Assembly: GCA_003149635.1 (NCBI GenBank)
Contig: QCWI01000012.1
Span: 1 to 64,000 of the forward strand
DNA length: 64,000 nucleotides
Direction of reading: 5' to 3'
Origin: Fluviicola sp. XM-24bin1
Lineage (GTDB): Bacteria; Bacteroidota; Bacteroidia; Flavobacteriales_D; Crocinitomicaceae
A model generated the notes under the pieces. That model saw only the letters and a program-made list of their open reading frames with translations. It searched no databases and was not told the DNA's origin. Within the stretch, counting starts at the first letter, position 1, and each line of letters begins with the position of its first letter. Below, one piece after another: positions 1 to 64,000 of this stretch. Made by a program: the position numbers and the translations under genes.

Positions 1-940
1 CCACATTTGGTAGTGGCAATGCTACCACGTTGATATTGTCTGTAGCGATCAGACACCCTGAAGTATCTGTTACCTGAACGGAATACGCTCCTGCTCCAAC
101 TGTGATTGTACCCGTTGTTTCGGTTGTGCTCCATACAATGTTGTAAGGGCCGCTTCCGCCACTGACGTTCGCAGTTAGTGTCGTAGTGTCGCCTGCACAA
201 AATGGCCCACCGTCTGTAATGTTTACAGTAACCGGTGGAATGAAATGTACTCGAATGGTATCACAAATTGGGTTTGGATCACAACCTCCAACGTCCATAC
301 CACAAACGTAGTAATCTACAAAGGCAGGTGCTCCAGAGCTTGGCGCCGTCACGTAAGTCGTATCACATCCTGAAGTGCAAGAAAGTAGGTAATCGTAATC
401 GCCAGTTGCACCCGGTGCGATGCTTGTCCACGTAACACTTGATTCATCATAGTAGTTTCCGTAAATGAACCCTTGACATGCGGCATTAAGTGTAATATCC
501 GGCCCAACTACTGGTGCTGAATAGGAGGTAATTGTAAATTCATTCGTATTGTTACCTGGCTTACAGAATGTCAAAGTATGGGGCCCAGGGCCATCCAAAC
601 AGATTGGATCTCCAACGGGCGTTACTGGCCCACAATCAATTTGATAGAATAGCGCTCCCGGAGGAATGGCCCCTCCTGTAATTTGAAAGTTCACTGCAAT
701 GGCACTTGGATGAAGCGTGATTACAAATTCCAAACAACGATCTGGATTCGTGGTTCCACAACAATGTCCGTCTCTTACTACCGGAGGACTTGTCCAATTC
801 ATATTCGGTGAAGCCGATAAATCTACATTGAAAGTAGGTACAATTGAATCACAATATTGCGCTGAAGTTTCTAGAGAAATGAAAAATCCCAAGATAATGG
901 TCAGCACGATGCGGGTTCGGAGTTTGAGTAGCTTTTTCAT
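1..940 (-). CDS. Partial large secreted surface protein (PKD/SprB-like repeats)
   Basis: This is the 5' part of a long reverse-strand gene that runs off the left edge; 313 codons are visible without a stop. It opens with MKKLLKLRTRIVLTIILGFF and a cleavage region ending SAQ, a clear Sec signal peptide. The mature part is Cys-, Pro- and Thr-rich with beta-sandwich-like segments, for example VDLSASPNMNWTSPP and VTVNITDGGPFCAGDTTT. The second resembles repeat units of Bacteroidota cell-surface adhesins and gliding-associated proteins. Export followed by T9SS anchoring is inferred; the C-terminal sorting domain would lie outside the window. The ATG at 938-940 is chosen because the signal peptide begins there. 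Confidence 0.8.
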   Translation of the reverse strand, partial: MKKLLKLRTRIVLTIILGFFISLETSAQYCDSIVPTFNVDLSASPNMNWTSPPVVRDGHCCGTTNPDRCLEFVITLHPSAIAVNFQITGGAIPPGALFYQIDCGPVTPVGDPICLDGPGPHTLTFCKPGNNTNEFTITSYSAPVVGPDITLNAACQGFIYGNYYDESSVTWTSIAPGATGDYDYLLSCTSGCDTTYVTAPSSGAPAFVDYYVCGMDVGGCDPNPICDTIRVHFIPPVTVNITDGGPFCAGDTTTLTANVSGGSGPYNIVWSTTETTGTITVGAGAYSVQVTDTSGCLIATDNINVVALPLPNV

Positions 941-1236
941 GGCCTGCAGTTTTCGATGTATTCTTAAAACGCTCCAAAACCACTACAGTTGCCACTATTT
1001 AATTATGCGTGCATTGCTATAATTTTTACTTTGGGAAGTGAAATTGTTACGTTAATCTGTCAAAATTCGACGTTCGTCTGCTATATGAATTTATTATGTA
1101 TGCACACATAAAACAACGAATCGTTGCTCCGAATGAACAAAAACCGCTTTTCACCGAATATTTACATTGTAGAAATGGAGCTTTTTTTGAAAGAAAACGC
1201 ACTTTTTTGGAAGTTTTTTATCGATTTCGATCCATT
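941..1236. other. AT-rich intergenic region, no gene seen
   Basis: About 300 bases between the start of the partial surface gene and the 3' end of the M23 peptidase gene. It is T-rich toward 1200-1236 and contains loosely repeated TTTTCGAT/TTTTTGAT words. I found no TAnnTTTG box on the reverse strand and no convincing coding sequence; a 61-codon forward reading frame here has no recognisable features. Confidence 0.5.
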
Positions 1237-1773
1237 TTAGTCCAATTTTCGATGATTTTTGATGAATTCTGTTGGATCTAGATACCCTTTTGTATCGCTA
1301 CTATATCCTTTTCCAATTGGAAGCGTTACATCGTCCCTCATTTCGAGGTGTAAATGCGCGGTATAAGCTCCGTGATTGTTGCCAATTGTTCCAATTTGTG
1401 TTCCTCTTCTGATCCAATCGCCCTTGCTCACCATAATCGTATCACAATGCGCATACAACGATTCTACCTTGGAGCTGTCGGGCAAATAATGAACAATTCG
1501 GATGACATTTCCCCAAGCGCGACCCCAATCTTCAGCAAAAACGACTTTACCATGCGCGATGTTGTAAATTGGATCGCCTAAATCGGAATCGCCACCACGC
1601 ACTCCGTTCCAGTCGTCGCCGAGATGCGTATTCTTTCCAAAGGGTTGCGCATTGTAATATCCTCTCGCATCGGGTTTGCCAACGGGGTAATCGAATCCAT
1701 CGGCGATTAATTGAGGAGGTTCCTCTTCGACTTCAAATTTTTGAACTTTATCGTTGGTTAAAGTGCATCCCAT
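1237..1773 (-). CDS. M23-family metallopeptidase lipoprotein (LytM domain)
   Basis: Zinc metallopeptidase of the M23/LytM family, which cleaves peptide cross-links in peptidoglycan. In the 178 residues from the first ATG, the Zn ligands appear as HLGDD (H50, D54) and HLHLE (H140, H142), with a further YAH at H109. Just before this ATG the same frame reads IIIRIFLSVILMGCT, an almost perfect lipoprotein signal with lipobox LMGC. No ATG, GTG or TTG lies between an in-frame stop at 1858-1860 and 1773. The true start is therefore probably a non-standard ATT near 1798-1806, behind a GAGGAG sequence, or the original start codon has been lost. As annotated from 1773 the protein would lack export. The domain call is firm; the start is not. 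Confidence 0.85.
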   Translation of the reverse strand: MGCTLTNDKVQKFEVEEEPPQLIADGFDYPVGKPDARGYYNAQPFGKNTHLGDDWNGVRGGDSDLGDPIYNIAHGKVVFAEDWGRAWGNVIRIVHYLPDSSKVESLYAHCDTIMVSKGDWIRRGTQIGTIGNNHGAYTAHLHLEMRDDVTLPIGKGYSSDTKGYLDPTEFIKNHRKLD

Positions 1774-1861
1774 AAGGATTACACTGAGAAATATTCGAAT
1801 AATAATAGCTAGGTAATTCGGGTTTCCAATTAAAGTAACGCTCTCCTCCTCAGCTTTTTAA

Positions 1862-1918
1862 TTTTTTGGATTTTTTGACGGTTTGACGATTAGACTGTTT
1901 GATTGTTCGATTGGTATG
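1862..1918. repeat. Degenerate TTTGAC/TTCGAT word repeat
   Basis: Intergenic stretch made of variants of TTTTTGAC, TTTGACGA, CTGTTTGATT and GTTCGATT. Similar words recur at 3160-3185 and inside the uvrA-like gene at 5535-5592 and 6528-6577. Confidence 0.5.
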
Positions 1919-2002
1919 GGGTGCGGCTTCATTAACATTAATTAATCATTCTGAATTGGAGTTATTTGAAAGAGTATTGGAAATTGCAGAAAACTAACTG
2001 CT

Positions 2003-3166
2003 ATGCGAATAATTGTATTCCTTCTTTTGTCAGCGACGCTAGTTGCTTCGTGCAAGAGCAAAACAAATCCTGAGGACAAAGCTATCCTGAAAAATTCCGA
2101 TCCGAAAAAGCAAGCAGATATAGAGTTGGTCTTCTGCTTAGATGCGACGGGGAGTATGTCCGGGTTAATTCAAACCGCAAAATCCAAAATCTGGAATATT
2201 GTTGGCGTACTTGCGGATGGACAAAACGCACCAAAAATTCGATTGGGAATGATATTTTATCGGGATCAAGGCGATGCTTTTGTAACCAAGAAATTTTAGC
2301 TAACGGATGATATAGATTCGCTGTATGACGAACTTCAAAAAATAGCGGCTGCTGGTGGAGGCGATTCGCCCGAAAGTGTGAATGCAGCGCTTGACGATGC
2401 CATTCGAGGCATGAATTGGGGAACGAAACGAAATGTGTATCGAACCGTATTCCTCGTTGGGGATTGCCCTCCACACATGGATTACAAAGAGATCAAATAT
2501 CCTGAAACAGCTAAAACGGTTGCAAAGAATGGCATCATCATAAACACCATCAAACTCGGCGACGGTTGTACAGAAGCCATTGAGCATTTCAAAGCAATCG
2601 CAAGTAAGACAAATGGTAAATACATGCAACTGGATCAAGATGCTCAAGACGCAGTTATCACTACCCCATACGATGATCGCATCACTGCCATTTCTTATTC
2701 TATTGACAGCACTAAAATTTATTATGGATCACAAAATTTGGTGCAAAAGAATCAAACTAGAAAGGATAAGACATTGAAGATGTATGCTTATGCAAGCAAC
2801 GCGACAGTGAGCGATCGTGCTGTCTATAATTCAACGATCTCGGGGAATGCGAATTGGTACGGTGAAAAAGAGCTCATTAATGATTTGATAAATAAAACGG
2901 TCGTTTTGAAACAAATTACCACGGATGAATTACCCGCGATCTTGAAAAAAATGAATTTGGACGATCGGGAGAATGAGATTAATAGACGAATTGCAGAGCG
3001 CAAGGAACTTACGGCAGAACTCGAAAAATTGAATGCGATTCGAAAAGAGTTCATCCGATTGGAGGAGAAAAATTCGCAAGACCCGTCATTCAGCAAGAAG
3101 ATTCTGAAAATTATGCAGGCACAGGCGAAGAAAAATGGGGGTGATTTTGTAGGGTCGATCTTTTGA
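2003..3166 (+). pseudogene. VWA-domain lipoprotein interrupted by an in-frame TAG
   Basis: A 387-codon reading frame encodes a lipoprotein (MRIIVFLLLSATLVASC, lipobox VASC) with a von Willebrand factor A domain. The MIDAS motif is DATGSMS near residue 49, followed by GMIFYRD and, later, VGDCPPHMDY. The C-terminus is a charged coiled coil (ENEINRRIAERKELTAELEK). Codon 99 (2297-2299) is TAG, after VTKKF and before LTDDIDSLYDELQ, and the frame stays open and homologous-looking afterwards. A single change from CAG (Gln) or GAG (Glu) would explain it. Without correction only a 98-residue stub is made. It could be a pseudogene, a consensus error, or less likely readthrough. VWA lipoproteins usually mediate metal-dependent protein contacts at the envelope; no partner is evident next to it. 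Confidence 0.8.
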
Positions 3167-3188
3167 CTGTTCGACTTATCGATAATCT

Positions 3189-6100
3189 TTAGTGAACTAA
3201 GTTCCCTCCATCGGGGCCGCTTCCTGGGCCAAGTCGGATGTTATTTCCAGCACTTTCAATCAAATGCTGATTGTGATCAATGGCGATAATCGTGTCTCCG
3301 TTTACAATTATTTCCTTGAATACATCGATAAGTTTTTTGAGGTCTTGAGTATGCAATCCAACGCTTGGTTCATCCAGTAAAAAGAGTCTCGGAAGCTCCG
3401 ATTTAGTTGCAAGTGTTTTTGCCAGTTTTAATCGTTGCGCTTCTCCTCCCGACAAAGAATTTTCCGATTGCCCCAATCGAATGTGTCCTAGACCAAGCTC
3501 GATTAATATGTCCAAGATGGAAGCGATTTTATGATGCGATAACGCTTCCTTGGCCTGATTGACACTTAATTCCAGCATTCGTCCAATCGTATGACCTTCC
3601 CATTGAATTTCATTCGCTTGTTCGCTGTATCGACTTCCGAAACACGTATCGCAATCTGTCCAAACATCGCTTATAAAATCAAGGCTTGTTTTGATTTTGC
3701 CGTGACCACCACATGTTGGACATTTGCCCGTCTTACTTAAATAACTGAAATCTGCCTTTTTCAAACCCGCAGATTTGGCTGCATCCGTTTTGGAAAAGAT
3801 CAATTGCAACGCGTCCAAAATTCCGAGGTAACTCGCCGGCGTCATAATCCGACTTGTACCGAGCACTTGTTGGTCGATGTACAGCATGTTCCATTGATTG
3901 AATACATCCGAACCTGAGAAAGACTGACAATTAACTGGGTGCTTTTTCTGGATAGATGCTCTCAAAACGTCTCTCATCAAGCTTGATTTCCCGCTTCCTG
4001 AAACGCCCGTAATTACGGAGAATCCTCCGAGATTAAAGGTCACATCAATGTTTTTCAAATTATTAGCTTGTGCTCCGTGCACTGAAAACGTCTCCTCTGA
4101 CTTATATTCGATTTTTTCGAACACCAAATCGGCATTCAGCAGTTCGTACGTTTTCGTTTCTGGATGAGATGCGAGTGCTTCTTGATCTCCCTGAAAAACG
4201 ATTTCTCCACCTTGAGATCCAGCTTCTGGCCCCATTTCAATAAAATAATCGGCCATTCGAATGAACGCAGGATCGTGTTCTACTGCCACAACAGTATTTC
4301 CATAAGCGATAATCCCGCGTAACAATTTCTCCAGAGAAGCCACCTGAGCAGCATCCAACCCTATAGTTGGCTCATCCAGAATATAGGTAACGCCGTGCAA
4401 ATGGGATGTGAATTGTCCAGAAAGTAAAACGCGTTGATACTCTCCTCCCGACAATGTTGCAACATTCCGGTCTAGTGTCAAATAACTTAATCCCAAACTC
4501 TCTAAAACGCTCAATTGGGATAATATCGCCGGGGATACTTTCTCTGCAATGGCTGAAACTACTGGATCCTCTATCTGTGAAATGCCCTCAAGTTCCTTTT
4601 GCAGATCAGCGATGCTCAATTGCATCCATTCTGCGATATTTTTACCCAGGAATCGTGTCTCCAACAGCTCTGGTTTCAAGCGTGCGCCCTTACACTCCGG
4701 ACACTCGACATCGTGCAACAATTCCTCCAGCGTTTGAATGTTTTTATTCTGACGCTTTCGTTCGTACTCGTCGTTGATGTATCCGCAAAAGCCCATCCAA
4801 GTCGATTCCAGCTCTTGCACACCCTCTCGCGATTTGTTCTTGAAATGCCATGTGACGCTCCATTTTATATCACCTGTTCCATAAAGAATCGTGTTTTGAA
4901 CTTCCCGCGGAAGATCGTTCCAAGACTTGGCTAAATCCCACTTTTTTTCTGAAGCGATCGTATTTAAAGTGGCAATAAACTGTCCGTCTGGATTGGAGTA
5001 ATACTTCAGCGCTTTCGCGTCTGCCAAGGCTCCCTCCAAAATTGCCTTGTTCGGATTCACTACTATTTTATCGGGATCGCAGGTTTCCACCACTCCCATT
5101 CCTTTGCAGGTCTCGCATGCTCCCAAATGATGATTGAACGAAAAATGTTGCGCACTAATCGAAGGGTTTTCTTGTCCGGCGATACGGGCGAATAGCAATC
5201 GGAAATGATCGTAAACCCCTGTTAAAGTACCGACCGTAGATCGCTTGCTATCTTGTCGATTCCTTCGCGGTAACGCAATTGCAGGCGTCATGCCCTCAAA
5301 TGAATCTAAAACGGCGGTACTGTTTTGTTGCACCAAGCTTCGGCTGTATGTGGAAAGTGATTCTGAAAAACGTGCACTTGCCTCCGAGAATAACGTTTCG
5401 TACACCAACGAAGATTTTCCACTCCCAGAGACGCCCGTTACGACTGTAAGCTGCTGTTTTGGAAAAGTAGCGCTGATGTTTTTGAGACTATTCGTGCGAA
5501 CACCGTTGAGTTGGATTGAGGTTTCTAAGGTTCGACTTTTTGACTGCTTGACTGCTTGACTGCTTGACGGTTCGACTTTTTGATTTTTCGAAGCTTTTGG
5601 GGATGAATTGGGTTTTCCTTGAAAGATGATTTCACCACCATTTTTTCCACCTTCTGGGCCCAGTTCAATGTGCCTATCTGCCGCTGCAATGATTCGTTCA
5701 TCTTGTTCTGTGCAGACGAGCGTGTTCCCGTCGGAGGTAATTCTATCGAACATTCGGAGCAAAGTTTGGATATCGGAATCGTGCAATCCGATACTCGGCT
5801 CCATCAAGATGTACAAGTCGTTGCCTGAACTTTTCTTCTGTAGTTGATTGGCGATTTTAATGCGTTGCGCTTCCCCTCCCGATAAAGTTGTGGATGACTG
5901 ACCTAGCGTCAAATATCCAAGCCCGATTTCTTCCAAAATCTCCAGTCCCTTTCGGATTTTTGCGACGAACTCATTCGATGAATCGGAAAAGAATTCAAGT
6001 GCTTCGGAAACCGATAATTGATAGAGTTGCGCAATGGATTTATTCTGAAACTGAACTTCCAAGGTCTCTTCGTTAAAACGATCGCCACCGCAGGTGCCGC

Positions 6101-7931
6101 ATTTTAGATCGATATTGCCCAAAAAATGCATTCCTATTTGGATTTTACCTGCGCCTTGACATGTTTCGCAGCGACCTCCTTTGTTGTTAAAAGAGAATCT
6201 TGACTTGGTAAATTTTTTCTCTTTGGATTTTTCCAATGAAGCATACAAGTCGCGGATTCCGACGGAGATTCCAAGATAAGTTGCCGGATTACTTCGAGGC
6301 GTTCTCCCTATGGGTGATTGATCCACAAAGATTAGGTTTCGCTCACCTAATGCACCACTTTCGTGACGTTCCAACAAGGTATCAATCAATGGTCGAATTC
6401 CGGAACCCGATTTACCGCTGACTACATTCAATCCTCCATTTTGGAATTGAACATTGATATTCTTTAAGTTTCCGGCTGTGCAGTTTGAGAGTGTTAGATA
6501 GTTAGGATTTGCAGCTGCAGGAAGATTTGGCTTTTCGACTTTTCGATCGTTTGTCAGCGATTGGTAGGTCGGACTGTTCGATATTCCACCTTTAATGAAC
6601 TCGTTTAGTAGGCCATTGAACAGCAATTCTCCCCCGTTTGATCCAGCTCTTGGGCCTAGATCTACGATCCAATCGGCACTGCGGATAGTATCCAGATCGT
6701 GTTCTACTACCATCACCGTATTTCCCCTCTGAACCAGCACCTTTAAATGAGCAATCATCTTCTGATTTTCCTCTTGATGCAATCCGATACTTGGTTCGTC
6801 TAGAACATATAAAACATCGCTTAATGGCGCCGTCAATTGATTGATCACGCGAATTCGTTGTGCTTCGCTCGCTGCTAACTCGCTTGCCGGTTGATCCATC
6901 CTGAGATATCCCAATCCGAGATCAATGAGCAGTTCTAATTTCTCATTCAATTTGTCAATTATGGGACGTGCATTCTCCACCCAATTGGATGTACTCAGCC
7001 AATAATAAAAATCGACGAATTCCATGGAGGTCAAATCCGTGATTTTATGTCCGAATAAATAAACGCTCAATGCCTCTGGATTCAATCGATGTCCGTTGCA
7101 AGAACTACACGTAACTGAAGAAACGTATTTGAGAATATTGGCATTTCGATCGCGCCGGAGGATATCTGACATTATCGGCATCATCCCTTTGTAAAAACCT
7201 TCTTCTCTGGGTTTGGCTTTGATGCCCGTCCATTTCAAACGTGATTCGATGCTGTGTTTTCCGAATGGAACTTTGATTTTTTCGCTTCCGTAAAGAATCA
7301 CATTTCGTTGATCGTCAGTGAGAGATTTCCACGGAATATCGACGTTAAATCCTTCCGCTTCACACACTTGATTCAAGACATCAATGGTGACTTGGGAATA
7401 CATGATGTACCCTGTTGGCAAAGTTGGCGCCAAGGCTCCTTCCCGAAGCGTTTTGTTGGAGTCGACGACCAATTTATTCAGGTCGATTTTCTCTTCTTTT
7501 CCAATTCCGCGGCATTGTGGACACTGCCCAATCTCTGAGTTAAATGAGAATAAGGAGCGTGATAACTGAACATTGGAATTCGATTCTCCAAATCGTGCAA
7601 AAAGCAAGCGCAGAAGGTCATATAAATCTGACATCGTTCCGACAGTGGAACGCGCATTGACGCTAGTAGTCTTCTGTCCAATGGCAATCACTGGGGATAA
7701 CCCATCAATGCTATCCACTTCGGGTTGATTCAATTTCCCAAGGAATTGACGTGCAAATCCCGGCATCGTTTCAAAATAGCGCCGTTGTCCTTCTCTCGCA
7801 ATAACGTCAAACGCCAAACTTGATTTTCCAGATCCGGAAACACCAGTAACGACAATAAAATTGTGGTGCGGAATCTCTAGGGAAATGCCTTTCAGGTTAT
7901 TCGTTCGGGCGTTTTTTATGACGATGTTCAT
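3189..7931 (-). CDS. Four-ABC tandem UvrA-like ATPase (1580 residues)
   Basis: Two UvrA-type units are fused in one chain; ordinary UvrA has about 940 residues and two ABC domains. Walker A motifs lie at residues 30-38 (GVSGSGKSS), 506-514 (GKSGSGIRP, degenerate), 833-841 and 1309-1317. Signature motifs lie at 352-359 (AASEAQR, degenerate), 683-690, 1160-1167 and 1493-1500. Walker B is LDEP except LMEP at 709-712. Zinc Cys pairs sit at 137/275, 588/611, 937/1077 and 1404/1427; the second and fourth show CxxC-X19-CxxC spacing. In both units the loop between the LLFAR motif and FSFN is only about ten residues, so the UvrB-binding insertion is absent. Linkers at about 450-480 and 770-805 are low complexity. 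The chain should be a pseudo-dimeric DNA-binding ATPase. Repair, resistance or another role cannot be told apart; no uvrB or uvrC is nearby. A TAACTTTA box at 7941-7948 may be its -7 element. Confidence 0.9.
5535..5592. repeat. Tandem CTGCTTGA word repeat inside the uvrA-like gene
   Basis: The forward strand repeats TTGACTGC three to four times, flanked on both sides by GTTCGACTTTTTGA. On the coding strand this is the linker [12 protein letters not shown] between the second and third ABC domains. It resembles the intergenic words at 1862-1918 and 3160-3185. Confidence 0.65.
6528..6577. repeat. TTTTCGA word repeat in a second uvrA-like linker
   Basis: Contains CTTTTCGACTTTTCGATCG and GGACTGTTCGATA. 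It encodes the linker between the first and second ABC domains. Same word family as 5535-5592. Confidence 0.5.
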
Positions 7932-7968
7932 GATCGCTGTAAAGTTAGGAGAATTGAGGAGGAGAGAA

Positions 7969-8100
7969 TGATGAGTTATGAGTTATGAGTTGAAATAAGG
8001 AATAAGAAATAGCGCCAGCTATTGAAGAGCGAGGCCGAGCCAGGCGAGCGAGATAGCCGAGGGATATAATAAGAAATAATGAATATTGAATAAGGAATAG
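7969..8100. repeat. Intergenic word repeats upstream of the uvrA-like gene
   Basis: Contains GAGTTAT repeated in tandem at 7973-7991, then AATAAGGAATAAGAAATAG at 7994-8012. A GC-rich block of GCGAG/GCCGAG words follows, and the AATAAGAAATAATG/AATAAGGAATAG words return at 8069-8100. No reading frame is convincing. Confidence 0.55.
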
Positions 8101-8111
8101 TGATGTCTGAT

Positions 8112-8534
8112 TTATGGCATTTTGAAGCGTTCGTGGTATTCAACGCGGCGATCCATTAATTTTTTCATGAATTTTTTGTTGAGTTGCCACATTTCATCCT
8201 TGTGGAATTTCAAATATTGACCGTCTGCGTGGAAACTGAAAATTTTTGAATCGTAAATGGTCATTTTACGGAAAGGAATCACCCATGAGTAGCGCGTATG
8301 TTTGACGTTCAAATGCAAGATGGCTCCGATGGGGCGCAATTCGACGTTGCAATACACCAGTCCAGTCGCTTTTTTCATGATTTTCTCAAATCCTTCGCTG
8401 TACGAATCTACCAGCATTCGATGACTCCCAATGGGTTCCCCAGATAATCGCTTTCGCAATCCAAAAGCTTTCCCGACTAATTTATCTACTTGGCGCTTAG
8501 TGTCACCGTCCATGTACGTGCTATCAATAATCAT
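8112..8534 (-). CDS. Hypothetical protein, 140 residues
   Basis: I do not recognise this family. The protein is soluble and basic, with no signal peptide or membrane segment. It has a predicted helical N-terminus (residues 10-35), a central segment with alternating strand-like pattern (LVYCNVELRPIGAILHLNV), and a lysine-rich helical C-terminus (FMKKLMDRRVEYHERF). The strand-rich core followed by a helix is loosely compatible with a PH-like or plasma-membrane-associated fold, but this is speculation. Its ATG at 8532-8534 has a usable upstream purine stretch. Codon use resembles the neighbours, and it stands alone between the uvrA-like gene and a divergent broken gene. Confidence 0.65.
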   Translation of the reverse strand: MIIDSTYMDGDTKRQVDKLVGKAFGLRKRLSGEPIGSHRMLVDSYSEGFEKIMKKATGLVYCNVELRPIGAILHLNVKHTRYSWVIPFRKMTIYDSKIFSFHADGQYLKFHKDEMWQLNKKFMKKLMDRRVEYHERFKMP

Positions 8535-8628
8535 AAGACAAGAATTTCAGGGGGATGGAGCGCACTAATAAAGATACGAATTTTGCAGCACTGAACCTAA
8601 ATTCACCTGAATTGTACCGCTTATTACT

Positions 8629-9505
8629 ATGAAAAATATCTTACTATTACTTGCCGCTTTTAACGTTCAATTCCTGGTCTATTGAATCGGTAAATGCCGT
8701 TTTGGGCGACATCAGTTACGAAGAGAAGTTCGGTGTACTTCCCAACGACAAGAGCAACGAAATTGTACGCATTCAAACCCACTTGGAATACGTCCAAAAC
8801 TATCTTCGAGCAAATACTCCAGAAGGTTTCACGGAATCAGCATTAAAAAATCGATTGGCGATTATTGACATTCTCTCAGTCTATCGGAAAAATGAACAGT
8901 TCCCATCGTTAACCGCACCATTTCCCTCCAGACAACCTTGTTTTATTGACGATCGCGGGGTGTATTGTGCCGTAGGATATTTGATTAAAGAAACGGCCGG
9001 TGCAGAAGTTGCTCAAGGGATCAATACGAGACATAAATTTGAGTACCTATTAGATATGAACGATACTGTTATTGATGTGTGGGCCGAAAACAACGGATTT
9101 ACATTAACCGAGTTGGCGATGATTCAACCGACATACGATGGTTGGTACACACCTCAGCCTGTGATTCAGCCCTATACGTTAACCGTTGCAATTGATGATA
9201 CTCGTGAGAAATTATTAGAGGCAAAATTAGATACGCTCCAAAATGATTTTGATAGTATTTCAGCAGTGAATCAAGACCAAGAACTAATAATTGATTCACT
9301 TGACAAAACACTTACATCCAAATAATTAGAAATCAATGAGTTAAGAAAAAAATCTGCACTACAAATTAAGAGGAATAAAGAACATGCTGAACTTCAAGCG
9401 GCAATCGGACGAAAGAACATCTGGATGATCACATTTTTCGGGCTTACTCTCGTAGCGACATCTGGGGCATTTTCCCAAAGAATCAAAACGCGAAGAGGTG
9501 TGTAA
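8629..9505 (+). pseudogene. Signal-peptide/coiled-coil protein with frameshift and in-frame TAA
   Basis: Frame 1 starts with ATG at 8629 and gives MKNILLLLAAF, a signal peptide, but soon stops. The rest continues in the next frame from about 8660. Removing one T from the TTTT run at 8658-8661 joins them as LLLLAALTFNSWSIES. The body contains PCFIDDRGVYCAVGYL and WAENNGFTLTELAMIQP, which I associate with an uncharacterised Bacteroidota family. At 9323-9325 an in-frame TAA interrupts a coiled coil (after DKTLTSK, before LEINELRKK); CAA (Gln) would restore it. The frame then runs through a membrane segment (IWMITFFGLTLVATSG) to TAA at 9503-9505. The intact product would be an exported protein with a C-terminal anchor. 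Two independent lesions make this a pseudogene, or a badly called region. Confidence 0.7.
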
Positions 9506-9512
9506 TTTTGAC

Positions 9513-10052
9513 TTACTCGCCCTTCATTAGTTCCGTGTTGCCACCTCCTTCCAGTAAATCCAATTTTACTGAGTAAGGATAATCGATATTGGACATTCCA
9601 TCAGACCCTACTTCTTTTGTCACTTTCAGTTGCCAGAATTCTCCATTGCGCATGAAACTTAAAGCTTGCTCGGCTTCATCATCTGTGAATGGATATTCCA
9701 GTGGCCAAACTTCAGGAACTTCAAAATCGGCAGCATGAAACATCACTTCATTACCGAAGAAATAGAAGGCCCAAAATGGTTCCGTAAAAACCGCGTAGAA
9801 ATCGAAATTTTTCTTGCCGGAACTGAATTCAGAGAGTAATTGCAACTTTTCTACATCCGTTGGTTCCTCACCTTCGTGCCATTTAACTTGCTCTACAGGC
9901 TCAACGGTATCTTGGGGTTCCGTGACCGGATTTTCGACTTCGGCTGAATTTCCTTCATTCGTATGTGCCGATTCCGTTTCATCCGATCCGCAAGAAATAA
10001 TGCTCGCTCCAAACCCCAATATTAGTAGTGCTATGTAGCTTTTGTTTCTCAT
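9513..10052 (-). CDS. Lipoprotein coupled to the MoxR-like ATPase
   Basis: A 179-residue lipoprotein: signal MRNKSYIALLILGFGASIISC, lipobox IISC, then an acidic Glu/Thr-rich spacer of about 40 residues and a globular C-terminal domain (FDFYAVFTEPFWAFYFFGNE, then WPLEYPFTDDEAEQALSF). I do not recognise the domain; it could belong to the poorly characterised COG3650-like lipoproteins, but that is a guess. Its ATG overlaps the stop of the upstream AAA+ ATPase by one base (TGATG), so translation is probably coupled. It is the last gene of a VWA-AAA+-lipoprotein operon, which suggests it acts with that pair at the envelope. Confidence 0.8.
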   Translation of the reverse strand: MRNKSYIALLILGFGASIISCGSDETESAHTNEGNSAEVENPVTEPQDTVEPVEQVKWHEGEEPTDVEKLQLLSEFSSGKKNFDFYAVFTEPFWAFYFFGNEVMFHAADFEVPEVWPLEYPFTDDEAEQALSFMRNGEFWQLKVTKEVGSDGMSNIDYPYSVKLDLLEGGGNTELMKGE

Positions 10053-11509
10053 CAGTTATTGCCAAAAAACGGAGTGTCTAATCCAGCCGAGTCGAATTTA
10101 AAGGTATCATCGTTCTCTGCTTTGTCTAATTTATCACTAACCGTCAAACTCCAAAGTACTAATTCCATACTAAAGGCCTTGTCACTGTCGCTCATTTCTC
10201 CGCAGTATTCATCAACAAGGGACACCAACGGTTTTACGCTTTTCAAATTTGCCAAGAACTCTTCGTCGTCATCGGTGTAATTCAACTCAAGAAGGTTCGA
10301 ATTGAACCATTCAATGATATCTGTGTACGTCGTTTTCACGCCTTCTTTTTCCAAGCGTGGAATTCTCGGGAAAATACGTTCGAACTCCGAAATGATCGCG
10401 TTATCGATGAGCATCCTTGCTACTTCATCCGCTCCTTCCTGTTCACCTTCGTAGACCAATTCGATCTTTCCGGTAATGGATGGAACAATTGAAGGAAAAT
10501 CAATCAAGCGAACCGTCGTTCTTTCCGATCCTGTTTCGATCAAACGAAGTTTCGCCGCGGCTATGAGATTTTCCATGGCACTAATCGTCATGCGGGCACT
10601 AACGCCACTTTTGGCATCTACGTACTCGCTGCTTCTTGCTTCAAATGCGACTTGTTCCAACAAATCTTTCGCTCGGTCAGAAATGGCAATTCTTGAACGA
10701 TCTTCTTCTGGAATTTGCGCCTCTTGTTCCGTAATGGCACGTGCCAATGCGATTGATTTGGGGTAATGCGTGAAAATTTGCGATCCAATTCGATCTTTCA
10801 AAGGCGTTACGATACTTCCTCGGTTGGTATAATCTTCTGGATTGGCCGTAAATACGAACTGAATATCCAAGGGCATACGCAATTGGAATCCGCGAATTTG
10901 GACATCCCCCTCTTGTAGAATATTGAACAAAGAAACTTGAATGCGCGCCTGCAGATCGGGAAGTTCGTTGAGAACGAAAATGCTTCGGTTCGCACGAGGA
11001 ATCATTCCATAATGCAACACGCGTTCGTCAGAATACGGTAATTTCAAAGTCGCAGCTTTGATGGGATCGATGTCGCCAATCAAATCCGAAACGTTCACAT
11101 CTGGAGTGGCTAATTTCTCAAAAAAGCGCTCGGATCGATGCACCCAAGTAATAGGAGTTTCATCGCCTTTTTCGGCGAGTAAATCCTTCGCATGTTTGGA
11201 GATCGGTTGGAAAGGACTATCGTTGATTTCCGAACCTTTTACAATGGGCATGTATTCGTCCAACAAATCCACCATGCTTCTCGCGATGCGCGTTTTTGCT
11301 TGTCCACGAAGTCCCAAAAGATTGATATGATGTCCGGCCAAAATGGCTTTTTTCAATTGCGGAACCACGGTGTCTTCGTATCCCCACAAGCCTTCGAAAA
11401 CGGGCTTTTTATCTTTAATTCGAGCGATTAAATTCGCCTGTATTTCTTCGTTGATGGTTTTATCAATGTATCCGGAATCCTTCAACTCTTTAAATGTAAT
11501 TTCTTTCAT
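10052..11509 (-). CDS. MoxR/Mg-chelatase-like AAA+ ATPase
   Basis: A 485-residue AAA+ ATPase of the MoxR/ChlI clade, whose members work as ATP-driven chaperones with a VWA partner to insert metals or cofactors or remodel complexes. Walker A is GLRGQAKT (residues 66-73). The Walker B region is SIFVLNELPDL (about 176-186), where Asn replaces the usual Asp before Glu. Sensor 1 is FTANPEDY (220-227) and a likely Arg finger lies in LKDRIGS (about 237-243). The C-terminal third is helical and family-specific. It follows the VWA gene by 12 bases and overlaps the lipoprotein gene by one base. The pairing matches RavA-ViaA and MoxR-CoxE type modules in general design. The substrate cannot be read from the sequence. 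Confidence 0.9.
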   Translation of the reverse strand: MKEITFKELKDSGYIDKTINEEIQANLIARIKDKKPVFEGLWGYEDTVVPQLKKAILAGHHINLLGLRGQAKTRIARSMVDLLDEYMPIVKGSEINDSPFQPISKHAKDLLAEKGDETPITWVHRSERFFEKLATPDVNVSDLIGDIDPIKAATLKLPYSDERVLHYGMIPRANRSIFVLNELPDLQARIQVSLFNILQEGDVQIRGFQLRMPLDIQFVFTANPEDYTNRGSIVTPLKDRIGSQIFTHYPKSIALARAITEQEAQIPEEDRSRIAISDRAKDLLEQVAFEARSSEYVDAKSGVSARMTISAMENLIAAAKLRLIETGSERTTVRLIDFPSIVPSITGKIELVYEGEQEGADEVARMLIDNAIISEFERIFPRIPRLEKEGVKTTYTDIIEWFNSNLLELNYTDDDEEFLANLKSVKPLVSLVDEYCGEMSDSDKAFSMELVLWSLTVSDKLDKAENDDTFKFDSAGLDTPFFGNN

Positions 11510-11521
11510 CTTCTCTATTCC

Positions 11522-12667
11522 TTAGATTCGTTTAATTCTGTTTTTTTCGTAGTCTTCAAAAATCATTTCACCCAATCCGGACAACCCTGTTAAGAAGGCT
11601 TTTCCGCGATTCTGCGCCGTGAACATTTCTACGAACTGTCGTAAGTAGGGGTCTTGTGCAATCATAAACGTAGTGATCGGGATTTTCAATTTTCTGCATT
11701 GCGCTGCCTTGTTCAAACACTTTTTCACAATCTCTTCATCCAGTCCAAAGCTATTTTTATAGAACTCGCCGTTTGGCAGTTGAATACAGCTCGGTTTCCC
11801 GTCGGTAATCATGAAGATCTGCTTGTTGGTATTTCGTTTTCGGCGTAAGATGTCCATGGCCAATTCGAGCCCTGCGACAGTATTGGTATGATACGGCCCG
11901 ACTCTCAAATACGGCAAATCTTTGATTTTGATCGGCCACGCTTCATTTCCAAAAACGATAATGTCGATCGTGTCTTTGGGATATTTTCGTTTGATCAATT
12001 CCACCAGCGCCATCGCCACCTTTTTCGCCGGCGTGATTCGATCTTCGCCGTATAATATCATGGAGTGACTAATGTCGATCATCAGCACGGTGCTCATCTG
12101 GGCTTTGTGCTTGGTTTCTTCGACTATCAAATCGTTCTCAGTCAAACGTAAATCCGAAATTCCATGATTGATTTGTGCATTCTTGAGACTTTCGGTTATG
12201 TTCACCAGCGCCAAATCATCTCCATAACTGTAGGATCGCATTTCTCCATCGCGTTCATCTCCCACTCCAACTTTCGCCGTTCGGTGATTCCCCATTCCAC
12301 TTTTCTTCAACTTTCCGAAGATTTGATCTAGCGCGTGTTCGCGTAACGCCGCTTCGAGTTTTGGTGTGAGCACATTTCGTCCTTCACCTCCTTCGCCGTT
12401 GTTGCCATCTTCTGGATCGATTTCTTCACGGATGTAACCGCGTTTCTTCAGATCTTCTACAAAATCTTCGAAAGTGTATTCGTCGTTGAAAATGTCGTAT
12501 TCCTGATCCAGTGTATTCAGCCAATCGAAGGCTTCGTCTAGGTCACCAGATGTGTGAGTAAGCAATTCTTTGAACACTTCAAACACCCGATCGAAATGGT
12601 CTTTGTCTTCCGGTACGTGCTTGCTGAATGTGAATCCTTTGTCAAGATTAAAATCTATTCCCTTCAT
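11522..12667 (-). CDS. VWA-domain partner of the MoxR-like ATPase
   Basis: A 381-residue cytoplasmic protein (no signal). The N-terminal half is acidic and helical (about residues 20-120) with a Gly/Glu-rich loop near 88-97. A C-terminal von Willebrand A domain begins near residue 190, with MIDAS DISHS (198-202), a Thr in the HTNT loop and TDG further on. This layout, an N-terminal helical region followed by VWA and encoded directly upstream of a MoxR-type ATPase, is that of ViaA/CoxE-like co-chaperones, which bridge ATPase and substrate through the metal site. It is the first gene of the three-gene operon; the ATG at 12665-12667 follows a purine-rich sequence. Confidence 0.9.
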   Translation of the reverse strand: MKGIDFNLDKGFTFSKHVPEDKDHFDRVFEVFKELLTHTSGDLDEAFDWLNTLDQEYDIFNDEYTFEDFVEDLKKRGYIREEIDPEDGNNGEGGEGRNVLTPKLEAALREHALDQIFGKLKKSGMGNHRTAKVGVGDERDGEMRSYSYGDDLALVNITESLKNAQINHGISDLRLTENDLIVEETKHKAQMSTVLMIDISHSMILYGEDRITPAKKVAMALVELIKRKYPKDTIDIIVFGNEAWPIKIKDLPYLRVGPYHTNTVAGLELAMDILRRKRNTNKQIFMITDGKPSCIQLPNGEFYKNSFGLDEEIVKKCLNKAAQCRKLKIPITTFMIAQDPYLRQFVEMFTAQNRGKAFLTGLSGLGEMIFEDYEKNRIKRI

Positions 12668-12756
12668 CCCTTTCTGTGTATCTGTTGATACGCACTATTA
12701 AAGGTAGGGAATAATTGGATACCATGGTAAGTTTAAGGGATTTTGGGAAATCCCCT

Positions 12757-13173
12757 CTACTTCGCCTTTGCATTTATTAAATCCACACGTACTTCTTGAG
12801 CATTTGACATATTGGGCTCTCTAAACTCCACTTGCAACGATTTGCCTGGCTCTAAAAACTCGTCCCAAATCTTGTCTTTGTTTCCGAGAAGTCGACCGGT
12901 TTTAGAATAATAACTAAATCTAAATACTGGCTCTTTATATGTCGCAATTGTCGCTCTATTCGTTATTGATCCACTAATTATGAAAGTTCCCCACATGTTC
13001 TTTCTATATTGAATATCAATATCAATAAAGCCCATTGGATTGCTTTTTTCCTGCTCTTCTAAGGTCATCTTGGTCTCTTCATACTCAGCAGGACTAAACC
13101 CAGAGCTATCAATACGATTAACACACGATAACGTAACGAAAATCAAAGCGGTTATTATCAATATTCCTCTCAT
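12757..13173 (-). CDS. Small lipoprotein, FxLYD-like
   Basis: A 138-residue lipoprotein: MRGILIITALIFVTLSC with lipobox TLSC. The mature part has strand-like segments (GTFIISGSITNRATIATYKE, then PVFRFSYYSKTGRLLG) and ends with LEPGKSLQVEFREPN, the layout of small FxLYD-type beta-sandwich domains. That assignment is by eye. Its ATG overlaps the stop of the upstream SHOCT gene (ATGA, four bases), so the two form an operon. Function is unknown; outer-leaflet or periplasmic location is inferred from the lipobox. Confidence 0.75.
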   Translation of the reverse strand: MRGILIITALIFVTLSCVNRIDSSGFSPAEYEETKMTLEEQEKSNPMGFIDIDIQYRKNMWGTFIISGSITNRATIATYKEPVFRFSYYSKTGRLLGNKDKIWDEFLEPGKSLQVEFREPNMSNAQEVRVDLINAKAK

Positions 13174-13439
13174 AAGCTCTGGTTTAAAATCTTTTTCTTC
13201 TCTGCCTCAAACTCCTCGTCAGTTAAAGCGCCACTTTCGCGGAGTTTGTTCAGCTTATCCAGTTTATCATACTTGGTTTCATCTTTTCGATTGTCCTGAT
13301 GACGCACAGAATCCAAAGTTTCCGCCTTCGCTTTGTGCTTTGCTCTGCTTGAGAAAACTGCGATAAGAATAATTACGGGCACGACTAACAGAGTGAGAAT
13401 CGCTATAATTTGCCATGGGCCAAAAACACCAAGCAACAT
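13170..13439 (-). CDS. SHOCT-domain membrane protein, 89 residues
   Basis: One membrane segment (residues 8-28, IIAILTLLVVPVIILIAVF), a charged linker, and a C-terminal SHOCT motif (LNKLRESGALTDEEFEAEKK) ending KKILNQSL. SHOCT domains are short helical hairpins found at protein termini and often act in oligomerisation. The gene overlaps the following lipoprotein gene by four bases. The two products probably sit on opposite sides of, or in, the same membrane; anything beyond that is inference. Confidence 0.85.
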   Translation of the reverse strand: MLLGVFGPWQIIAILTLLVVPVIILIAVFSSRAKHKAKAETLDSVRHQDNRKDETKYDKLDKLNKLRESGALTDEEFEAEKKKILNQSL

Positions 13440-13494
13440 AGAGTAATAGGGTTAAAATTCGGTGAGCAAGTTACCTCTCGAACCTGAAATGATC

Positions 13495-13514
13495 AATAGG
13501 TATTTGTACCTATT
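13495..13514. promoter_or_regulatory. Perfect 8-bp hairpin upstream of the SHOCT operon
   Basis: AATAGGTA, four-base loop TTTG, then TACCTATT. It lies 56 bases upstream of the SHOCT start, so an operator or 5' leader hairpin is possible; no T tract follows on the reverse strand. Confidence 0.4.
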
Positions 13515-13578
13515 TTCGGGAGTAAGTATCACTTGTCAGCAAAAAATAAGGCTCCGTGCTATCAGTAAATATTGGAAT

Positions 13579-13594
13579 ATCGGAATATTCCGAT
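13579..13594. repeat. 16-bp perfect palindrome (copy A)
   Basis: ATCGGAATATTCCGAT. The same core occurs at 58919-58934 with a different outer base pair. It lies downstream of the CocE-like hydrolase gene and upstream of the SHOCT operon. Confidence 0.6.
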
Positions 13595-13663
13595 TTAGAT
13601 TTTTACCGAAAAATAGGAATTGCCATAAATTCTAGCGAACCTATTTAGTCAAGGCTTTACTTT

Positions 13664-15523
13664 TCACTGCTTCACCACAGGCAACAAAATCCTACTCGTT
13701 CCGAATACCGTGTGCTCCGCCTTTTCGAAATCTGATTTTTCCGCTTGGTAAATATTTTCAACATAATTCTGCGGGTTCAAATCGAACAATGGGAACATGG
13801 AACTCTGAATCTGAATCAAAATGCGATGCCCTTTCTGGAAGGTATGGCGCACCTCAATTAGCGGCACTTCTACCTCATCCTGCACATTCGGATCGAAGGG
13901 CTTTGGATTGGAAAAATCATCACGGAAACGACCACGGATGTATCCCACACGTACCAATTTCTGGTACCCGTTCATTTTCACTCCGGGTGCGTCCATTGAG
14001 TCCGGTTGACGATCCATTGGCAATACATCAATGATCTTCACGTACACATCAGCATCTTGATGGTCGGTTGCGAAATCGATAAGTGCGCGAATTTCCCCCG
14101 AAACATCCACATCTTCAGTTAAAATGTCGGAAGTGAAAGTCAAAACATCTGGTCGTTTAGAAGCAAATCGTTGATCGCCATTCATGTACTTCTTCGGCGC
14201 CATTCGGTAAAAATTGTCATCCGAAATGAATGGCACCGGATGAAAAGGATCAGAAGTATAAGTTAGATTCCCTTCGTCTGACTGAGTCGTTAATGTTCCG
14301 GCAGGATTCAAGAAAAATTCAACGGTATCTTTTGGCATCGCAAATGGATCTTCGGAATACTCCTCCCATTCGTGCGTTCCCATATTGAACACTTTCGCCG
14401 TGAAATCCAAATCTTCACCGCGCTCTTTCAAATGGTACTCGAAATAACGGAATTCAATCTCGCTTTGGTATTTCTCACAAAGACTGTCACCATAGAAGAT
14501 GTCTCCTAAACGGTAACTTCCCTCTCTTCGTTTCGGATGTCCATGTGACCAAGGCCCCAACACCAATTTGGCCATTCCCGGTTGTGCATTTTTCTCCATT
14601 TCACGGAATGATTTCACAATCCCGAAGAGATTTTGTTCATCCGTCCATCCACCAACTACCAAAGTCGGACATTTGACACGATCTAAATATTGCAACCAGT
14701 TTCTTTCCTGTCGATACGCGTCATAATTGGGATGCGTAGTAATGTTCTTCCAGAAAAAATTGTCGGGATGGATCACATCTCCAAACTCCGTTAATGCCAT
14801 TCGCTCCAGAAAGAAATCGTAGTAATCTACCGTCGTACCCATTTTCTGATCTACAACATATGGTTTCGGTCGCTCGCTGTACCAAGATTCTGTCGTAGGT
14901 TCTTTCTTTTGAATCCCAAAGGCGTCCAAAACAGGCAAGTAATTCAGTCCTAACAAACCGAAGCGATTAAAATCTTCGAAATAGAAATTGGTCACGGGCG
15001 CCATCCCCAACACCGCTTTTAAATTTGGATGATTGGTAACCGCCGAAACTAATGAAGTATGTCCCAAATAGGAGTTCCCGTACTGTCCGATGTTCCCGTT
15101 GAAATTCTCCAGATTTTTAGCGAGCCAATCGAAAGTGTCATAACTGTCCGTTACTTCATCCGTTCGTTTTTTATCGCTCCATGAATAGGGCGGCTTCGTG
15201 TTCTCAAACTTTCCTTCACTCATCCATCTTCCACGCATATCCTGATTGACAAAGATGTATCCCGAAGCTACCAAATATGGATTGTGCATCAGTCGTTGTG
15301 GCATGGTATCCGCTCCGTATGGGCTTACGCTGTACGGCGTACGCTTGATAAGTACTGGGTAGTCCTGACTTTTATCTTTTGGTGAATAAATGGAGGTGAA
15401 AAGTTTCACGCCATCGCGCATTTCGATGTACACTTCCTGTTTCTCGTAATCATCAATAGTGAAGTTTTGGGAGAAGGCGGAAAGCGCCAATAGTTGGAAA
15501 AGGAGGAGAATTCCAGGTTTCAT
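13664..15523 (-). CDS. CocE/NonD-family serine hydrolase (S15-like)
   Basis: A 619-residue exported hydrolase of the X-Pro dipeptidyl-peptidase/CocE family, acting on acyl or peptide ester substrates in the periplasm or outside. Signal peptide MKPGILLLFQLLALSAFSQ. The alpha/beta-hydrolase core contains the nucleophile in GQYGNSYLG (S151), an acid in VVGGWTDEQN and a His in GPWSHGHP. FVNQDMRGRW near residues 91-100 is also typical. The C-terminal 200 residues form the jelly-roll domain (DVSGEIRALIDFATDHQDAD). The length is normal for the family. It is transcribed alone; the substrate is not predictable. Confidence 0.92.
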   Translation of the reverse strand: MKPGILLLFQLLALSAFSQNFTIDDYEKQEVYIEMRDGVKLFTSIYSPKDKSQDYPVLIKRTPYSVSPYGADTMPQRLMHNPYLVASGYIFVNQDMRGRWMSEGKFENTKPPYSWSDKKRTDEVTDSYDTFDWLAKNLENFNGNIGQYGNSYLGHTSLVSAVTNHPNLKAVLGMAPVTNFYFEDFNRFGLLGLNYLPVLDAFGIQKKEPTTESWYSERPKPYVVDQKMGTTVDYYDFFLERMALTEFGDVIHPDNFFWKNITTHPNYDAYRQERNWLQYLDRVKCPTLVVGGWTDEQNLFGIVKSFREMEKNAQPGMAKLVLGPWSHGHPKRREGSYRLGDIFYGDSLCEKYQSEIEFRYFEYHLKERGEDLDFTAKVFNMGTHEWEEYSEDPFAMPKDTVEFFLNPAGTLTTQSDEGNLTYTSDPFHPVPFISDDNFYRMAPKKYMNGDQRFASKRPDVLTFTSDILTEDVDVSGEIRALIDFATDHQDADVYVKIIDVLPMDRQPDSMDAPGVKMNGYQKLVRVGYIRGRFRDDFSNPKPFDPNVQDEVEVPLIEVRHTFQKGHRILIQIQSSMFPLFDLNPQNYVENIYQAEKSDFEKAEHTVFGTSRILLPVVKQ

Positions 15524-15698
15524 TTCAGTCAGTTTTGCGCTAAAATAGGAAAAGTGTGGTGTAGAATCGGTTGCATTGGTACAAATGGCAAAATAACTAA
15601 TTAGCTATATAACTAAATGGCTACATACCAATTTGGTTTTTTCTTGAATTCATCAAATTACTTTGTTATTTTGTATTGTCCTCAGCCTCACATTTCAC

Positions 15699-15706
15699 TA
15701 CCTTTA
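15699..15706 (+). promoter_or_regulatory. Near-consensus -7 box for the GNAT gene
   Basis: TACCTTTA, one base from the Bacteroidota TAnnTTTG consensus, ends only four bases before the ATG at 15711. Confidence 0.45.
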
Positions 15707-15710
15707 CCTC

Positions 15711-16238
15711 ATGAAACTCCTTCATCCTCTGAGCGGTGTTGCCTTGCGCAAAATTCAAATCGAAGATCGGGAACGATTGGCGCATTTGGCGAACAATCCC
15801 AATGTGGCGAACAATCTTCTGGATGATTTCCCACACCCATATTCTATTGAGGACGCCGATCAGTTTATCAAGCACGCTCAGGCCGCGAGTCCAACCTTAC
15901 GATTCTGCATCGAAAAAGATGGGGAGTACGTTGGCAATATAGGACTCCACCCGAAAGAAGATGTTTACAAACGAAGCGCAGAAATTGGTTATTTCATCGG
16001 TGAAGAACATTGGGGCCAAGGGATTGCGACGCATGCAGTTCAATTAATCGTTGCTTATGGTTTTGAGCAATTGGATATCCATCGGATTTATGCCGGTGTA
16101 TTTTCCTACAATTCAGCATCTAAAAAAGTATTAGAAAAGGCCGGATTCGACTTCGAAGGCGCATCAAAAGAGGCGATTTATAAAAACGGACAACTGTACG
16201 ACGAACTTCGGTTCGCCATTTTAAATCCGAATCATTAG
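15711..16238 (+). CDS. RimJ/RimL-type GNAT N-acetyltransferase
   Basis: A 175-residue GNAT acetyltransferase that transfers acetyl from acetyl-CoA to an amine, often a protein N-terminus in this subgroup. The acetyl-CoA loop is EEHWGQGIATHAV (motif A, Q/RxxGxG/A), preceded by the beta-4 strand SAEIGYFIG. The C-terminal strands include HRIYAGVFSYNSASKKVLEK, with the conserved N-S-K-LEK-GF pattern. I place the start at 15711, giving MKLLHPLSGV, rather than at an upstream in-frame TTG, because the upstream residues are hydrophobic nonsense overlapping the promoter. It is monocistronic. Confidence 0.9.
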   Translation: MKLLHPLSGVALRKIQIEDRERLAHLANNPNVANNLLDDFPHPYSIEDADQFIKHAQAASPTLRFCIEKDGEYVGNIGLHPKEDVYKRSAEIGYFIGEEHWGQGIATHAVQLIVAYGFEQLDIHRIYAGVFSYNSASKKVLEKAGFDFEGASKEAIYKNGQLYDELRFAILNPNH

Positions 16239-16317
16239 GCCTTGGAAGTTGTTTGATCGTTTACACGGATTTTAGAATTACAAATGATTTCTCGGCTTGA
16301 TTTTATATCATTGAAGA

Positions 16318-17043
16318 ATGAAAATCGTATCATTTCTCATCATCACATTTGTCCTAATCGGATGTGCCTCTGAAACCAAAGAAGCTGCTATATCATTGGG
16401 TCAAAGCAAACCAATATTGAAAGAAGGCAATTACAACGTTGCATTTCTCATCACGGATGGCACCTACAATACCGAGTTTACAGCTCCATGGGACATCTAC
16501 GATCATGTTCGATTCCGAAAAGTGGAAAAAGGAATGAATTTGTTTACTGTTTCCAATACAAATGACACCATTACAACCTTCGAAGGCCTGAAAATCACGC
16601 CGGATTACAACTTTTTGAAGGATCAGATTCCACACATTGATATCCTCGTGATTCCAAGTGCAGAACATCATTTGGATTCCGATTTGGAAGATGAAAAGCT
16701 GGTAGCGTTCGTGAAAAACACCTCTGAAAAAGCAACTTGGGTAACCTCTCATTGCGATGGCGCCTTTGTGCTCGCCAAAACGGGATTATTAGACGGAGTT
16801 CATTGCACCACTTTCCCTGCCGATATTCAAGCAATGCGAGACATGTTCGATAAGCCCATCGTTGAGGATAGCGTGCTGTTCGTGCACGATGGAAAATTCA
16901 TTACTTCTGTGGGAGGAGCGAAAAGTTTCGAAGCATCACTTTATTTGTGTGAATTACTCTACGGGAAGAAAAACGCTGAAGATTTGGCCGAAGGACTCGT
17001 AATCGACTGGAAACTAGAAGCGCTGCCTTACAGTGCTTGGTGA
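16318..17043 (+). CDS. DJ-1/PfpI-family lipoprotein
   Basis: A 241-residue lipoprotein (MKIVSFLIITFVLIGC, lipobox LIGC) with a class I glutamine-amidotransferase-like DJ-1/PfpI domain. The reactive Cys is in WVTSHCDGA (C146), at the nucleophile elbow. The N-terminal strand NVAFLITDGTYNTEFTAPWD carries the conserved Glu. Related proteins act as glyoxalases, chaperones or isonitrile hydratases; an exported lipid-anchored form is uncommon. A ~220 bp repeat follows its stop codon. Confidence 0.88.
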   Translation: MKIVSFLIITFVLIGCASETKEAAISLGQSKPILKEGNYNVAFLITDGTYNTEFTAPWDIYDHVRFRKVEKGMNLFTVSNTNDTITTFEGLKITPDYNFLKDQIPHIDILVIPSAEHHLDSDLEDEKLVAFVKNTSEKATWVTSHCDGAFVLAKTGLLDGVHCTTFPADIQAMRDMFDKPIVEDSVLFVHDGKFITSVGGAKSFEASLYLCELLYGKKNAEDLAEGLVIDWKLEALPYSAW

Positions 17044-17085
17044 GTTGCAAATCCCGTTGCTCAACTGAAAGGAAAATTACCTAGA

Positions 17086-17304
17086 TAAAGGCAAAAACAC
17101 TGTTTTTTTTTTGCACCACAAGGGCACAAGGGACACAAAGTAAGTATGCATAATTTACTTTAAAGAGGTGCACTAGATTATGACAACGTCATAATCCCTC
17201 GTGTTCTTAACTGGTCTTGGCCTCTAAATTAAGCCTCGTGCACTTCGTGCCTTTGTGGTAAACAATCGATTTTGGGCATCTTGCCAATATCTAATTAATC
17301 GCCA
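17086..17304. repeat. ~220-bp dispersed element, copy 1 (fills 17044-17407 gap)
   Basis: Matches 45928-46152 in reverse orientation almost throughout. It starts ATTACCTAGATAAAGG. Near its ends are ACCACAAGGGCAC (about 17115) and GTGCCTTTGTGGT (about 17247), an imperfect inverted repeat. The centre holds ATTATGAC-AAC-GTCATAAT, a perfect 8-bp hairpin. No coding capacity. It lies in the 364-base gap between the PfpI and haloperoxidase-like genes; the rest of that gap shows only the upstream region of the latter. Confidence 0.8.
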
Positions 17305-17407
17305 TAGATGGGGTAGTATTTCACATTCCATTGGCAAAGTGTTCAAAACCAAGCCAATTGTTTTCAAAATTCACAGTAATCATCGATCTTTGTAGCCTAA
17401 CGTTACT

Positions 17408-20400
17408 ATGAAGACGACTCGACTCATATTTTTGCTAGTATTTCTAGCACTATTGCCGCTTTCTTCGAATGCGCAAAATCCTTCCATCGCAAGGCAATGG
17501 AACAATCTTATCCTTGAAGCCATTCGAAACGATTTCGCACGGCCAACGGTTCATGCCCGAAACCTTTATCATCACTCTATTATTTGTTATGATGGTTGGG
17601 CGGCCTACGACCCGTCACGATCTCGCTTCTTTCTGGGGCAAACGCATTACGGGTACACCTGCGCTTTTGATACCATCATCATTCCTGGAAATGTCCAGCA
17701 AGCAAGAATTGAAACGATTTCCTATGCTTCGTATCGCTTCCTCGAAAACCGCTATTCTGGATCACCCGATTTTGCGGCAACGATGGCATTGGCGAACCAA
17801 CTCATGAACAGTTTTGGTTTGGATCCTACATACATCTCTACTGATTACGTCAACGAAGGTGCACCGGCTCTTGGAAATTATCTCGCCGAGCAAATCCAAC
17901 TTTATGGATTAACAGACGGATCCAACGAAGCCAACGAATTCGAAAATCAATTTTATCAGCAATTGAATCCGCCGCTGGAAATGTCCACGGCAGGAAACCC
18001 AGATATTCAAGATCCCAACCATTGGCAACCTCTGTCACTTGACATTTTAATTGATCAATCCGGGAATCTCATCACAGAGACCCAACCGCACTTATCACCA
18101 GAATGGGGCGAAGTTTATCCCTTCGCACTGGACACTAATGATCGCTCAACGCTATCGCGTGATGGAATGACTTTCAAGGTGTATTTCGATACCATGCAGC
18201 CTGCTATTTTGAATGTAGCCGATTCTTCCGATTGGGATTCCTTCTACAAATGGAATCATTCATTGGTAAGTGTTTGGCAATCACATTTGGATCCAAATGA
18301 CGGCGTAATGTGGGACATTTCTCCAGCATCCATCGGAAACAATTTATGGTATCCCGATCCGAATGATTCAACGGCGTACCCATTGTTTTACGATTTGGTA
18401 AACGGAGGCGATCCGGGTGTGGGGCATGCGATTAACCCAGTAACGGGAATGCCTTACACACCGCAAATTGTTCCGAGAGCGGATTACGCACGTGTTTTGG
18501 CGGAGTTCTGGGCGGATGGGATTGATTCCGAAACACCTCCGGGACATTGGTTTGAGATTTATCATTACGTGACCGATCAACCAACGTTTGTACGTCAATG
18601 GAAAGGCGTTGGCCCAGTTTTAGACCCGTTGGAATATGATGTCAAGGCGCAACTAACGTTAGGAGGGACGGTTCATGACGCAGCCATTGCCGCTTGGAGT
18701 TTGAAAGGGTATTATGATTATTTGCGTCCAGTTTCGGCGATTCGATACATGGCAGATCAAGGGCAAAGTTCGGATACGAATGAATTGAGCTACCATCCAA
18801 ATGGAATTCCGTTAATGCCCGGATTCATCGAAGTGGTGCAAGTAGGAGATACGCTCGCAGGACAGTGGAACGAACACGTTGGTAAAATCAAATTGTTTAC
18901 ATGGAAAGGCCATGCCTATATCAATGATCCACTCGTGGATATTGCTGGAGTAGGATGGATTTTAGCCGAAGAATGGTGGCCATATCAGCGTCCGACCTTC
19001 GTAACGCCTCCGTTCGCAGGATTTGTTTCTGGTCACTCAACATTCTCACGTGCAGCGGCACACACGATGGAGTTTATGACGGGGTCAGCATACTTCCCCG
19101 GAGGAATGGGAGAATTTATTGCTCCATTAAACGAGTTCTTGCAATTTGAAGAAGGCCCGAGCGATACCATTCGTTTGCAGTGGGCTACATATATGGACGC
19201 TTCAGATCAATGTAGTTTGTCTAGAATTTGGGGAGGAATCCACCCACCAATTGATGATATTCCAGGTCGAATGATTGGAGATGTCATTGGCCCGCAAGCA
19301 TCACTTCTCGCGGACTCTATCTTCTCCATCAATGAAGCAGCACTCACATTTGCCACTACCACGGACAGTTTGATCACTCAAGTGGATATGGGTGGAACAT
19401 TCAATTTGAACTTTGGATTTAGCGTTCCAATGGATACTTCCATAGTACCCAACCTGACTTTGTTCACAGGAACATTGTCCACTGCGGTAGCTCAAAATTA
19501 TTACTACTGGATCGATTCTACAGAATTGGTTATCGTAATGGATGCGCTTACGAGTTCCATTGAGATTTGGGATGCAGATATCAAACTCAACAACTTGATG
19601 ACAGGCACGGCAATTAGTCTGCAAGAGTACACTTTCAAAAATCTCTTCTTGGTAGATACGAGAAGTCCACTTGTGAGCAGTTACCAGAGCAATCATATGG
19701 TATTAAACGACGCAAGCACAGCACAAGCATTATCCATCAGTTTGATTTTTGACGAGCCATGCGATACATCCATCGCACCGACGATTCAGTTCAGCGGAAC
19801 CAATTATTTGAATCCGACATTGACGCTTCAAGGAGGAAATTCCATGTGGCAAAACGATACAACGTATGTGGCACTTTTCGATATCGTCGATTTTAACGAA
19901 ACGGTCGATCTGATTACCATGAGTGTTCTCACTGGAACCGATAAGCAAGGAAACCCAATGGACTCGGTCGGATTGGCGGCAACATTTGAGATCGACACCG
20001 AAAACCCGACGATCATCTCGGCAATTTCTACAGAAACACTAATTAGTCAAGCGGATTTGGCCAGTCCTCAGTTCAATGTCGACGTTACCTTCTCCGAGAA
20101 AATGGATACTACACTTATTCCATTGATGACCTTCATGGATCAAGGAGTTCCTTACACATCCCTCACGCAGAATACGACGCAGACCATTTGGTTGGATGAA
20201 TTCACTGCACGCGCTGAGTTCTTTGTTTTCACGAACACGAATGACTTGATTCCATTAGACTTAGAAGTTTCCAATGTTACTGACGACAAATCAAACTTAT
20301 TGGCCGATTCGCTCGCAACAAATGTTCTTTGGAGTGATATGAAATCTCCAGAAGTAATTAGCCGTGTGGCGAACAAACCGATCATCAGTGATAGCGTTGT

Positions 20401-21268
20401 GGGATCTATGGAATACTACGTCGATGTTACGTTCAGCGAGGCAATGGACACCATGATCGTTCCTTTTGTTTCTCTGAATGCCGCCGTTTCTATTGCCAGT
20501 GAAGTACAGTACAATGTTCCAGCAAGTGCCTACCTAGATTCGTTTACGTATCGTGCCTATTTCCAAGTAATCGATTTGGGAACTGAGGTTGATCCGGTGA
20601 ATATCACCGTAGATTTCGGACAAGATTTTGCAGGAAACGGACAAATTCAAGACGACTTCCAAAACTTCACCACATTGGATACCAAAAACCCTAGTGTGAT
20701 CAGCTTAACCGCGAACGATTACATTTTGGATGCTTGGGGTCAGAATTTCGATGTTCTTGCTATTTACGACGAGCCGATGCGAACAGACTATTATCCGGAA
20801 TTGTCTTTCTCACCGATGGTGCCTATTCCACTTCCAAAAGTTGACTCGGCATGGTTGAATAGTACATCGTACGAATTGTATTATGAATTGCTCGGAGTTC
20901 CAATTCAAACAACGATTTTCGATGTCACATTGACGAATGGAGTTGATATGGCAGGAAACCTTCAAAACCCTTTGAATTCGTCTTCCTTCTTCCAATTGGA
21001 TCCACTTCTAGGTATTGAGCATCTGGAAAACGGTCAAGCGATCATTTACCCAACAGTGATTGGGAACGGAGAAAGCCTAACTATATTAAATCTTCCCGAA
21101 GAACAAAGCGAGTATGAATTCAATATTGTGAATACGCTCGGTCAAGTAGTAGATCAGATTACCTTCTACAAAGATGGTTCAAAATGGGTATCCACACCAA
21201 TGAACCTTGCTACAGGAATGTATTACCTGAATTCGGAGCAAGTACAATTCAAAATCATGGTCAAATGA
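17408..21268 (+). CDS. Vanadium haloperoxidase-like (PAP2) T9SS protein
   Basis: A 1286-residue secreted protein. Signal peptide MKTTRLIFLLVFLALLPL...NAQ. The first ~640 residues are a vanadium-dependent haloperoxidase/PAP2 phosphatase domain with all three anion-binding motifs in order: KGYYDYLRP (R near 440), SGHSTFS (near 541) and SRIWGGIHPPIDD (near 604). Four to five Ig-like repeats follow, each with a VTFSEAMDT-type motif (for example near 20455). A C-terminal T9SS type A sorting domain ends LATGMYYLNSEQVQFKIMVK. VHPO-fold enzymes oxidise halides or cleave phosphate esters; the sequence alone does not decide between them. Its stop overlaps the next gene by four bases (ATGA), so the two secreted proteins are coupled. 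Confidence 0.9.
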   Translation: MKTTRLIFLLVFLALLPLSSNAQNPSIARQWNNLILEAIRNDFARPTVHARNLYHHSIICYDGWAAYDPSRSRFFLGQTHYGYTCAFDTIIIPGNVQQARIETISYASYRFLENRYSGSPDFAATMALANQLMNSFGLDPTYISTDYVNEGAPALGNYLAEQIQLYGLTDGSNEANEFENQFYQQLNPPLEMSTAGNPDIQDPNHWQPLSLDILIDQSGNLITETQPHLSPEWGEVYPFALDTNDRSTLSRDGMTFKVYFDTMQPAILNVADSSDWDSFYKWNHSLVSVWQSHLDPNDGVMWDISPASIGNNLWYPDPNDSTAYPLFYDLVNGGDPGVGHAINPVTGMPYTPQIVPRADYARVLAEFWADGIDSETPPGHWFEIYHYVTDQPTFVRQWKGVGPVLDPLEYDVKAQLTLGGTVHDAAIAAWSLKGYYDYLRPVSAIRYMADQGQSSDTNELSYHPNGIPLMPGFIEVVQVGDTLAGQWNEHVGKIKLFTWKGHAYINDPLVDIAGVGWILAEEWWPYQRPTFVTPPFAGFVSGHSTFSRAAAHTMEFMTGSAYFPGGMGEFIAPLNEFLQFEEGPSDTIRLQWATYMDASDQCSLSRIWGGIHPPIDDIPGRMIGDVIGPQASLLADSIFSINEAALTFATTTDSLITQVDMGGTFNLNFGFSVPMDTSIVPNLTLFTGTLSTAVAQNYYYWIDSTELVIVMDALTSSIEIWDADIKLNNLMTGTAISLQEYTFKNLFLVDTRSPLVSSYQSNHMVLNDASTAQALSISLIFDEPCDTSIAPTIQFSGTNYLNPTLTLQGGNSMWQNDTTYVALFDIVDFNETVDLITMSVLTGTDKQGNPMDSVGLAATFEIDTENPTIISAISTETLISQADLASPQFNVDVTFSEKMDTTLIPLMTFMDQGVPYTSLTQNTTQTIWLDEFTARAEFFVFTNTNDLIPLDLEVSNVTDDKSNLLADSLATNVLWSDMKSPEVISRVANKPIISDSVVGSMEYYVDVTFSEAMDTMIVPFVSLNAAVSIASEVQYNVPASAYLDSFTYRAYFQVIDLGTEVDPVNITVDFGQDFAGNGQIQDDFQNFTTLDTKNPSVISLTANDYILDAWGQNFDVLAIYDEPMRTDYYPELSFSPMVPIPLPKVDSAWLNSTSYELYYELLGVPIQTTIFDVTLTNGVDMAGNLQNPLNSSSFFQLDPLLGIEHLENGQAIIYPTVIGNGESLTILNLPEEQSEYEFNIVNTLGQVVDQITFYKDGSKWVSTPMNLATGMYYLNSEQVQFKIMVK

Positions 21269-23673
21269 GATGGATTGCGGCATTTTGTTTGTTGTTGCCT
21301 TTTGCACTATCAGCGCAAACCTTCACGGATGTTGCCGCTGCGCAGAACGTAACAGCTGTGCAGTACGCTCCGCACCATTATGCCAATGGAATGTCGTTTT
21401 ACGATTTTGATGAAGATGGCTGGGACGATCTCACCTACCCGATGAGCAATGATTCCATTGCTTTTTACCGAAATGTGAACGGGAACTTTGTCAAAATTCC
21501 ATCCATGATTTATGCACCTGGAATGGTGCGCCAAATGTGTTGGGTAGATTACGATGACGATGGCGATTTGGACTTCTGTATCAGCTTCGACGATATTGGG
21601 ATTCGATTGTATCAAAACGACGGTTCATTCAACTTTACTGACGTCACAACGGCCGTCAATCTTGTAGACACACCTTTCACAGGATATGGATTCTCTTTTG
21701 CAGATCCAGATGCGGATGGCGATTTGGATTTGTACGTAGCCATATATGAATCGACTGCAAGTACGGCCTCTCCTCATCCGAATTTGTTTTTCGAAAACCT
21801 AGGCAACGGAACCTTTCAGGAAGCGGCTTCTGCTTGGGGAATTGATGACGGAACAAACACTTCTTTTCAGCCGGTTTGGTTCGATTTCGATAATGATTTG
21901 GATCTGGATTTGCACGTGATTAATGATAGACCGGCGCACGTGGATGCTTTTTACGTCAACAATGGATCTACAGTGCTACCGAACCAAGCAAGTTCATTGG
22001 GAATTCTGAACCAATGGCAAAGTCCAATGAGTTTGAGTGTCGCGGATTACGATAACGATGGATACCAAGACATCTTCAAAACGGATATCGCAAGTGGCTT
22101 ACCTTACAACGGTGTTTACGATTATTACAAACTCTTCCGGAATCAAAATGGGAGCTTCTTTCAGAATGTCGCTGGAATCATGGGATTGGAAACCATCAAC
22201 TTTGGTTGGGGATCCGTTTGGATAGATTACAACAACGATTGTTACGAAGATTTGTACATTGCTACAGGTGAAATCGATTCCTTGCTTGCTTTGAAAACAT
22301 CGTTGCTCTATCGCAATAATGGAGGAAATGGATTTGTAGATGAAACGGATTCTATCTTATCCAATGTTCACAACGTTGCTTACTGTCCCGTGAAAGGCGA
22401 TATCGATAATGATGGATTTTACGATCTGGTGGTTGTGAATCACGGAATTCCACCGAGTGTGCTCCATAACAGCGGAAATAAAAATCATTTCATCAAGGTC
22501 ACTCCAGTTGGAATTCAATCGAACAAACAAGCCATTGGAACTGTTTTCAAAGTCTATGCCGGAGGAATTTGTCAAACGCAGACCGTATTCTGTGGAAGTG
22601 ATTTGTGTGCACAACATTCCCAACATAAAATTTTCGGTACGGGCCCTGCCGTGATGGTCGATTCGCTTGTCGCTTATTTCCCTAGTGGTATAGTTACGAA
22701 AATGTACAATTTGCCTGTGGACACGAATTACGTTGTTGAGGAAAAAGCAACGATTAATGTGGATTTCATTCAGGGCCCAGGAGGATTGACCGTTTGTGAC
22801 GGAGATTCGGCGCAAGTTGGAATGTCTGGATATTACAATTATGAATGGAATACCGGAGATACGACATCGCATATTACGGTTACTTCAACGGGAACCTATT
22901 ACTTCGAGGCGGAAAATGCCTCGGGCGACTCCATCTTTGTCTCCGCCCAGGAATTTATTTATTTCGAACCGCCCATTGGAGCCATTTCCATCGTAACTCA
23001 GCCTCCTTGTGGTAACGACAGCGCAGGAGTAATTCAATTACTTCCAACGCAAGCACAACTCGTCGATTACATTACGTGGTCTAATGGAGATATCGGAACC
23101 ACCATTGATTCTTTAGCACCGGGAATGTACACTTATACTATCGTTTCTTACAACGGTTGTCTGAGCAGTGATTCCATTGAAATCGTCGCGACACCAGAAT
23201 TTAGTGTGCAGCCGTTCACGACTTCGGAAACCGATCAGTCTTTAGGTTCTGTCACCTTCAATATTTGGGGTGGTACGGCACCATTTGAATTCTATATGGA
23301 TACCGTTCAGGTAGGACAAACGATCAATAATTTAGCCGCTGGTACTTACGAAGTAACCATAATTGATGCTGCCGGGTGCGAGGTAGATGTCATCTTTATA
23401 ATCAACGATGAAACCACAACCGGAATCGGTCAAATTGAGGTCACCTCACTGAAGACATTTTTCTCTGACGGAGCATGCTTCGTATGTGCTGACAATGCCT
23501 TGACGGGAAGTGAAATTACCGTTATCGACATGAACGGTAAAGAAGTTCTGAATTGGACGTGGACAGAAAACGATCCGTGTTCACAACAATCCGCAAATCT
23601 TTCTGAAGGGTTTTATCAAGTGCGTATTCTACATGGAGGCGTGACTTCAGTGAAGAATTTGGTGGTACGGTAG
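21265..23673 (+). CDS. CRTAC1/UnbV-like FG-GAP repeat T9SS protein
   Basis: An 802-residue secreted protein starting MRWIAAFCLLLPFALSAQ at 21265; this start gives a clean signal peptide and an ATGA overlap with the preceding gene. At least seven FG-GAP/VCBS Ca-binding loops follow (DYDDDGDLDF, DPDADGDLDL, DYDNDGYQD, DIDNDGFYD and others), forming a beta-propeller over about residues 25-420. An ASPIC/UnbV-like region (NHFIKVTPVG, then QHSQHKIFGTG) comes next, then two SprB-like Ig segments and a T9SS sorting domain ending SEGFYQVRILHGG...NLVVR. Such proteins are surface-displayed ligand- or partner-binding scaffolds. Co-expression with the haloperoxidase-like enzyme suggests they act together outside the cell. 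Confidence 0.9.
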   Translation: MRWIAAFCLLLPFALSAQTFTDVAAAQNVTAVQYAPHHYANGMSFYDFDEDGWDDLTYPMSNDSIAFYRNVNGNFVKIPSMIYAPGMVRQMCWVDYDDDGDLDFCISFDDIGIRLYQNDGSFNFTDVTTAVNLVDTPFTGYGFSFADPDADGDLDLYVAIYESTASTASPHPNLFFENLGNGTFQEAASAWGIDDGTNTSFQPVWFDFDNDLDLDLHVINDRPAHVDAFYVNNGSTVLPNQASSLGILNQWQSPMSLSVADYDNDGYQDIFKTDIASGLPYNGVYDYYKLFRNQNGSFFQNVAGIMGLETINFGWGSVWIDYNNDCYEDLYIATGEIDSLLALKTSLLYRNNGGNGFVDETDSILSNVHNVAYCPVKGDIDNDGFYDLVVVNHGIPPSVLHNSGNKNHFIKVTPVGIQSNKQAIGTVFKVYAGGICQTQTVFCGSDLCAQHSQHKIFGTGPAVMVDSLVAYFPSGIVTKMYNLPVDTNYVVEEKATINVDFIQGPGGLTVCDGDSAQVGMSGYYNYEWNTGDTTSHITVTSTGTYYFEAENASGDSIFVSAQEFIYFEPPIGAISIVTQPPCGNDSAGVIQLLPTQAQLVDYITWSNGDIGTTIDSLAPGMYTYTIVSYNGCLSSDSIEIVATPEFSVQPFTTSETDQSLGSVTFNIWGGTAPFEFYMDTVQVGQTINNLAAGTYEVTIIDAAGCEVDVIFIINDETTTGIGQIEVTSLKTFFSDGACFVCADNALTGSEITVIDMNGKEVLNWTWTENDPCSQQSANLSEGFYQVRILHGGVTSVKNLVVR

Positions 23674-23690
23674 TCACCTTGCCTGTCACC

Positions 23691-23742
23691 CCTGTAGTCC
23701 CCTCAAGGGGACAGGAAAATCTCACTCCTCCCTTGAGGGAGG
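23691..23742. terminator. Paired hairpins between convergent genes (REP-like)
   Basis: The first hairpin is CCTGTAGTCCCC-TCAA-GGGGACAGG (23691-23715), followed by AAAA. The second is CCTCCC-TTGA-GGGAGG (23727-23742), flanked by TCTCGGGAGGGTGA. The second motif recurs at 47674-47689 and inverted near 47775. Located between convergent stops, they may end transcription on both strands. Confidence 0.6.
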
Positions 23743-23774
23743 TCTCGGGAGGGTGATAAGTAAGCCCTTTCTAA

Positions 23775-25826
23775 TTACATAGACTGATCAATCTTCCGCA
23801 CCATCGTTAAAATGGTCGCCATTCCACACGTTTCTCCCGTTTCATCGTAGATATCCACTAAGAACTTCACGATTCCTTTTGCGATGTCGTCTTCGGAACG
23901 TTTTTCCTGATCAATTTTCTCTTTCACGGTAAAGCGAACACCGATGGTTGCTCCTGGATACACCGGTTTGGTGAAACGAGCTTCATCAATACCGTAATTC
24001 AATAGTACAGGGCCTTTCTTCGGATCAACGAACAATCCTGCCGCTTTCGAAAGCAAGAAATATCCGTGTGCCACACGACGCTCAAAGATGGTTCCATCCA
24101 ATGACGTTTCATCCATGTGTGCATAGAAATTATCTCCTGAAACGTTTGCAAAATTCACGATATCCGCTTCTGTTACGGTGTGCTTGTGCGTGAATACAGT
24201 TTCACCAACCACTAACTCTTCAAAGTGCTTGCGGAACACATGCGGATTTGCCTCTGGCATAGCTGCCCCGACTTGGAATTGTTGCGTGATCTCGGTGATC
24301 GTTGTTGGGTGACCTTGAATTGCGGTACGTTGCAAGTAATGTAAAATTCCGCGTTTTCCTCCCATTTCTTCACCGCCTCCGGCACGTCCAGGCCCACCAT
24401 GTGTTAGCAATGGCATTGGAGAACCGTGACCAGTACTTTCTTTCGCACAATCTTTATTGAGAACCAAAATACGTCCGTGCATGCTTGCCGCACCTACCAC
24501 GTATTCGCGTGCTTCTTTGTCGTCTGGTGTTACAATGGAAGAAACCAAAGATCCTTTACCCATACGAGCCAATTCAATCGCCTCGTCCATATTTTTGTAC
24601 GGCATAATCGTCGATACCGGCCCAAACGCCTCTACGTTGTGAACGTCTACTTTGTTGAATGGATCGCTATTTCTGAACAAGATCGGCGAGAAGAATGCCC
24701 CTTTGTCTTTATCGGCTCCAACAACTTCAAAATTGTCCAAATCACCGAAGACCATCTCCTGCGATTTCGCCAACAATTCTACATTTTCACGAACGCGTTC
24801 TACCTGAGTACGTGTCGCCAAAGCTCCCATGCGAACTCCTTCTTGAGACGGATCACCGATGACAGTTGTGCTCAATCGTTTAGAAATTGCCGCTTGAACA
24901 TCTTCCAATAAATTGTCAGGTACAATGATTCGACGTACTGCAGTACACTTCTGCCCTGCTTTCACTGTAATTTCTTTCGTTACTTCTTTCAAGAACAAGG
25001 CAAATTCTTCCGTATCAGGAGTTGCTTTTTCACCCAAAACCGATGCATTCAATGAGTCTGCCTCAAGGTTGAAGGCGACACTTCTTTCCGTAATGTGCGG
25101 TAATCCTTTCAAGACTTTCCCAGTATGTGCACTTCCTGTGAAGGTCACTGTATCTTCCAAGTCTACATGATCGATAATGCCTCGACCCAATCCACATACC
25201 AACTGCAACGATCCTTCCGGAAGAATTCCAGACGCGATGATATCGCGAACCATAACTTCGGTCAAGTAACACGTGTATTCCGACGGCTTTACCACTGCTG
25301 GTACTCCTGCCATCAAGTTCACCGCAATTTTCTCCAACATTCCCCAAATCGGGAAGTTAAAGGCGTTGATATGAACTGCTACACCTTGTTTTGGCGTCAT
25401 AATGTGATGCCCGATAAAGGTTCCTTCCTTGGAAAGTGGCGCCATGGTTCCATCCACGTAGTATGGCAAATCTGGGAATTGACGACGCAATGAAGCATTC
25501 GCGAACAAGTTTCCAATTCCTCCTTCAATATCGATCCAAGAATCCACTTTCGTAGCTCCTGTCCATGAGCTTACTTCGTAATATTTCTTCTTCAACGTGA
25601 GCAAGTGCAAGGCCAATGCCTTCAACATACGTCCTCTTTCTTGGAACGTCATCTTGCGCAATTGCGCTCCACCTGTTCTTCTACCATATTCTAAAATGGC
25701 TGCGTAATCAAACCCGGCGCTTGACGTTTCACCGAACTGCTCTCCTGTGATCGCGTTGTAGAGTTTCGTTTCAACTCCCTCACCATCAGTCCATTCTCCT
25801 AAAATATAGCTTTGATATCGTTGCAT
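23775..25826 (-). CDS. paaZ: PaaZ-type aldehyde dehydrogenase / enoyl-CoA hydratase
   Basis: A 683-residue two-domain enzyme. Residues 1-520 are an aldehyde dehydrogenase with active-site Cys in AGQKCTAVRR, general-base Glu in FNLEADS and NAD motif TFTGSAHTGK. Residues 540-683 are a MaoC-type hot-dog hydratase with ANVSGDNFYAHMDE and the helix FERRVAHGYFLLSKAAG. In phenylacetate degradation this protein opens the oxepin-CoA ring and oxidises the resulting aldehyde. No paaABCDE, paaG, paaH or paaK lies nearby. It could serve phenylacetate breakdown encoded elsewhere or detoxify stray oxepin-CoA; an unrelated MaoC-ALDH use cannot be excluded. Confidence 0.93.
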   Translation of the reverse strand: MQRYQSYILGEWTDGEGVETKLYNAITGEQFGETSSAGFDYAAILEYGRRTGGAQLRKMTFQERGRMLKALALHLLTLKKKYYEVSSWTGATKVDSWIDIEGGIGNLFANASLRRQFPDLPYYVDGTMAPLSKEGTFIGHHIMTPKQGVAVHINAFNFPIWGMLEKIAVNLMAGVPAVVKPSEYTCYLTEVMVRDIIASGILPEGSLQLVCGLGRGIIDHVDLEDTVTFTGSAHTGKVLKGLPHITERSVAFNLEADSLNASVLGEKATPDTEEFALFLKEVTKEITVKAGQKCTAVRRIIVPDNLLEDVQAAISKRLSTTVIGDPSQEGVRMGALATRTQVERVRENVELLAKSQEMVFGDLDNFEVVGADKDKGAFFSPILFRNSDPFNKVDVHNVEAFGPVSTIMPYKNMDEAIELARMGKGSLVSSIVTPDDKEAREYVVGAASMHGRILVLNKDCAKESTGHGSPMPLLTHGGPGRAGGGEEMGGKRGILHYLQRTAIQGHPTTITEITQQFQVGAAMPEANPHVFRKHFEELVVGETVFTHKHTVTEADIVNFANVSGDNFYAHMDETSLDGTIFERRVAHGYFLLSKAAGLFVDPKKGPVLLNYGIDEARFTKPVYPGATIGVRFTVKEKIDQEKRSEDDIAKGIVKFLVDIYDETGETCGMATILTMVRKIDQSM

Positions 25827-25865
25827 TATTGTTATTTTTAGTCAGCTAAAGATAGCCATAATTCC

Positions 25866-26310
25866 ATGAGCGCTCAGGGTCTACACACGGATATTTTTCA
25901 GTCAGAATTGATTGATTCAGCAACCATTGACGGATTGTTTTTGGCTGTCTATGAAAACGGTTTGCTGTACGTGAAAGTCCCTAAATACTTCAGCATCGAC
26001 CTCGAAGTTTTTCTCAATTGCCAGAAGTATATCCGTACGTTGGGAGAAGAAAAAAGGTATCATTTCGTATTCGAATTCGCGAGTTTCTCGGAGGTAGACC
26101 CAGAATTACGTAAGCGGAGAGCAACCAAAGATGGAACCGAATTCTCACTTTCGGATGCCTTAGTGATTTCCAATCTTCCCCAAAAAATGATGGGCGATTT
26201 TTTACCTGCGATTCAACAAGCCAGTGCGTCCTACTAAGTTTTTTTATCCCTTGGATAAAGCCGTGGATTGGAGCCTGAATATTCAAAAGGCGAAGAAGGT
26301 ACCTTCTTAA
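25866..26310 (+). pseudogene. STAS-like small protein, frameshifted by an extra T
   Basis: The open frame from 25866 gives 123 residues, but the last 11 look wrong. Removing one T from the six-T run at 26198-26203 changes the tail to GDFYLRFNKPVRPTKFFYP, continuing LDKAVDWSLNIQKAKKVPS and ending at TAA 26308-26310. That tail matches what I know of a Bacteroidota family of STAS/SpoIIAA-like proteins (NKP-RPTKxF near the C-terminus), so the corrected 147-residue product is very likely the native one. The body, GLFLAVYENGLLYVKVPKYF and LRKRRATKDGTEFSLSDALV, is consistent. Function is unknown. Either the gene is recently inactivated or the T run is miscalled. Confidence 0.78.
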
Positions 26311-26339
26311 TTTTACCTATTTTGCACAAAACGAATACA

Positions 26340-27791
26340 TTGAAAACACTTCTTTTTACCCTACTTGCGACTATAATTCTTCCGCAATTGACTTTTGCTC
26401 AGCCTGGAATTGCATGGGAACCTGAGATCATCGTATCTGATGGCGCCGTTTACGGAAAAATTAGACCTCGAGCGGCATTAGTTGGAGACGAACCTATAGT
26501 GGTTTGCGCTGGATTCGGAGCAGAAAATATATTTATTTCCAGATGGAATGGAACTGGATTCGACACCAATCCTGTTTTGCCGACAGGCACGTCCTCCTAC
26601 GCTGCCACTTGGACAGGGCCGGATATCGCGGCGAAAGGTGATACAGTTATCGCAGTATTCAAATTGAATCCTTCAGAATCTGGAAATGTATATGTTATTC
26701 GATCTGTTGATGGTGGTCAAAATTTCTCCGATACAATTCGAGTTGGTAATTATACTGGCGGTAATCCATGGATGCCTTCCTTAGAAATCGATGACAACGG
26801 AAATCCGACAGTGGCCATTATGATCCACGACGGTCAGTGGGCCAATCCGCGTCAAGCCCTTTTCCATTCTAATGATGCAGGATTGTCATTCGGACCGGCT
26901 GAAGAAATTTCTAGTAACGTACCCGGAGAAGCGTGTGACTGCTGTCCTTCCGAGGTAGTGATTGACGGTTCACGTGAAGTACTGCTAATGCGGAACAACG
27001 ACAACAACATCCGAGAGGTATTTGGAATTCTTTCCACTGACGGAGGGACATCGTTTCCTTTCACCGAAAATGTGGATCAATTGAATTGGAACATTTCTCA
27101 ATGTCCAGCAACTGGAATGGATGGTTATTTCCTCAATGACGAATTATTTACAACCTTCTCAAGCCGAGCCGATGGAACCTACAGAGTCTATGTTTCCAGA
27201 AGTGATATCTCCAGTGGTTTAAGTATGACAGAACGCTTGAGTGTACCTGCACCAACAAATGGCGGACAGAATTATCCGACGATGTCTGGTGCGAATGATA
27301 CGATTGTAATGGCTTGGGAAGAACGCATCGGAACCAACAAGGAGATCTATTACAGTTTGAGTGTGGGAAGCAATCCGCTGAACCAATTATCTACTTTGAA
27401 ATCTCAAGCAAACGCAACAGCACTCGGCAATCAAACCAACCCGGATATTCTCTACAAGAATGGATACGTTCATCTGTTTTATCAAGATGATGCGAACGGA
27501 AATGTTGTGTATCGAAGAGGACGTGTCACGGATGTTGCAAATATTACTGAATCGAACATTCAAAATGTTGTGATTTCGCCTAATCCTTCATCGAATAATC
27601 GTGCTCGGATAACTGGAATTCGTTCGATTACATCTGTAGTGAGTCTTGACGGCAAAGAACTACGTTTCCAAACCAGTGAGTCGAAGAATCAAATCGAATT
27701 GGAGATTCTTCAAAAAGTCAACGGAGTGCACTTCATCCATTGCAAAAACGACAACGGAGACGACATCGTACTGCGTTGGATGGTTCTTTAA
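26340..27791 (+). CDS. BNR/sialidase-fold T9SS secreted protein
   Basis: A 483-residue secreted protein. I place the start at TTG 26340, giving MKTLLFTLLATIILPQLTFA; an upstream in-frame ATG would put a charged tail before the signal peptide and overlap the preceding gene. The body holds repeated sialidase/exo-alpha-type blades with Asp-box-like motifs (SVDGGQNFSDT, SNDAGLSFGP, STDGGTSFPF). It probably forms a six-bladed propeller. The C-terminus (NVVISPNPSSNNRARITGI onward) is a T9SS sorting domain. No sialidase catalytic Arg triad could be assigned by eye, so a binding role is as likely as catalysis. Its stop abuts the convergent stop of the next gene. Confidence 0.85.
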   Translation: MKTLLFTLLATIILPQLTFAQPGIAWEPEIIVSDGAVYGKIRPRAALVGDEPIVVCAGFGAENIFISRWNGTGFDTNPVLPTGTSSYAATWTGPDIAAKGDTVIAVFKLNPSESGNVYVIRSVDGGQNFSDTIRVGNYTGGNPWMPSLEIDDNGNPTVAIMIHDGQWANPRQALFHSNDAGLSFGPAEEISSNVPGEACDCCPSEVVIDGSREVLLMRNNDNNIREVFGILSTDGGTSFPFTENVDQLNWNISQCPATGMDGYFLNDELFTTFSSRADGTYRVYVSRSDISSGLSMTERLSVPAPTNGGQNYPTMSGANDTIVMAWEERIGTNKEIYYSLSVGSNPLNQLSTLKSQANATALGNQTNPDILYKNGYVHLFYQDDANGNVVYRRGRVTDVANITESNIQNVVISPNPSSNNRARITGIRSITSVVSLDGKELRFQTSESKNQIELEILQKVNGVHFIHCKNDNGDDIVLRWMVL

Positions 27792-29021
27792 TCACGAAAC
27801 AAACTCCGGGATAATCTGATTCAGAAAGAGCTCTAAATGCTCAATCTCCACATGTTCCATGACTACAATCTTGTACCAGTCGGGGGCGTTATGATTGTCT
27901 GGTACCAATCCGAAATTCGTTGCAATTTCCGCGCTTAATTCCGAACTGTCGATCGTGACAATATTACTGTTCGGATTACGGAAATATCTGATTTGATGTT
28001 GGTCTAACTGCTCACAAAGCCAATCCGTTCGTTTCTGTAAAACAAAGATCTTCTCGTGCCACCCAAACTTTCCGTAGGTCATCAGAATCATCCAAACAGC
28101 AATAGAATTCGCACCGGAGCGACTTCCGATCAACGTAGAATCCTGTCCTTCAACATAACTTGCTTCTTTGGTGTGCGCATGCTGCATCCATCCCTTGCGA
28201 ATGAGAAAGACACCTGTTCCGTAAGGAGCTTGCGCCATCTTATGGGCATCCATCGTAATGGAAGTAACGTGTGGATTCTGGAAGGTCAATCGTGTATCAT
28301 CACTGGAAAATGGGTAATAAAATCCACCGAACGCTGCATCGACATGCACCTTGAATTCTAAGTTTCTTGATGAAAGAGCATCAACGTAAAGATTTACGTC
28401 GTCCACGGAACCAAACATGGTCGTCATCATGTTGGCCACTACTATAAAATAGCGGATTCCTTCTTTTTCTAATCCAGTTATAGAGTCCTCAATTCCGGAT
28501 TTATTGACCGCCATCGTGTTCTTATCAGTCTCCACCTTCGCCCATCGAATGTTCAATACATTGGCTGCTTTCGCCGTTGAATAATGCGTATGTTCGCTAC
28601 CGATAATGGCAATTTCTTCATGCTTTGCGCCGCATTCATTCAGGAAGTAATTTCGATAAATCCAGATGGCTTGAAGATTGGCTTCGGTACCTCCAGAGGC
28701 GACATATCCGTCGCACGTATCTTCCTCAGCTCCCATGATTTGCTCTGCGCAAATGCGAATTACCTCACGTTCCAAGGCATGTGTCCCTTCAAAATACGCC
28801 TCCGATTGCTCCAACGTATGACAACCAATATGATTCGGATTTTCTACCATCGTTGAGAGAAACGGGGCATTGTCCAACAAAGCGTGATCGGGCGAAAATA
28901 CTTTCGTATCCAAATAAGAAGCGGGCAACCCCAGCACGTTTTCTCCGCGGAAACCTCTGTTTTTACGTAATGCTTCAAAAATGCGTTCTCTGATTTGGCT
29001 CTGATTCAGTTTCTTCCACAT
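27792..29021 (-). CDS. PLP-dependent group II amino-acid decarboxylase
   Basis: A 409-residue fold-type I PLP enzyme. PLP Lys is in TMDAHKMAQAPYGTG (K261), the PLP-N1 Asp in HVDAAFGG (D228) and the ring-stacking His in GSEHTHYS (about 144-146). ASGGTEANLQAIW (109-120) is the phosphate/substrate loop. These are the motifs of the glutamate/aspartate/tyrosine/histidine decarboxylase group. The short N-terminus and overall length are closest to MfnA or histidine decarboxylase types. Substrate specificity cannot be assigned. Cytoplasmic, transcribed alone; no antiporter next to it argues against an acid-resistance pair. Confidence 0.88.
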   Translation of the reverse strand: MWKKLNQSQIRERIFEALRKNRGFRGENVLGLPASYLDTKVFSPDHALLDNAPFLSTMVENPNHIGCHTLEQSEAYFEGTHALEREVIRICAEQIMGAEEDTCDGYVASGGTEANLQAIWIYRNYFLNECGAKHEEIAIIGSEHTHYSTAKAANVLNIRWAKVETDKNTMAVNKSGIEDSITGLEKEGIRYFIVVANMMTTMFGSVDDVNLYVDALSSRNLEFKVHVDAAFGGFYYPFSSDDTRLTFQNPHVTSITMDAHKMAQAPYGTGVFLIRKGWMQHAHTKEASYVEGQDSTLIGSRSGANSIAVWMILMTYGKFGWHEKIFVLQKRTDWLCEQLDQHQIRYFRNPNSNIVTIDSSELSAEIATNFGLVPDNHNAPDWYKIVVMEHVEIEHLELFLNQIIPEFVS

Positions 29022-29101
29022 AATCCTGATTTTGATTGCAAATGACGGAAATATGAATCGTTCAAATGATGACTTTGGTCAGGAATGAGATAAAAGAACA
29101 A

Positions 29102-29168
29102 AGACAAAAAGATAAAAGACTAATTCCATCTTTTCTCTTTCATCTTTTAGCGAAGCGATCTTTTGTCT
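29102..29168. repeat. Inverted AAAAGAT word repeat upstream of asparaginase gene
   Basis: AGACAAAAAGAT (29102-29113) is mirrored by ATCTTTTGTCT (29158-29168), with further ATCTTTT and AAAAGAC words between. Could form a long weak hairpin. Confidence 0.5.
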
Positions 29169-29180
29169 AACTTAGACAAC

Positions 29181-30218
29181 ATGCGACTTTTCATTTTAAC
29201 AATCTTCACGATTATGAGTTTTTCCGGACAAGCACAGGATAAGGTGGTATTGGTAATTCACGGAGGGGCCGGCACCATCCTGAAGAAAAATATGACCGAA
29301 GAAAAAGAGGATGCGTACGAAGCAAAACTCAAGGAAGCACTATTGGCGGGATACGAGGCCCTGCAAGCGGGAAAAACGAGTGTAGAAGCCGTTCAAGCAG
29401 CCATCAATGTGATGGAAGATTCACCCTTATTCAACGCTGGTAAAGGCGCCGTTTACACCAATGCCGAAACCCAAGAAATGGATGCTTCGATCATGCGTGG
29501 GCAGGATAAAGAAGCAGGCGCCGTTGCTGGAGTGAGTACCATTAAAAATCCAATCGACGCGGCTATTGCCGTGATGGAGAAATCCGATCATGTAATGTTG
29601 ACCGGAGAAGGCGCAGAGGAATTTACCGAGAAACAACGTGTGACTATCGTCGATACATCGTACTTCAAAAGTGATGTCCGATTGAAGCAATTGAAACGTG
29701 TCCAAGATCATGAGAAAGCTGTGTTGGATCATGATGGTGATGACAGTGGTGAGTTTGACGGTTCGGAGAATGAATTTAATGTCGATTACATCGAAGACAA
29801 AAAATTTGGAACCGTAGGAGCCGTTGCTCTGGACAGCTCTGGAAACATCGCTGCAGGAACTTCAACTGGAGGCATGACCAACAAGCGTTACAATCGAGTT
29901 GGCGATTCACCCATCATCGGAGCGGGGACATACGCGAACGAATTGGTAGGCGTTTCATGTACCGGACACGGTGAATATTTCATCAGAAATGTAGTGGCAT
30001 ACGATGTTGCAGCGTTGATGGAATATTCGAACATGACGTTAGAAGAGGCAACGGAAAAAGTGATTGCTAAGCAGACGGAAATAGGCGGAAAAGGCGGATT
30101 GATTGCTTTGGATAAAGATGGAAACGTCAGCCTTCCGTTCAATACCGCTGGGATGTACCGAGGGTATATCACGGAAAGTGGAGAAATCGTTATTGAAATC
30201 TACGAGGCTGGAATTTAA
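29181..30218 (+). CDS. Isoaspartyl peptidase / L-asparaginase (Ntn hydrolase)
   Basis: A 345-residue exported Ntn hydrolase starting MRLFILTIFTIMSFSGQAQ; I prefer ATG 29181 to an in-frame TTG 18 bases earlier because the signal peptide begins there. The proenzyme self-cleaves before the nucleophile Thr in KFGTVGAVAL (T211), giving alpha and beta subunits. Substrate-binding motifs STGGMTNKRYNRVGDSP and GHGEYFIR are intact. It hydrolyses L-asparagine and beta-aspartyl dipeptides arising from protein damage. Its stop (TAATG) shares one base with the start of the following acetyltransferase gene, indicating an operon. Confidence 0.93.
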   Translation: MRLFILTIFTIMSFSGQAQDKVVLVIHGGAGTILKKNMTEEKEDAYEAKLKEALLAGYEALQAGKTSVEAVQAAINVMEDSPLFNAGKGAVYTNAETQEMDASIMRGQDKEAGAVAGVSTIKNPIDAAIAVMEKSDHVMLTGEGAEEFTEKQRVTIVDTSYFKSDVRLKQLKRVQDHEKAVLDHDGDDSGEFDGSENEFNVDYIEDKKFGTVGAVALDSSGNIAAGTSTGGMTNKRYNRVGDSPIIGAGTYANELVGVSCTGHGEYFIRNVVAYDVAALMEYSNMTLEEATEKVIAKQTEIGGKGGLIALDKDGNVSLPFNTAGMYRGYITESGEIVIEIYEAGI

Positions 30219-30691
30219 TGGTACATCCAACGATTTCGTATCGCAGTTATACTCCCGAAGACAAAGATCGTTTGGTGGAAATTTTCCGATCCAATTGTCC
30301 TAAATATTTCGACCCTGCTGACGAAGAGGAATTCATCGACTTTTTAGACAACTACACCGACGAAAACTATTTGGTGGCGTTTTCCAACGGTATCATAGTT
30401 GGGTGCGGCGGACACTACCGAAAAGGAGAAATGTATGGCATTGCCTGGGGCATGTTTGAATCTGGATCGATCGGTTCTCGGAGAATCCTTCAAGTTGCAG
30501 ACGATTTCTATTACGCCATGGAAGGCAAAATTCTAGCAGAAAATACAGGATATCCCATTCGAATCAATACGACTCAATTGATGGAAAAGATGTTCAATCG
30601 CTATGGATTCAAAACCTATGAAATTCTTCTGGATGGTTTTGGAAATGGATTGGATGAATACAGAATGGAGAAGCGATTCTCTCAGGATTAA
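30218..30691 (+). CDS. GNAT-family acetyltransferase-like protein
   Basis: A 157-residue cytoplasmic protein with a GNAT fold. The N-terminal strand-helix is ISYRSYTPEDKDRLVEIFRS, the central beta strands are YLVAFSNGIIVGCGGHYRK, and MEKMFNRYGFKTYEILL is the C-terminal GNAT helix-strand. The usual Q/RxxGxG/A acetyl-CoA loop appears as GSIGSRRILQVA, which is atypical, so substrate and even activity are uncertain. It is translationally coupled to the isoaspartyl peptidase gene and overlaps the convergent dus gene by four bases. Confidence 0.78.
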   Translation: MVHPTISYRSYTPEDKDRLVEIFRSNCPKYFDPADEEEFIDFLDNYTDENYLVAFSNGIIVGCGGHYRKGEMYGIAWGMFESGSIGSRRILQVADDFYYAMEGKILAENTGYPIRINTTQLMEKMFNRYGFKTYEILLDGFGNGLDEYRMEKRFSQD

Positions 30692-31683
30692 ATAACCACT
30701 TCATAGTTATCCGCATTTTCTTTGATCGACTGCAAGGTCTCGCGGATTTCATTCAAATCGAAGGATGTCACAAGTTTCATTCTCGTCTCCTTGAAGTGCG
30801 CGATTCCCTTGAAATAATTGGTGTAATGACGTTTCATCTCAGCTACCCCCAAAGTCTCTCCCTTCCATTTTACACTCATTTCCAAATGACGCAACGCCGC
30901 TTTCGCTTTGTCTTCAACGGTAGGTTTTGCCTTGTGCGTTCCCGTTTCGATGTAGTGCTTGATCTCGTTAAAAATCCACGGATTTCCGATGGACGCACGA
31001 CCAATCATTACGCCATCTACACCGTATTTTGCCTTGTATTCAACCGCTTTCTCTGGAGAGTCAATATCACCATTTCCGAACACGGGAATACGCATGCGTG
31101 GGTTGCTTCTTACATCAGCAATTAACGACCAATCGGCCTCGCCTTTGTACATCTGCTTGCGCGTTCGACCGTGAATGGAAATCGCTTCGATTCCAACATC
31201 TTGCAATCGCTCTGCCACCTCAACAATGTGCTTGGTATTGTCATCCCAACCCAAGCGTGTTTTTACGGTAACGGGCAACTTGGTGGATTTCACAATCTCG
31301 GCGGTCATCTTAACCATTTTCGGAATATCCTGAAGAATTCCAGCTCCCGCTCCCTTACACGCCACCTTCTTTACGGGACACCCGTAGTTGATGTCCAAAA
31401 TATCCGGATTAGTGCGTTCCACAATCTCAGCCGTTTGCTTCATTGAATCGATCTCCGAACCAAAAATTTGAATCCCGATTGGACGCTCGTACTCATAGAT
31501 ATCCAACTTCTGAACGCTCTTAGCAGCATCACGGATCAACCCTTCCGAAGAAATAAATTCCGTGTACATCAAATCGGCTCCGTTTTCCTTACAAAGGGCA
31601 CGGAACGGTGGATCACTGACATCTTCCATCGGCGCCAGCAACAGCGGAAAATCCCCCAATTCTATATCACGGATTTTTACCAT
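30688..31683 (-). CDS. dus: tRNA-dihydrouridine synthase
   Basis: A 331-residue FMN enzyme that reduces uridine to dihydrouridine in tRNA D-loops. Start MVKIRDIELGDFPLLLAPME at 31683; an upstream in-frame ATG would add 40 residues encoded by repeat DNA and lies before the promoter, so it is rejected. Motifs: APMEDVSDPPFR (FMN), NYGCPVKKVACKGAGAG with the catalytic Cys, VKTRLGW, SIHGRTRKQMYKG, GNGDIDSPEKA and GVMIGRASIGNPW. The C-terminal helical tRNA-binding domain is present. A TATCTTTG box ends eight bases before the start. Confidence 0.95.
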   Translation of the reverse strand: MVKIRDIELGDFPLLLAPMEDVSDPPFRALCKENGADLMYTEFISSEGLIRDAAKSVQKLDIYEYERPIGIQIFGSEIDSMKQTAEIVERTNPDILDINYGCPVKKVACKGAGAGILQDIPKMVKMTAEIVKSTKLPVTVKTRLGWDDNTKHIVEVAERLQDVGIEAISIHGRTRKQMYKGEADWSLIADVRSNPRMRIPVFGNGDIDSPEKAVEYKAKYGVDGVMIGRASIGNPWIFNEIKHYIETGTHKAKPTVEDKAKAALRHLEMSVKWKGETLGVAEMKRHYTNYFKGIAHFKETRMKLVTSFDLNEIRETLQSIKENADNYEVVI

Positions 31684-31691
31684 TCGTGGTG

Positions 31692-31699
31692 CAAAGATA
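31692..31699 (-). promoter_or_regulatory. -7 box for dus
   Basis: On the reverse strand TATCTTTG matches TAnnTTTG exactly and sits eight bases upstream of the chosen ATG at 31683, supporting that start. Confidence 0.6.
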
Positions 31700-31720
31700 G
31701 GGCATTTGGTAATTATCAAA

Positions 31721-31799
31721 GGATAGATTGGACAGAATAGACGTATTGGATGCTCTAATTTGTCCAATCCATCCAATTTGTCCAACAAATTCCAATACG
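31721..31799. repeat. Inverted TTGGA word repeat upstream of dus
   Basis: GGATAGATTGGACAGAATAG is mirrored by TTTGTCCAATCCATCCAATT, with extra TTGGA/TCCAA words. Similar to 51399-51451. Upstream of the dus promoter; no gene. Confidence 0.55.
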
Positions 31800-31932
31800 A
31801 CAAGCCTTACGTTCGTTCGCAGAATCTTGTTTCTTCCTTGATGATTTAGTGTAGCGATGTAAATTTTTCCTTTGAAGTAGCGCGAATGGGCAGGTCAGAC
31901 ACTCTCAAGTCCAACCCGCCCGATTCGTCTGT

Positions 31933-32610
31933 CTACTGAACTAACAAACGTTTCGAAATGACTCCTGAATCTGAATACACCTGAACATTATAAATGCCTG
32001 GAGCCAGATCGATTCGCAATTGGTTGGATGTCGGAACTTGCTCAATCAACCGCTTTCCTTGCATGTCGGTTACGGTCAATAATTCCACACTTTCCGAGAT
32101 CTCAATCGTCACCTCTCCCGATGATGGGTTGGGATATAGGTTCAACTGAATCTCTGGTTCAATTTCCGTTGTATTTAATGTAGAAACGCAGCTGTAGGGA
32201 TCATTCGACACTACTTCCCAAGCGATGTTTTGCATAATCGCTGCTTGCTCTGGAGTGGGAGGATCGAAGGGTCAACCCGCCGCAGCAATGGTCTCGTGCG
32301 TCAATCCAACAGGGCTCTCACCGAAAATGGTGGCGTAATACACGCATGCAACGAGGTAATACGTTTCTTCTGTGGGATGAATTGTTGCGACAATGGTATC
32401 CGTAGGATCAAAGATTTCCGTCCAATCATTGATTCCTGGAACGTTCCCCGCGATGATACTATCAGCATAGGCTTCAAACGCTTCCGCCACTGGTACCAGA
32501 CACACTTGTCCGTTGTTGATCAATCCAACCGAATCGGCCACCTGCTCCCTAAGCGGGCGCATGGCTGTGTTCATCTGCGACCAAGCCGTGAAAGAATCTG
32601 GTAAAGTCAA
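31933..32610 (-). pseudogene. 5'-truncated SGNH-like T9SS protein with in-frame TGA
   Basis: The frame begins abruptly without signal peptide (LTLPDSFTAWSQMNTAMRPL), with a stop just upstream at the junction with the AraC-like gene. The remaining catalytic-domain tail (TIHPTEETYYLVACVYYATI, followed by FGESPVGL) resembles the C-terminal half of DUF4886/SGNH-type hydrolases. Codon 113 (32272-32274) is TGA within AAAG-stop-PFDPPTPEQA; CGA (Arg) would restore it. Downstream lies a T9SS sorting domain (LYPNPSSGEVTIEI, ending SKRLLVQ). Missing 5' half plus nonsense codon make this a decayed gene. The intact ancestor would have been an exported esterase-like protein; that reconstruction is inference. 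Confidence 0.8.
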
Positions 32611-32619
32611 ATCTACTTC

Positions 32620-33381
32620 GTGATTTCACATGGAGAATCGTCCAACATTTCGAACAATGACTTCCATACGAACCATCCTCAAGGAACCTTTGATTTGATG
32701 TTTGCACTCTCAGGCGGCGTGAAGTTGGAGAATTGCAGAACGGAGAAATTTCAGATGAAACAAATCTTCGTGATGGCGAAGCAAGAAGAATATTTCAACC
32801 TCAAGTTCGATAACAATGCGCACATTCTCGGAGTGGTCTTTTATGCCGAAAGCTTCTCGAAATTATTCAACTTGCCGTTGTCGGAATTGAGCAATTCTGG
32901 TCGTCAACTGACGGATGATTTGAGTTCGGAATATCAAGATTTCTATGATCGATTGCATCATTATAAAAACGATCAGGAACGCATCTTCGCTTTGAATCAG
33001 TTCATTGAAAAACAATTGGCCCAAGTCGATTATTCCTTTGACAAAATGGATTTATTGATTCGATCCATTCGAACAGGAAAGGCGTCTGAGAGGATTGAAG
33101 ATTTGGCGCGCGCCTCGAATCTTTCAGAAAGAACGCTATAGCGAAAATTGAAATCGAACCTAGGGATTGGCCCAAAGAGTTTTACCAAAATCAATCGCTT
33201 CAAAGAAGTATTGGCATGCATTTCAACGCACCCGGAATACGATTGGCAAGATTTGCTATACCGTTTCGGATATTACGACCAAGCGCATTTTATCAAGGAT
33301 TTTAAGCGCTACACAGGGAAAACTCCGAGTGAGTTCCTAAAGACTACGGATGATTTATCGAACCTATTTCTAGAGAAGTAG
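32620..33381 (+). pseudogene. AraC-family regulator, 5'-truncated with in-frame TAG
   Basis: The C-terminal two thirds encode an AraC-type regulator: a short sensor-like region (GTFDLMFALSGGVKLENC), then the double helix-turn-helix. The first HTH is split by TAG at codon 174 (33139-33141), between LARASNLSERTL and RKLKSNLGIGP; CAG (Gln), the residue normally found here, would restore it. The second HTH (LLYRFGYYDQAHFIKDFKRY) is intact. Only a weak GTG at 32620 is available, with an in-frame TAA at 32602, and the usual N-terminal ~30 residues are missing. It meets the truncated SGNH-like gene head to head, so a deletion probably removed both 5' ends and the shared promoter region. Confidence 0.82.
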
Positions 33382-36072
33382 CTAACCGTCGCCGAATCCA
33401 ATTTCGAGCTCCTCGCCTCCACCTTTCTCTTTCTTCATTTCTTCTTGCTTCCGTTTCAACCATTTTTTTGCCTTTCCATCTGGCTTCGGTTGCGTTTCTT
33501 CGATGTGCTCGTCGTTGTTCTCTGTTGGATTAATAATAATCTCAATCTTTTCCCTTTCCAGCGGTTCTTTCACGTATTCTTGAACCGTTGTGTCGTTCTT
33601 AAAGAGTCCAAATTCTGATTTGAAGATCGATCTCGCATCATCCACTGCTTTCTGGCGTTGTTCTTTTTTGTACTCTTTATTCGCGGCGGAATCCCATTCG
33701 AAATTTGGATCGTACAAATCACCGTACATGCGCATGAAAACGTGCTTCCCTGTTCCATCATCTCTGATGACGCCGAATTCGCTGGTTTCTGCTTGTTTCA
33801 AGTCACGGAATCGGAATCCGAAGCGATAATCAATTTGATTTTTGAAGGTGTGCTTACCGGTAATCTCTAAATCCAATGCTGATGATTTCACTGACATGTT
33901 TGGCATAATAATCACCCCATTTCGAATGACGAGCGTATTCTCCAAGCGATCGAATTTCAAATCCAGCAATTTCTGTTCAAACATTTTGATGTTCTCCTTA
34001 CCAATTGCCATTCGGGCCGAGGCCATTTCGTTCAAACTTTGTGTGATTTCGCGGAAGGCCTGCACATTCTTCAATCGCCCATTTTCAATGGTAATTCCGG
34101 CCGTTGCTTCAATAGCATTCATGATAATCCCGCTGCGTAAATCGAATGGAGCACTGAACTCTAAGCTCACCTTCGCCGTCCCGGTAATGTTGCGACTCTT
34201 GATCACATCTTGTTCGAAATTATCCCATTCTTTGAAGAGTTTCTGGAAGGAAATATTGTTGGATACAATGTGACTGGAAATATTGAAAATCTCCGGTCGA
34301 TCTTCCGAAATACGCACCCAACCCGAGGCATCGGCACCACCGTTAGACACCTTCACTTTCGGGAAATGAATTACACGATCTTTGATGTTCATGTTCCCGC
34401 GAAGGCTCATGAAATTGTGCTTGTCGTAACGTAACACTTTCACATCCAAATATGCCTTCCCTTCAATATCGATAGGCAAAATGTATTCACGGCCGTGCTG
34501 TAATTTGTCTTCCTTAGAATCAGACCCAAGGTCTTCTAGAATTATTTTATCGCTGTCGATATCAACATCGGCGACCAGATTCCCAGTTTTTGCGAAATAC
34601 TTCGAGACGCCTTTGAATACGCCGTCAACTGCGAAATCTGAAGATCCAATCCTGAGTGTAATTTCGTCCAATCCGACACGATCATTTCGCAAGAAAACAC
34701 GTCCTTCGATATCGCGGTACATACGCTTGTCATCGACCAATTGTGCCTTGACTTTGTTGAACACCACCTCTCCCTCGCACTTTTTAATCTCGTAGGTTTG
34801 ACTTTCGTCCTCCTGATGGTGCGTTTTTACGGCAAACCTAGACGAGACATCGACGGTTCCTTTGAGTTGCTCGAAATCGGTGAGCTTGAAAAGGGATCGG
34901 ACGACAGAAAGATTGATCAAACCGACGGCATTTCCTTTAAACAGAGGTGCTTCGAACTCCGTGATTTTTAAGTTCGCTTTGAATGGCCCTCCTTGCGTCT
35001 GAAAACCGATATCCTTGAGCGAAACGAATTCTTTCTCCGGCCCTCCTACATTTGAATACGCACCTTTTAGGGACAACTCCTTGAGGGAAACGCCACTGTT
35101 CGGATCGCGCAACGAGCCCTTCTCCACTCCAAAATCACACGTAATTTCAACGGGAGTTGTGGCTTCATTCTTTCCGTTGACTTTTAAATCAAAGAGTAAG
35201 GTTCCGGTTCCAGAAAAGGCTTTGATGTCCTTGGTTTCCTCCATCGCCAAATTATTGGCTGCATCTTCAATTCCAATGTTCTTACCAGCCAGTTGAAAGC
35301 TAAATCCAACGGTGTCTACCTTACCTTCAAAATTGAATGGCAAGTTGGCGACTTTAATTGTTGACTTCGGAATTTCAACCGTTCTGTCCTTGGTGTTGAC
35401 TTTCACGCCGATTCCGAGCTTTGCTGGCTTATTGGAGACCAAAGTGAGATTGCCACTTTTCGCGGCTATGATCTTCATATCGCTTTTGGCGGCCGCCGTA
35501 AATACATCCTGACTCAAATTCCCCTCCAAGGACATCTTCCTGACATACGTCCGATATTCCTGAGCGGTGGCATCATTGATATAATTGAATCGAAACTTCT
35601 TGAATTGGACGTCTTTCAATTCAAAATCAAACGATTCGCTATCGCCCGATTCTTCCGGTTCTTTGAAAATATCGTAGTTGTTATTTCCAGCGGTGTCCAC
35701 GTGTAAGTTCAAAACGCCCGGGTGAATTTCCAGACTTTTTACCTTGTATTTCTCGCGCCAGATATCAAATGGATTGACTTTACAGCGAATCAAATCGGTG
35801 TATAGCAAAGTGTCTCTTGAAGTCGAACCATCACGTGGATCTTGGACGTACACATTCTTAAAATCAATGGATAAATTCGGGAACGTACTCCAGAAGGTCA
35901 GCTCCACTTCCGACACGGTTACCTTTGCCTTCAGGTGCTTGTTCGCCTCATCAATAGCGGCTTGGCAAATGTCATCTTTGTAGATATACAAAAGCAATGA
36001 TATCAGCAGGAAAAGCGACAGGATAGTCCCGAAGAACCACTTCGCAATTTTTATAATACGCTTTTTCCGCAT
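33382..36072 (-). CDS. AsmA-like outer-membrane assembly/lipid transfer protein
   Basis: An 896-residue protein with one N-terminal membrane anchor (IIKIAKWFFGTILSLFLLIS) and a long repetitive-beta periplasmic part typical of AsmA-like proteins. It begins VTVSEVELTFWSTFPNLSID, and the AsmA C-terminal region follows later (IEATAGITIENGRLKNVQAF). It ends in a Lys/Glu-rich tail. AsmA-clan proteins are bridge-like lipid transporters between inner and outer membrane. Length is normal for Bacteroidota members. It is transcribed alone; its stop lies just past the truncated AraC gene. Confidence 0.88.
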   Translation of the reverse strand: MRKKRIIKIAKWFFGTILSLFLLISLLLYIYKDDICQAAIDEANKHLKAKVTVSEVELTFWSTFPNLSIDFKNVYVQDPRDGSTSRDTLLYTDLIRCKVNPFDIWREKYKVKSLEIHPGVLNLHVDTAGNNNYDIFKEPEESGDSESFDFELKDVQFKKFRFNYINDATAQEYRTYVRKMSLEGNLSQDVFTAAAKSDMKIIAAKSGNLTLVSNKPAKLGIGVKVNTKDRTVEIPKSTIKVANLPFNFEGKVDTVGFSFQLAGKNIGIEDAANNLAMEETKDIKAFSGTGTLLFDLKVNGKNEATTPVEITCDFGVEKGSLRDPNSGVSLKELSLKGAYSNVGGPEKEFVSLKDIGFQTQGGPFKANLKITEFEAPLFKGNAVGLINLSVVRSLFKLTDFEQLKGTVDVSSRFAVKTHHQEDESQTYEIKKCEGEVVFNKVKAQLVDDKRMYRDIEGRVFLRNDRVGLDEITLRIGSSDFAVDGVFKGVSKYFAKTGNLVADVDIDSDKIILEDLGSDSKEDKLQHGREYILPIDIEGKAYLDVKVLRYDKHNFMSLRGNMNIKDRVIHFPKVKVSNGGADASGWVRISEDRPEIFNISSHIVSNNISFQKLFKEWDNFEQDVIKSRNITGTAKVSLEFSAPFDLRSGIIMNAIEATAGITIENGRLKNVQAFREITQSLNEMASARMAIGKENIKMFEQKLLDLKFDRLENTLVIRNGVIIMPNMSVKSSALDLEITGKHTFKNQIDYRFGFRFRDLKQAETSEFGVIRDDGTGKHVFMRMYGDLYDPNFEWDSAANKEYKKEQRQKAVDDARSIFKSEFGLFKNDTTVQEYVKEPLEREKIEIIINPTENNDEHIEETQPKPDGKAKKWLKRKQEEMKKEKGGGEELEIGFGDG

Positions 36073-36313
36073 GGTTTAAAATTATGGCGAAAAAGTCAAG
36101 CCCTAACGGCGATGCACTCTATTTATCAACGCAAAAATGTTGGGATTTGGTATGCGAAAAGGCGTTTAATCTGAGACTTTAACTTTTTTTCATCTCCGTG
36201 CAGCGTTTTCGGAATGGGAGGTATCTAACAGATATACAAAAGAGAAAAACGAAGCTTTTATCATAAAAATACCGGGCGCCGAATTGTCTAATATCGGAAG
36301 TCCGGTTTTTTGT

Positions 36314-37114
36314 TTACACCACTAAACTTGCCAATAAGAAAATCAGTCCAACCCCAACGCTGGCAGCGGCAACGATCAATCCTATGTAGGTTCCACCAAG
36401 AATGTAATGTACGAATCCATAGGCGATAAATACGATTACCAGAAGGATCAGGAAAAGGATGAATCCAAGGAGGCCAGCGATGAATCCGTTACCGTTAAAA
36501 ACTAGCGCGTAAAACATCTCTTCGATAAGCCAGATTCCCATGAAAGAAAACAGACAACCCAGCAATAAAAAAGCAGCAAATCCGAAAAAAGCATAGCTGG
36601 TATAGAGGAGATTATCACTCAAATACCAATTGGATTCCCTGTAAGACTTCTTTTTTTTCTTGGGCATATTAAGTGGCGCATATTTCCTAGATTTCTCAAT
36701 AAAAAAGGTCTTGGCTTCTTTCCCTATTTTGAGATTTTTCTTGGGCTTGGTATTCTTAGGAGACTTTTTCGGTGATTCTTTCACTTCGAGAGCCTCAGTG
36801 TTCGAATCATCAAGATTTTCTGAAAGCCGAGCCTCTACTAACTCACCCTTATCTTCATTTGGAATCGAAATGTCACTCTCAACATCCGCGGGCTGAGGCT
36901 CTCGCCGTGCCTGACGGCAGGCAGGAAGCCCAATCTCACTCACTTCTGCCTTTTCGCTTTTCGCTTCTTTCTCACTCTCCTGCTCACCCTGAATCTGACG
37001 CTGCGTCTTATAGTTCTTCTTCCACTCCACATGAAATCCGGGACGGTGTACGCGCTTCGTCACAGTACAACTGAACAAAAACAAAAAGAGGAAAATAGTA
37101 GTGGTCTTAAGCAT
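36314..37114 (-). CDS. Lipoprotein with membrane domain and repeat-encoded insert
   Basis: A 266-residue protein. Signal MLKTTTIFLFLFLFSC with lipobox LFSC, then the motif KRVHRPGFHVEWKK, which I know from several Bacteroidota proteins of unknown function. A long Lys/Glu-rich disordered region (residues 35-150) follows. The C-terminal part has three hydrophobic segments near 170-265 (SYAFFGFAAFLLLGCLFSFM and others). GLPACRQAR inside the disordered region is encoded by a palindromic repeat at 36903-36928. A lipid-anchored N-terminus combined with C-terminal membrane spans suggests inner-membrane residence. Function unknown. Confidence 0.75.
   Translation of the reverse strand: MLKTTTIFLFLFLFSCTVTKRVHRPGFHVEWKKNYKTQRQIQGEQESEKEAKSEKAEVSEIGLPACRQARREPQPADVESDISIPNEDKGELVEARLSENLDDSNTEALEVKESPKKSPKNTKPKKNLKIGKEAKTFFIEKSRKYAPLNMPKKKKKSYRESNWYLSDNLLYTSYAFFGFAAFLLLGCLFSFMGIWLIEEMFYALVFNGNGFIAGLLGFILFLILLVIVFIAYGFVHYILGGTYIGLIVAAASVGVGLIFLLASLVV
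36903..36928. repeat. GCCTGACGGCAGGC palindromic repeat inside a gene
   Basis: GTGCCTGACGGCAGGCAGG is a degenerate copy of the CCTGCCGGCAGGCAGG palindrome scattered through many Bacteroidota genomes, usually read as LPAGRQA. Here it encodes LPACRQA in a disordered linker. Confidence 0.6.
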
Positions 37115-37193
37115 ATTTCGTTAACAAGAATTTAACAACTACCGTGCCACACCGACTTTTGATCTATTTAAGAACTCCGTGCAACAATCTAAC

Positions 37194-37201
37194 TACCTTT
37201 G
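37194..37201 (+). promoter_or_regulatory. -7 box four bases before the HutD-like start
   Basis: TACCTTTG matches TAnnTTTG and ends four bases before GTG 37206, implying a leaderless or nearly leaderless transcript. Confidence 0.55.
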
Positions 37202-37205
37202 ATCT

Positions 37206-37748
37206 GTGAGAATCTTTAAACTTTCAGAATCAAAAATTCATAAGTGGTCAGGTGGCACGACGCGTGAACTGCTTATTTATCCTGACGGTAGCTCCTTTTC
37301 TGATCGTGACTTTGAATTAAGAATTAGCATAGCAACCGTTGAGGAGGAAGAAACTACTTTCACACCTTTAGAAAACATTCAACGTACACTTCTAGTTCTT
37401 GAGGGAACACAGAAATTTCAGCACGAAGGGGCACATGCTGCGTCTTTAAAAAAATTCGATCAAGATTCTTTTTCCGGAGATTGGACAACACATTGTCGCG
37501 GTACATCGATCAATTTCAATGTGATGACCAAAACCAAAACAAGAGCAGAGGTAGTGGTAAAATGCTTCGATGAGAACGATATATTCCATAAGGAAAAACC
37601 AAATGGTGCCTGCGTAATCTTTTTTTGGAAAGGTTCAGCCAAAGTGGGAGATCAACAAATCGATTCAAAGGAAGCAATCGTTTTGGACAGACCTCTTGAA
37701 ATTAGTTTCCAACAATCTTCTGAAATAGTGATTGTAAACTACCCTTGA
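37206..37748 (+). CDS. HutD/Ves-family cupin protein
   Basis: A 180-residue cytoplasmic protein of the HutD/Ves bicupin family. The N-terminal signature is HKWSGGTTRELLIYP with the following DFELRISIATVEEE. A second cupin half runs through EAIVLDRPLEISF. HutD proteins are linked to histidine utilisation and may bind formylated intermediates, but no hut genes are here, so the role is open. Start is GTG at 37206, immediately after the -7 box; there is no room for a Shine-Dalgarno sequence if transcription starts about seven bases after that box. Confidence 0.85.
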   Translation: MRIFKLSESKIHKWSGGTTRELLIYPDGSSFSDRDFELRISIATVEEEETTFTPLENIQRTLLVLEGTQKFQHEGAHAASLKKFDQDSFSGDWTTHCRGTSINFNVMTKTKTRAEVVVKCFDENDIFHKEKPNGACVIFFWKGSAKVGDQQIDSKEAIVLDRPLEISFQQSSEIVIVNYP

Positions 37749-37786
37749 ATTCACCGCTGCCCCCTGTGTTATTGCCAGATTCTTAT

Positions 37787-37794
37787 TACCTTTG
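37787..37794 (+). promoter_or_regulatory. -7 box for the PfkB-DUF349 operon
   Basis: TACCTTTG, exact TAnnTTTG match, 22 bases before the ATG at 37817. Confidence 0.6.
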
Positions 37795-37816
37795 CGGCTG
37801 GATTTAAAACAACGAA

Positions 37817-38746
37817 ATGAGTTTATTAACAGTAGGATCGGTTGCCTTTGATGCCATTGAGACGCCGTTTGGAAAAACAGACAAAATCATTGGTGGTGCC
37901 GGAACATATATCGCGCTTGCCGCTTCATTCTATAAAAACCAGCAAAACATTGTTTCTGTAGTGGGAGAAGATTTCCCAGAAGAAATGTTGCAGCAGCTTC
38001 GTAATCGTAATGTAAATCTTGACGGATTGCAGATCAAACAAGGAGAAAAAACATTCTTCTGGTCAGGACGTTACCACAACGATATGAACTCACGCGACAC
38101 CTTGGCGACTGAGTTGAACGTATTGGAGTACTTCGATCCAACGATTCCAGATGCATATCAAGGAAGCGATTACCTAATGTTAGGAAACTTGAGCCCGCAA
38201 GTACAGCGCCAAGTAATTGAGCGTTTGTCCGAGCGACCAAAATTGATCGCCATGGATACCATGAATTTCTGGATGGACATCGCCATGGACGATTTGAAAG
38301 AAACATTGAAATTGATCGATGTGTTGATCATCAACGATGAAGAAGCACGTCAACTTTCTGGTGAATACTCATTGGTGAAGGCATCAAAAGTGATTCGCGA
38401 TATGGGGCCGAAATACCTCATCATCAAGAAAGGAGAGCACGGAGCATTGTTGTTCCACGGAGAGAAAATGTTCTTCGCGCCAGCACTTCCATTGGAAGAA
38501 GTTTTCGATCCAACAGGAGCTGGAGATACATTCGCTGGAGGATTTATGGGATTCATCGCAAGTACGGATGACACCTCATTTGACAACATGAAACGCGCGA
38601 TCATCAACGGATCTGCTTTGGCTTCTTTCTGCGTGGAAGAGTTCGGAACAGAGCGCTTGATGTCGATTACAGAGAAAGACCTAGAAGAGCGCATCGCTGA
38701 ATTCGTTGCTTTGACGAATTTTGAGATGGAGCAAGTAATTGGATAA
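37817..38746 (+). CDS. PfkB-family sugar/nucleoside kinase
   Basis: A 309-residue ribokinase-fold kinase. The catalytic/anion-hole motif is DPTGAGDTFAGG (about 231-242), with Asp as base. The N-terminal Gly pair is GGAGTYIALAAS. NDEEARQLSGE is the conserved region before the nucleotide site. It phosphorylates a sugar, nucleoside or similar alcohol with ATP; adenosine-kinase-like or ribokinase-like substrates are both possible. It is followed after three bases by the DUF349 gene, a pairing I recognise as common in Flavobacteriia, which suggests joint expression rather than a shared pathway. Confidence 0.9.
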   Translation: MSLLTVGSVAFDAIETPFGKTDKIIGGAGTYIALAASFYKNQQNIVSVVGEDFPEEMLQQLRNRNVNLDGLQIKQGEKTFFWSGRYHNDMNSRDTLATELNVLEYFDPTIPDAYQGSDYLMLGNLSPQVQRQVIERLSERPKLIAMDTMNFWMDIAMDDLKETLKLIDVLIINDEEARQLSGEYSLVKASKVIRDMGPKYLIIKKGEHGALLFHGEKMFFAPALPLEEVFDPTGAGDTFAGGFMGFIASTDDTSFDNMKRAIINGSALASFCVEEFGTERLMSITEKDLEERIAEFVALTNFEMEQVIG

Positions 38747-38749
38747 ACC

Positions 38750-40456
38750 ATGGAAAGCACTGAATTTATTGACCGTTTGAAGGAACTCGCAGCCAACGAA
38801 GATGTAATGGCTGTTAGTCAGGATGTCAACGACCTTCGTTCCAAATTCGCAGATTACGTTCTTGAAGAAGAGCGCAAAGTACAAGTAGCGAAGCTGGAAG
38901 CCCAAGAAAAAGGCGAAGAAGTTCCTGAATCAGAAAACGACTTTGGCAAAGAGGCCTTTTACGAAATCTACGATGCATACAAAGCCGCTCGAAAGGCTGC
39001 TGTAGACGAATTGAAAGCCATTGAAGAGCGCAATTTGCAGCAAAAACGCGGATTGATTGCCAAGTTGAAAGATGTGGTTCAGAACGAGGAAAATATCGGT
39101 GCTGCCTTTGCCGCTTTCAAAGAGGTACAGGAAGAATGGAAAACCATCGGAGACATCGCTCGCGATAAGCGAAACGAGATCCAAACGGAATACTCAAAAT
39201 TAATTGAGGATTTCTTCTACAATATTAAAATCTACAAAGAGCTTAAAGACCACGATTTCAACCGCAATCATCAGTTGAAGATGGAGCTTATCGACAAGTT
39301 GAAGCAATTGGTGGAAGTGAAGAGCATCAAGGAGGTAGAGACTCAATTGAAGGCGCTTCAAAACGATTGGGAAGACATCGGCCCGGTTCCAAATGAGAAA
39401 TGGGAAGAGTTGAAAGATTTGTACTGGACGGAAGTACGTTCCATCTACGATCGCATCAACCGATTCTACGACGATCGCCGTTCAGAGCAACAAGAAAACC
39501 TGAAGAAAAAACAAGCGATTATCGACGCTTTAACATCTGCTTTGGAAGGTATCGAAAACTTGGACAGCGTTAAAGAGTGGGACGAAAAAACGTCCATGGT
39601 TCTTGATTTCCAGAAACAATGGAAAGGAATCGGCTTCGGCCCGAAGAAAGAAAATGAGAAGATCTGGAAAGAATTCCGCGCTTTGTGCGATCGTTTCTTC
39701 GAAGCGAAAAAAGGATTCTTCAAAGAGGCCAATGCAGCTTTCGACGCAGTAGCTCAGAAAAAGCAAGCGTTGATTGACAAGGTTGAGGCATTGAAAGATT
39801 CCACCGAATGGAAAGAGACCTCGAACCAGATCATTCAATTGCAAAAAGAATGGAAGAAATTGGGGCATGCAGGGCGTCGCAACGAGCAAAAACTATGGAA
39901 AGCGTTCCGTGGAGCTTGTGATCATTTCTTTGCTGCGCGTCAGGCTCATTTCGATGAAAAAGACAAACAATTCGAAGTAAACCAGAAGGCGAAAGAAGCC
40001 CTTTTGGATACCATCGAATCATACAAATTGCCGGAATCGAAAGAGGAAGCATTGAACCAATTGAAAACGTTCTCGAAAGATTTCACTGAAATCGGTCATG
40101 TACCCATGAAGGTGAAAGATGCCATCTACAATCGATTCAAAAAGATCATGGATACGCATTACGGAGCGTTGAAAATGGAAGGAGCGGAAAAAGAAAAAGT
40201 GTTGTTCCAAGCGGAAATCGAAACGATTGCTTCAGCGCCAAATGCTTTCCGAAAATTCCAGCAATTGCGCAACGATATCCGTCAGCAGATCGATCGCGAG
40301 AAGAAAGAAATCAACCTGTTGGAAAACAACCTTGGATTCTTCTCCAGCAGTAAAGGCGCTGACGCCCTGCGTAAGGACGTAGAGAAGAAAATCGATCGCG
40401 CCAACCAAAAAATTGAAGGACTAAAACGCAAACTTAAAGCGATTCCGAATGAATAG
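38750..40456 (+). CDS. DUF349-repeat coiled-coil protein
   Basis: A 568-residue, highly charged, almost wholly helical protein with at least five DUF349 repeats. Each is marked by a W-x-x-I/L-G signature: EEWKTIGDIARDKRNE, NDWEDIGPVPNEKWEE, KQWKGIGFGPKKENEK, KEWKKLGHAGRRNEQK and TEIGHVPMKVKDA. No signal peptide or membrane span. Bacteroidota proteins of this type are conserved but uncharacterised; a role in RNA or nucleoid binding is only speculation. It starts three bases after the PfkB stop and overlaps the following membrane-protein gene by eight bases. Confidence 0.88.
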   Translation: MESTEFIDRLKELAANEDVMAVSQDVNDLRSKFADYVLEEERKVQVAKLEAQEKGEEVPESENDFGKEAFYEIYDAYKAARKAAVDELKAIEERNLQQKRGLIAKLKDVVQNEENIGAAFAAFKEVQEEWKTIGDIARDKRNEIQTEYSKLIEDFFYNIKIYKELKDHDFNRNHQLKMELIDKLKQLVEVKSIKEVETQLKALQNDWEDIGPVPNEKWEELKDLYWTEVRSIYDRINRFYDDRRSEQQENLKKKQAIIDALTSALEGIENLDSVKEWDEKTSMVLDFQKQWKGIGFGPKKENEKIWKEFRALCDRFFEAKKGFFKEANAAFDAVAQKKQALIDKVEALKDSTEWKETSNQIIQLQKEWKKLGHAGRRNEQKLWKAFRGACDHFFAARQAHFDEKDKQFEVNQKAKEALLDTIESYKLPESKEEALNQLKTFSKDFTEIGHVPMKVKDAIYNRFKKIMDTHYGALKMEGAEKEKVLFQAEIETIASAPNAFRKFQQLRNDIRQQIDREKKEINLLENNLGFFSSSKGADALRKDVEKKIDRANQKIEGLKRKLKAIPNE

Positions 40457-41108
40457 ATTTATCAATGCCGTCTTGTTATTTTTCACGCTGATTACGGCGT
40501 TTGTAGCTATTTATGTCGGCTTTGATTTACCTTTCGGAATTCTCAAAACTACTGGAGCGGACATCCCTTACGTGGATTACGTTTTCCATGGATTGGGATT
40601 GTTCCTTTTCATTATCGTCCTAAGACGTTCGTACCGCCGATGGATGGCCATTCGCATTGTAAGTCGATTGGACAAATTCAAATGGAACAAACCAGTTAGT
40701 AAGGAACGAAAAGTACGCGTGATCATTTACAACATTCTTGAATTCTTTGTGTACGTTTTCGCGGGGTCTACTTTGTATTGGTTGACCGATCGTGCTTGGG
40801 CACCCGTGGCAGCATTACTTTTTGCGGCTTTGGACAACTTGATTTTAACGGCTCTAAACAAAACATACCGCGTTGGACTAACCTCAAAAGCGGTTATTGT
40901 TGCCGATCGTGAAGTCGTTGTTCTCTATTTCACCGGACTGCGCAAGGTGAGTTTACACCAACAAACGGTCTATTTCGATTACATCAAAGACCTGCAATTG
41001 TCCTTCCCGACGAATTGTTTGTTGGAAGAACAGCGCTCAGAGTTCTTCGATACGCTCGAACAGCAAGTCGATCGCGATAAGGTGTATTTTTCGAAGACGG
41101 ATAAGTAG
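40449..41108 (+). CDS. Four-helix membrane protein of unknown function
   Basis: A 219-residue inner-membrane protein. Hydrophobic segments lie near residues 6-28, 44-60, 92-112 and 115-134. A basic loop (RRSYRRWMAIRIVSRLDKFK) separates the second and third, and a soluble C-terminal domain of about 80 residues follows (KAVIVADREVVVLYFTGLRK) with a PH-like alternating strand pattern. I do not recognise the family. The start overlaps the end of the DUF349 gene by eight bases, so it closes a three-gene operon with PfkB and DUF349. Confidence 0.75.
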   Translation: MNRFINAVLLFFTLITAFVAIYVGFDLPFGILKTTGADIPYVDYVFHGLGLFLFIIVLRRSYRRWMAIRIVSRLDKFKWNKPVSKERKVRVIIYNILEFFVYVFAGSTLYWLTDRAWAPVAALLFAALDNLILTALNKTYRVGLTSKAVIVADREVVVLYFTGLRKVSLHQQTVYFDYIKDLQLSFPTNCLLEEQRSEFFDTLEQQVDRDKVYFSKTDK

Positions 41109-41121
41109 ATTACAGACGCCA

Positions 41122-41180
41122 GACTCGGAGACACTAGACACTAGATTCTTCGATCTAGGAGCGCAACGGTCTAGTATCTA
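41122..41180. repeat. CTAGA word repeat, inverted
   Basis: AGACACTAGACACTAGATTC is mirrored by GATCTAGG and GGTCTAGTATCTA. Another location-specific intergenic word array. Confidence 0.45.
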
Positions 41181-41228
41181 AAAGTGAGTGCAACGAACGA
41201 TCTAGAGTCTTTTCGCTATCTTCCTTCC

Positions 41229-42278
41229 ATGAAAAAATGGACGCGTCGTGAATTATTACCCTTAATAGGTGTCGGATTGGCTGGCAGTGCCCTAGTCGCA
41301 GCAAATATCAAAGAAGATGAATCCGAAAAGAAGGAGCGTCTTATTGAAATCCCCAAGTATGCCAAGCCTCCGAAACTAAAAAAAGGCGATACCATCGGTA
41401 TCTGCGCACCTGCAGGTGCGCTCAGACGACGTGAAGAAGTTTCGGAGTTCACCGATGTTTTAAATCAAATGGGCTTTCAGGTTAAGGTGGGTGAAAACGT
41501 GTACAAGAAGTATGGATATTTTGCTGGAACGGATGAAGAACGCGCGGCGGATTTCATGAATTTCATAGAAGATGAAACCGTCAACGGGATTTTTTTCCTT
41601 CGTGGCGGCTGGGGTTGCGCGCGCATTCTCCCGCTGCTTGATTTTGATTCCATCCGAAAAAATAAAAAGGTAATCATGGGATTCAGTGATCTCACTTCCC
41701 TTTTGAACGCCATTACGGAACATTCGGGAATCGTAACTTTTCACGGCCCAGGCGGAAATTCTTCCTGGAACAAATACTCTATTGATTACATCAAAGAGGT
41801 CACCATGGATCAACAGCTCATGGAGTTCAAAAACACACCAGACGATCATGCGATTATCACTTATCGCCCAGGGTTCGCGTATGGCACGCTTTGGGGCGGT
41901 AATTTATCCGTGCTCGTCAGCATGCTAGGAACACCCTATTTCCCGAAAATCATCAACGGGATCCTTTTTCTAGAGGAAGTGGGAGAAGAACCGTATCGCA
42001 TCGATCGCATGCTCACCCAACTGAAACAAGCTGGTGCTTTGGACAAATGTAAGGGGATCATTCTCGGGAATTTTCGAAAGTGCATTGCCGAGGAACCAGA
42101 TCGTGCATTTACATTGGAAGAGGTTTTTGAACAGCATTTTGGAAACATCCGTATGCCCGTTTATTACGGAGCGCAGATTGGCCATACAGTGAATAAAATG
42201 ACCGTTCCCATTGGCGTTGATGTTCGCATGGATGCAGATGAAGGAACGTTTCGATTAACGTCGCGTGCCGTCCAATAA
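41229..42278 (+). CDS. LD-carboxypeptidase (S66, LdcA-like) with twin-Arg signal
   Basis: A 349-residue serine peptidase of family S66 that removes the terminal D-Ala from tetrapeptide stems during murein recycling. The S66 triad is visible: Ser in IMGFSDLTSLL, Glu in LFLEEVGEEPYRID, His in GAQIGHTVNKMTVPIG. I start at ATG 41229 (MKKWTRRELLPLIGVGLAG), not at an upstream GTG, because this gives a Tat-like signal with T-R-R-E-L followed by a hydrophobic stretch. An exported S66 enzyme would act in the periplasm rather than in cytoplasmic recycling. It is transcribed alone, after a CTAGA word array. Confidence 0.9.
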   Translation: MKKWTRRELLPLIGVGLAGSALVAANIKEDESEKKERLIEIPKYAKPPKLKKGDTIGICAPAGALRRREEVSEFTDVLNQMGFQVKVGENVYKKYGYFAGTDEERAADFMNFIEDETVNGIFFLRGGWGCARILPLLDFDSIRKNKKVIMGFSDLTSLLNAITEHSGIVTFHGPGGNSSWNKYSIDYIKEVTMDQQLMEFKNTPDDHAIITYRPGFAYGTLWGGNLSVLVSMLGTPYFPKIINGILFLEEVGEEPYRIDRMLTQLKQAGALDKCKGIILGNFRKCIAEEPDRAFTLEEVFEQHFGNIRMPVYYGAQIGHTVNKMTVPIGVDVRMDADEGTFRLTSRAVQ

Positions 42279-42428
42279 TAATCTCTCATTATTTATTCTA
42301 TTAGAAGTAGGTAGCGTTAGAATTTACCTCATTCACCCTTGAAATTGGTTAAATCTCACACAAGATTTTTGCAGATTCCAGAAAATTCCTAAATTTACTT
42401 ATTGTATTTTTTACTAAAAGTTATTATT

Positions 42429-42638
42429 ATGAATGCTAAAAGAACATCTCTTAATGAGTTAAGACAAACGAAAGACAGCTTTTACGAAGTTCCAACAGCA
42501 CGTGCTACAACTTCCAATTACTCAATTATTGAGGGATATTTGCGTCACATGCGTGAAGAACAACGTACATCACAAGTAAGCTTGAAGAACTTCCTGGTTT
42601 ACATGGAACGCAATCACCTACAAATTGTGAAAAGCTAA
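42429..42638 (+). CDS. Small basic protein, 69 residues
   Basis: MNAKRTSLNELRQTKDSFYE starts a soluble protein with a Ser/Thr-rich middle and a helical C-terminus (SLKNFLVYMERNHLQIVK). The ATG at 42429 is preferred to an upstream in-frame codon in a hydrophobic run that overlaps the AT-rich promoter region. A strong hairpin follows directly after the stop, which supports a real, separately transcribed gene. I do not recognise the family. Confidence 0.7.
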   Translation: MNAKRTSLNELRQTKDSFYEVPTARATTSNYSIIEGYLRHMREEQRTSQVSLKNFLVYMERNHLQIVKS

Positions 42639-42660
42639 AAGAGGAGATTCCTCTCCTCTT
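42639..42660. terminator. 9-bp bidirectional terminator hairpin
   Basis: AAGAGGAGA, loop TTCC, TCTCCTCTT: a perfect nine-base-pair stem one base after the small-protein stop. On the reverse strand it is followed by TTAGCTTTT and could also end the SGNH gene. Confidence 0.75.
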
Positions 42661-42692
42661 TCACTCTATTAGTTTAGAAGATCTCCTATTCA

Positions 42693-43442
42693 CTACTGCA
42701 GAATTCCCTGCAACACTTCGTAGTATTGGTTAGCAATGAACAGCGCTCCGGCAGCATTGTAATGCACATCATCGGCTAAATGCTGACTCGCATTAAAACC
42801 TGTGGACATATCCACAACTATCACAGACGACGAAGTCGTAGTTTGTTGCTGCGCTAAGTTGTCGACTTCCTGGAGTACAGCATTGTACGTGGCAGTGAAC
42901 TGCTGCGTCATAGTCGCTGCATCCCCAGGAGCCATTTTCTCTATAATTATCGTAACGTTTGGATTGTAACTTTGAAGGATGTCAATAATGGCATTCACAT
43001 CGGCGATTACCGGTTGAATGCTCGCTCCACCAAGAAAATCATTGCCTCCCGGCGAACTAAAAAGCACAATATCCGGTGCTCCGCCTTCATCCAACCAACC
43101 CGGAAGCTGATTCCTTATTTCCGCAGCTGTAATTCCCCCGCGACCTTCATGATCTGGATCGAATGTCATTCCGTTGTGTTGATTGTAAGAATGACCGTCT
43201 GCAACAGTACCAACGAAATCGAAATCATACCCGCCATCTTTCAGAAGTTTCCACAGCTCGTATCGATAACTATCATACGCTGGTGGTGCTCCATCCACTC
43301 GGGAGGCACCCAACGGCATTATTTTATTCTGTGAAGTGCTTTGATTGGCAGTTGGCCCCGAATTTCCGGGTTCCACTTCTTTTTTGCAAGATTGTGCAAA
43401 GCTTAAACTAAGTCCTAAAAGGAGATAAACGAGTAATTTCAT
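42693..43442 (-). CDS. SGNH/GDSL-family hydrolase lipoprotein
   Basis: A 249-residue lipoprotein (MKLLVYLLLGLSLSFAQSC, lipobox AQSC) with an SGNH-hydrolase fold. Block I is IMPLGASRVDG (Ser 47; GAS replaces the usual GDS). The oxyanion Gly lies in the block around GRGGITAAEIRNQLP, the Asn in SPGGNDFLGG, and the Asp-His pair in DDVHYNAAG. Such enzymes deacetylate or de-esterify polysaccharides or lipids. The sequence is closest to secreted carbohydrate-esterase types. It acts in the periplasm or on the cell surface, and is transcribed alone. Confidence 0.9.
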   Translation of the reverse strand: MKLLVYLLLGLSLSFAQSCKKEVEPGNSGPTANQSTSQNKIMPLGASRVDGAPPAYDSYRYELWKLLKDGGYDFDFVGTVADGHSYNQHNGMTFDPDHEGRGGITAAEIRNQLPGWLDEGGAPDIVLFSSPGGNDFLGGASIQPVIADVNAIIDILQSYNPNVTIIIEKMAPGDAATMTQQFTATYNAVLQEVDNLAQQQTTTSSSVIVVDMSTGFNASQHLADDVHYNAAGALFIANQYYEVLQGILQ

Positions 43443-43501
43443 ATCGACTGTTTTCCTTAAAACAAGGAAGTCATTCTTTACCCTACCAACTTACCAGACT
43501 T

Positions 43502-45190
43502 TTATTGTTTCACGATGCGTTCCATATACCAACCGAACTCCGTAATCGCCCGAATCATGTAGATTCCTGGCTCTCCGATCAAGCGAACTTTTGTTGTTGC
43601 ATTTCCATCCGCCGATACTTTCTGAACCACTTTACCTGTCGCATCGATGATCTCAAAAACGAGCGCATCGTACACGGAACTAACTACGATTTCAAAATCG
43701 CCTGTTGTTGGATTGGGCTCAATGGAAATCTCTTGATTGAATGGATCTGCTCCAATAAAGGATACGTAATCAACTAGGAAGCAATCTGAGGTATCGGAAC
43801 ACTGCGACCCTAATTCTGTTAAAATCACCGCATAGTTTCCATTCGCACTTGGAATGAAGGTCGTACTCGTTTCTCCATTTATGATTTCGTCGTTGTCACA
43901 ATCGTACCAAGCAATTATTCCTGAAAAGGTTGAAGTAGAAAGCGATCCATCTGGATTTGAAGAAATGGTAGCCACCGGACTCGGGTTAATCGTCAAGTCC
44001 AATTCAATGATGGAATCACATCCATTTTGCGCTTGATAACTCGCAGTATAGACTCCGGAAGTCGTGTAGGTATTTCCATCGACTGCCTAGGTGTAAGTAT
44101 CACATGCAGATGCCGCCTGCGTGACAAAAGAACTTTGATTCACCGTTAAGTTCAAAGTATGTTGATAGGCACATCCTTGAGAGGTCGTCAAGTTTTCTAA
44201 CACTTGCGTTGTTGTATAGTACGTCTGCCCGTTCACATTCCACGTGAAAGAATCACAAACCAATTGGTTAGTTGTTAAATCATTTGGTGAATAAATAGTC
44301 AAATCAAGTGTTACGGTAGAATCACATCCAGTCGATCCGGTGAGCATCTCAGAATACGTTCCAGAAGTTATGTAGGTTTGACCGTTCTGAGGCCATGTGT
44401 ATGTCTCGCAAGCATCTTGAGGCACGATGGTTGTCGTCATTCCCGCACCAAGCGCAACTCCGGTTGCCCAGTTGGACGTTGTACCAGAATTAGCAAAGTT
44501 TAGTATGGTTCCATTGTTTCCATTACCAGACTCATCCGTGAGAGTAATTTGCCCGGCATTGTTTCCTCCAGCAACACCGTCATTGAAACGATAATATGCC
44601 ACCAAATTGGGATCGGTAGTACACATTTCGTCATTCATGGCCGCCATAATTTCCGATGCAGAACGCGTGACATTCCAAACTCGAACTTCATCGATGCGTC
44701 CTGGGAAATAACGTCCTGTCCATTCTGGATCTTCTCCGATCAGCAAAGGATTATTGGCCGATGCGATAGATGTTGTATGACCGATAGCTGCTACCTCCAC
44801 TCCATTCACATAAATTCGAGCAGTGATTCCGTCATATGTTCCTGCGATATGTTGCCACGTATTTAAAGAAAGAACATTAATTCCCGTATTCAATTCGTTC
44901 CACGCACCGAAACTTCCGTAATTAAAATTCACCTGACCCGTTCCACCCACGCGCAACATATACCCCGATTGAGAAATATCGTTCTTGTTAATGACGTTCC
45001 CTTGCCAGATATTCGGTTGAAACGAGGTTGGATACACCCATGCTTCCATAGTAATGGCCGTACCTGTTATGTCGAGAGAAGGATCGCTTCCACAATTCAC
45101 ATAATCATTCGTACCATCAAATTCCAACGAAGTTTGTGCCATCAAAGGGAAAGCACAGAGTACGCAAAAGGCGCTAATCATTCTTATCAT
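43502..45190 (-). pseudogene. LamG-domain T9SS protein interrupted by in-frame TAG
   Basis: A 562-codon frame. It has a signal peptide (MIRMISAFCVLCAFPLMAQ), a concanavalin-like LamG/pentaxin domain over residues 20-205 (TDYVNCGSDPSLDITGTAIT-like opening, GRIDEVRVWNVTRSASEI near its end), then Ser/Thr-rich repeats each with a CDTYTW- or CDSFTW-like motif. A T9SS sorting domain ends YMIRAITEFGWYMERIVKQ. Codon 368 (44087-44089) is TAG where the repeat pattern expects Trp (SACDTYT-stop-AVDGNTY); TGG to TAG is one transition. The truncated product would lack the sorting domain and stay unanchored. The intact protein would be a secreted glycan-binding surface protein. Confidence 0.85.
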
Positions 45191-45355
45191 AACTGTTCGA
45201 TTTAATCAGCCAACAACAGTGGTAATCAGCTGTAGATCAAAACTACGAATATATGCGCCATCACAAAACAAGAGTAAGAAGCTAATCTTATGGAAAGAGC
45301 TTTTTGAATCTACAGATGAGTTTCGTAACTTTCTGATCCACAAATATTCCTACTC

Positions 45356-45787
45356 ATGAGAAAAATTGCATTCGTCGCTCTTGTTTTATTGGTTGCTGTA
45401 GCATGTAACAAGAAATTCGAACCTTCGATTAAGAAAGGTGATCATTACGTTTATGCCAGTGAGGATTATAAAACAGCCGATGTGACAATCTTGGGGGAAG
45501 CCACTTCGGAGATTGATGCCGTTTGGTTTGAGTTGTACTATGAAAATGATCACTGCAAACAAGAGGAGCCGGATCGATACGCATTAGTTGTGAAACGCGC
45601 TGATGGAGAAATCATAAAAGAACTCGGAAAATTTTCTTCTGATTGGAATTCATATATCACGTTCACCCCAGATAACGCCGAGGGTTATACCGGTGCAATG
45701 AGCGTGGATAAGGAAATCATCACGTTAACTTACGAATTAACAGATCGAACGGAAGAGATTACTTTCGTTTATAAAGATTACAAGTAG
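45356..45787 (+). CDS. Small lipoprotein, 143 residues
   Basis: Lipoprotein with signal MRKIAFVALVLLVAVAC (lipobox AVAC). The mature region is predicted all-beta with strands such as VWFELYYEND, YALVVKRADGE and ITLTYELTDRTEEITFVYKD. No family recognised. A T-tailed hairpin follows 25 bases after the stop. It stands alone, upstream of the second copy of the ~220 bp repeat. Confidence 0.8.
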   Translation: MRKIAFVALVLLVAVACNKKFEPSIKKGDHYVYASEDYKTADVTILGEATSEIDAVWFELYYENDHCKQEEPDRYALVVKRADGEIIKELGKFSSDWNSYITFTPDNAEGYTGAMSVDKEIITLTYELTDRTEEITFVYKDYK

Positions 45788-45812
45788 AGTACATTTTATA
45801 CGTGAAAAGCTG

Positions 45813-45836
45813 AATCGAAAGGTTCGGTTTTTTTTT
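45813..45836 (+). terminator. Rho-independent terminator after lipoprotein gene
   Basis: AATCGAA-AGG-TTCGGTT (one G-T pair) followed by a run of Ts to 45836. Confidence 0.75.
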
Positions 45837-45927
45837 GCTTAAAAGAGCTCACGAACAAGAGACATTTCCGCTATTGCCCTCCCACTATCCTCCCTTCGAA
45901 GCAGCGATTAACTGTGTTGCGGCCTCC

Positions 45928-46152
45928 GGCGGTGACCAGATATTGATAAGACGCCCAAAATCGAATGTTTACCACAAAGGCACCAAGTGCGCGAGGCTAA
46001 ATTTAGACACCATGACGTGTTAAGAACACAAAGGGTCATGACGGCGTCACAATCTAGTGCACCTCTTTAAAACAAACTTAGCGCACATACTTTGTGCCCT
46101 TGTGCCCTTGTGGTGCGAAAAAAAATCAGTGTTTTACCTTTATCTAAGTAAT
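45928..46152. repeat. ~225-bp dispersed element, copy 2 (fills 45788-46185 gap)
   Basis: Reverse complement matches 17086-17304 with scattered substitutions and few indels, including both ends. The ACCACAAGGGCAC / GTGCCTTTGTGGT inverted pair is kept; the central hairpin is degraded. The element sits in the 398-base convergent gap between the small lipoprotein and the DUF1573-VWA gene. The remainder of the gap holds the terminator at 45813-45836 and nothing else I can identify. Confidence 0.8.
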
Positions 46153-46185
46153 CTCTTCCGTAGTGGCAACTAGATTTCCGAAAAA

Positions 46186-47589
46186 TCAATGCTTATATGT
46201 CAGCACGCGGATTTCATGTTTGAGATTGCGCTGTGCATCGCCCAGGCCGAAAATCGGAACGTAATGCCCCTTCCCTAGTTCGGCTGCATACTCCATCGCT
46301 TCCTTATCGCGTTCTTTGTTTTTGATCCCCACAACGGACAAGTGAATTCCCTTTCGAGCGTACTTCCTCACGTAGCGCTTGTAATCATCAGAATCGCGAT
46401 TAAAGGCACCATCCGTGATAATGATTACATGATTTACTCCGCCTTCAATTTTCGCTCGGGAGGCCTGTTTGTATCCCAATTTGATTCCTTTTCCTCCAGC
46501 TGTGAATCCAGATGCTTTCAATGCCTCAACCTTTTCCTTGATCTCTGCTTTATCAGCCCCGCTCGTTGGCTCCAATAAGACGTTCGTACTGGTTGAATAC
46601 GTGACGATTCCCATCTTATCATGAGGTCGCAACATGTCCGTAAGCTGGAACAAGGAGTACTTCATCAATTCCATTTTATCGGCGTCCTTCATGGAAGAGG
46701 AAATGTCCAATACAAAGACAACATTAATCGGATTGAAGTTTTGACTCGTGAAATCATCGTCGTCCAAATCCTCAAATGAAGGAGGAACTTCAGCAACTAA
46801 TGTCGTGGTGTCCGTTTCGATATGATCTTCAATCTCAATGATGATTTCAGGTGGATTTTCGGCCAGAATCGTAGTGTCCGGAACAGGAACTGGATCTGGT
46901 ACGATTTCTTCTGGCTTCCGTTCCAATTCTAAAACGAAATAGTTGCGTTTGAAATTGATATACGCCCCTAATTCCTCTGGAAAATAGCCTTCATGCGTCG
47001 CATAGAAATAACTCAATCCCAAGGTCGCTTCCTTCTTGATTTTTCCGTTCCGATCGGTTTGATCCGTCCAAACATCCTGACCATTTTGAATCAAACTCAC
47101 GGTTGATTTACTCAAGGTCTCACGTGTTTCTTTATCGATGGTAACGATGGTCAAATTGAAGGCATTTGGATCTTTTCCTCCCGGTCGTTCAATAAAGTTT
47201 GGACAGGAAGTAAAGGATGAGACATCGTTCTGATCGGTATTCTTCAGATTTCCGGCTAATTTGATTTTTACCGGTTCATTGCGATCACTTGTAAACACAT
47301 CCACCGAATAATTGAATCGACCTTTTCCCGGAGGATTTACCTGCAAACGAAGGATTACGGTGCTATCCTTTTCGATAATCGATCCCGAATTGATATACAC
47401 CACCTCATTCGGCTTCTTGACGCTTAGAATCCACTCTTGTTTCTCTCCTTCATTGGTCAAAAGGATGTCTACAAAACGGAAATCATACGCTTCCAGATCA
47501 CCAAAATCATGTTTGGTTTTATCAAAAGTTACCTGAGCCTGCAATTGCAAACCGCAGAAAAAGAGAAAAAGTGTGAGTAGAATTCGCAT
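46186..47589 (-). CDS. DUF1573-VWA secreted protein
   Basis: A 467-residue exported protein (MRILLTLFLFFCGLQLQAQ). Residues 20-115 look like a DUF1573/ASPM-type Ig domain (FDKTKHDFGDLEAYDFRFVD); 145-220 resemble a carboxypeptidase-like regulatory beta-sandwich. A Pro/Glu-rich linker precedes a VWA domain from about 285, with MIDAS DISSSM, a GFTAGGKG Thr loop and TDGAFNRDSDD. All VWA metal ligands look intact. There is no T9SS tail, so a periplasmic or outer-membrane-associated adhesion/scaffold role is likely. It is the third VWA protein in the window and is not next to an ATPase. Confidence 0.85.
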   Translation of the reverse strand: MRILLTLFLFFCGLQLQAQVTFDKTKHDFGDLEAYDFRFVDILLTNEGEKQEWILSVKKPNEVVYINSGSIIEKDSTVILRLQVNPPGKGRFNYSVDVFTSDRNEPVKIKLAGNLKNTDQNDVSSFTSCPNFIERPGGKDPNAFNLTIVTIDKETRETLSKSTVSLIQNGQDVWTDQTDRNGKIKKEATLGLSYFYATHEGYFPEELGAYINFKRNYFVLELERKPEEIVPDPVPVPDTTILAENPPEIIIEIEDHIETDTTTLVAEVPPSFEDLDDDDFTSQNFNPINVVFVLDISSSMKDADKMELMKYSLFQLTDMLRPHDKMGIVTYSTSTNVLLEPTSGADKAEIKEKVEALKASGFTAGGKGIKLGYKQASRAKIEGGVNHVIIITDGAFNRDSDDYKRYVRKYARKGIHLSVVGIKNKERDKEAMEYAAELGKGHYVPIFGLGDAQRNLKHEIRVLTYKH

Positions 47590-47667
47590 AACAGTTCTTA
47601 TTCAAAAAACGAGCCGAAGCGGGAATTGTTACAATTTTAGATGGGAAAGATGCATCCAATACGAAAG

Positions 47668-47797
47668 TCTCCTCCTCCCTTGAGGGAGGTCTCAGGAGGG
47701 TGACTAGCGCGAACCGATTTTCGCAAAAGTCAAAATTGTGTGGAGTTTCTGTCACCCTCCGCCTTCGGCACCCCCCTCAAGGGAGGAGGGAGAAGAC
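47668..47797. repeat. Inverted pair of CTCCCTTGAGGGAGG repeats
   Basis: One unit (CCTCCC-TTGA-GGGAGG at 47674-47689 plus TCTCAGGAGGGTGA) and a second unit in opposite orientation at 47753-47795 are separated by about 50 unique bases. The same unit is at 23725-23757. It resembles paired REP/BIME-type elements. Confidence 0.65.
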
Positions 47798-48558
47798 TAC
47801 CGAAGACTAAACCCCAACAAAGCCTCCTGAAATTCATTCGGCGCTTCCGCATGTACCCAGTGCCCGGCATTCTCAATGGTAACCAATTCCATATCTGGAA
47901 ATTGATTTTCTATCGATGACAGATCCTCATCCAAAACATAGTTGGACATTGCCCCACGAATGAACAAGGTCGGCGTAAAAATCTCATCTGCTCCAAATCC
48001 ACTTAGGATATTGGGCATTTCGCGCTCTAATACTGGTAGGTTCATCCTCCAAGCCAATTGCCCTTTCTCCTTCCAATACATATTCTTCAGTAGAAATTGT
48101 TTGATCCCTTCCGATTCGATGTATGCGCCTAATTGCTGTTCCGCCTCGCGACGTGCTTTGATCGTGTCTAAAGTCACCGCTTTAATTCCTGCGATGATAT
48201 GATCGTGGTGCATTGGATATTCTTTAATCCCCATATCCACAATCACCAATTTCTCTAACAACTCTTCGCGTTTCGCGGCCACCTGCATGGCAACTTTCCC
48301 ACCCATGGAGTGTCCCACAAGGATCAGATCCTCCAATCCAAGATCGTCGCACAATTCCACCACGTCATCCGCCATGATTTCGTACGAAAACTCATCGCTC
48401 CAATCCGAACGACCGTGATTTCGTAAATCCACTACAATGACGCGATAATACTCTGCTAATTTCTTAGCATGCGTTTGCCAGTTGTCCGAGAAGCCGAACA
48501 ATCCGTGTAGAATCATTAAGGGATCGCCCTCCCCTAACTCACGATAAAATAATTTCAT
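47797..48558 (-). CDS. Alpha/beta-fold hydrolase (YbfF/ABHD11-like esterase)
   Basis: A 253-residue cytoplasmic alpha/beta hydrolase. Motifs: oxyanion LHGLFGFSDNW (18-28), DLRNHGRS (44-51), nucleophile GHSMGG (S84), and His in GHWVHAEAP near the C-terminus. The order and the NHGRS sequence match YbfF/ABHD11-type acyl-CoA or ester hydrolases. Natural substrate unknown. Its 3' end runs into the REP-like pair. Confidence 0.9.
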   Translation of the reverse strand: MKLFYRELGEGDPLMILHGLFGFSDNWQTHAKKLAEYYRVIVVDLRNHGRSDWSDEFSYEIMADDVVELCDDLGLEDLILVGHSMGGKVAMQVAAKREELLEKLVIVDMGIKEYPMHHDHIIAGIKAVTLDTIKARREAEQQLGAYIESEGIKQFLLKNMYWKEKGQLAWRMNLPVLEREMPNILSGFGADEIFTPTLFIRGAMSNYVLDEDLSSIENQFPDMELVTIENAGHWVHAEAPNEFQEALLGFSLR

Positions 48559-48643
48559 AGAATGTTCTGTTCGATTTTCCTTTTCGAATTTTCATCGTTG
48601 TGTAATCAACGACCGCAAGGATAAACTTCAACAATACCATTGT

Positions 48644-49180
48644 TTAGAACCAAGAGAATAAATCAAAAATGCCGCTGCTTAGAGAAGAGCTTGATGCCGT
48701 TTTAATCGCCACCTTACGCTTCTTATGCTTCGGTTCGCTCAAAGAAGACGTTTTCTCATCTTCCACTGGAGCCGCTTCTACGTATGGCTCCGAGCGCGTA
48801 TTGATCACATTGAATTGACCTTCGTTTGCTGCGGCAATAATCGCTACGATTTCATCTGCAGAAATTTTATTTCGATCGTACGCCACCTTCGCCACGTCCA
48901 CCGTTCTTTCCTCATCGAAATCGAATTTTACTTCTTTCACGGCATTGGATGCGTACAACTCAGCACGAATAGATCCACCACATCCTTTCTCACAAACCAT
49001 TCCTTTCAAATCAACCACCAACAGACGATCCGCCTTCACAGCCGGCAGTTGTTCGCCCGTTTCTTCTGTCTGATCTCCTCCTTTCACGATACGCGTTTGC
49101 GGTTCTTCCTGACTGCATGACAAAATCAACGCAACAAAAGCTACCGGCAATAACGCCAAAACAATCCGGCTCTTTTTCAT
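48644..49180 (-). CDS. HMA-domain lipoprotein
   Basis: A 178-residue lipoprotein: MKKSRIVLALLPVAFVALIL followed by SC, lipobox LILSC. An upstream in-frame ATG at 49264 is rejected because the signal peptide begins at 49180 and the promoter lies between. A heavy-metal-associated-like domain spans about 60-130: LKGMVCEKGCGGSIRAELYA has two Cys but with CxxxC rather than CxxC spacing, then VKEVKFDFDEERTVDVAKVAY. The C-terminus is Lys/Ser-rich. Periplasmic metal binding is plausible; the altered Cys spacing leaves it open. Divergent from engB across a shared promoter region. Confidence 0.82.
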   Translation of the reverse strand: MKKSRIVLALLPVAFVALILSCSQEEPQTRIVKGGDQTEETGEQLPAVKADRLLVVDLKGMVCEKGCGGSIRAELYASNAVKEVKFDFDEERTVDVAKVAYDRNKISADEIVAIIAAANEGQFNVINTRSEPYVEAAPVEDEKTSSLSEPKHKKRKVAIKTASSSSLSSGIFDLFSWF

Positions 49181-49261
49181 ACTATCCGATTTATAAATCA
49201 AAAGTACTTGTATAAGAACGTTAAAACAAGCCAAAAAATCTAAACTTCCACACTTTTCTTG

Positions 49262-49269
49262 CAAAGGTA
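49262..49269 (-). promoter_or_regulatory. -7 box for the HMA lipoprotein gene
   Basis: Reverse-strand TACCTTTG, exact consensus, about 80 bases before the chosen ATG at 49180. Confidence 0.55.
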
Positions 49270-49285
49270 CAGGCGAGAAAAATGG

Positions 49286-49293
49286 TACTTTTG
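49286..49293 (+). promoter_or_regulatory. -7 box for engB
   Basis: TACTTTTG, exact TAnnTTTG match, 13 bases before GTG 49307; it lies only 16 bases from the divergent box at 49262-49269, so the two promoters overlap. Confidence 0.55.
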
Positions 49294-49306
49294 CCGAAAA
49301 AAGGTC

Positions 49307-49906
49307 GTGAAAGTTAAAACTGCCGAATTCGTGATCTCCAATACGGATGTTTCTAAATGTCCTACGGACGGTCTTCCAGAATATGCATTTATTGGTCGTT
49401 CTAACGTTGGTAAATCTTCGTTAATCAATATGTTAACGGACAATAAGAAGCTGGCAAAAACGTCAGGAAGACCGGGAAAAACGCAGCTGATCAATCATTT
49501 CATTATCAATGGTGATTGGTACTTGGTGGATCTTCCAGGATACGGTTATGCGAAGACCTCGAAAACGAATCGTGCGAAATGGGAGAAATTCATCGCTCAA
49601 TACTTAACCACACGAGAAACGCTCACGAACATCTTCGTTTTGCTTGACTCAAGGTTGGAACCCCAAAAAATTGATTTGGAGTTCATGAACTGGTGCGGAG
49701 AAAAGGGATTGCCGTTCTCTATGGTATTCACGAAGATCGATAAGCTTTCAAGCTCGGCACTACAGAAGAATCTGGCGCGTTATAAGAAGGAGATGTTGAA
49801 ATATTGGGAAGAATTACCGCCTGTTTTCACGACTTCCAGCGTATCCAGCTTTGGTCAAGAGCGCATCTTGAACTACATCGACCAGATCAACCAAACGCTC
49901 AAATAG
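49307..49906 (+). CDS. engB: Ribosome-biogenesis GTPase EngB (YihA/YsxC)
   Basis: A 199-residue TRAFAC GTPase needed for assembly of the large ribosomal subunit. G1 is GRSNVGKSS (30-38), G2 lies around SGRPGKTQ, G3 is [10 protein letters not shown]4 is TKIDK and G5 is SSVSSFG. Start chosen at GTG 49307 ([11 protein letters not shown]), 13 bases after a TAnnTTTG box. The longer reading frame upstream would begin before the promoter. Transcribed alone. Confidence 0.95.
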
Positions 49907-49990
49907 GAAGTCAATTTCCTGCTGAAGTGTGACTAAAGTCACTTTTTAGACGGTGAAGATTCACGATATTTGTACTAACAAACTAAGATT

Positions 49991-51388
49991 ATGATAGTAG
50001 AACAATTATATACCAACTGTTTGGCTGAAGCAGCTTACTACATTGAGAGTAACGGCGAAGCAGCCATTATAGATCCGTTGCGCGAAACGGCTCCATACAT
50101 AAAGATGGCAGCTAACAATGGTGCTACGATCAAATATGTTTTCGAAACGCACTTCCACGCTGATTTCGTATCAGGACACGTGGATTTGGCACAAAAGACA
50201 GGAGCGGCCATCGTTTACGGGCCAAAAGCAAACCCTGGATATGATGCCATTGTTGCAGAAGACAATCAAGAATTTAAAATTGGTGCCGTAACCATCAAAG
50301 TGTTGCACACACCAGGACATACGCAAGAATCTTCGACTTTCTTATTGATTGATGAGGAAGGAAACGAAACAGCCATCTTCACGGGAGACACCCTGTTCCT
50401 TGGAGATGTCGGTCGACCGGATTTGGCCATCAAAACGGATTTGACGAAGGAAGATTTGGCAGGAATGCTGTACGATTCATTGCGCAATCGCATTATGACT
50501 TTGCCCGATTCCATTACGATCTACCCGGGACACGGCGCAGGATCTTCATGTGGAAAGAACATGAGTACAGAAACTGTTGGAACTCTAGGGGAGCAGAAAC
50601 AGACGAACTACGCCTTGCGTGAAGATATGACCAAAGAGGAATTCATCAAGGAAGTAACGGATGGAATCTTACCACCGCCGCAGTATTTCCCGAAGAATGC
50701 AGTAATGAACAAAATGGGGTACGACTCATTCGATGAAGTCATTGCGAAGGGAAATCGTGCCCTTTCATTGGACGAATTCAAATCGGAAGTGGAAAACGGA
50801 GCATTGATTCTTGATGTCCGCAACGAGTTTGATTTTGCGGCAGGATTTATTCCAAATTCTTTGTTCATCGGATTGAATGGTACCTTTGCGATGTGGGTAG
50901 GTGCCTTGATTGAGGACATCGACCAGAAGATTGTATTGGTGGTTCCAGAGGGAAAAGAAGAAGAAGCAGTAACCCGCCTATCACGTGTTGGATATGACAA
51001 CACGCTTGGATACTTGAAAGGTGGCCTTGCATCTTGGGACGGAACTTTGAATACCATTGAAAGCGTAACCGCAAAATCCATTGAAGCGACACATGGTGAC
51101 TTGAATATCGTTGATGTTCGTAAACCAGGAGAATGGGAAGCAGAGCACGTTGACGGTGCATCACATCACCCGTTGGATTACCTAAACGATAACATGGATG
51201 ATCTGGACAAAAACACGCATTACCATGTGCATTGTGCCGGAGGATACCGAAGTGTGATCACCATCTCTTTGTTGATGCAAAATGGATTCACCAAATTGAC
51301 CAACATCCTTGGTGGAATGGATGAAATCTTGAAAACGGACATCCCGAAAACAGATTTTGTTTGTGCCACTGAAGTGAAGAGAGGATAG
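49991..51388 (+). CDS. MBL-fold persulfide dioxygenase-rhodanese (CstB-like)
   Basis: A 465-residue multidomain sulfur enzyme. The N-terminal metallo-beta-lactamase domain has THFHADFVSGH, TPGHTQES, FTGDTLF and YPGHGAGS. A first rhodanese-like domain (about 265-355) has no catalytic Cys (the loop reads VLVVPEGKEEEA). The C-terminal rhodanese has the active Cys in HVHCAGGYRS (C415). This MBL, pseudo-rhodanese, rhodanese order is that of CstB, which oxidises low-molecular-weight persulfides to thiosulfate during sulfide detoxification. Other MBL-rhodanese hydrolases are possible. It is cytoplasmic. No sulfide:quinone reductase gene is in the window. Confidence 0.9.
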   Translation: MIVEQLYTNCLAEAAYYIESNGEAAIIDPLRETAPYIKMAANNGATIKYVFETHFHADFVSGHVDLAQKTGAAIVYGPKANPGYDAIVAEDNQEFKIGAVTIKVLHTPGHTQESSTFLLIDEEGNETAIFTGDTLFLGDVGRPDLAIKTDLTKEDLAGMLYDSLRNRIMTLPDSITIYPGHGAGSSCGKNMSTETVGTLGEQKQTNYALREDMTKEEFIKEVTDGILPPPQYFPKNAVMNKMGYDSFDEVIAKGNRALSLDEFKSEVENGALILDVRNEFDFAAGFIPNSLFIGLNGTFAMWVGALIEDIDQKIVLVVPEGKEEEAVTRLSRVGYDNTLGYLKGGLASWDGTLNTIESVTAKSIEATHGDLNIVDVRKPGEWEAEHVDGASHHPLDYLNDNMDDLDKNTHYHVHCAGGYRSVITISLLMQNGFTKLTNILGGMDEILKTDIPKTDFVCATEVKRG

Positions 51389-51398
51389 ATATAAGATA

Positions 51399-51451
51399 AA
51401 TTAGACGGGTTGGACGCATTAGATGTTTAAACTATCCAATCCGTCCAAACT
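51399..51451. repeat. Inverted TTGGACG word repeat downstream of the MBL gene
   Basis: GGTTGGACGCATTAGATG, centre TTTAAA, CTATCCAATCCGTCC form an imperfect palindrome related to the array at 31721-31799. It may end transcription of the MBL gene. Confidence 0.5.
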
Positions 51452-51492
51452 AAAAAACTTTCCCAAAAATTCCTCCAAAATCGCGGTTGTTA

Positions 51493-51500
51493 TACCTTTG
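51493..51500 (+). promoter_or_regulatory. -7 box four bases before the GlyRS start
   Basis: TACCTTTG ends four bases before ATG 51505. With transcription starting about five to eight bases after the box, the message would be leaderless. Confidence 0.6.
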
Positions 51501-51504
51501 CGGC

Positions 51505-53040
51505 ATGGAACAGAAAGAGGACAATCTTAAAGACATTATTTCGCACGCGAAGGAGTACGGATTTGTATTCCCTTCATCGGAAATTTACGACGGACTTTCA
51601 GCTACTTATGACTACGGTCAATTGGGTGCTGAGTTGAAGAACAATATCAAGTCGTACTGGTGGAAATCAATGGTTCAAATGCACGAGAACATCGTGGGAA
51701 TTGACGCTGCTATTTTCATGCATCCAAAGACTTGGAAAGCTTCCGGCCACGTAGATGCCTTTAACGATCCTCTCATCGATAACAAAGATTCGAAGAAACG
51801 CTACCGCGCTGATGTGTTGATTGAAGAGCACATGGAGAAGTACCGCAACAAGATCAACAAAGACGTTGCAAAAGGGAAAAAGCGCTTCGGAGATGATTTC
51901 GATGTAGAACAGTTCCTCGCAACGAATCCGAATGTATTGCGCAACCAAGCGAAGATTGACGATATCGAAAAGCGTATGCGTGAGACTTTGGGAGAGAACG
52001 ATTTGGAAGGTGTGTATAACCTCATCATGGATTTGGGAATCGTTTGTCCGATTTCAGGATCGAAAAACTGGACGGAAGTACGTCAGTTCAACTTGATGTT
52101 CTCTACGGAATTAGGGTCTGTTGCCGGAGATGCCTCTACAATCTACCTTCGCCCGGAAACGGCACAGGGGATTTTCGTGAATTACCTGAACGTGCAGAAA
52201 ACCGGTCGTATGAAGATTCCATTCGGAATTGCTCAGATTGGTAAAGCGTTCCGTAATGAGATCATTGCCCGTCAGTTCATTTTCCGCATGCGTGAATTCG
52301 AACAAATGGAGATGCAATTTTTTGTTCGTCCGGGAGAAGAAATGAAATGGTACGAGTACTGGAAAGAGCACCGTATAAATTGGCACAAAAAACTAGGATT
52401 GGGAGACGAAAACTACCGTTTCCACGACCACATCAAACTGGCGCACTACGCAAATGCAGCGGCAGATATCGAATTTAACTTCCCAATGGGCTTCAAGGAG
52501 TTGGAAGGAATTCACTCACGTACTGATTTCGATTTGAAATCACACGAAGAGCACTCAGGAAAGAAATTGCAATACTTCGATCCAGAATTGAACGAGAACT
52601 ACGTGCCATACGTGGTAGAAACATCTATCGGATTGGATCGCATGTTCCTGGCGGTATTGAGCAGCTCTTACCAAATGGAAGATTTGGGAGATGGTAAACA
52701 ACGTGCAGTATTGTCCTTGCCACCAGCACTAGCTCCATACAAAGCTGCGGTTATGCCATTGACCAAGAAAGATGGACTTCCAGAGAAAGCACGCGAAATC
52801 ATGAATACTTTGAAATTCGATTTCAACTGCGTGTACGATGAGAAAGATTCTGCCGGGAAACGTTACCGCCGTCAGGATGCCATTGGAACGCCTTACTGTG
52901 TGATGGTCGATCACCAAACCTTGGAAGACAATACGGTTACAATTCGCGATCGCGACACGATGGAACAAGAGCGCGTTGCAGTGGATCAACTACCTCAAAT
53001 CATCGGTGATAAGGTATCGATGACGCATTTGTTGAAATAG
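51505..53040 (+). CDS. glyS: Glycyl-tRNA synthetase, single-chain dimeric type
   Basis: A 511-residue class II synthetase that charges tRNA-Gly. The opening, ISHAKEYGFVFPSSEIYDGL, is typical of the alpha2 (archaeal/eukaryal-like) type used by Bacteroidota. Motif 2 is KAFRNEIIARQFIFRMREFE, motif 3 is GLDRMFLAVL. The anticodon-binding domain covers the last ~110 residues (LAPYKAAVMPLTKKDGLPEK). Start at ATG 51505; an in-frame start 18 bases upstream lies inside the -7 box and is rejected. The stop shares a base with the next gene. Confidence 0.97.
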   Translation: MEQKEDNLKDIISHAKEYGFVFPSSEIYDGLSATYDYGQLGAELKNNIKSYWWKSMVQMHENIVGIDAAIFMHPKTWKASGHVDAFNDPLIDNKDSKKRYRADVLIEEHMEKYRNKINKDVAKGKKRFGDDFDVEQFLATNPNVLRNQAKIDDIEKRMRETLGENDLEGVYNLIMDLGIVCPISGSKNWTEVRQFNLMFSTELGSVAGDASTIYLRPETAQGIFVNYLNVQKTGRMKIPFGIAQIGKAFRNEIIARQFIFRMREFEQMEMQFFVRPGEEMKWYEYWKEHRINWHKKLGLGDENYRFHDHIKLAHYANAAADIEFNFPMGFKELEGIHSRTDFDLKSHEEHSGKKLQYFDPELNENYVPYVVETSIGLDRMFLAVLSSSYQMEDLGDGKQRAVLSLPPALAPYKAAVMPLTKKDGLPEKAREIMNTLKFDFNCVYDEKDSAGKRYRRQDAIGTPYCVMVDHQTLEDNTVTIRDRDTMEQERVAVDQLPQIIGDKVSMTHLLK

Positions 53041-53393
53041 TGAACTGTTACAATCATCCTGACACTCCTGCACTCGGAATTTGCAAGAATTGCAGCAAAG
53101 GAGTCTGCATGAATTGTCTAACGGATGTCGGCGACGGAATTGCTTGCACCGAAACGTGCACCGATGAAGTTCGCAAAATCAATTCGATGATCAATCAAGG
53201 GAAGCGTCGAACTTCCGCCACTGGTTTCATTTACCTAATTTGTGGAGCAGCGCTGATTTTGGCCAATATCCTTGTTCTCAAACGATTTGATCCTTTTCTA
53301 TCGACTTTCGGTAGTATTTTGTTCCTTGTCGGTGTGTACGCTATCATCGTGAATCATGTTCGATCCGGTAAAAAACCTTTGGATCAATTTTAG
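53040..53393 (+). CDS. B-box-like zinc-ribbon membrane protein
   Basis: A 117-residue protein starting at GTG 53040, which overlaps the GlyRS stop by one base. The N-terminus MNCYNHPDTPALGICKNCSK continues GVCMNCL and CTETC. It carries about seven Cys and one His in the spacing of a B-box-type zinc finger, as seen in many Bacteroidota membrane proteins. Two membrane segments follow (GFIYLICGAALILANIL and STFGSILFLVGVYAIIV). Function unknown; the cytoplasmic zinc finger with a two-helix anchor suggests a protein-protein contact module. Confidence 0.85.
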   Translation: MNCYNHPDTPALGICKNCSKGVCMNCLTDVGDGIACTETCTDEVRKINSMINQGKRRTSATGFIYLICGAALILANILVLKRFDPFLSTFGSILFLVGVYAIIVNHVRSGKKPLDQF

Positions 53394-53430
53394 TCCGAAT
53401 TCTTTGTACTTTGTAGGAAAATTTCATCGA

Positions 53431-53880
53431 ATAAAACACCTACTACTTATCGCATTCGTTTTCGCGGGAACTCTAGCATTCTCTCAAGCAACAGAAGACG
53501 AAGATTTGAAACTTCTCTAGGAAACGAACATCCAGCCTATTATCGATCAAAACGCTGAAACAATCGCCGAGCGTACACAATTTCCATTAGGCGGAGAATG
53601 GTACATGGCCATCGATTACGAAATGATGGAAGAAGATGCTACCAAAGAGTTCTTCCTTGAAAATTTAGACAAAGTATTCACTGAAGAAGTTCGCTCTGCC
53701 CTGCGCGAAATGGATTACAACAAACTCTCCGTAATGGGCGATGAAAATTGGACTATCGTGACTTTACTCATTCAATTGAATACTGAGGTTGAAGGAGAAA
53801 TCTATGAAAGCATGATGGCCTTCGAATTGGAATGGGTCGAAGACAAATGGATGCTGACAAGTATCAATATGATGGGGTAA
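53431..53880 (+). pseudogene. Small exported protein: ATA start and in-frame TAG
   Basis: In the frame of the 92-residue open segment at 53605-53880, the upstream sequence reads a good signal peptide, KHLLLIAFVFAGTLAFSQ, preceded by ATA at 53431 where ATG is expected. Codon 30 (53518-53520) is TAG between EDEDLKLL and ETNIQPIIDQ; CAG or GAG would restore it. With both repaired the product is a 149-residue exported protein with an acidic beta-rich mature domain (WTIVTLLIQLNTEVEGEIYE). As it stands only an unexported fragment could be made. Function unknown; both changes are G:C to A:T. Confidence 0.7.
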
Positions 53881-54087
53881 CTACTTCCCTCTTGCCATTT
53901 GAATCAAAACGAAAATCAAGAAGAGCCACGGTGCTCCGTGCAGGAACAAATCGAACCAATCCATGGCTGGCATGTCACGGCCGTACCAAAGGTTTTTCAA
54001 TTGCTTCCAGATGTGCGGATGTGGGGAAAACGGCGCCAACCCAAGTGTGAGGCTCCCGAAAATGGCAGGTAACAAATACTTTTTCAC
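53881..54087 (-). CDS. 68-residue membrane protein paired with desaturase
   Basis: MKKYLLPAIFGSLTLGLAPF, a Pro/His/Trp-rich middle (SPHPHIWKQLKNLWYG), and a membrane segment (LFLHGAPWLFLIFVLIQMA). The N-terminal hydrophobic stretch is probably a second span. I recognise this as a small Bacteroidota/Proteobacteria family of unknown function often near membrane enzymes. It overlaps the upstream sterol-desaturase gene by four bases, so the two are co-translated, and its stop abuts the convergent broken gene. Confidence 0.78.
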   Translation of the reverse strand: MKKYLLPAIFGSLTLGLAPFSPHPHIWKQLKNLWYGRDMPAMDWFDLFLHGAPWLFLIFVLIQMARGK

Positions 54088-54971
54088 TTTTGTCGCTTAA
54101 ATGGTTCGACTAACTGTCCCCAGAAACCTTGCGGATAGCTTTCATCTTTCTCAAATCCTAATTCGATATCGCGACCGGAAGAAGGTACGTACGCCGTCCC
54201 GAAAAGATAATCCCAAATGCTGAGAGAAATTCCGAAATTCATTCCGAACGGATGTTTCTCTGGCATCTCTTTCGCATGATGCCAAATGTGCATTTTCGGA
54301 TTGTTCAGTAGATATCGCAACGGGCCGTAATCCAAATTTAAATTGGCGTGATTCAAGTGTCCGATCAATGTTGCGAGATAATAGATGTAAAACGCATATT
54401 GAAGTTCAAATCCGAAAAGCAAGGACAGCGCTACGAACTTCGCTGGTTGATAGAACAAATTCTCCATGAAATGATAGCGCAGATGTGCCGCGAATCCCAT
54501 TTCTTTCACCGAGTGATGCACCTTGTGGAACTGCCATAAAAAGGGCACACGATGCAACACCACATGGACGGCCCATTGGGTAAGATCTGCAATCAAAAAG
54601 AACAATACCAATTGAACTCCCCAATGCAATCCTGAAAGGTCGATCATCGCTCCACCTTGATATCCGAATAACTCTAAGAATGACACAAACAGTGCGTAGG
54701 TGACATTCACCAATGCCGCGAAAAGGAAGACGCGAAAGAGAAAGAAATTGAAGAACATGTAGAAGCTATCCAACCAGAAATCTCGTCTGAAAATGGCCTG
54801 CTTCTTTCTCCATGGAACCACAATTTCTAGCACCCAAATCAGCACAGAAATTAGAATCAGAAAGTAGAAAAAGTTCGGAACGCCATTGTCCTTCAAAGGA
54901 ACGACAATATAATTCCAAAGACCCTTTGCCGCGCCTTCATAACTGTTTACTATGATCTCCCAATAATTCAC
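54084..54971 (-). CDS. Sterol desaturase / fatty acid hydroxylase family protein
   Basis: A 295-residue integral membrane di-iron enzyme with four to five hydrophobic segments. The His clusters of the fatty-acid hydroxylase superfamily are present: HVVLH, FHKVHHS, HLNHANLN and HIWHHAKEM, together supplying the eight or more His iron ligands. Reactions in this family are hydroxylation or desaturation of lipids, carotenoids or sterols using oxygen. The substrate is not predictable; in Bacteroidota, ornithine/sphingolipid or carotenoid modification are candidates. Translationally coupled to the 68-residue membrane protein. Confidence 0.92.
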   Translation of the reverse strand: MNYWEIIVNSYEGAAKGLWNYIVVPLKDNGVPNFFYFLILISVLIWVLEIVVPWRKKQAIFRRDFWLDSFYMFFNFFLFRVFLFAALVNVTYALFVSFLELFGYQGGAMIDLSGLHWGVQLVLFFLIADLTQWAVHVVLHRVPFLWQFHKVHHSVKEMGFAAHLRYHFMENLFYQPAKFVALSLLFGFELQYAFYIYYLATLIGHLNHANLNLDYGPLRYLLNNPKMHIWHHAKEMPEKHPFGMNFGISLSIWDYLFGTAYVPSSGRDIELGFEKDESYPQGFWGQLVEPFKRQK

Positions 54972-54980
54972 CCCTTAAAT

Positions 54981-55277
54981 TTAATCAACGTATGGAATCA
55001 TTTTCGTCCAAGCACCACCATTGTAGGCTTCTACTCCGGCCGCTTTCAACTGTGCCTTAGCACTCGCAGATCGCATTCCGGACGCACAAACACAAATCAC
55101 CGGAACTTCTAATGCTTTGATTTGTTTCATTCGGCTCCCTAAACTCTGTAACGGAATATTCTCAGAATTAGGAATTCCTCCTCCTTTAAATTCTCCGGGA
55201 GTACGAACATCAATGATCACTGCTCCGTTTTCAAGCAATGCTTTATAATCTGTCTTTTTGAAAAGTTTTCCAAACAT
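54981..55277 (-). CDS. Single-domain rhodanese
   Basis: A 98-residue rhodanese-fold sulfurtransferase. IIDVRTPGEFKGGGIPNSEN is the conserved DVR-xxE-x-xGGxI-x-x-A/SxN block and the active Cys is in VCASGMRSA. No signal peptide; cytoplasmic. It precedes the desaturase gene by nine bases on the same strand, so the three genes may form an operon. It could hand sulfane sulfur to partners such as the CstB-like enzyme, but that link is inference. Confidence 0.93.
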   Translation of the reverse strand: MFGKLFKKTDYKALLENGAVIIDVRTPGEFKGGGIPNSENIPLQSLGSRMKQIKALEVPVICVCASGMRSASAKAQLKAAGVEAYNGGAWTKMIPYVD

Positions 55278-55367
55278 ATACGTCGTTTCTTACAAAGTTA
55301 GTGTCGGGGTTTGGATTTGTAAGTAACCTAGGTTGCACTTAGCTTTTTTATTTCACTCATCAAACGC

Positions 55368-55389
55368 GCACTGAGCGCAGTCGAAGTGC
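55368..55389. repeat. GCACTGAGCGCAGTCGAAGTGC palindromic dispersed repeat
   Basis: GCACT...AGTGC with interior GAGCGCAGTCGA. This is a recognisable variant of a short palindrome scattered through many Bacteroidota genomes. Located in the intergenic gap at 55278-55398. Confidence 0.6.
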
Positions 55390-55398
55390 ACTAGTGAA

Positions 55399-55719
55399 TC
55401 ACTCCACCTTAGACGAACTGGTTGTGATATACATACGATACGCAATCAATCCGGGAATTCCGAAAATGAAAATGAATGCCAACATCCAGCCTTGACCGGT
55501 CAAACGGAATGAATCTGCGTGTTCAACATCCGAGCCTTCCAAGCCCAATCCGAAGAAATAGCTCAAGCTCAGGTTATGATCAGTCGTAACTGTTGCATCG
55601 TTCACCGTCCATGTCACCTCGCCTGTAAAAAACTCCACCGGCAATACACAAAGTACAATACCAACGATAACTGAACTTACGATAAATACGATCAATGATT
55701 TTTTTGCTGCTGCACTCAT
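55399..55719 (-). CDS. Two-span membrane protein, 106 residues
   Basis: Starts MSAAAKKSLIVFIVSSVIVG; an upstream in-frame GTG adds three residues and is less likely. The first membrane span is residues 9-28, the second 80-97 (GWMLAFIFIFGIPGLIAY). A soluble loop between them (FFTGEVTWTVNDATVTTDHN) lies outside the cytoplasm if the N-terminus is in. I do not recognise the family. Its start is divergent from the glycosyltransferase gene with about 50 bases between them. Confidence 0.72.
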   Translation of the reverse strand: MSAAAKKSLIVFIVSSVIVGIVLCVLPVEFFTGEVTWTVNDATVTTDHNLSLSYFFGLGLEGSDVEHADSFRLTGQGWMLAFIFIFGIPGLIAYRMYITTSSSKVE

Positions 55720-55769
55720 TCTAACCACACTAGTTTGATGGATACAAAGTTACTATTAATTTTACTGCT

Positions 55770-56867
55770 ATGAGTGTACATTTGGGCTATCTATGCAGTT
55801 CGGAAAGTTGGGGCGGATTGGAATTGAACCACCTGCGCAATGCTATATGGATGCACAAACGTGGTCATAAAGTTCTTGTACTCGCGGTGGCCAATTCACG
55901 ATTTGCAAAAGAAGCCGAAGCTGCAGGACTGACGGTTCAGATCATTGAAAATCATAGTAAATATTACGATTTCAAAAGCGGCCGTGCTTTGGTGAAGTTG
56001 CTCAAACACCATGGGATTTCGCACCTTTTGATCCGAGCTACACGAGACATGAGCATCACGGCTTTCGCCAAATGGAAACTAAAAGATGCGCTGCATACTT
56101 CCTACTTTATGGAGATGCAATTGGGAGTGAAGAAAACACATTTTCTGCATTCCCGTCGACACAATGAGATTGATCTTTGGGCATGTCCATTGCCTTGGTT
56201 AGAACAACAAGTTCGCACCATGACCCGATTCAAAAACAAGATTGTTCAGATCCCTTCTGGAATGGACTTGACTCAATTCCAAAATATTCCAACGAAGGAA
56301 GAAGCTCGAAAGCAATTGGAATTACCGGAAAATACCATCCTCTTTGGGCTTATGGGAAGATTCGATCCTCAGAAAGGGCAGTTGTTGCTTTTGAAAGCGA
56401 TGAAAAAAGCGAAAAACAAAGATTTCCATGTTGCGCTTTTGGGAGAACCGACGCACAACGAGGCGGAAGAATATTACGCTGAGATGCTAGCACTCATGGA
56501 ATCGGAATTGTTCAAAGGAAGAGTGCACGTTCGTCCATACATGAAGAATCCAGTGGCTTTTTACGCTGCACTGGATTGGTTTGTTATGGCTACGAAGGCT
56601 GAATCGATTGGAATGGTCACGATGGAATCCATCGCCTGTGGAACGCCTGTTTTGGGAAGCAATGCTGGAGGAACTCCAGAAATTTTGGAACAGGACAAAG
56701 GGGGGATTTTATTTGAAACGATGAGCGCCGATGATCTGGCAGAAAAAATAGATGTCATTTGTGATCAAAACATTTCTAAAGATTCAGAAGTACTCCGTGA
56801 AATGGCACAACAATACGATCATAATTCCGTTTGTGCAGCGGTGGAAACAGCATTGGGCATCGATTGA
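55770..56867 (+). CDS. GT4-family glycosyltransferase
   Basis: A 365-residue GT-B glycosyltransferase that moves a sugar from a nucleotide donor. The N-terminal acceptor domain opens LGYLCSSESWGGLELNHLRN with the GGxE-like Gly pair. The C-terminal domain has FGLMGRFDPQKGQLLLLKAM and the donor-site EX7E motif region ESIGMVTMESIACGTPVLGS, then GGTPEILE. Cytoplasmic, membrane-peripheral as in its relatives. It likely works in lipopolysaccharide or capsule synthesis, but no other glycan genes are nearby. Confidence 0.93.
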   Translation: MSVHLGYLCSSESWGGLELNHLRNAIWMHKRGHKVLVLAVANSRFAKEAEAAGLTVQIIENHSKYYDFKSGRALVKLLKHHGISHLLIRATRDMSITAFAKWKLKDALHTSYFMEMQLGVKKTHFLHSRRHNEIDLWACPLPWLEQQVRTMTRFKNKIVQIPSGMDLTQFQNIPTKEEARKQLELPENTILFGLMGRFDPQKGQLLLLKAMKKAKNKDFHVALLGEPTHNEAEEYYAEMLALMESELFKGRVHVRPYMKNPVAFYAALDWFVMATKAESIGMVTMESIACGTPVLGSNAGGTPEILEQDKGGILFETMSADDLAEKIDVICDQNISKDSEVLREMAQQYDHNSVCAAVETALGID

Positions 56868-56905
56868 TTGACGCGATCCCCTGAATTGTCGTTACTTTTA
56901 GAGAA

Positions 56906-58453
56906 ATGAATTTATACTCGAACAAGCAAAAATGGAAAATCGCCTTGCTCATTTTGGCACTCCTAACAGTAGGGGCTTCCTTGTTTGTATCGAATCAAAT
57001 TGTGCAGCGTGTCGGAGAACGTGAAAAGGAAAGGGCACAGCAATGGGCCGATGCCATTCGAAAGAAAATCGAACTCGTTCGACTCACTAATAATACCTTC
57101 AACAGCCTCCGTGCAAAAGAACGCGAAAAGATGGCCTTGTGGGTTGAGGCTACCGAAGAAGCTGCAAAGAAGAGTCCGTTGGATGAGGATTACAGCAATA
57201 GTTTTCCGCTCCGAATTACTCAAAACAACAGCGACATACCTGTAATTGCCGTTGATAATGATGGGTACATTTCCGCGAATCGGAACCTAGATTTCGATAC
57301 CACTGATATCCGCTTGTTGCATCCCAATGCCACAAAACGGGAGCTTATGGATCATTTCGACGACTCCCTTTTAGTGCTTGCCGAAGCCTGGAAAAAGAAG
57401 AATCCGTCTTTTACAGTAGAGGTCTTCGATGATTTCTTTATCACCTATTGTTACGATGATTCTCAAATCATTGACTCGTTAGAAAATGTACGTGATTCCC
57501 TTATTGAATCCTTCAACCGAGAGCTAATTGACAACGAAGGGCTCGTTCCTGTCCTGCTGATAGATGCGCAAAGTAGGGAAATCATCGGGACGAATATTCC
57601 CGAAGCTCGGAATAAAAAAATAGCCCGGAAATCAATCACGGCCGATCTTAACGACACGCCTATCATCATCGATTTTAAAAACGGTGAGAAGAATTTACTC
57701 TACTACGGGAATAGCCCGGAATTGAAGCAATTGAAGTATTTCCCATTCATACAATTCACGGTTATAGGCCTGTTTGCATTTATTGGTTATCTCATCTTCA
57801 GCACCTTCAGAAAAGCCGAACAAAATCAGGTTTGGGCTGGAATGGCAAAGGAGACTGCCCATCAATTGGGGACACCTTTATCGTCTTTGATGGCATGGAT
57901 TCAACTGTTGGAATCACAAGAAGCCGATCCGATAATTACCACCGAAATGCAGAAGGATGTCAATCGACTGGAGAAGGTCACGGATCGTTTTTCGAAGATT
58001 GGTTCAGGTGCAAAACTAGATTCGGAGGATGTCTCTGCGACAGTTAGAAATGTCATGGAATATCTGAAGCCGAGAATCTCAGATAAAGTAGAAATAACAG
58101 TGGATGCAGGCGATACGCAGTTGGTTCAGCACAACGCTTCGTTGATCGAATGGGTCGTTGAAAATATTGCCAAAAATGCCGTTGATGCTATGGAGGCGGA
58201 AGGAAAATTGCACGTTTCCACGAAGTCGGAAGGAAGCTGGGTGCACATCGACATTAAAGACACCGGTAAAGGAATTCCACCGAATCAAATTAAGACTATT
58301 TTCCAACCCGGATTCTCTACAAAAACTCGCGGTTGGGGACTGGGATTATCATTGGTACGCAGGATCGTGAAAGAATACCACAAGGGAAAAGTGTTCGTGC
58401 TTGAATCCCAATTGAATGTAGGAACTACCTTCAGAATTAGTCTACCGAAATGA
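56906..58453 (+). CDS. Orphan sensor histidine kinase
   Basis: A 515-residue membrane kinase. Span 1 at about 11-29, a periplasmic sensor region of about 250 residues with charged helices, span 2 at about 281-300 (FIQFTVIGLFAFIGYLIFST). With no room for a HAMP domain, the H box follows directly: KETAHQLGTPLSSLMAWIQL (H319). N box NIAKNAVDAME, G1 DTGKGIPPNQ, F box FQPGFSTKTRG, G2 WGLGLSL. These parts are intact. No response regulator is adjacent; the next gene is a four-span membrane protein overlapping by four bases. Signal and target are unknown. Confidence 0.93.
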   Translation: MNLYSNKQKWKIALLILALLTVGASLFVSNQIVQRVGEREKERAQQWADAIRKKIELVRLTNNTFNSLRAKEREKMALWVEATEEAAKKSPLDEDYSNSFPLRITQNNSDIPVIAVDNDGYISANRNLDFDTTDIRLLHPNATKRELMDHFDDSLLVLAEAWKKKNPSFTVEVFDDFFITYCYDDSQIIDSLENVRDSLIESFNRELIDNEGLVPVLLIDAQSREIIGTNIPEARNKKIARKSITADLNDTPIIIDFKNGEKNLLYYGNSPELKQLKYFPFIQFTVIGLFAFIGYLIFSTFRKAEQNQVWAGMAKETAHQLGTPLSSLMAWIQLLESQEADPIITTEMQKDVNRLEKVTDRFSKIGSGAKLDSEDVSATVRNVMEYLKPRISDKVEITVDAGDTQLVQHNASLIEWVVENIAKNAVDAMEAEGKLHVSTKSEGSWVHIDIKDTGKGIPPNQIKTIFQPGFSTKTRGWGLGLSLVRRIVKEYHKGKVFVLESQLNVGTTFRISLPK

Positions 58454-58872
58454 TTAAAATTTCCGAACTGAATAAATCGCTTGGCTGGGTGCTTGTATTA
58501 GCTACACTAGGAGCCTACGGATTTCTGCAATCCAAAGCGGACAATATCATAGGATTGCCTTCCCTCTTGTACAGTTTGTACTACATTGTTTTGTTGCCAA
58601 TTCTACTGATCGGCCTCTCAATCGGATTGTATCGTTACGAGCGATTTTCCAGTGGAGGTTTTAAGGTCGGGGCCTTCTTTTTGATCACCGTTCTTATGTA
58701 CACCTTGTGGATGGGGCCTTCGGATTGGCGATTTTCTATAACAGTTGCTGCCATTGCTGGCGGTTTGTTATATGCTTTGATTAAGATGTCAGATGAAGCA
58801 GCGCGGTTCATTTTCGTGCTGGTGAGCATGATGATTACGACGATGGTTTATGTAACGGTATCGGTGTTTTGA
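58450..58872 (+). CDS. Four-span membrane protein coupled to the histidine kinase
   Basis: A 140-residue membrane protein with hydrophobic segments near 12-26, 38-60, 74-90 and 95-135 (LLYALIKMSDEAARFIFVLV between the last spans). It overlaps the kinase stop (ATGA, four bases), so it is probably made with it. I do not recognise the family; a sensory or anchoring partner of the kinase is a reasonable guess. Confidence 0.8.
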   Translation: MIKISELNKSLGWVLVLATLGAYGFLQSKADNIIGLPSLLYSLYYIVLLPILLIGLSIGLYRYERFSSGGFKVGAFFLITVLMYTLWMGPSDWRFSITVAAIAGGLLYALIKMSDEAARFIFVLVSMMITTMVYVTVSVF

Positions 58873-58918
58873 CGTAATTCCCGAACATTGAAACATCTGA
58901 ATATTCGAATGTTGCTTC

Positions 58919-58934
58919 GTCGGAATATTCCGAC
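58919..58934. repeat. 16-bp perfect palindrome (copy B)
   Basis: GTCGGAATATTCCGAC, same core as 13579-13594 with G-C in place of A-T at the outer position. Between convergent genes. Confidence 0.6.
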
Positions 58935-59012
58935 TTAAAACATTAGATTTTCCTAGTTATTCCAAAAAATTCTTCCGAACTTCTTCAGTTACCTTAAAAA
59001 TCAACGGGGCTT

Positions 59013-62000
59013 CTATGTCCCCTGCAAATCCACTTGGCGCATTCCAATAAATGCCTTGAGCACGCGCTCTCCAACACCAGGGACATCCACATGAATGAGA
59101 TAAATACCTGACGCGACAAACACGTTCGCCTCGTTCGTCAGATTCCAATCCGCAAAGGTGAGTGGATTATCCTTGAGAATTGTACGCACTAACTTACCGT
59201 TCACCGTGTAAATCTTCACTGTACAACGCTCTGGGAGGTTTGTGATCTTGACGCGCGTATCCAAACGATTTCGTTCGTACTCAGAATAGGCCAAATACGG
59301 ATTCGGAACGATATTGATCAACTTCAAGGCATCCGCCAATCGGTCTTGACTTCCGAGCTCAGTCGCCACCGTTTCCATATTCCAACTGTACTTCGGATTC
59401 CCTCCGTTTTCACCTGTCGCAACATAGTTCTTGTATTCCTTGCTTACGCGCAATTTGATGGTCACATCTGTTGGCAATCGCAACGGATCAATCTCATAAT
59501 TTGGACTTGCCATCGGATAAGCGATCCAACTGATACTACTGTAGAAATTTCGCTTCGCCGTTGTGTTGTTCGCCATCACATCCAGCATCATTAAGCGTGC
59601 GTGATTTTGCGCATCGTCGATCGCAGTATTTGGATTGTACTCAGGGAAATCATACCCCAAAAGATAGTTGTTTACGGAGCCATTGTCTTTCGAGAAAATG
59701 TACACTGGGTGCATTCCTCCCATCAAAGGATTCCCGCCGTTATCGATTAAATTATCCGTTGGATTCCACAACATATCCGCTCCATTTTCCGAAGCTAAGA
59801 AGGAGTTCTCACCAAACGCCATATACAATCGGGCACCCGTTTCCAAATCGATAGCGTACCCTGGGAACCATCCCATTCCGGTAGAGCTTGACTCTGGCTT
59901 TCCTTCTTTGTCAACTGAGGCACTCGCGCGCAATGCTCCTGGCTCTGCTCCGCCCACATTTAATGAAGGTTCTCTTCCCAGCTCAATTACTGGACAACGC
60001 GTCCATTTGGTCGGATCGCTTGTAAGAACAATATCCACAGAAGGCAAGAAACTAATCGAAGCCCCATTTTTGGCTGAAGTCGGGGACGCATAATTATAAT
60101 ACGCCATTGGCATATAAGAAGACTCAAATCCTACCAGTTTGTGCGGTGCTACACCCCCATCAAGAATACGCGCCCATTGTTTATCGGCATCTGCCCAGTT
60201 ATTCGGAGCTTGCCAATCAAAATAATTACAAGGATCAATATAGTCCCTGTAAGTGGGGAGCGTGTTATCAAGGCATTCTCCGGCACCAGGAGTCAATAAA
60301 TCAACATAAAACGTACCAGATCGAATCCAATTAGTCGGGAAAAACGCGTCGTTATCACTCACCGCAGAAATCCAGATCAATGAACTATCGGCAAAGGTCA
60401 TATCAGCGCTGATCAATTGCGTTGCATTGGATTCAACTCCTCCACTCACGCCATCGTATTGGAAATATTTTTCCTGTTGGATTTGCACAGAGATTCCCCA
60501 TTGCGGAATCAATTGCTCATTGTTCCATGCAATCGTTTTCTCAGAAGGGATAGATTCCATCAAGTTTCCACCTTCGTAATCGTAACGATTGATCACCCAT
60601 GACGCCGTATCTGCACCGTTCCAGTTGGAAGTTGCATAGTTCACAAACTCGCACTCGAAGTATCCGTTAACGACGTTTAGCGGATCAATTACTTTCACGT
60701 CAATAGGCCCGCTCCCGTATTCGTATTCCGGTTCTGCCATAAAGCCATTATTCAAGATGTATTCGGTGGATGCCGCTGTCAACTCCAATGCACGATTTCC
60801 ATTTCCATGTCCGTCAATTCGCGTGATTCTCGGTCCGTCACCGTATTCAATCAATTGCCCCGTACCGTCCGATTCCGGCATTGGATTGTGCGGAATCGCT
60901 GAAATTACTTTAACCTCTCCAAAAGCTGCCTTTCGACTTCGGATATACGGTGTCTGCTGACCGTCCAATCCGTTCGGATCATTCGGATCATAGGTTTTAT
61001 AATTGTTGTAGGCATAGGCCACAGCAACGTAATAATAGGTCTTGAAGTTCACCAATCGGCGATCGCCTTGAGCGAATAAATCCTCCGTGACACGGAAACT
61101 ATGCTGAATGCCTTCATCGGCTCCATCGACCATTTCTTTCGGAATACTTTGCAACAAATCTCCGTCAAATTCAAAGTTGATCAATCGACTTACACCGTCT
61201 TCAATATCGCATTGTGCGACAAGTCGGGCTAAGTTCGGATCTTCGACATCCGAAGGTGACACTTCATCGCTCTTCAACTGATAAATTTGATACCCTTGGA
61301 ATCGATAAAAGCGATCTGCCGTGCTATCCGCGGTTGAAATGAATGGATCGAACTCAATGTATTCCTCATTATAGTTGTTTGAATTCGTAGGATTGCTCAA
61401 AGTCAAAATCAACTCATTCTCTAGCTCCTGCACATCCATATCCGGTGAATGCGGCCCGTCCAAGACCTTGAAACAGTTCTCAAATAGCGCCTGAGCTTTG
61501 TCATCAGCGCGACGAACAGCTTCTACAGACGCAAATGGACCTCCAGAGTTAGCACGCGCCCAAACAACTCCAACCGTAATGTTGTTCACCGCTCCCGGCT
61601 TCAATACGAACGGCCCGGCGGATTGTACAAATCGACGATCATCCGGCGGGTTATTCGCAGACTGCTCCGTCCATGGTGCTTGTGGCACGCCATCAGTTCC
61701 CCAACCAAGCGGATCGGTATCTCCAGGGAACATGAAGTCGGCAATTACACTTGGATCTGCTTGAGCATCCGAAATATGACCTGATCCCCCGTAGTAAAAT
61801 GGCGTTCCATCTTTCCAGAATCCTTTCAAATAGTTGTAATAATCAATAGCGATAATTGGATCTGTTTGACTTGGATCCGCACCTTGTCCTGAGTTTGAAT
61901 AATACAAGAAACGGCGCATTCCGAAACGCTCATTGTCAATAATGCCATCACCAAATCCGATTCCGTTCAATGCTTCTCCAGGGCCAATTCCATAGGCATT

Positions 62001-63095
62001 ATCCACTCCGTCATCATCTTGATACGGGCCTTCGAAGAAATCGACTCCAACCGCAGGTGGATTGTCTCCGTAGCCCAACCATCCAGCGTTGTCACCATCG
62101 AAGTTATCACCGTTGTAGTAATACGCCAATCCGCGATTCACGTCACATCCAACGTAATCATCTTGAGGATCTCCAAGGGCTCCATCGGTGAAACATCCAA
62201 AGTACGTATCCTGCAAAGTTTGTGTACTACGGTTGATTAATTCATAATTGTAGAAGGTCATGTTGTTCACCTCATCGTTGCTGGCGAATGCAAAGGCTTG
62301 CGCTCGAATCTCCATTCCGATGGGTTCTGCACCCGTTTCTGTATGGATGTTCCCCTTATCGTTCATGACCCACCAGAAATTCAAATCCCCGTACAAGGAT
62401 ACACTTCTATCTACGCTACATTCTTTCGTTTTATTGATATCGTGCCAAGGATAATCTCCATCTTCCCATCGGTATTGACCATCGTCATTACGATCGTAGA
62501 ACGGCGCCAAGTAATACCCTTGACCTTGGGTAATATCCCCGTGTGCTGGCCATTCACGTATAATTAATGGCACTTCGTAATTCGGAAAAAGTTGTTGTTG
62601 CGTGTTGGTTCCGTTAATGGCATCTTGCTCTCCGGCTGTGAACCATGCATCGAACTCTCGAATTTCATCCTGAACGGTGATAAAATGTCTGTCGTAAGCC
62701 AAACAATTGTCGTTATTCGTTTCCGCTGAACCTTGCGTAAGTGGGCCTGTCCAGTAATCAGCACCTTGTCGGTAACGCAACGCCGCGAGCTTCAATTGAC
62801 CGTTAACATCCGTTCCTCCTAACCACAACGCGGAGGTAAACAAGGCCATTACTCCCGAATTTTTGGGCACTTCGTACAAAGCAAGATTTTGCCCGGGAAC
62901 CTGCCATAAGTTCCCCGCAGTGTGGATCATTGCACGAACATTATTCAATTCCATGAACGATGTCGTACTTGGGGGTTTACAGTTTGCAGCCTTTGTTATT
63001 GGGGTAATTGGAGCGGGTTTTTCAGGCCCGTTATAGGGTTGTGCCCAGGCAGAAGCGGCAATAAAAGTTGTGATGAAAATCAGTAAGCCTTTCAT
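59013..63095 (-). CDS. Large T9SS-sorted secreted protein (1360 residues)
   Basis: Signal peptide MKGLLIFITTFIAASAWAQ. The first part (NNVRAMIHTAGNLWQVPGQN, then SGVMALFTSALWLGGTDVNG) is a family I recognise as widespread, secreted and uncharacterised in Bacteroidota. It is Trp-, Asn-, Asp- and Gly-rich throughout, with Ca-loop-like DRNDDGQYRWEDGD near residues 213-226. The last ~90 residues form a T9SS type A sorting domain (NIVPNPYLAYSEYERNRLDT, then GIYLIHVDVPGVGERVLKAF). It will be exported by Sec, cross the outer membrane through T9SS and be surface-attached or released. Enzymatic function cannot be assigned. Transcribed alone. Confidence 0.85.
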   Translation of the reverse strand: MKGLLIFITTFIAASAWAQPYNGPEKPAPITPITKAANCKPPSTTSFMELNNVRAMIHTAGNLWQVPGQNLALYEVPKNSGVMALFTSALWLGGTDVNGQLKLAALRYRQGADYWTGPLTQGSAETNNDNCLAYDRHFITVQDEIREFDAWFTAGEQDAINGTNTQQQLFPNYEVPLIIREWPAHGDITQGQGYYLAPFYDRNDDGQYRWEDGDYPWHDINKTKECSVDRSVSLYGDLNFWWVMNDKGNIHTETGAEPIGMEIRAQAFAFASNDEVNNMTFYNYELINRSTQTLQDTYFGCFTDGALGDPQDDYVGCDVNRGLAYYYNGDNFDGDNAGWLGYGDNPPAVGVDFFEGPYQDDDGVDNAYGIGPGEALNGIGFGDGIIDNERFGMRRFLYYSNSGQGADPSQTDPIIAIDYYNYLKGFWKDGTPFYYGGSGHISDAQADPSVIADFMFPGDTDPLGWGTDGVPQAPWTEQSANNPPDDRRFVQSAGPFVLKPGAVNNITVGVVWARANSGGPFASVEAVRRADDKAQALFENCFKVLDGPHSPDMDVQELENELILTLSNPTNSNNYNEEYIEFDPFISTADSTADRFYRFQGYQIYQLKSDEVSPSDVEDPNLARLVAQCDIEDGVSRLINFEFDGDLLQSIPKEMVDGADEGIQHSFRVTEDLFAQGDRRLVNFKTYYYVAVAYAYNNYKTYDPNDPNGLDGQQTPYIRSRKAAFGEVKVISAIPHNPMPESDGTGQLIEYGDGPRITRIDGHGNGNRALELTAASTEYILNNGFMAEPEYEYGSGPIDVKVIDPLNVVNGYFECEFVNYATSNWNGADTASWVINRYDYEGGNLMESIPSEKTIAWNNEQLIPQWGISVQIQQEKYFQYDGVSGGVESNATQLISADMTFADSSLIWISAVSDNDAFFPTNWIRSGTFYVDLLTPGAGECLDNTLPTYRDYIDPCNYFDWQAPNNWADADKQWARILDGGVAPHKLVGFESSYMPMAYYNYASPTSAKNGASISFLPSVDIVLTSDPTKWTRCPVIELGREPSLNVGGAEPGALRASASVDKEGKPESSSTGMGWFPGYAIDLETGARLYMAFGENSFLASENGADMLWNPTDNLIDNGGNPLMGGMHPVYIFSKDNGSVNNYLLGYDFPEYNPNTAIDDAQNHARLMMLDVMANNTTAKRNFYSSISWIAYPMASPNYEIDPLRLPTDVTIKLRVSKEYKNYVATGENGGNPKYSWNMETVATELGSQDRLADALKLINIVPNPYLAYSEYERNRLDTRVKITNLPERCTVKIYTVNGKLVRTILKDNPLTFADWNLTNEANVFVASGIYLIHVDVPGVGERVLKAFIGMRQVDLQGT

Positions 63096-63183
63096 AAGTA
63101 GTGCGTTGCTTGTTCGAATTTACAGAAATTTCGTGAGCCGGAAAACCCGTAATTGCACACCAATACAGGAATTCTATACATTT

Positions 63184-64000
63184 CTATTCCAGTCGATCGA
63201 CAAAAGTCACGAGTAATTTTGTGATGTCCTCGTATTCTGAAAATGTCAGGTTTTCGTACGTGTCATCCACGTCGTGGTAGTTCTTGTTTGTACCCATCGT
63301 GTAGATGAAAAACGAAGGAACTCCTTGTTCCGTAAACCAGTAATGATCCGAATTTTGCGTTGGCCCGCGGCTTTTGACTTTGGCTAACAAGTCCAATTCG
63401 CGGTTGATATCATTCATCAATTCGTATTCCTCTGGGAAAAGAGTCGCATTGACGGCAGTAATTCCTTCCTCTCCGGATCCCATGATATCTAAATTGAGCA
63501 AGAATCGAATGCTTTTGAGCTTAATCGGTGTGTTTTCAACGAAGTATTTCGAACCAAGCAATCCTGCTTCTTCTCCGGCAAATGCAATGAACAATATATT
63601 GTAATCGCTTGGATTCTCCTTGAAATATTTGGCCATTGTCAGTAACATGGCCGTACCACTAGCATTGTCATTTCCGCCTGGGAAATAAGCGTCTGATCCC
63701 ATGCGCCCAAGATGATCGTAATGCGCTGTGAATACAATCGTTTCCTTGCTTTTCTTTTCAGCCGGGATATACGCCATCACATTTTGCGATTCGTAGTTCT
63801 TGACCAATTCGGCGTTAATGTCAATGGTGTACTCTGCCTCTTCTTCACGAACATTTGATTCTTGTACTTGAATGCACACGTTATTCAATTGTCCGCGTCC
63901 AACAGACCACGTAAATTTCGTGTTGACCAATTCAATTACAGGAACATATTCAGCCAGAGCCTCACCAATTCCTCTCAAGTTCTTCAGTGAATCCTTATGA
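63184..64000 (-). CDS. M28-family metallopeptidase, 5' end outside the window
   Basis: The frame is open to the right edge; about 271 residues of the C-terminal part are seen. An M28 zinc aminopeptidase catalytic domain is complete: first ligand in FTAHYDHLG, bridging Asp in GGNDNASG, Glu pair in FAGEEAGLLG, Asp in NLDIMGSG, His in YHDVDD. M28 enzymes of this type remove N-terminal residues from peptides outside the cytoplasm. Upstream residues (VIELVNTKFTWSVGRG) fit a PA-like or N-terminal domain. Signal peptide and true start lie beyond base 64000. Confidence 0.92.
   Translation of the reverse strand, partial: HKDSLKNLRGIGEALAEYVPVIELVNTKFTWSVGRGQLNNVCIQVQESNVREEEAEYTIDINAELVKNYESQNVMAYIPAEKKSKETIVFTAHYDHLGRMGSDAYFPGGNDNASGTAMLLTMAKYFKENPSDYNILFIAFAGEEAGLLGSKYFVENTPIKLKSIRFLLNLDIMGSGEEGITAVNATLFPEEYELMNDINRELDLLAKVKSRGPTQNSDHYWFTEQGVPSFFIYTMGTNKNYHDVDDTYENLTFSEYEDITKLLVTFVDRLE

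Follow-up and report, generated by a model that had tools for sequence, protein, structure and literature searches.

A predicted secreted VHPO-type enzyme and a CRTAC1-like propeller encoded by overlapping genes in Fluviicola, with recurrent linkage and fusion of the two families

In a 64,000-nucleotide stretch of DNA from Fluviicola sp. XM-24bin1, referred to as a whole here as the window, the gene for a vanadium-haloperoxidase (VHPO)-type enzyme (ORF1) overlaps the gene for a CRTAC1-like FG-GAP/UnbV propeller (ORF2) by four bases, and the two families recur elsewhere as linked genes and as single fused polypeptides. In other bacteria VHPO and propeller are often adjacent or fused, and this suggests that they work together. 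We put at roughly 60% the probability that ORF1 and ORF2 form a secreted two-protein haloperoxidase system with the propeller as a dedicated partner. The initial annotation had proposed a coupled functional pair, in which the propeller might be a substrate or a surface binder. Co-occurrence, a second pair and repeated fusion support that part of its proposal, and we favour a functional pair because adjacency is kept in the window's clade, a second pair occurs in this genome, and the two modules have repeatedly been fused into one polypeptide.

By its site residues and predicted fold, ORF1 (17408-21268, 1286 aa; this and all features below lie on the + strand) is a secreted VHPO-type enzyme. 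A signal-peptide-like N terminus (aa 1-22, 17408-17473) is followed by a VHPO catalytic domain (aa 22-639, 17471-19324), which was recognised with a purpose-built profile, an AF2 model and matches to VHPO folds. The three vanadate/phosphate-site motifs named in the initial annotation were all located: W430-S-L-K433-x6-R440-P441 (18695-18730), P534-P-F536-x4-S541-G-H543 (PPFxxxxSGHS, 19007-19039) and S-R606-x5-H612-x3-D616-D617 (SRxxxxxHxxxDD, 19220-19258). Their named residues (W430, K433, R440 and P441; P534, F536, S541, G542 and H543; R606, H612, D616 and D617) did not vary in any of the 81 aligned rows, the window's ORF1 included. The VHPO vanadate-site set of Lys, Arg, Ser-Gly-His, Arg and axial His is present as K433, R440, S541-G542-H543, R606 and H612. 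The whole ORF1 protein matched Pfam VCPO_2nd at 27.1 bits (cut-off 27), a family found in all 36 members of sequence set A1 (E up to 0.001). The Pfam PAP2 score was 20.7 bits (cut-off 27.2), with weak matches in 6 of the 36 members of A1. Four C-terminal repeats with a period of 113-114 aa begin at aa 750, 863, 977 and 1091 (19655-21004, the end of the last being approximate). The repeats had been described as Ig repeats; the four repeats stand, and the Ig label is unsupported because the region gave no Pfam family match at E 0.001.

The longest ORF2 frame opens at 21184. The start with a signal-peptide-like N terminus (aa 1-17, 21265-21315) is at 21265, giving a gene of 802 aa at 21265-23673. 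Because of this start, the stop of ORF1 and the ATG of ORF2 share four bases (ATGA, 21265-21268), in agreement with the initial annotation. The signal peptides proposed for both proteins were likewise recovered as signal-peptide-like N termini, judged by eye from the translations. ORF2 was also correctly described as a UnbV-like propeller with calcium loops. Seven Asp-rich, calcium-type loops of the DxDxD type start at aa 47, 95, 147, 207, 261, 321 and 379 (aa 47-387, 21403-22425, from a loop search and FG-GAP_3), and both FG-GAP_3 (98.8 bits, 2.6e-28) and UnbV_ASPIC (PF07593, 22531-22731; 33.0 and 29.2 bits in two scans, cut-off 23.4; 8.7e-7) exceeded their Pfam cut-offs. Scans for promoters and terminators were uninformative, with 15 promoter-like sites vs 14.2 in shuffles and 0 terminators.

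T9SS tails had been assigned to both proteins, and the assignment was supported for ORF2 by a type A sorting-tail match (23503-23667; TIGR04183 30.5 bits, NCBIfam cut-off 23). The tail of ORF1 (aa 1213-1286, 21044-21265) is weak and sub-threshold at 19.7 bits. Pfam Por_Secre_tail scored 26.2 in ORF2, slightly below its cut-off of 27. Among relatives, TIGR04183 exceeded its cut-off in the VHPOs of L035 (25.7; 88% identical to ORF1 in the catalytic domain) and L043 (45.9), fell below it in that of L036 (18.4) and found no match in those of L037 and L038. For the UnbV proteins of relatives, L037 (29.7) and L041 (44.5) were above the cut-off and L035 (16.4) was below.

Co-occurrence in relatives was a check set beforehand, and the adjacency was found to be kept, which supports a functional pair. 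The VHPO clade of the window comprises 18 tree rows (SH-aLRT 99). An UnbV gene lies directly downstream in 12 of them, and the other six were unreadable by our flank rule; three of these six could still be assessed, with a downstream UnbV gene in L076 and G240 and none in the 4.7 kb downstream in L052. In total, 14 of 15 testable rows have the downstream UnbV gene. Beyond this clade, pairing rates were taken only from a set not chosen for UnbV, the best 80 of at least 552 confirmed relatives, because some of the other loci had been picked as fusions and others were the better matches of an order search. Of 68 testable VHPO genes in this set, 31 were fused or adjacent to UnbV, 4 had UnbV within 5 kb, and for 33 no UnbV gene was found within 5 kb, or within a shorter flank of at least 2.5 kb on each side. 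Pairing is therefore clade-specific. Universal pairing was rejected on this count together with 11 of 11 shorter lipoprotein-like VHPOs (L164-L170, L172-L175) that had no UnbV gene in the available stretch. No shared alternative partner was seen by eye among the neighbours of 31 of the 33 unlinked genes (the two of L105 omitted). A literature search confined to openly licensed papers found no description of VHPO-UnbV pairing.

The same genome contains a second pair, at G000:C10, in which a VHPO gene close to the iodoperoxidase 4CIT (E 2.9e-44) overlaps an UnbV gene by 8 bases. This second VHPO subfamily (E below 1e-100) was paired in 6 of 6 genomes, this one included, while the five examined of 13 more distant matches (E 5e-89 to 4e-33) were all unlinked. 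The VHPO subfamilies involved in pairing are two and lie far apart, and more than one or two lineages of UnbV take part. The genome has four UnbV genes above the cut-off; two lie away from any VHPO gene, and both VHPO genes found have an UnbV gene directly downstream. On these counts, chance adjacency is unlikely. One UnbV paralogue sits in what by eye is an apparent gldKLMN locus.

With the purpose-built profiles, we found 34 fusion polypeptides that carry both UnbV and VHPO, and Pfam confirmed the UnbV domain in the three that were scanned (L117 from Winogradskyella, L118 and L066). Another natural fusion is L109 from Allomuricauda. Their linkers fall into five classes of 14-15, 35-43, 64-73, 103-109 and 909-911 residues, which coincide with five fused groups on the tree, where five changes are forced. 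These changes may reflect fewer gains and some losses. The classification covered 147 genes and the tree 142, after removal of L078, L107 and two of L105 (duplicated contigs) and of L036 (matched domain below 550 residues); both trees were built by a quick method, with SH-aLRT as branch support and without bootstrapping, and ORF starts were assigned mechanically. When one natural fusion was modelled, its N-terminal part matched CRTAC1 (Z 42.0, 446 residues) and the C-terminal part matched XhnO11 (Z 24.0). The prediction gave no confident mutual orientation of propeller and enzyme (pTM 0.56).

The vanadate/phosphate-site residues are common to VHPOs and PAP2 acid phosphatases. The AF2 model of the ORF1 catalytic domain (window positions 17468-19342; pLDDT 90.6, pTM 0.93) matched NapH1 with Z 30.6 over 433 residues (model range 4-621); across NapH1, XhnO11, NapH3, the Zobellia iodoperoxidase and the Curvularia chloroperoxidase, Z ranged from 30.6 to 21.7 over 390-437 residues. 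Acid phosphatases matched the core only (Z 11.6-12.7, 189-205 residues), and algal and cyanobacterial bromoperoxidases did no better (Z 9.5-11.7). Because the model fits the former VHPOs far better than it fits acid phosphatases, the choice between oxidase and phosphatase is narrowed toward VHPO, as judged from a predicted structure. We therefore consider it unlikely that ORF1 is a secreted phosphatase, or a non-redox member of the fold like NapH3, with the propeller as its partner. The shared site residues and the weak PAP2 matches in A1 would fit a phosphatase, but the same genome's second pair uses a close iodoperoxidase relative. NapH3, a rearrangement catalyst according to its PDB title, is among the closest folds to ORF1, but in the alignment the histidine of SGH, kept in both ORF1 and 4CIT, is missing from it; this is a weak point, because XhnO11 (9L8X), a named halogenase, also lacks it.

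The two genes might instead encode merely co-transcribed surface proteins, UnbV being an abundant mobile module that inserts next to or within many secreted proteins without a specific partnership. In some genomes UnbV/FG-GAP genes are indeed numerous (as many as 40 candidates on a first look), and the paralogue at the apparent gldKLMN locus and the 33 unlinked VHPO genes of 68 point the same way. We regard this account as improbable, given the four UnbV genes of the window's own genome and the position of one directly downstream of each VHPO gene found, the adjacency kept in its clade, the five linker classes among the fusions, and the spread of pairing over distant VHPO subfamilies and several lineages of UnbV. 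A propeller that is the substrate, halogenated or cross-linked by the haloperoxidase so that the matrix hardens, would also be consistent with co-secretion and a fixed pairing. Fused forms would then need to modify themselves, and we consider this very unlikely.

For a haloperoxidase with a dedicated propeller partner, we infer the following course of events. Both proteins would be exported by Sec and then probably by type IX secretion. ORF1 would bind vanadate and, with H2O2, oxidise some halide to an extracellular hypohalous species. ORF2, the CRTAC1-type propeller with calcium loops, would be translated from the transcript that also carries ORF1 and would serve as the dedicated protein partner of the enzyme. 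By binding ORF1, or by retaining it at the cell surface or in the matrix, ORF2 would confine formation of the reactive product to one place.

More tentatively, CRTAC1-type propellers may be dedicated subunits of secreted haloperoxidases, with at least two VHPO subfamilies having gained one in repeated, independent events, either beside them in an operon or as a fused domain. Extracellular haloperoxidase in these bacteria would then often be a two-module enzyme, and what the propeller does there, be it anchoring, channelling or shielding, may point to a general role of the CRTAC1 family, animals included. Bacterial haloperoxidases in halogen cycling are usually handled as single enzymes. A recurrent protein partner, if true, would alter the way in which they are expressed and assayed as well as their place in that cycling, and the poorly understood CRTAC1/UnbV family would gain an associated enzyme. 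Thanks to the natural fusions, the VHPO-propeller partnership is directly testable.

Among known systems, the vanadium iodoperoxidase of Zobellia galactanivorans (PDB 4CIT/4USZ) is likewise a VHPO from Bacteroidota (Z 27.7-28.0, 390-393 residues), and its PPF-SGH and SR-H motifs align with those of ORF1. Its chain has 458 aa, whereas the ORF1 domain has about 620 aa, with 20% identity in the structural alignment, and ORF1 differs further in its C-terminal repeats and its weak T9SS tail. The closest folds are NapH1, NapH3 and XhnO11 (PDB 3W35, 8CXL and 9L8X; Z 29.7-30.6); they share 18-22% identity with ORF1, and conserved stretches in the N part align. The fungal vanadium chloroperoxidase of Curvularia inaequalis (PDB 1VNC; Z 22.1, 425 residues, 16% identity) shares with ORF1 a Trp three residues ahead of the catalytic Lys. 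We know of no propeller partner for NapH1, NapH3 or XhnO11, nor of a propeller for the Curvularia enzyme. ORF2 had a single PDB match at E up to 0.1, the animal protein CRTAC1 (cartilage acidic protein 1, PDB 9ETN; E 1e-5), from which it differs by some 220 further residues and a T9SS tail past the UnbV domain. Hydrazine-synthase-like genes are reported to flank CRTAC1-family genes (PMC12758564). The enzyme family there is different, and what is described is a gene neighbourhood rather than a CRTAC1 fusion; as in the window, a CRTAC1-family gene stands beside genes of a putative redox enzyme.

ORF1 (17408-21268, + strand), the gene for a secreted protein of the vanadium-haloperoxidase (VHPO) type of 1286 aa, has the four bases ATGA in common with ORF2 (start 21265, + strand), which encodes a CRTAC1-like FG-GAP/UnbV propeller protein of 802 aa. 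Their surroundings suggest a unit of two genes: the upstream + strand neighbour ends at 17043 and the downstream neighbour (23775-25826) lies on the opposite strand. In ORF1, a signal-peptide-like N terminus is followed by a domain of ~620 residues; the protein also contains four repeats of 113-114 residues each and a T9SS tail below the NCBIfam cut-off. ORF2 has a signal-peptide-like N terminus, a propeller with seven Asp-rich loops, a UnbV_ASPIC domain and a T9SS tail exceeding the NCBIfam cut-off. Elsewhere in the window, the protein encoded at 26325-27791 looks secreted and has BNR-like repeats plus a T9SS tail, each scoring under cut-off; by eye, a start resembling that of this protein lies near a UnbV gene in L161 (L numbers denote stretches around VHPO or UnbV genes read in various genomes).

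By sequence and modelled fold, ORF1 is a VHPO, and halide oxidation is predicted. Its Pfam match, VCPO_2nd, is barely above cut-off; this family was matched by 36/36 members of a first alignment and DUF6851 by 32/36. A second alignment had 81 rows, ORF1 included, and W430, K433, R440, P441, P534, F536, S541, G542, H543, R606, H612, D616 and D617 (full-protein numbering, alignment numbering plus 20) were invariant in all rows. The position three before the vanadate-site lysine is thus an invariant Trp. In the Acaryochloris enzyme this residue tunes which halide is used, and the Ascophyllum enzyme has Trp there (PMC11871015); the Trp does not settle the halide of ORF1. The AlphaFold2 model of the domain (pLDDT 90.6, pTM 0.93) aligned with NapH1 (Z 30.6, 433 residues), XhnO11 (Z 30.0), NapH3 (Z 29.7), the Zobellia iodoperoxidase (Z 28.0) and the Curvularia chloroperoxidase (Z 22.1). 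The model places ORF1 on the NapH/Zobellia/Curvularia side of VHPOs, because acid phosphatases (Z 11.6-12.7 over just 189-205 residues) and algal and cyanobacterial bromoperoxidases (Z 9.5-11.7, 309-325 residues) score far lower.

We searched 249 genomes of the order with the ORF1 domain (121 with a match) and with ORF2 (165 with a match), then read the stretches around VHPO genes and classified them by UnbV neighbour. The window's clade comprised 18 rows (SH-aLRT 99) in a tree of 142 VHPO domains. UnbV lay directly 3' of the VHPO in 12 rows, and the other six were unreadable by the flank rule. Among these six, the contig end of L076 carries the start of a UnbV gene; in another genome of the order (G240), a UnbV gene on another contig overlaps by 4 bases a VHPO tail, recognised by 61% identity to the VHPO of L039; L052 had no UnbV in 4.7 kb downstream; and three end too soon to judge. 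UnbV was therefore downstream in 14/15 judgeable rows, or 15/16 counting the paired L036, which was kept off the tree for its short matched domain. The pairing is conserved in this clade.

The same genome holds a second pair on contig G000:C10, where a VHPO of 449 aa that closely resembles the Zobellia iodoperoxidase (E 2.9e-44) overlaps by 8 bases the gene for a 538-aa protein with UnbV above cut-off. This VHPO subfamily was found at E < 1e-100 in 6/249 genomes, own one included, and in 6/6 the VHPO gene is followed by the matched UnbV gene in the same orientation. Five of 13 more distant matches were read, and all five were unlinked to UnbV. Beside the second pair, a divergent gene (L157, G000:C10:92000-111900, at 6027-7454) encodes a further propeller with FG-GAP_3, FAM234A/B and carrageenase propeller families above cut-off; by eye, a similar-looking gene is divergent to the VHPO-UnbV pair in L171 and L176. 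A UnbV paralogue of ORF2 (L156, G000:C6:163000-182900, at 10161-12584) has gldN-like genes on one side and a second gldM-like gene on the other, and apparently sits within a T9SS core locus, with genes named by eye; a congener (L159) has a resembling arrangement, also by eye.

The two modules also occur as natural fusions. By our own profiles, 34/147 classified VHPO genes carry a UnbV propeller N-terminal to the VHPO; 25 of these come from a set not chosen for UnbV (the best 80 of at least 552 relatives), and six f9 loci were chosen for being fusions. Pfam confirmed the UnbV domain in 3/3 fusions scanned (L117 from Winogradskyella, L118 and L066), with DUF6851 above cut-off as the mark of the enzyme. 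The fused state needs five changes on the VHPO tree, all five forced by branches at >=95, and six on the UnbV tree, five of them forced. Linkers fall into five classes, of 14-15 (2 proteins), 35-43 (7), 64-73 (2), 103-109 (21) and 909-911 residues (2, where another FG-GAP propeller lies in between), which are the five fused groups of the VHPO tree. The simplest reading is that fusion arose repeatedly, though counting alone cannot separate gains from losses. L064 and L066 encode 2179-aa proteins that combine a UnbV propeller, another FG-GAP propeller and a VHPO, and L066 has a T9SS tail above cut-off. In seven more genes, FG-GAP repeats were present and no UnbV domain was detected; Pfam found none in L063, the sole one scanned.

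This set of best relatives (80 loci with 81 VHPO genes) is the only one not chosen for UnbV. Here 25 genes were fused to UnbV, three had it directly downstream, three directly upstream and four within 5 kb; 33 had none within 5 kb, or within the available flank where shorter (at least 2.5 kb each side), and 13 cannot be judged. Direct linkage thus amounts to 31/68 judgeable genes among the best 80 of at least 552 relatives. UnbV pairing marks certain VHPO clades, not VHPOs at large. Tandem VHPO paralogues (~1300 and ~1060 aa) occur in another family of the order (L042, L044, L045, L051, L053 and L062), and a UnbV neighbour was not detected at these loci.

We propose a secreted haloperoxidase of two modules, in which the propeller would tether the VHPO enzyme to a surface or matrix. 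A natural-fusion model, matching CRTAC1 (Z 42.0) and XhnO11 (Z 24.0), supports two modules. Direct docking between them is only what we infer, because the pTM of 0.56 makes their mutual orientation unreliable. Each kind of protein, VHPO and CRTAC1-like, is already known by itself; we found no description of their recurrent pairing or fusion in the openly licensed literature searched, and the fused architecture may be listed in domain databases. Zobellia upregulates one iodoperoxidase on Ascophyllum, an enzyme discussed together with algal halogenated defences (PMC9296495). A parallel to the VHPO-UnbV pairing comes from some bacteria that carry a CRTAC1-family gene amid hydrazine-synthase-like genes (PMC12758564).
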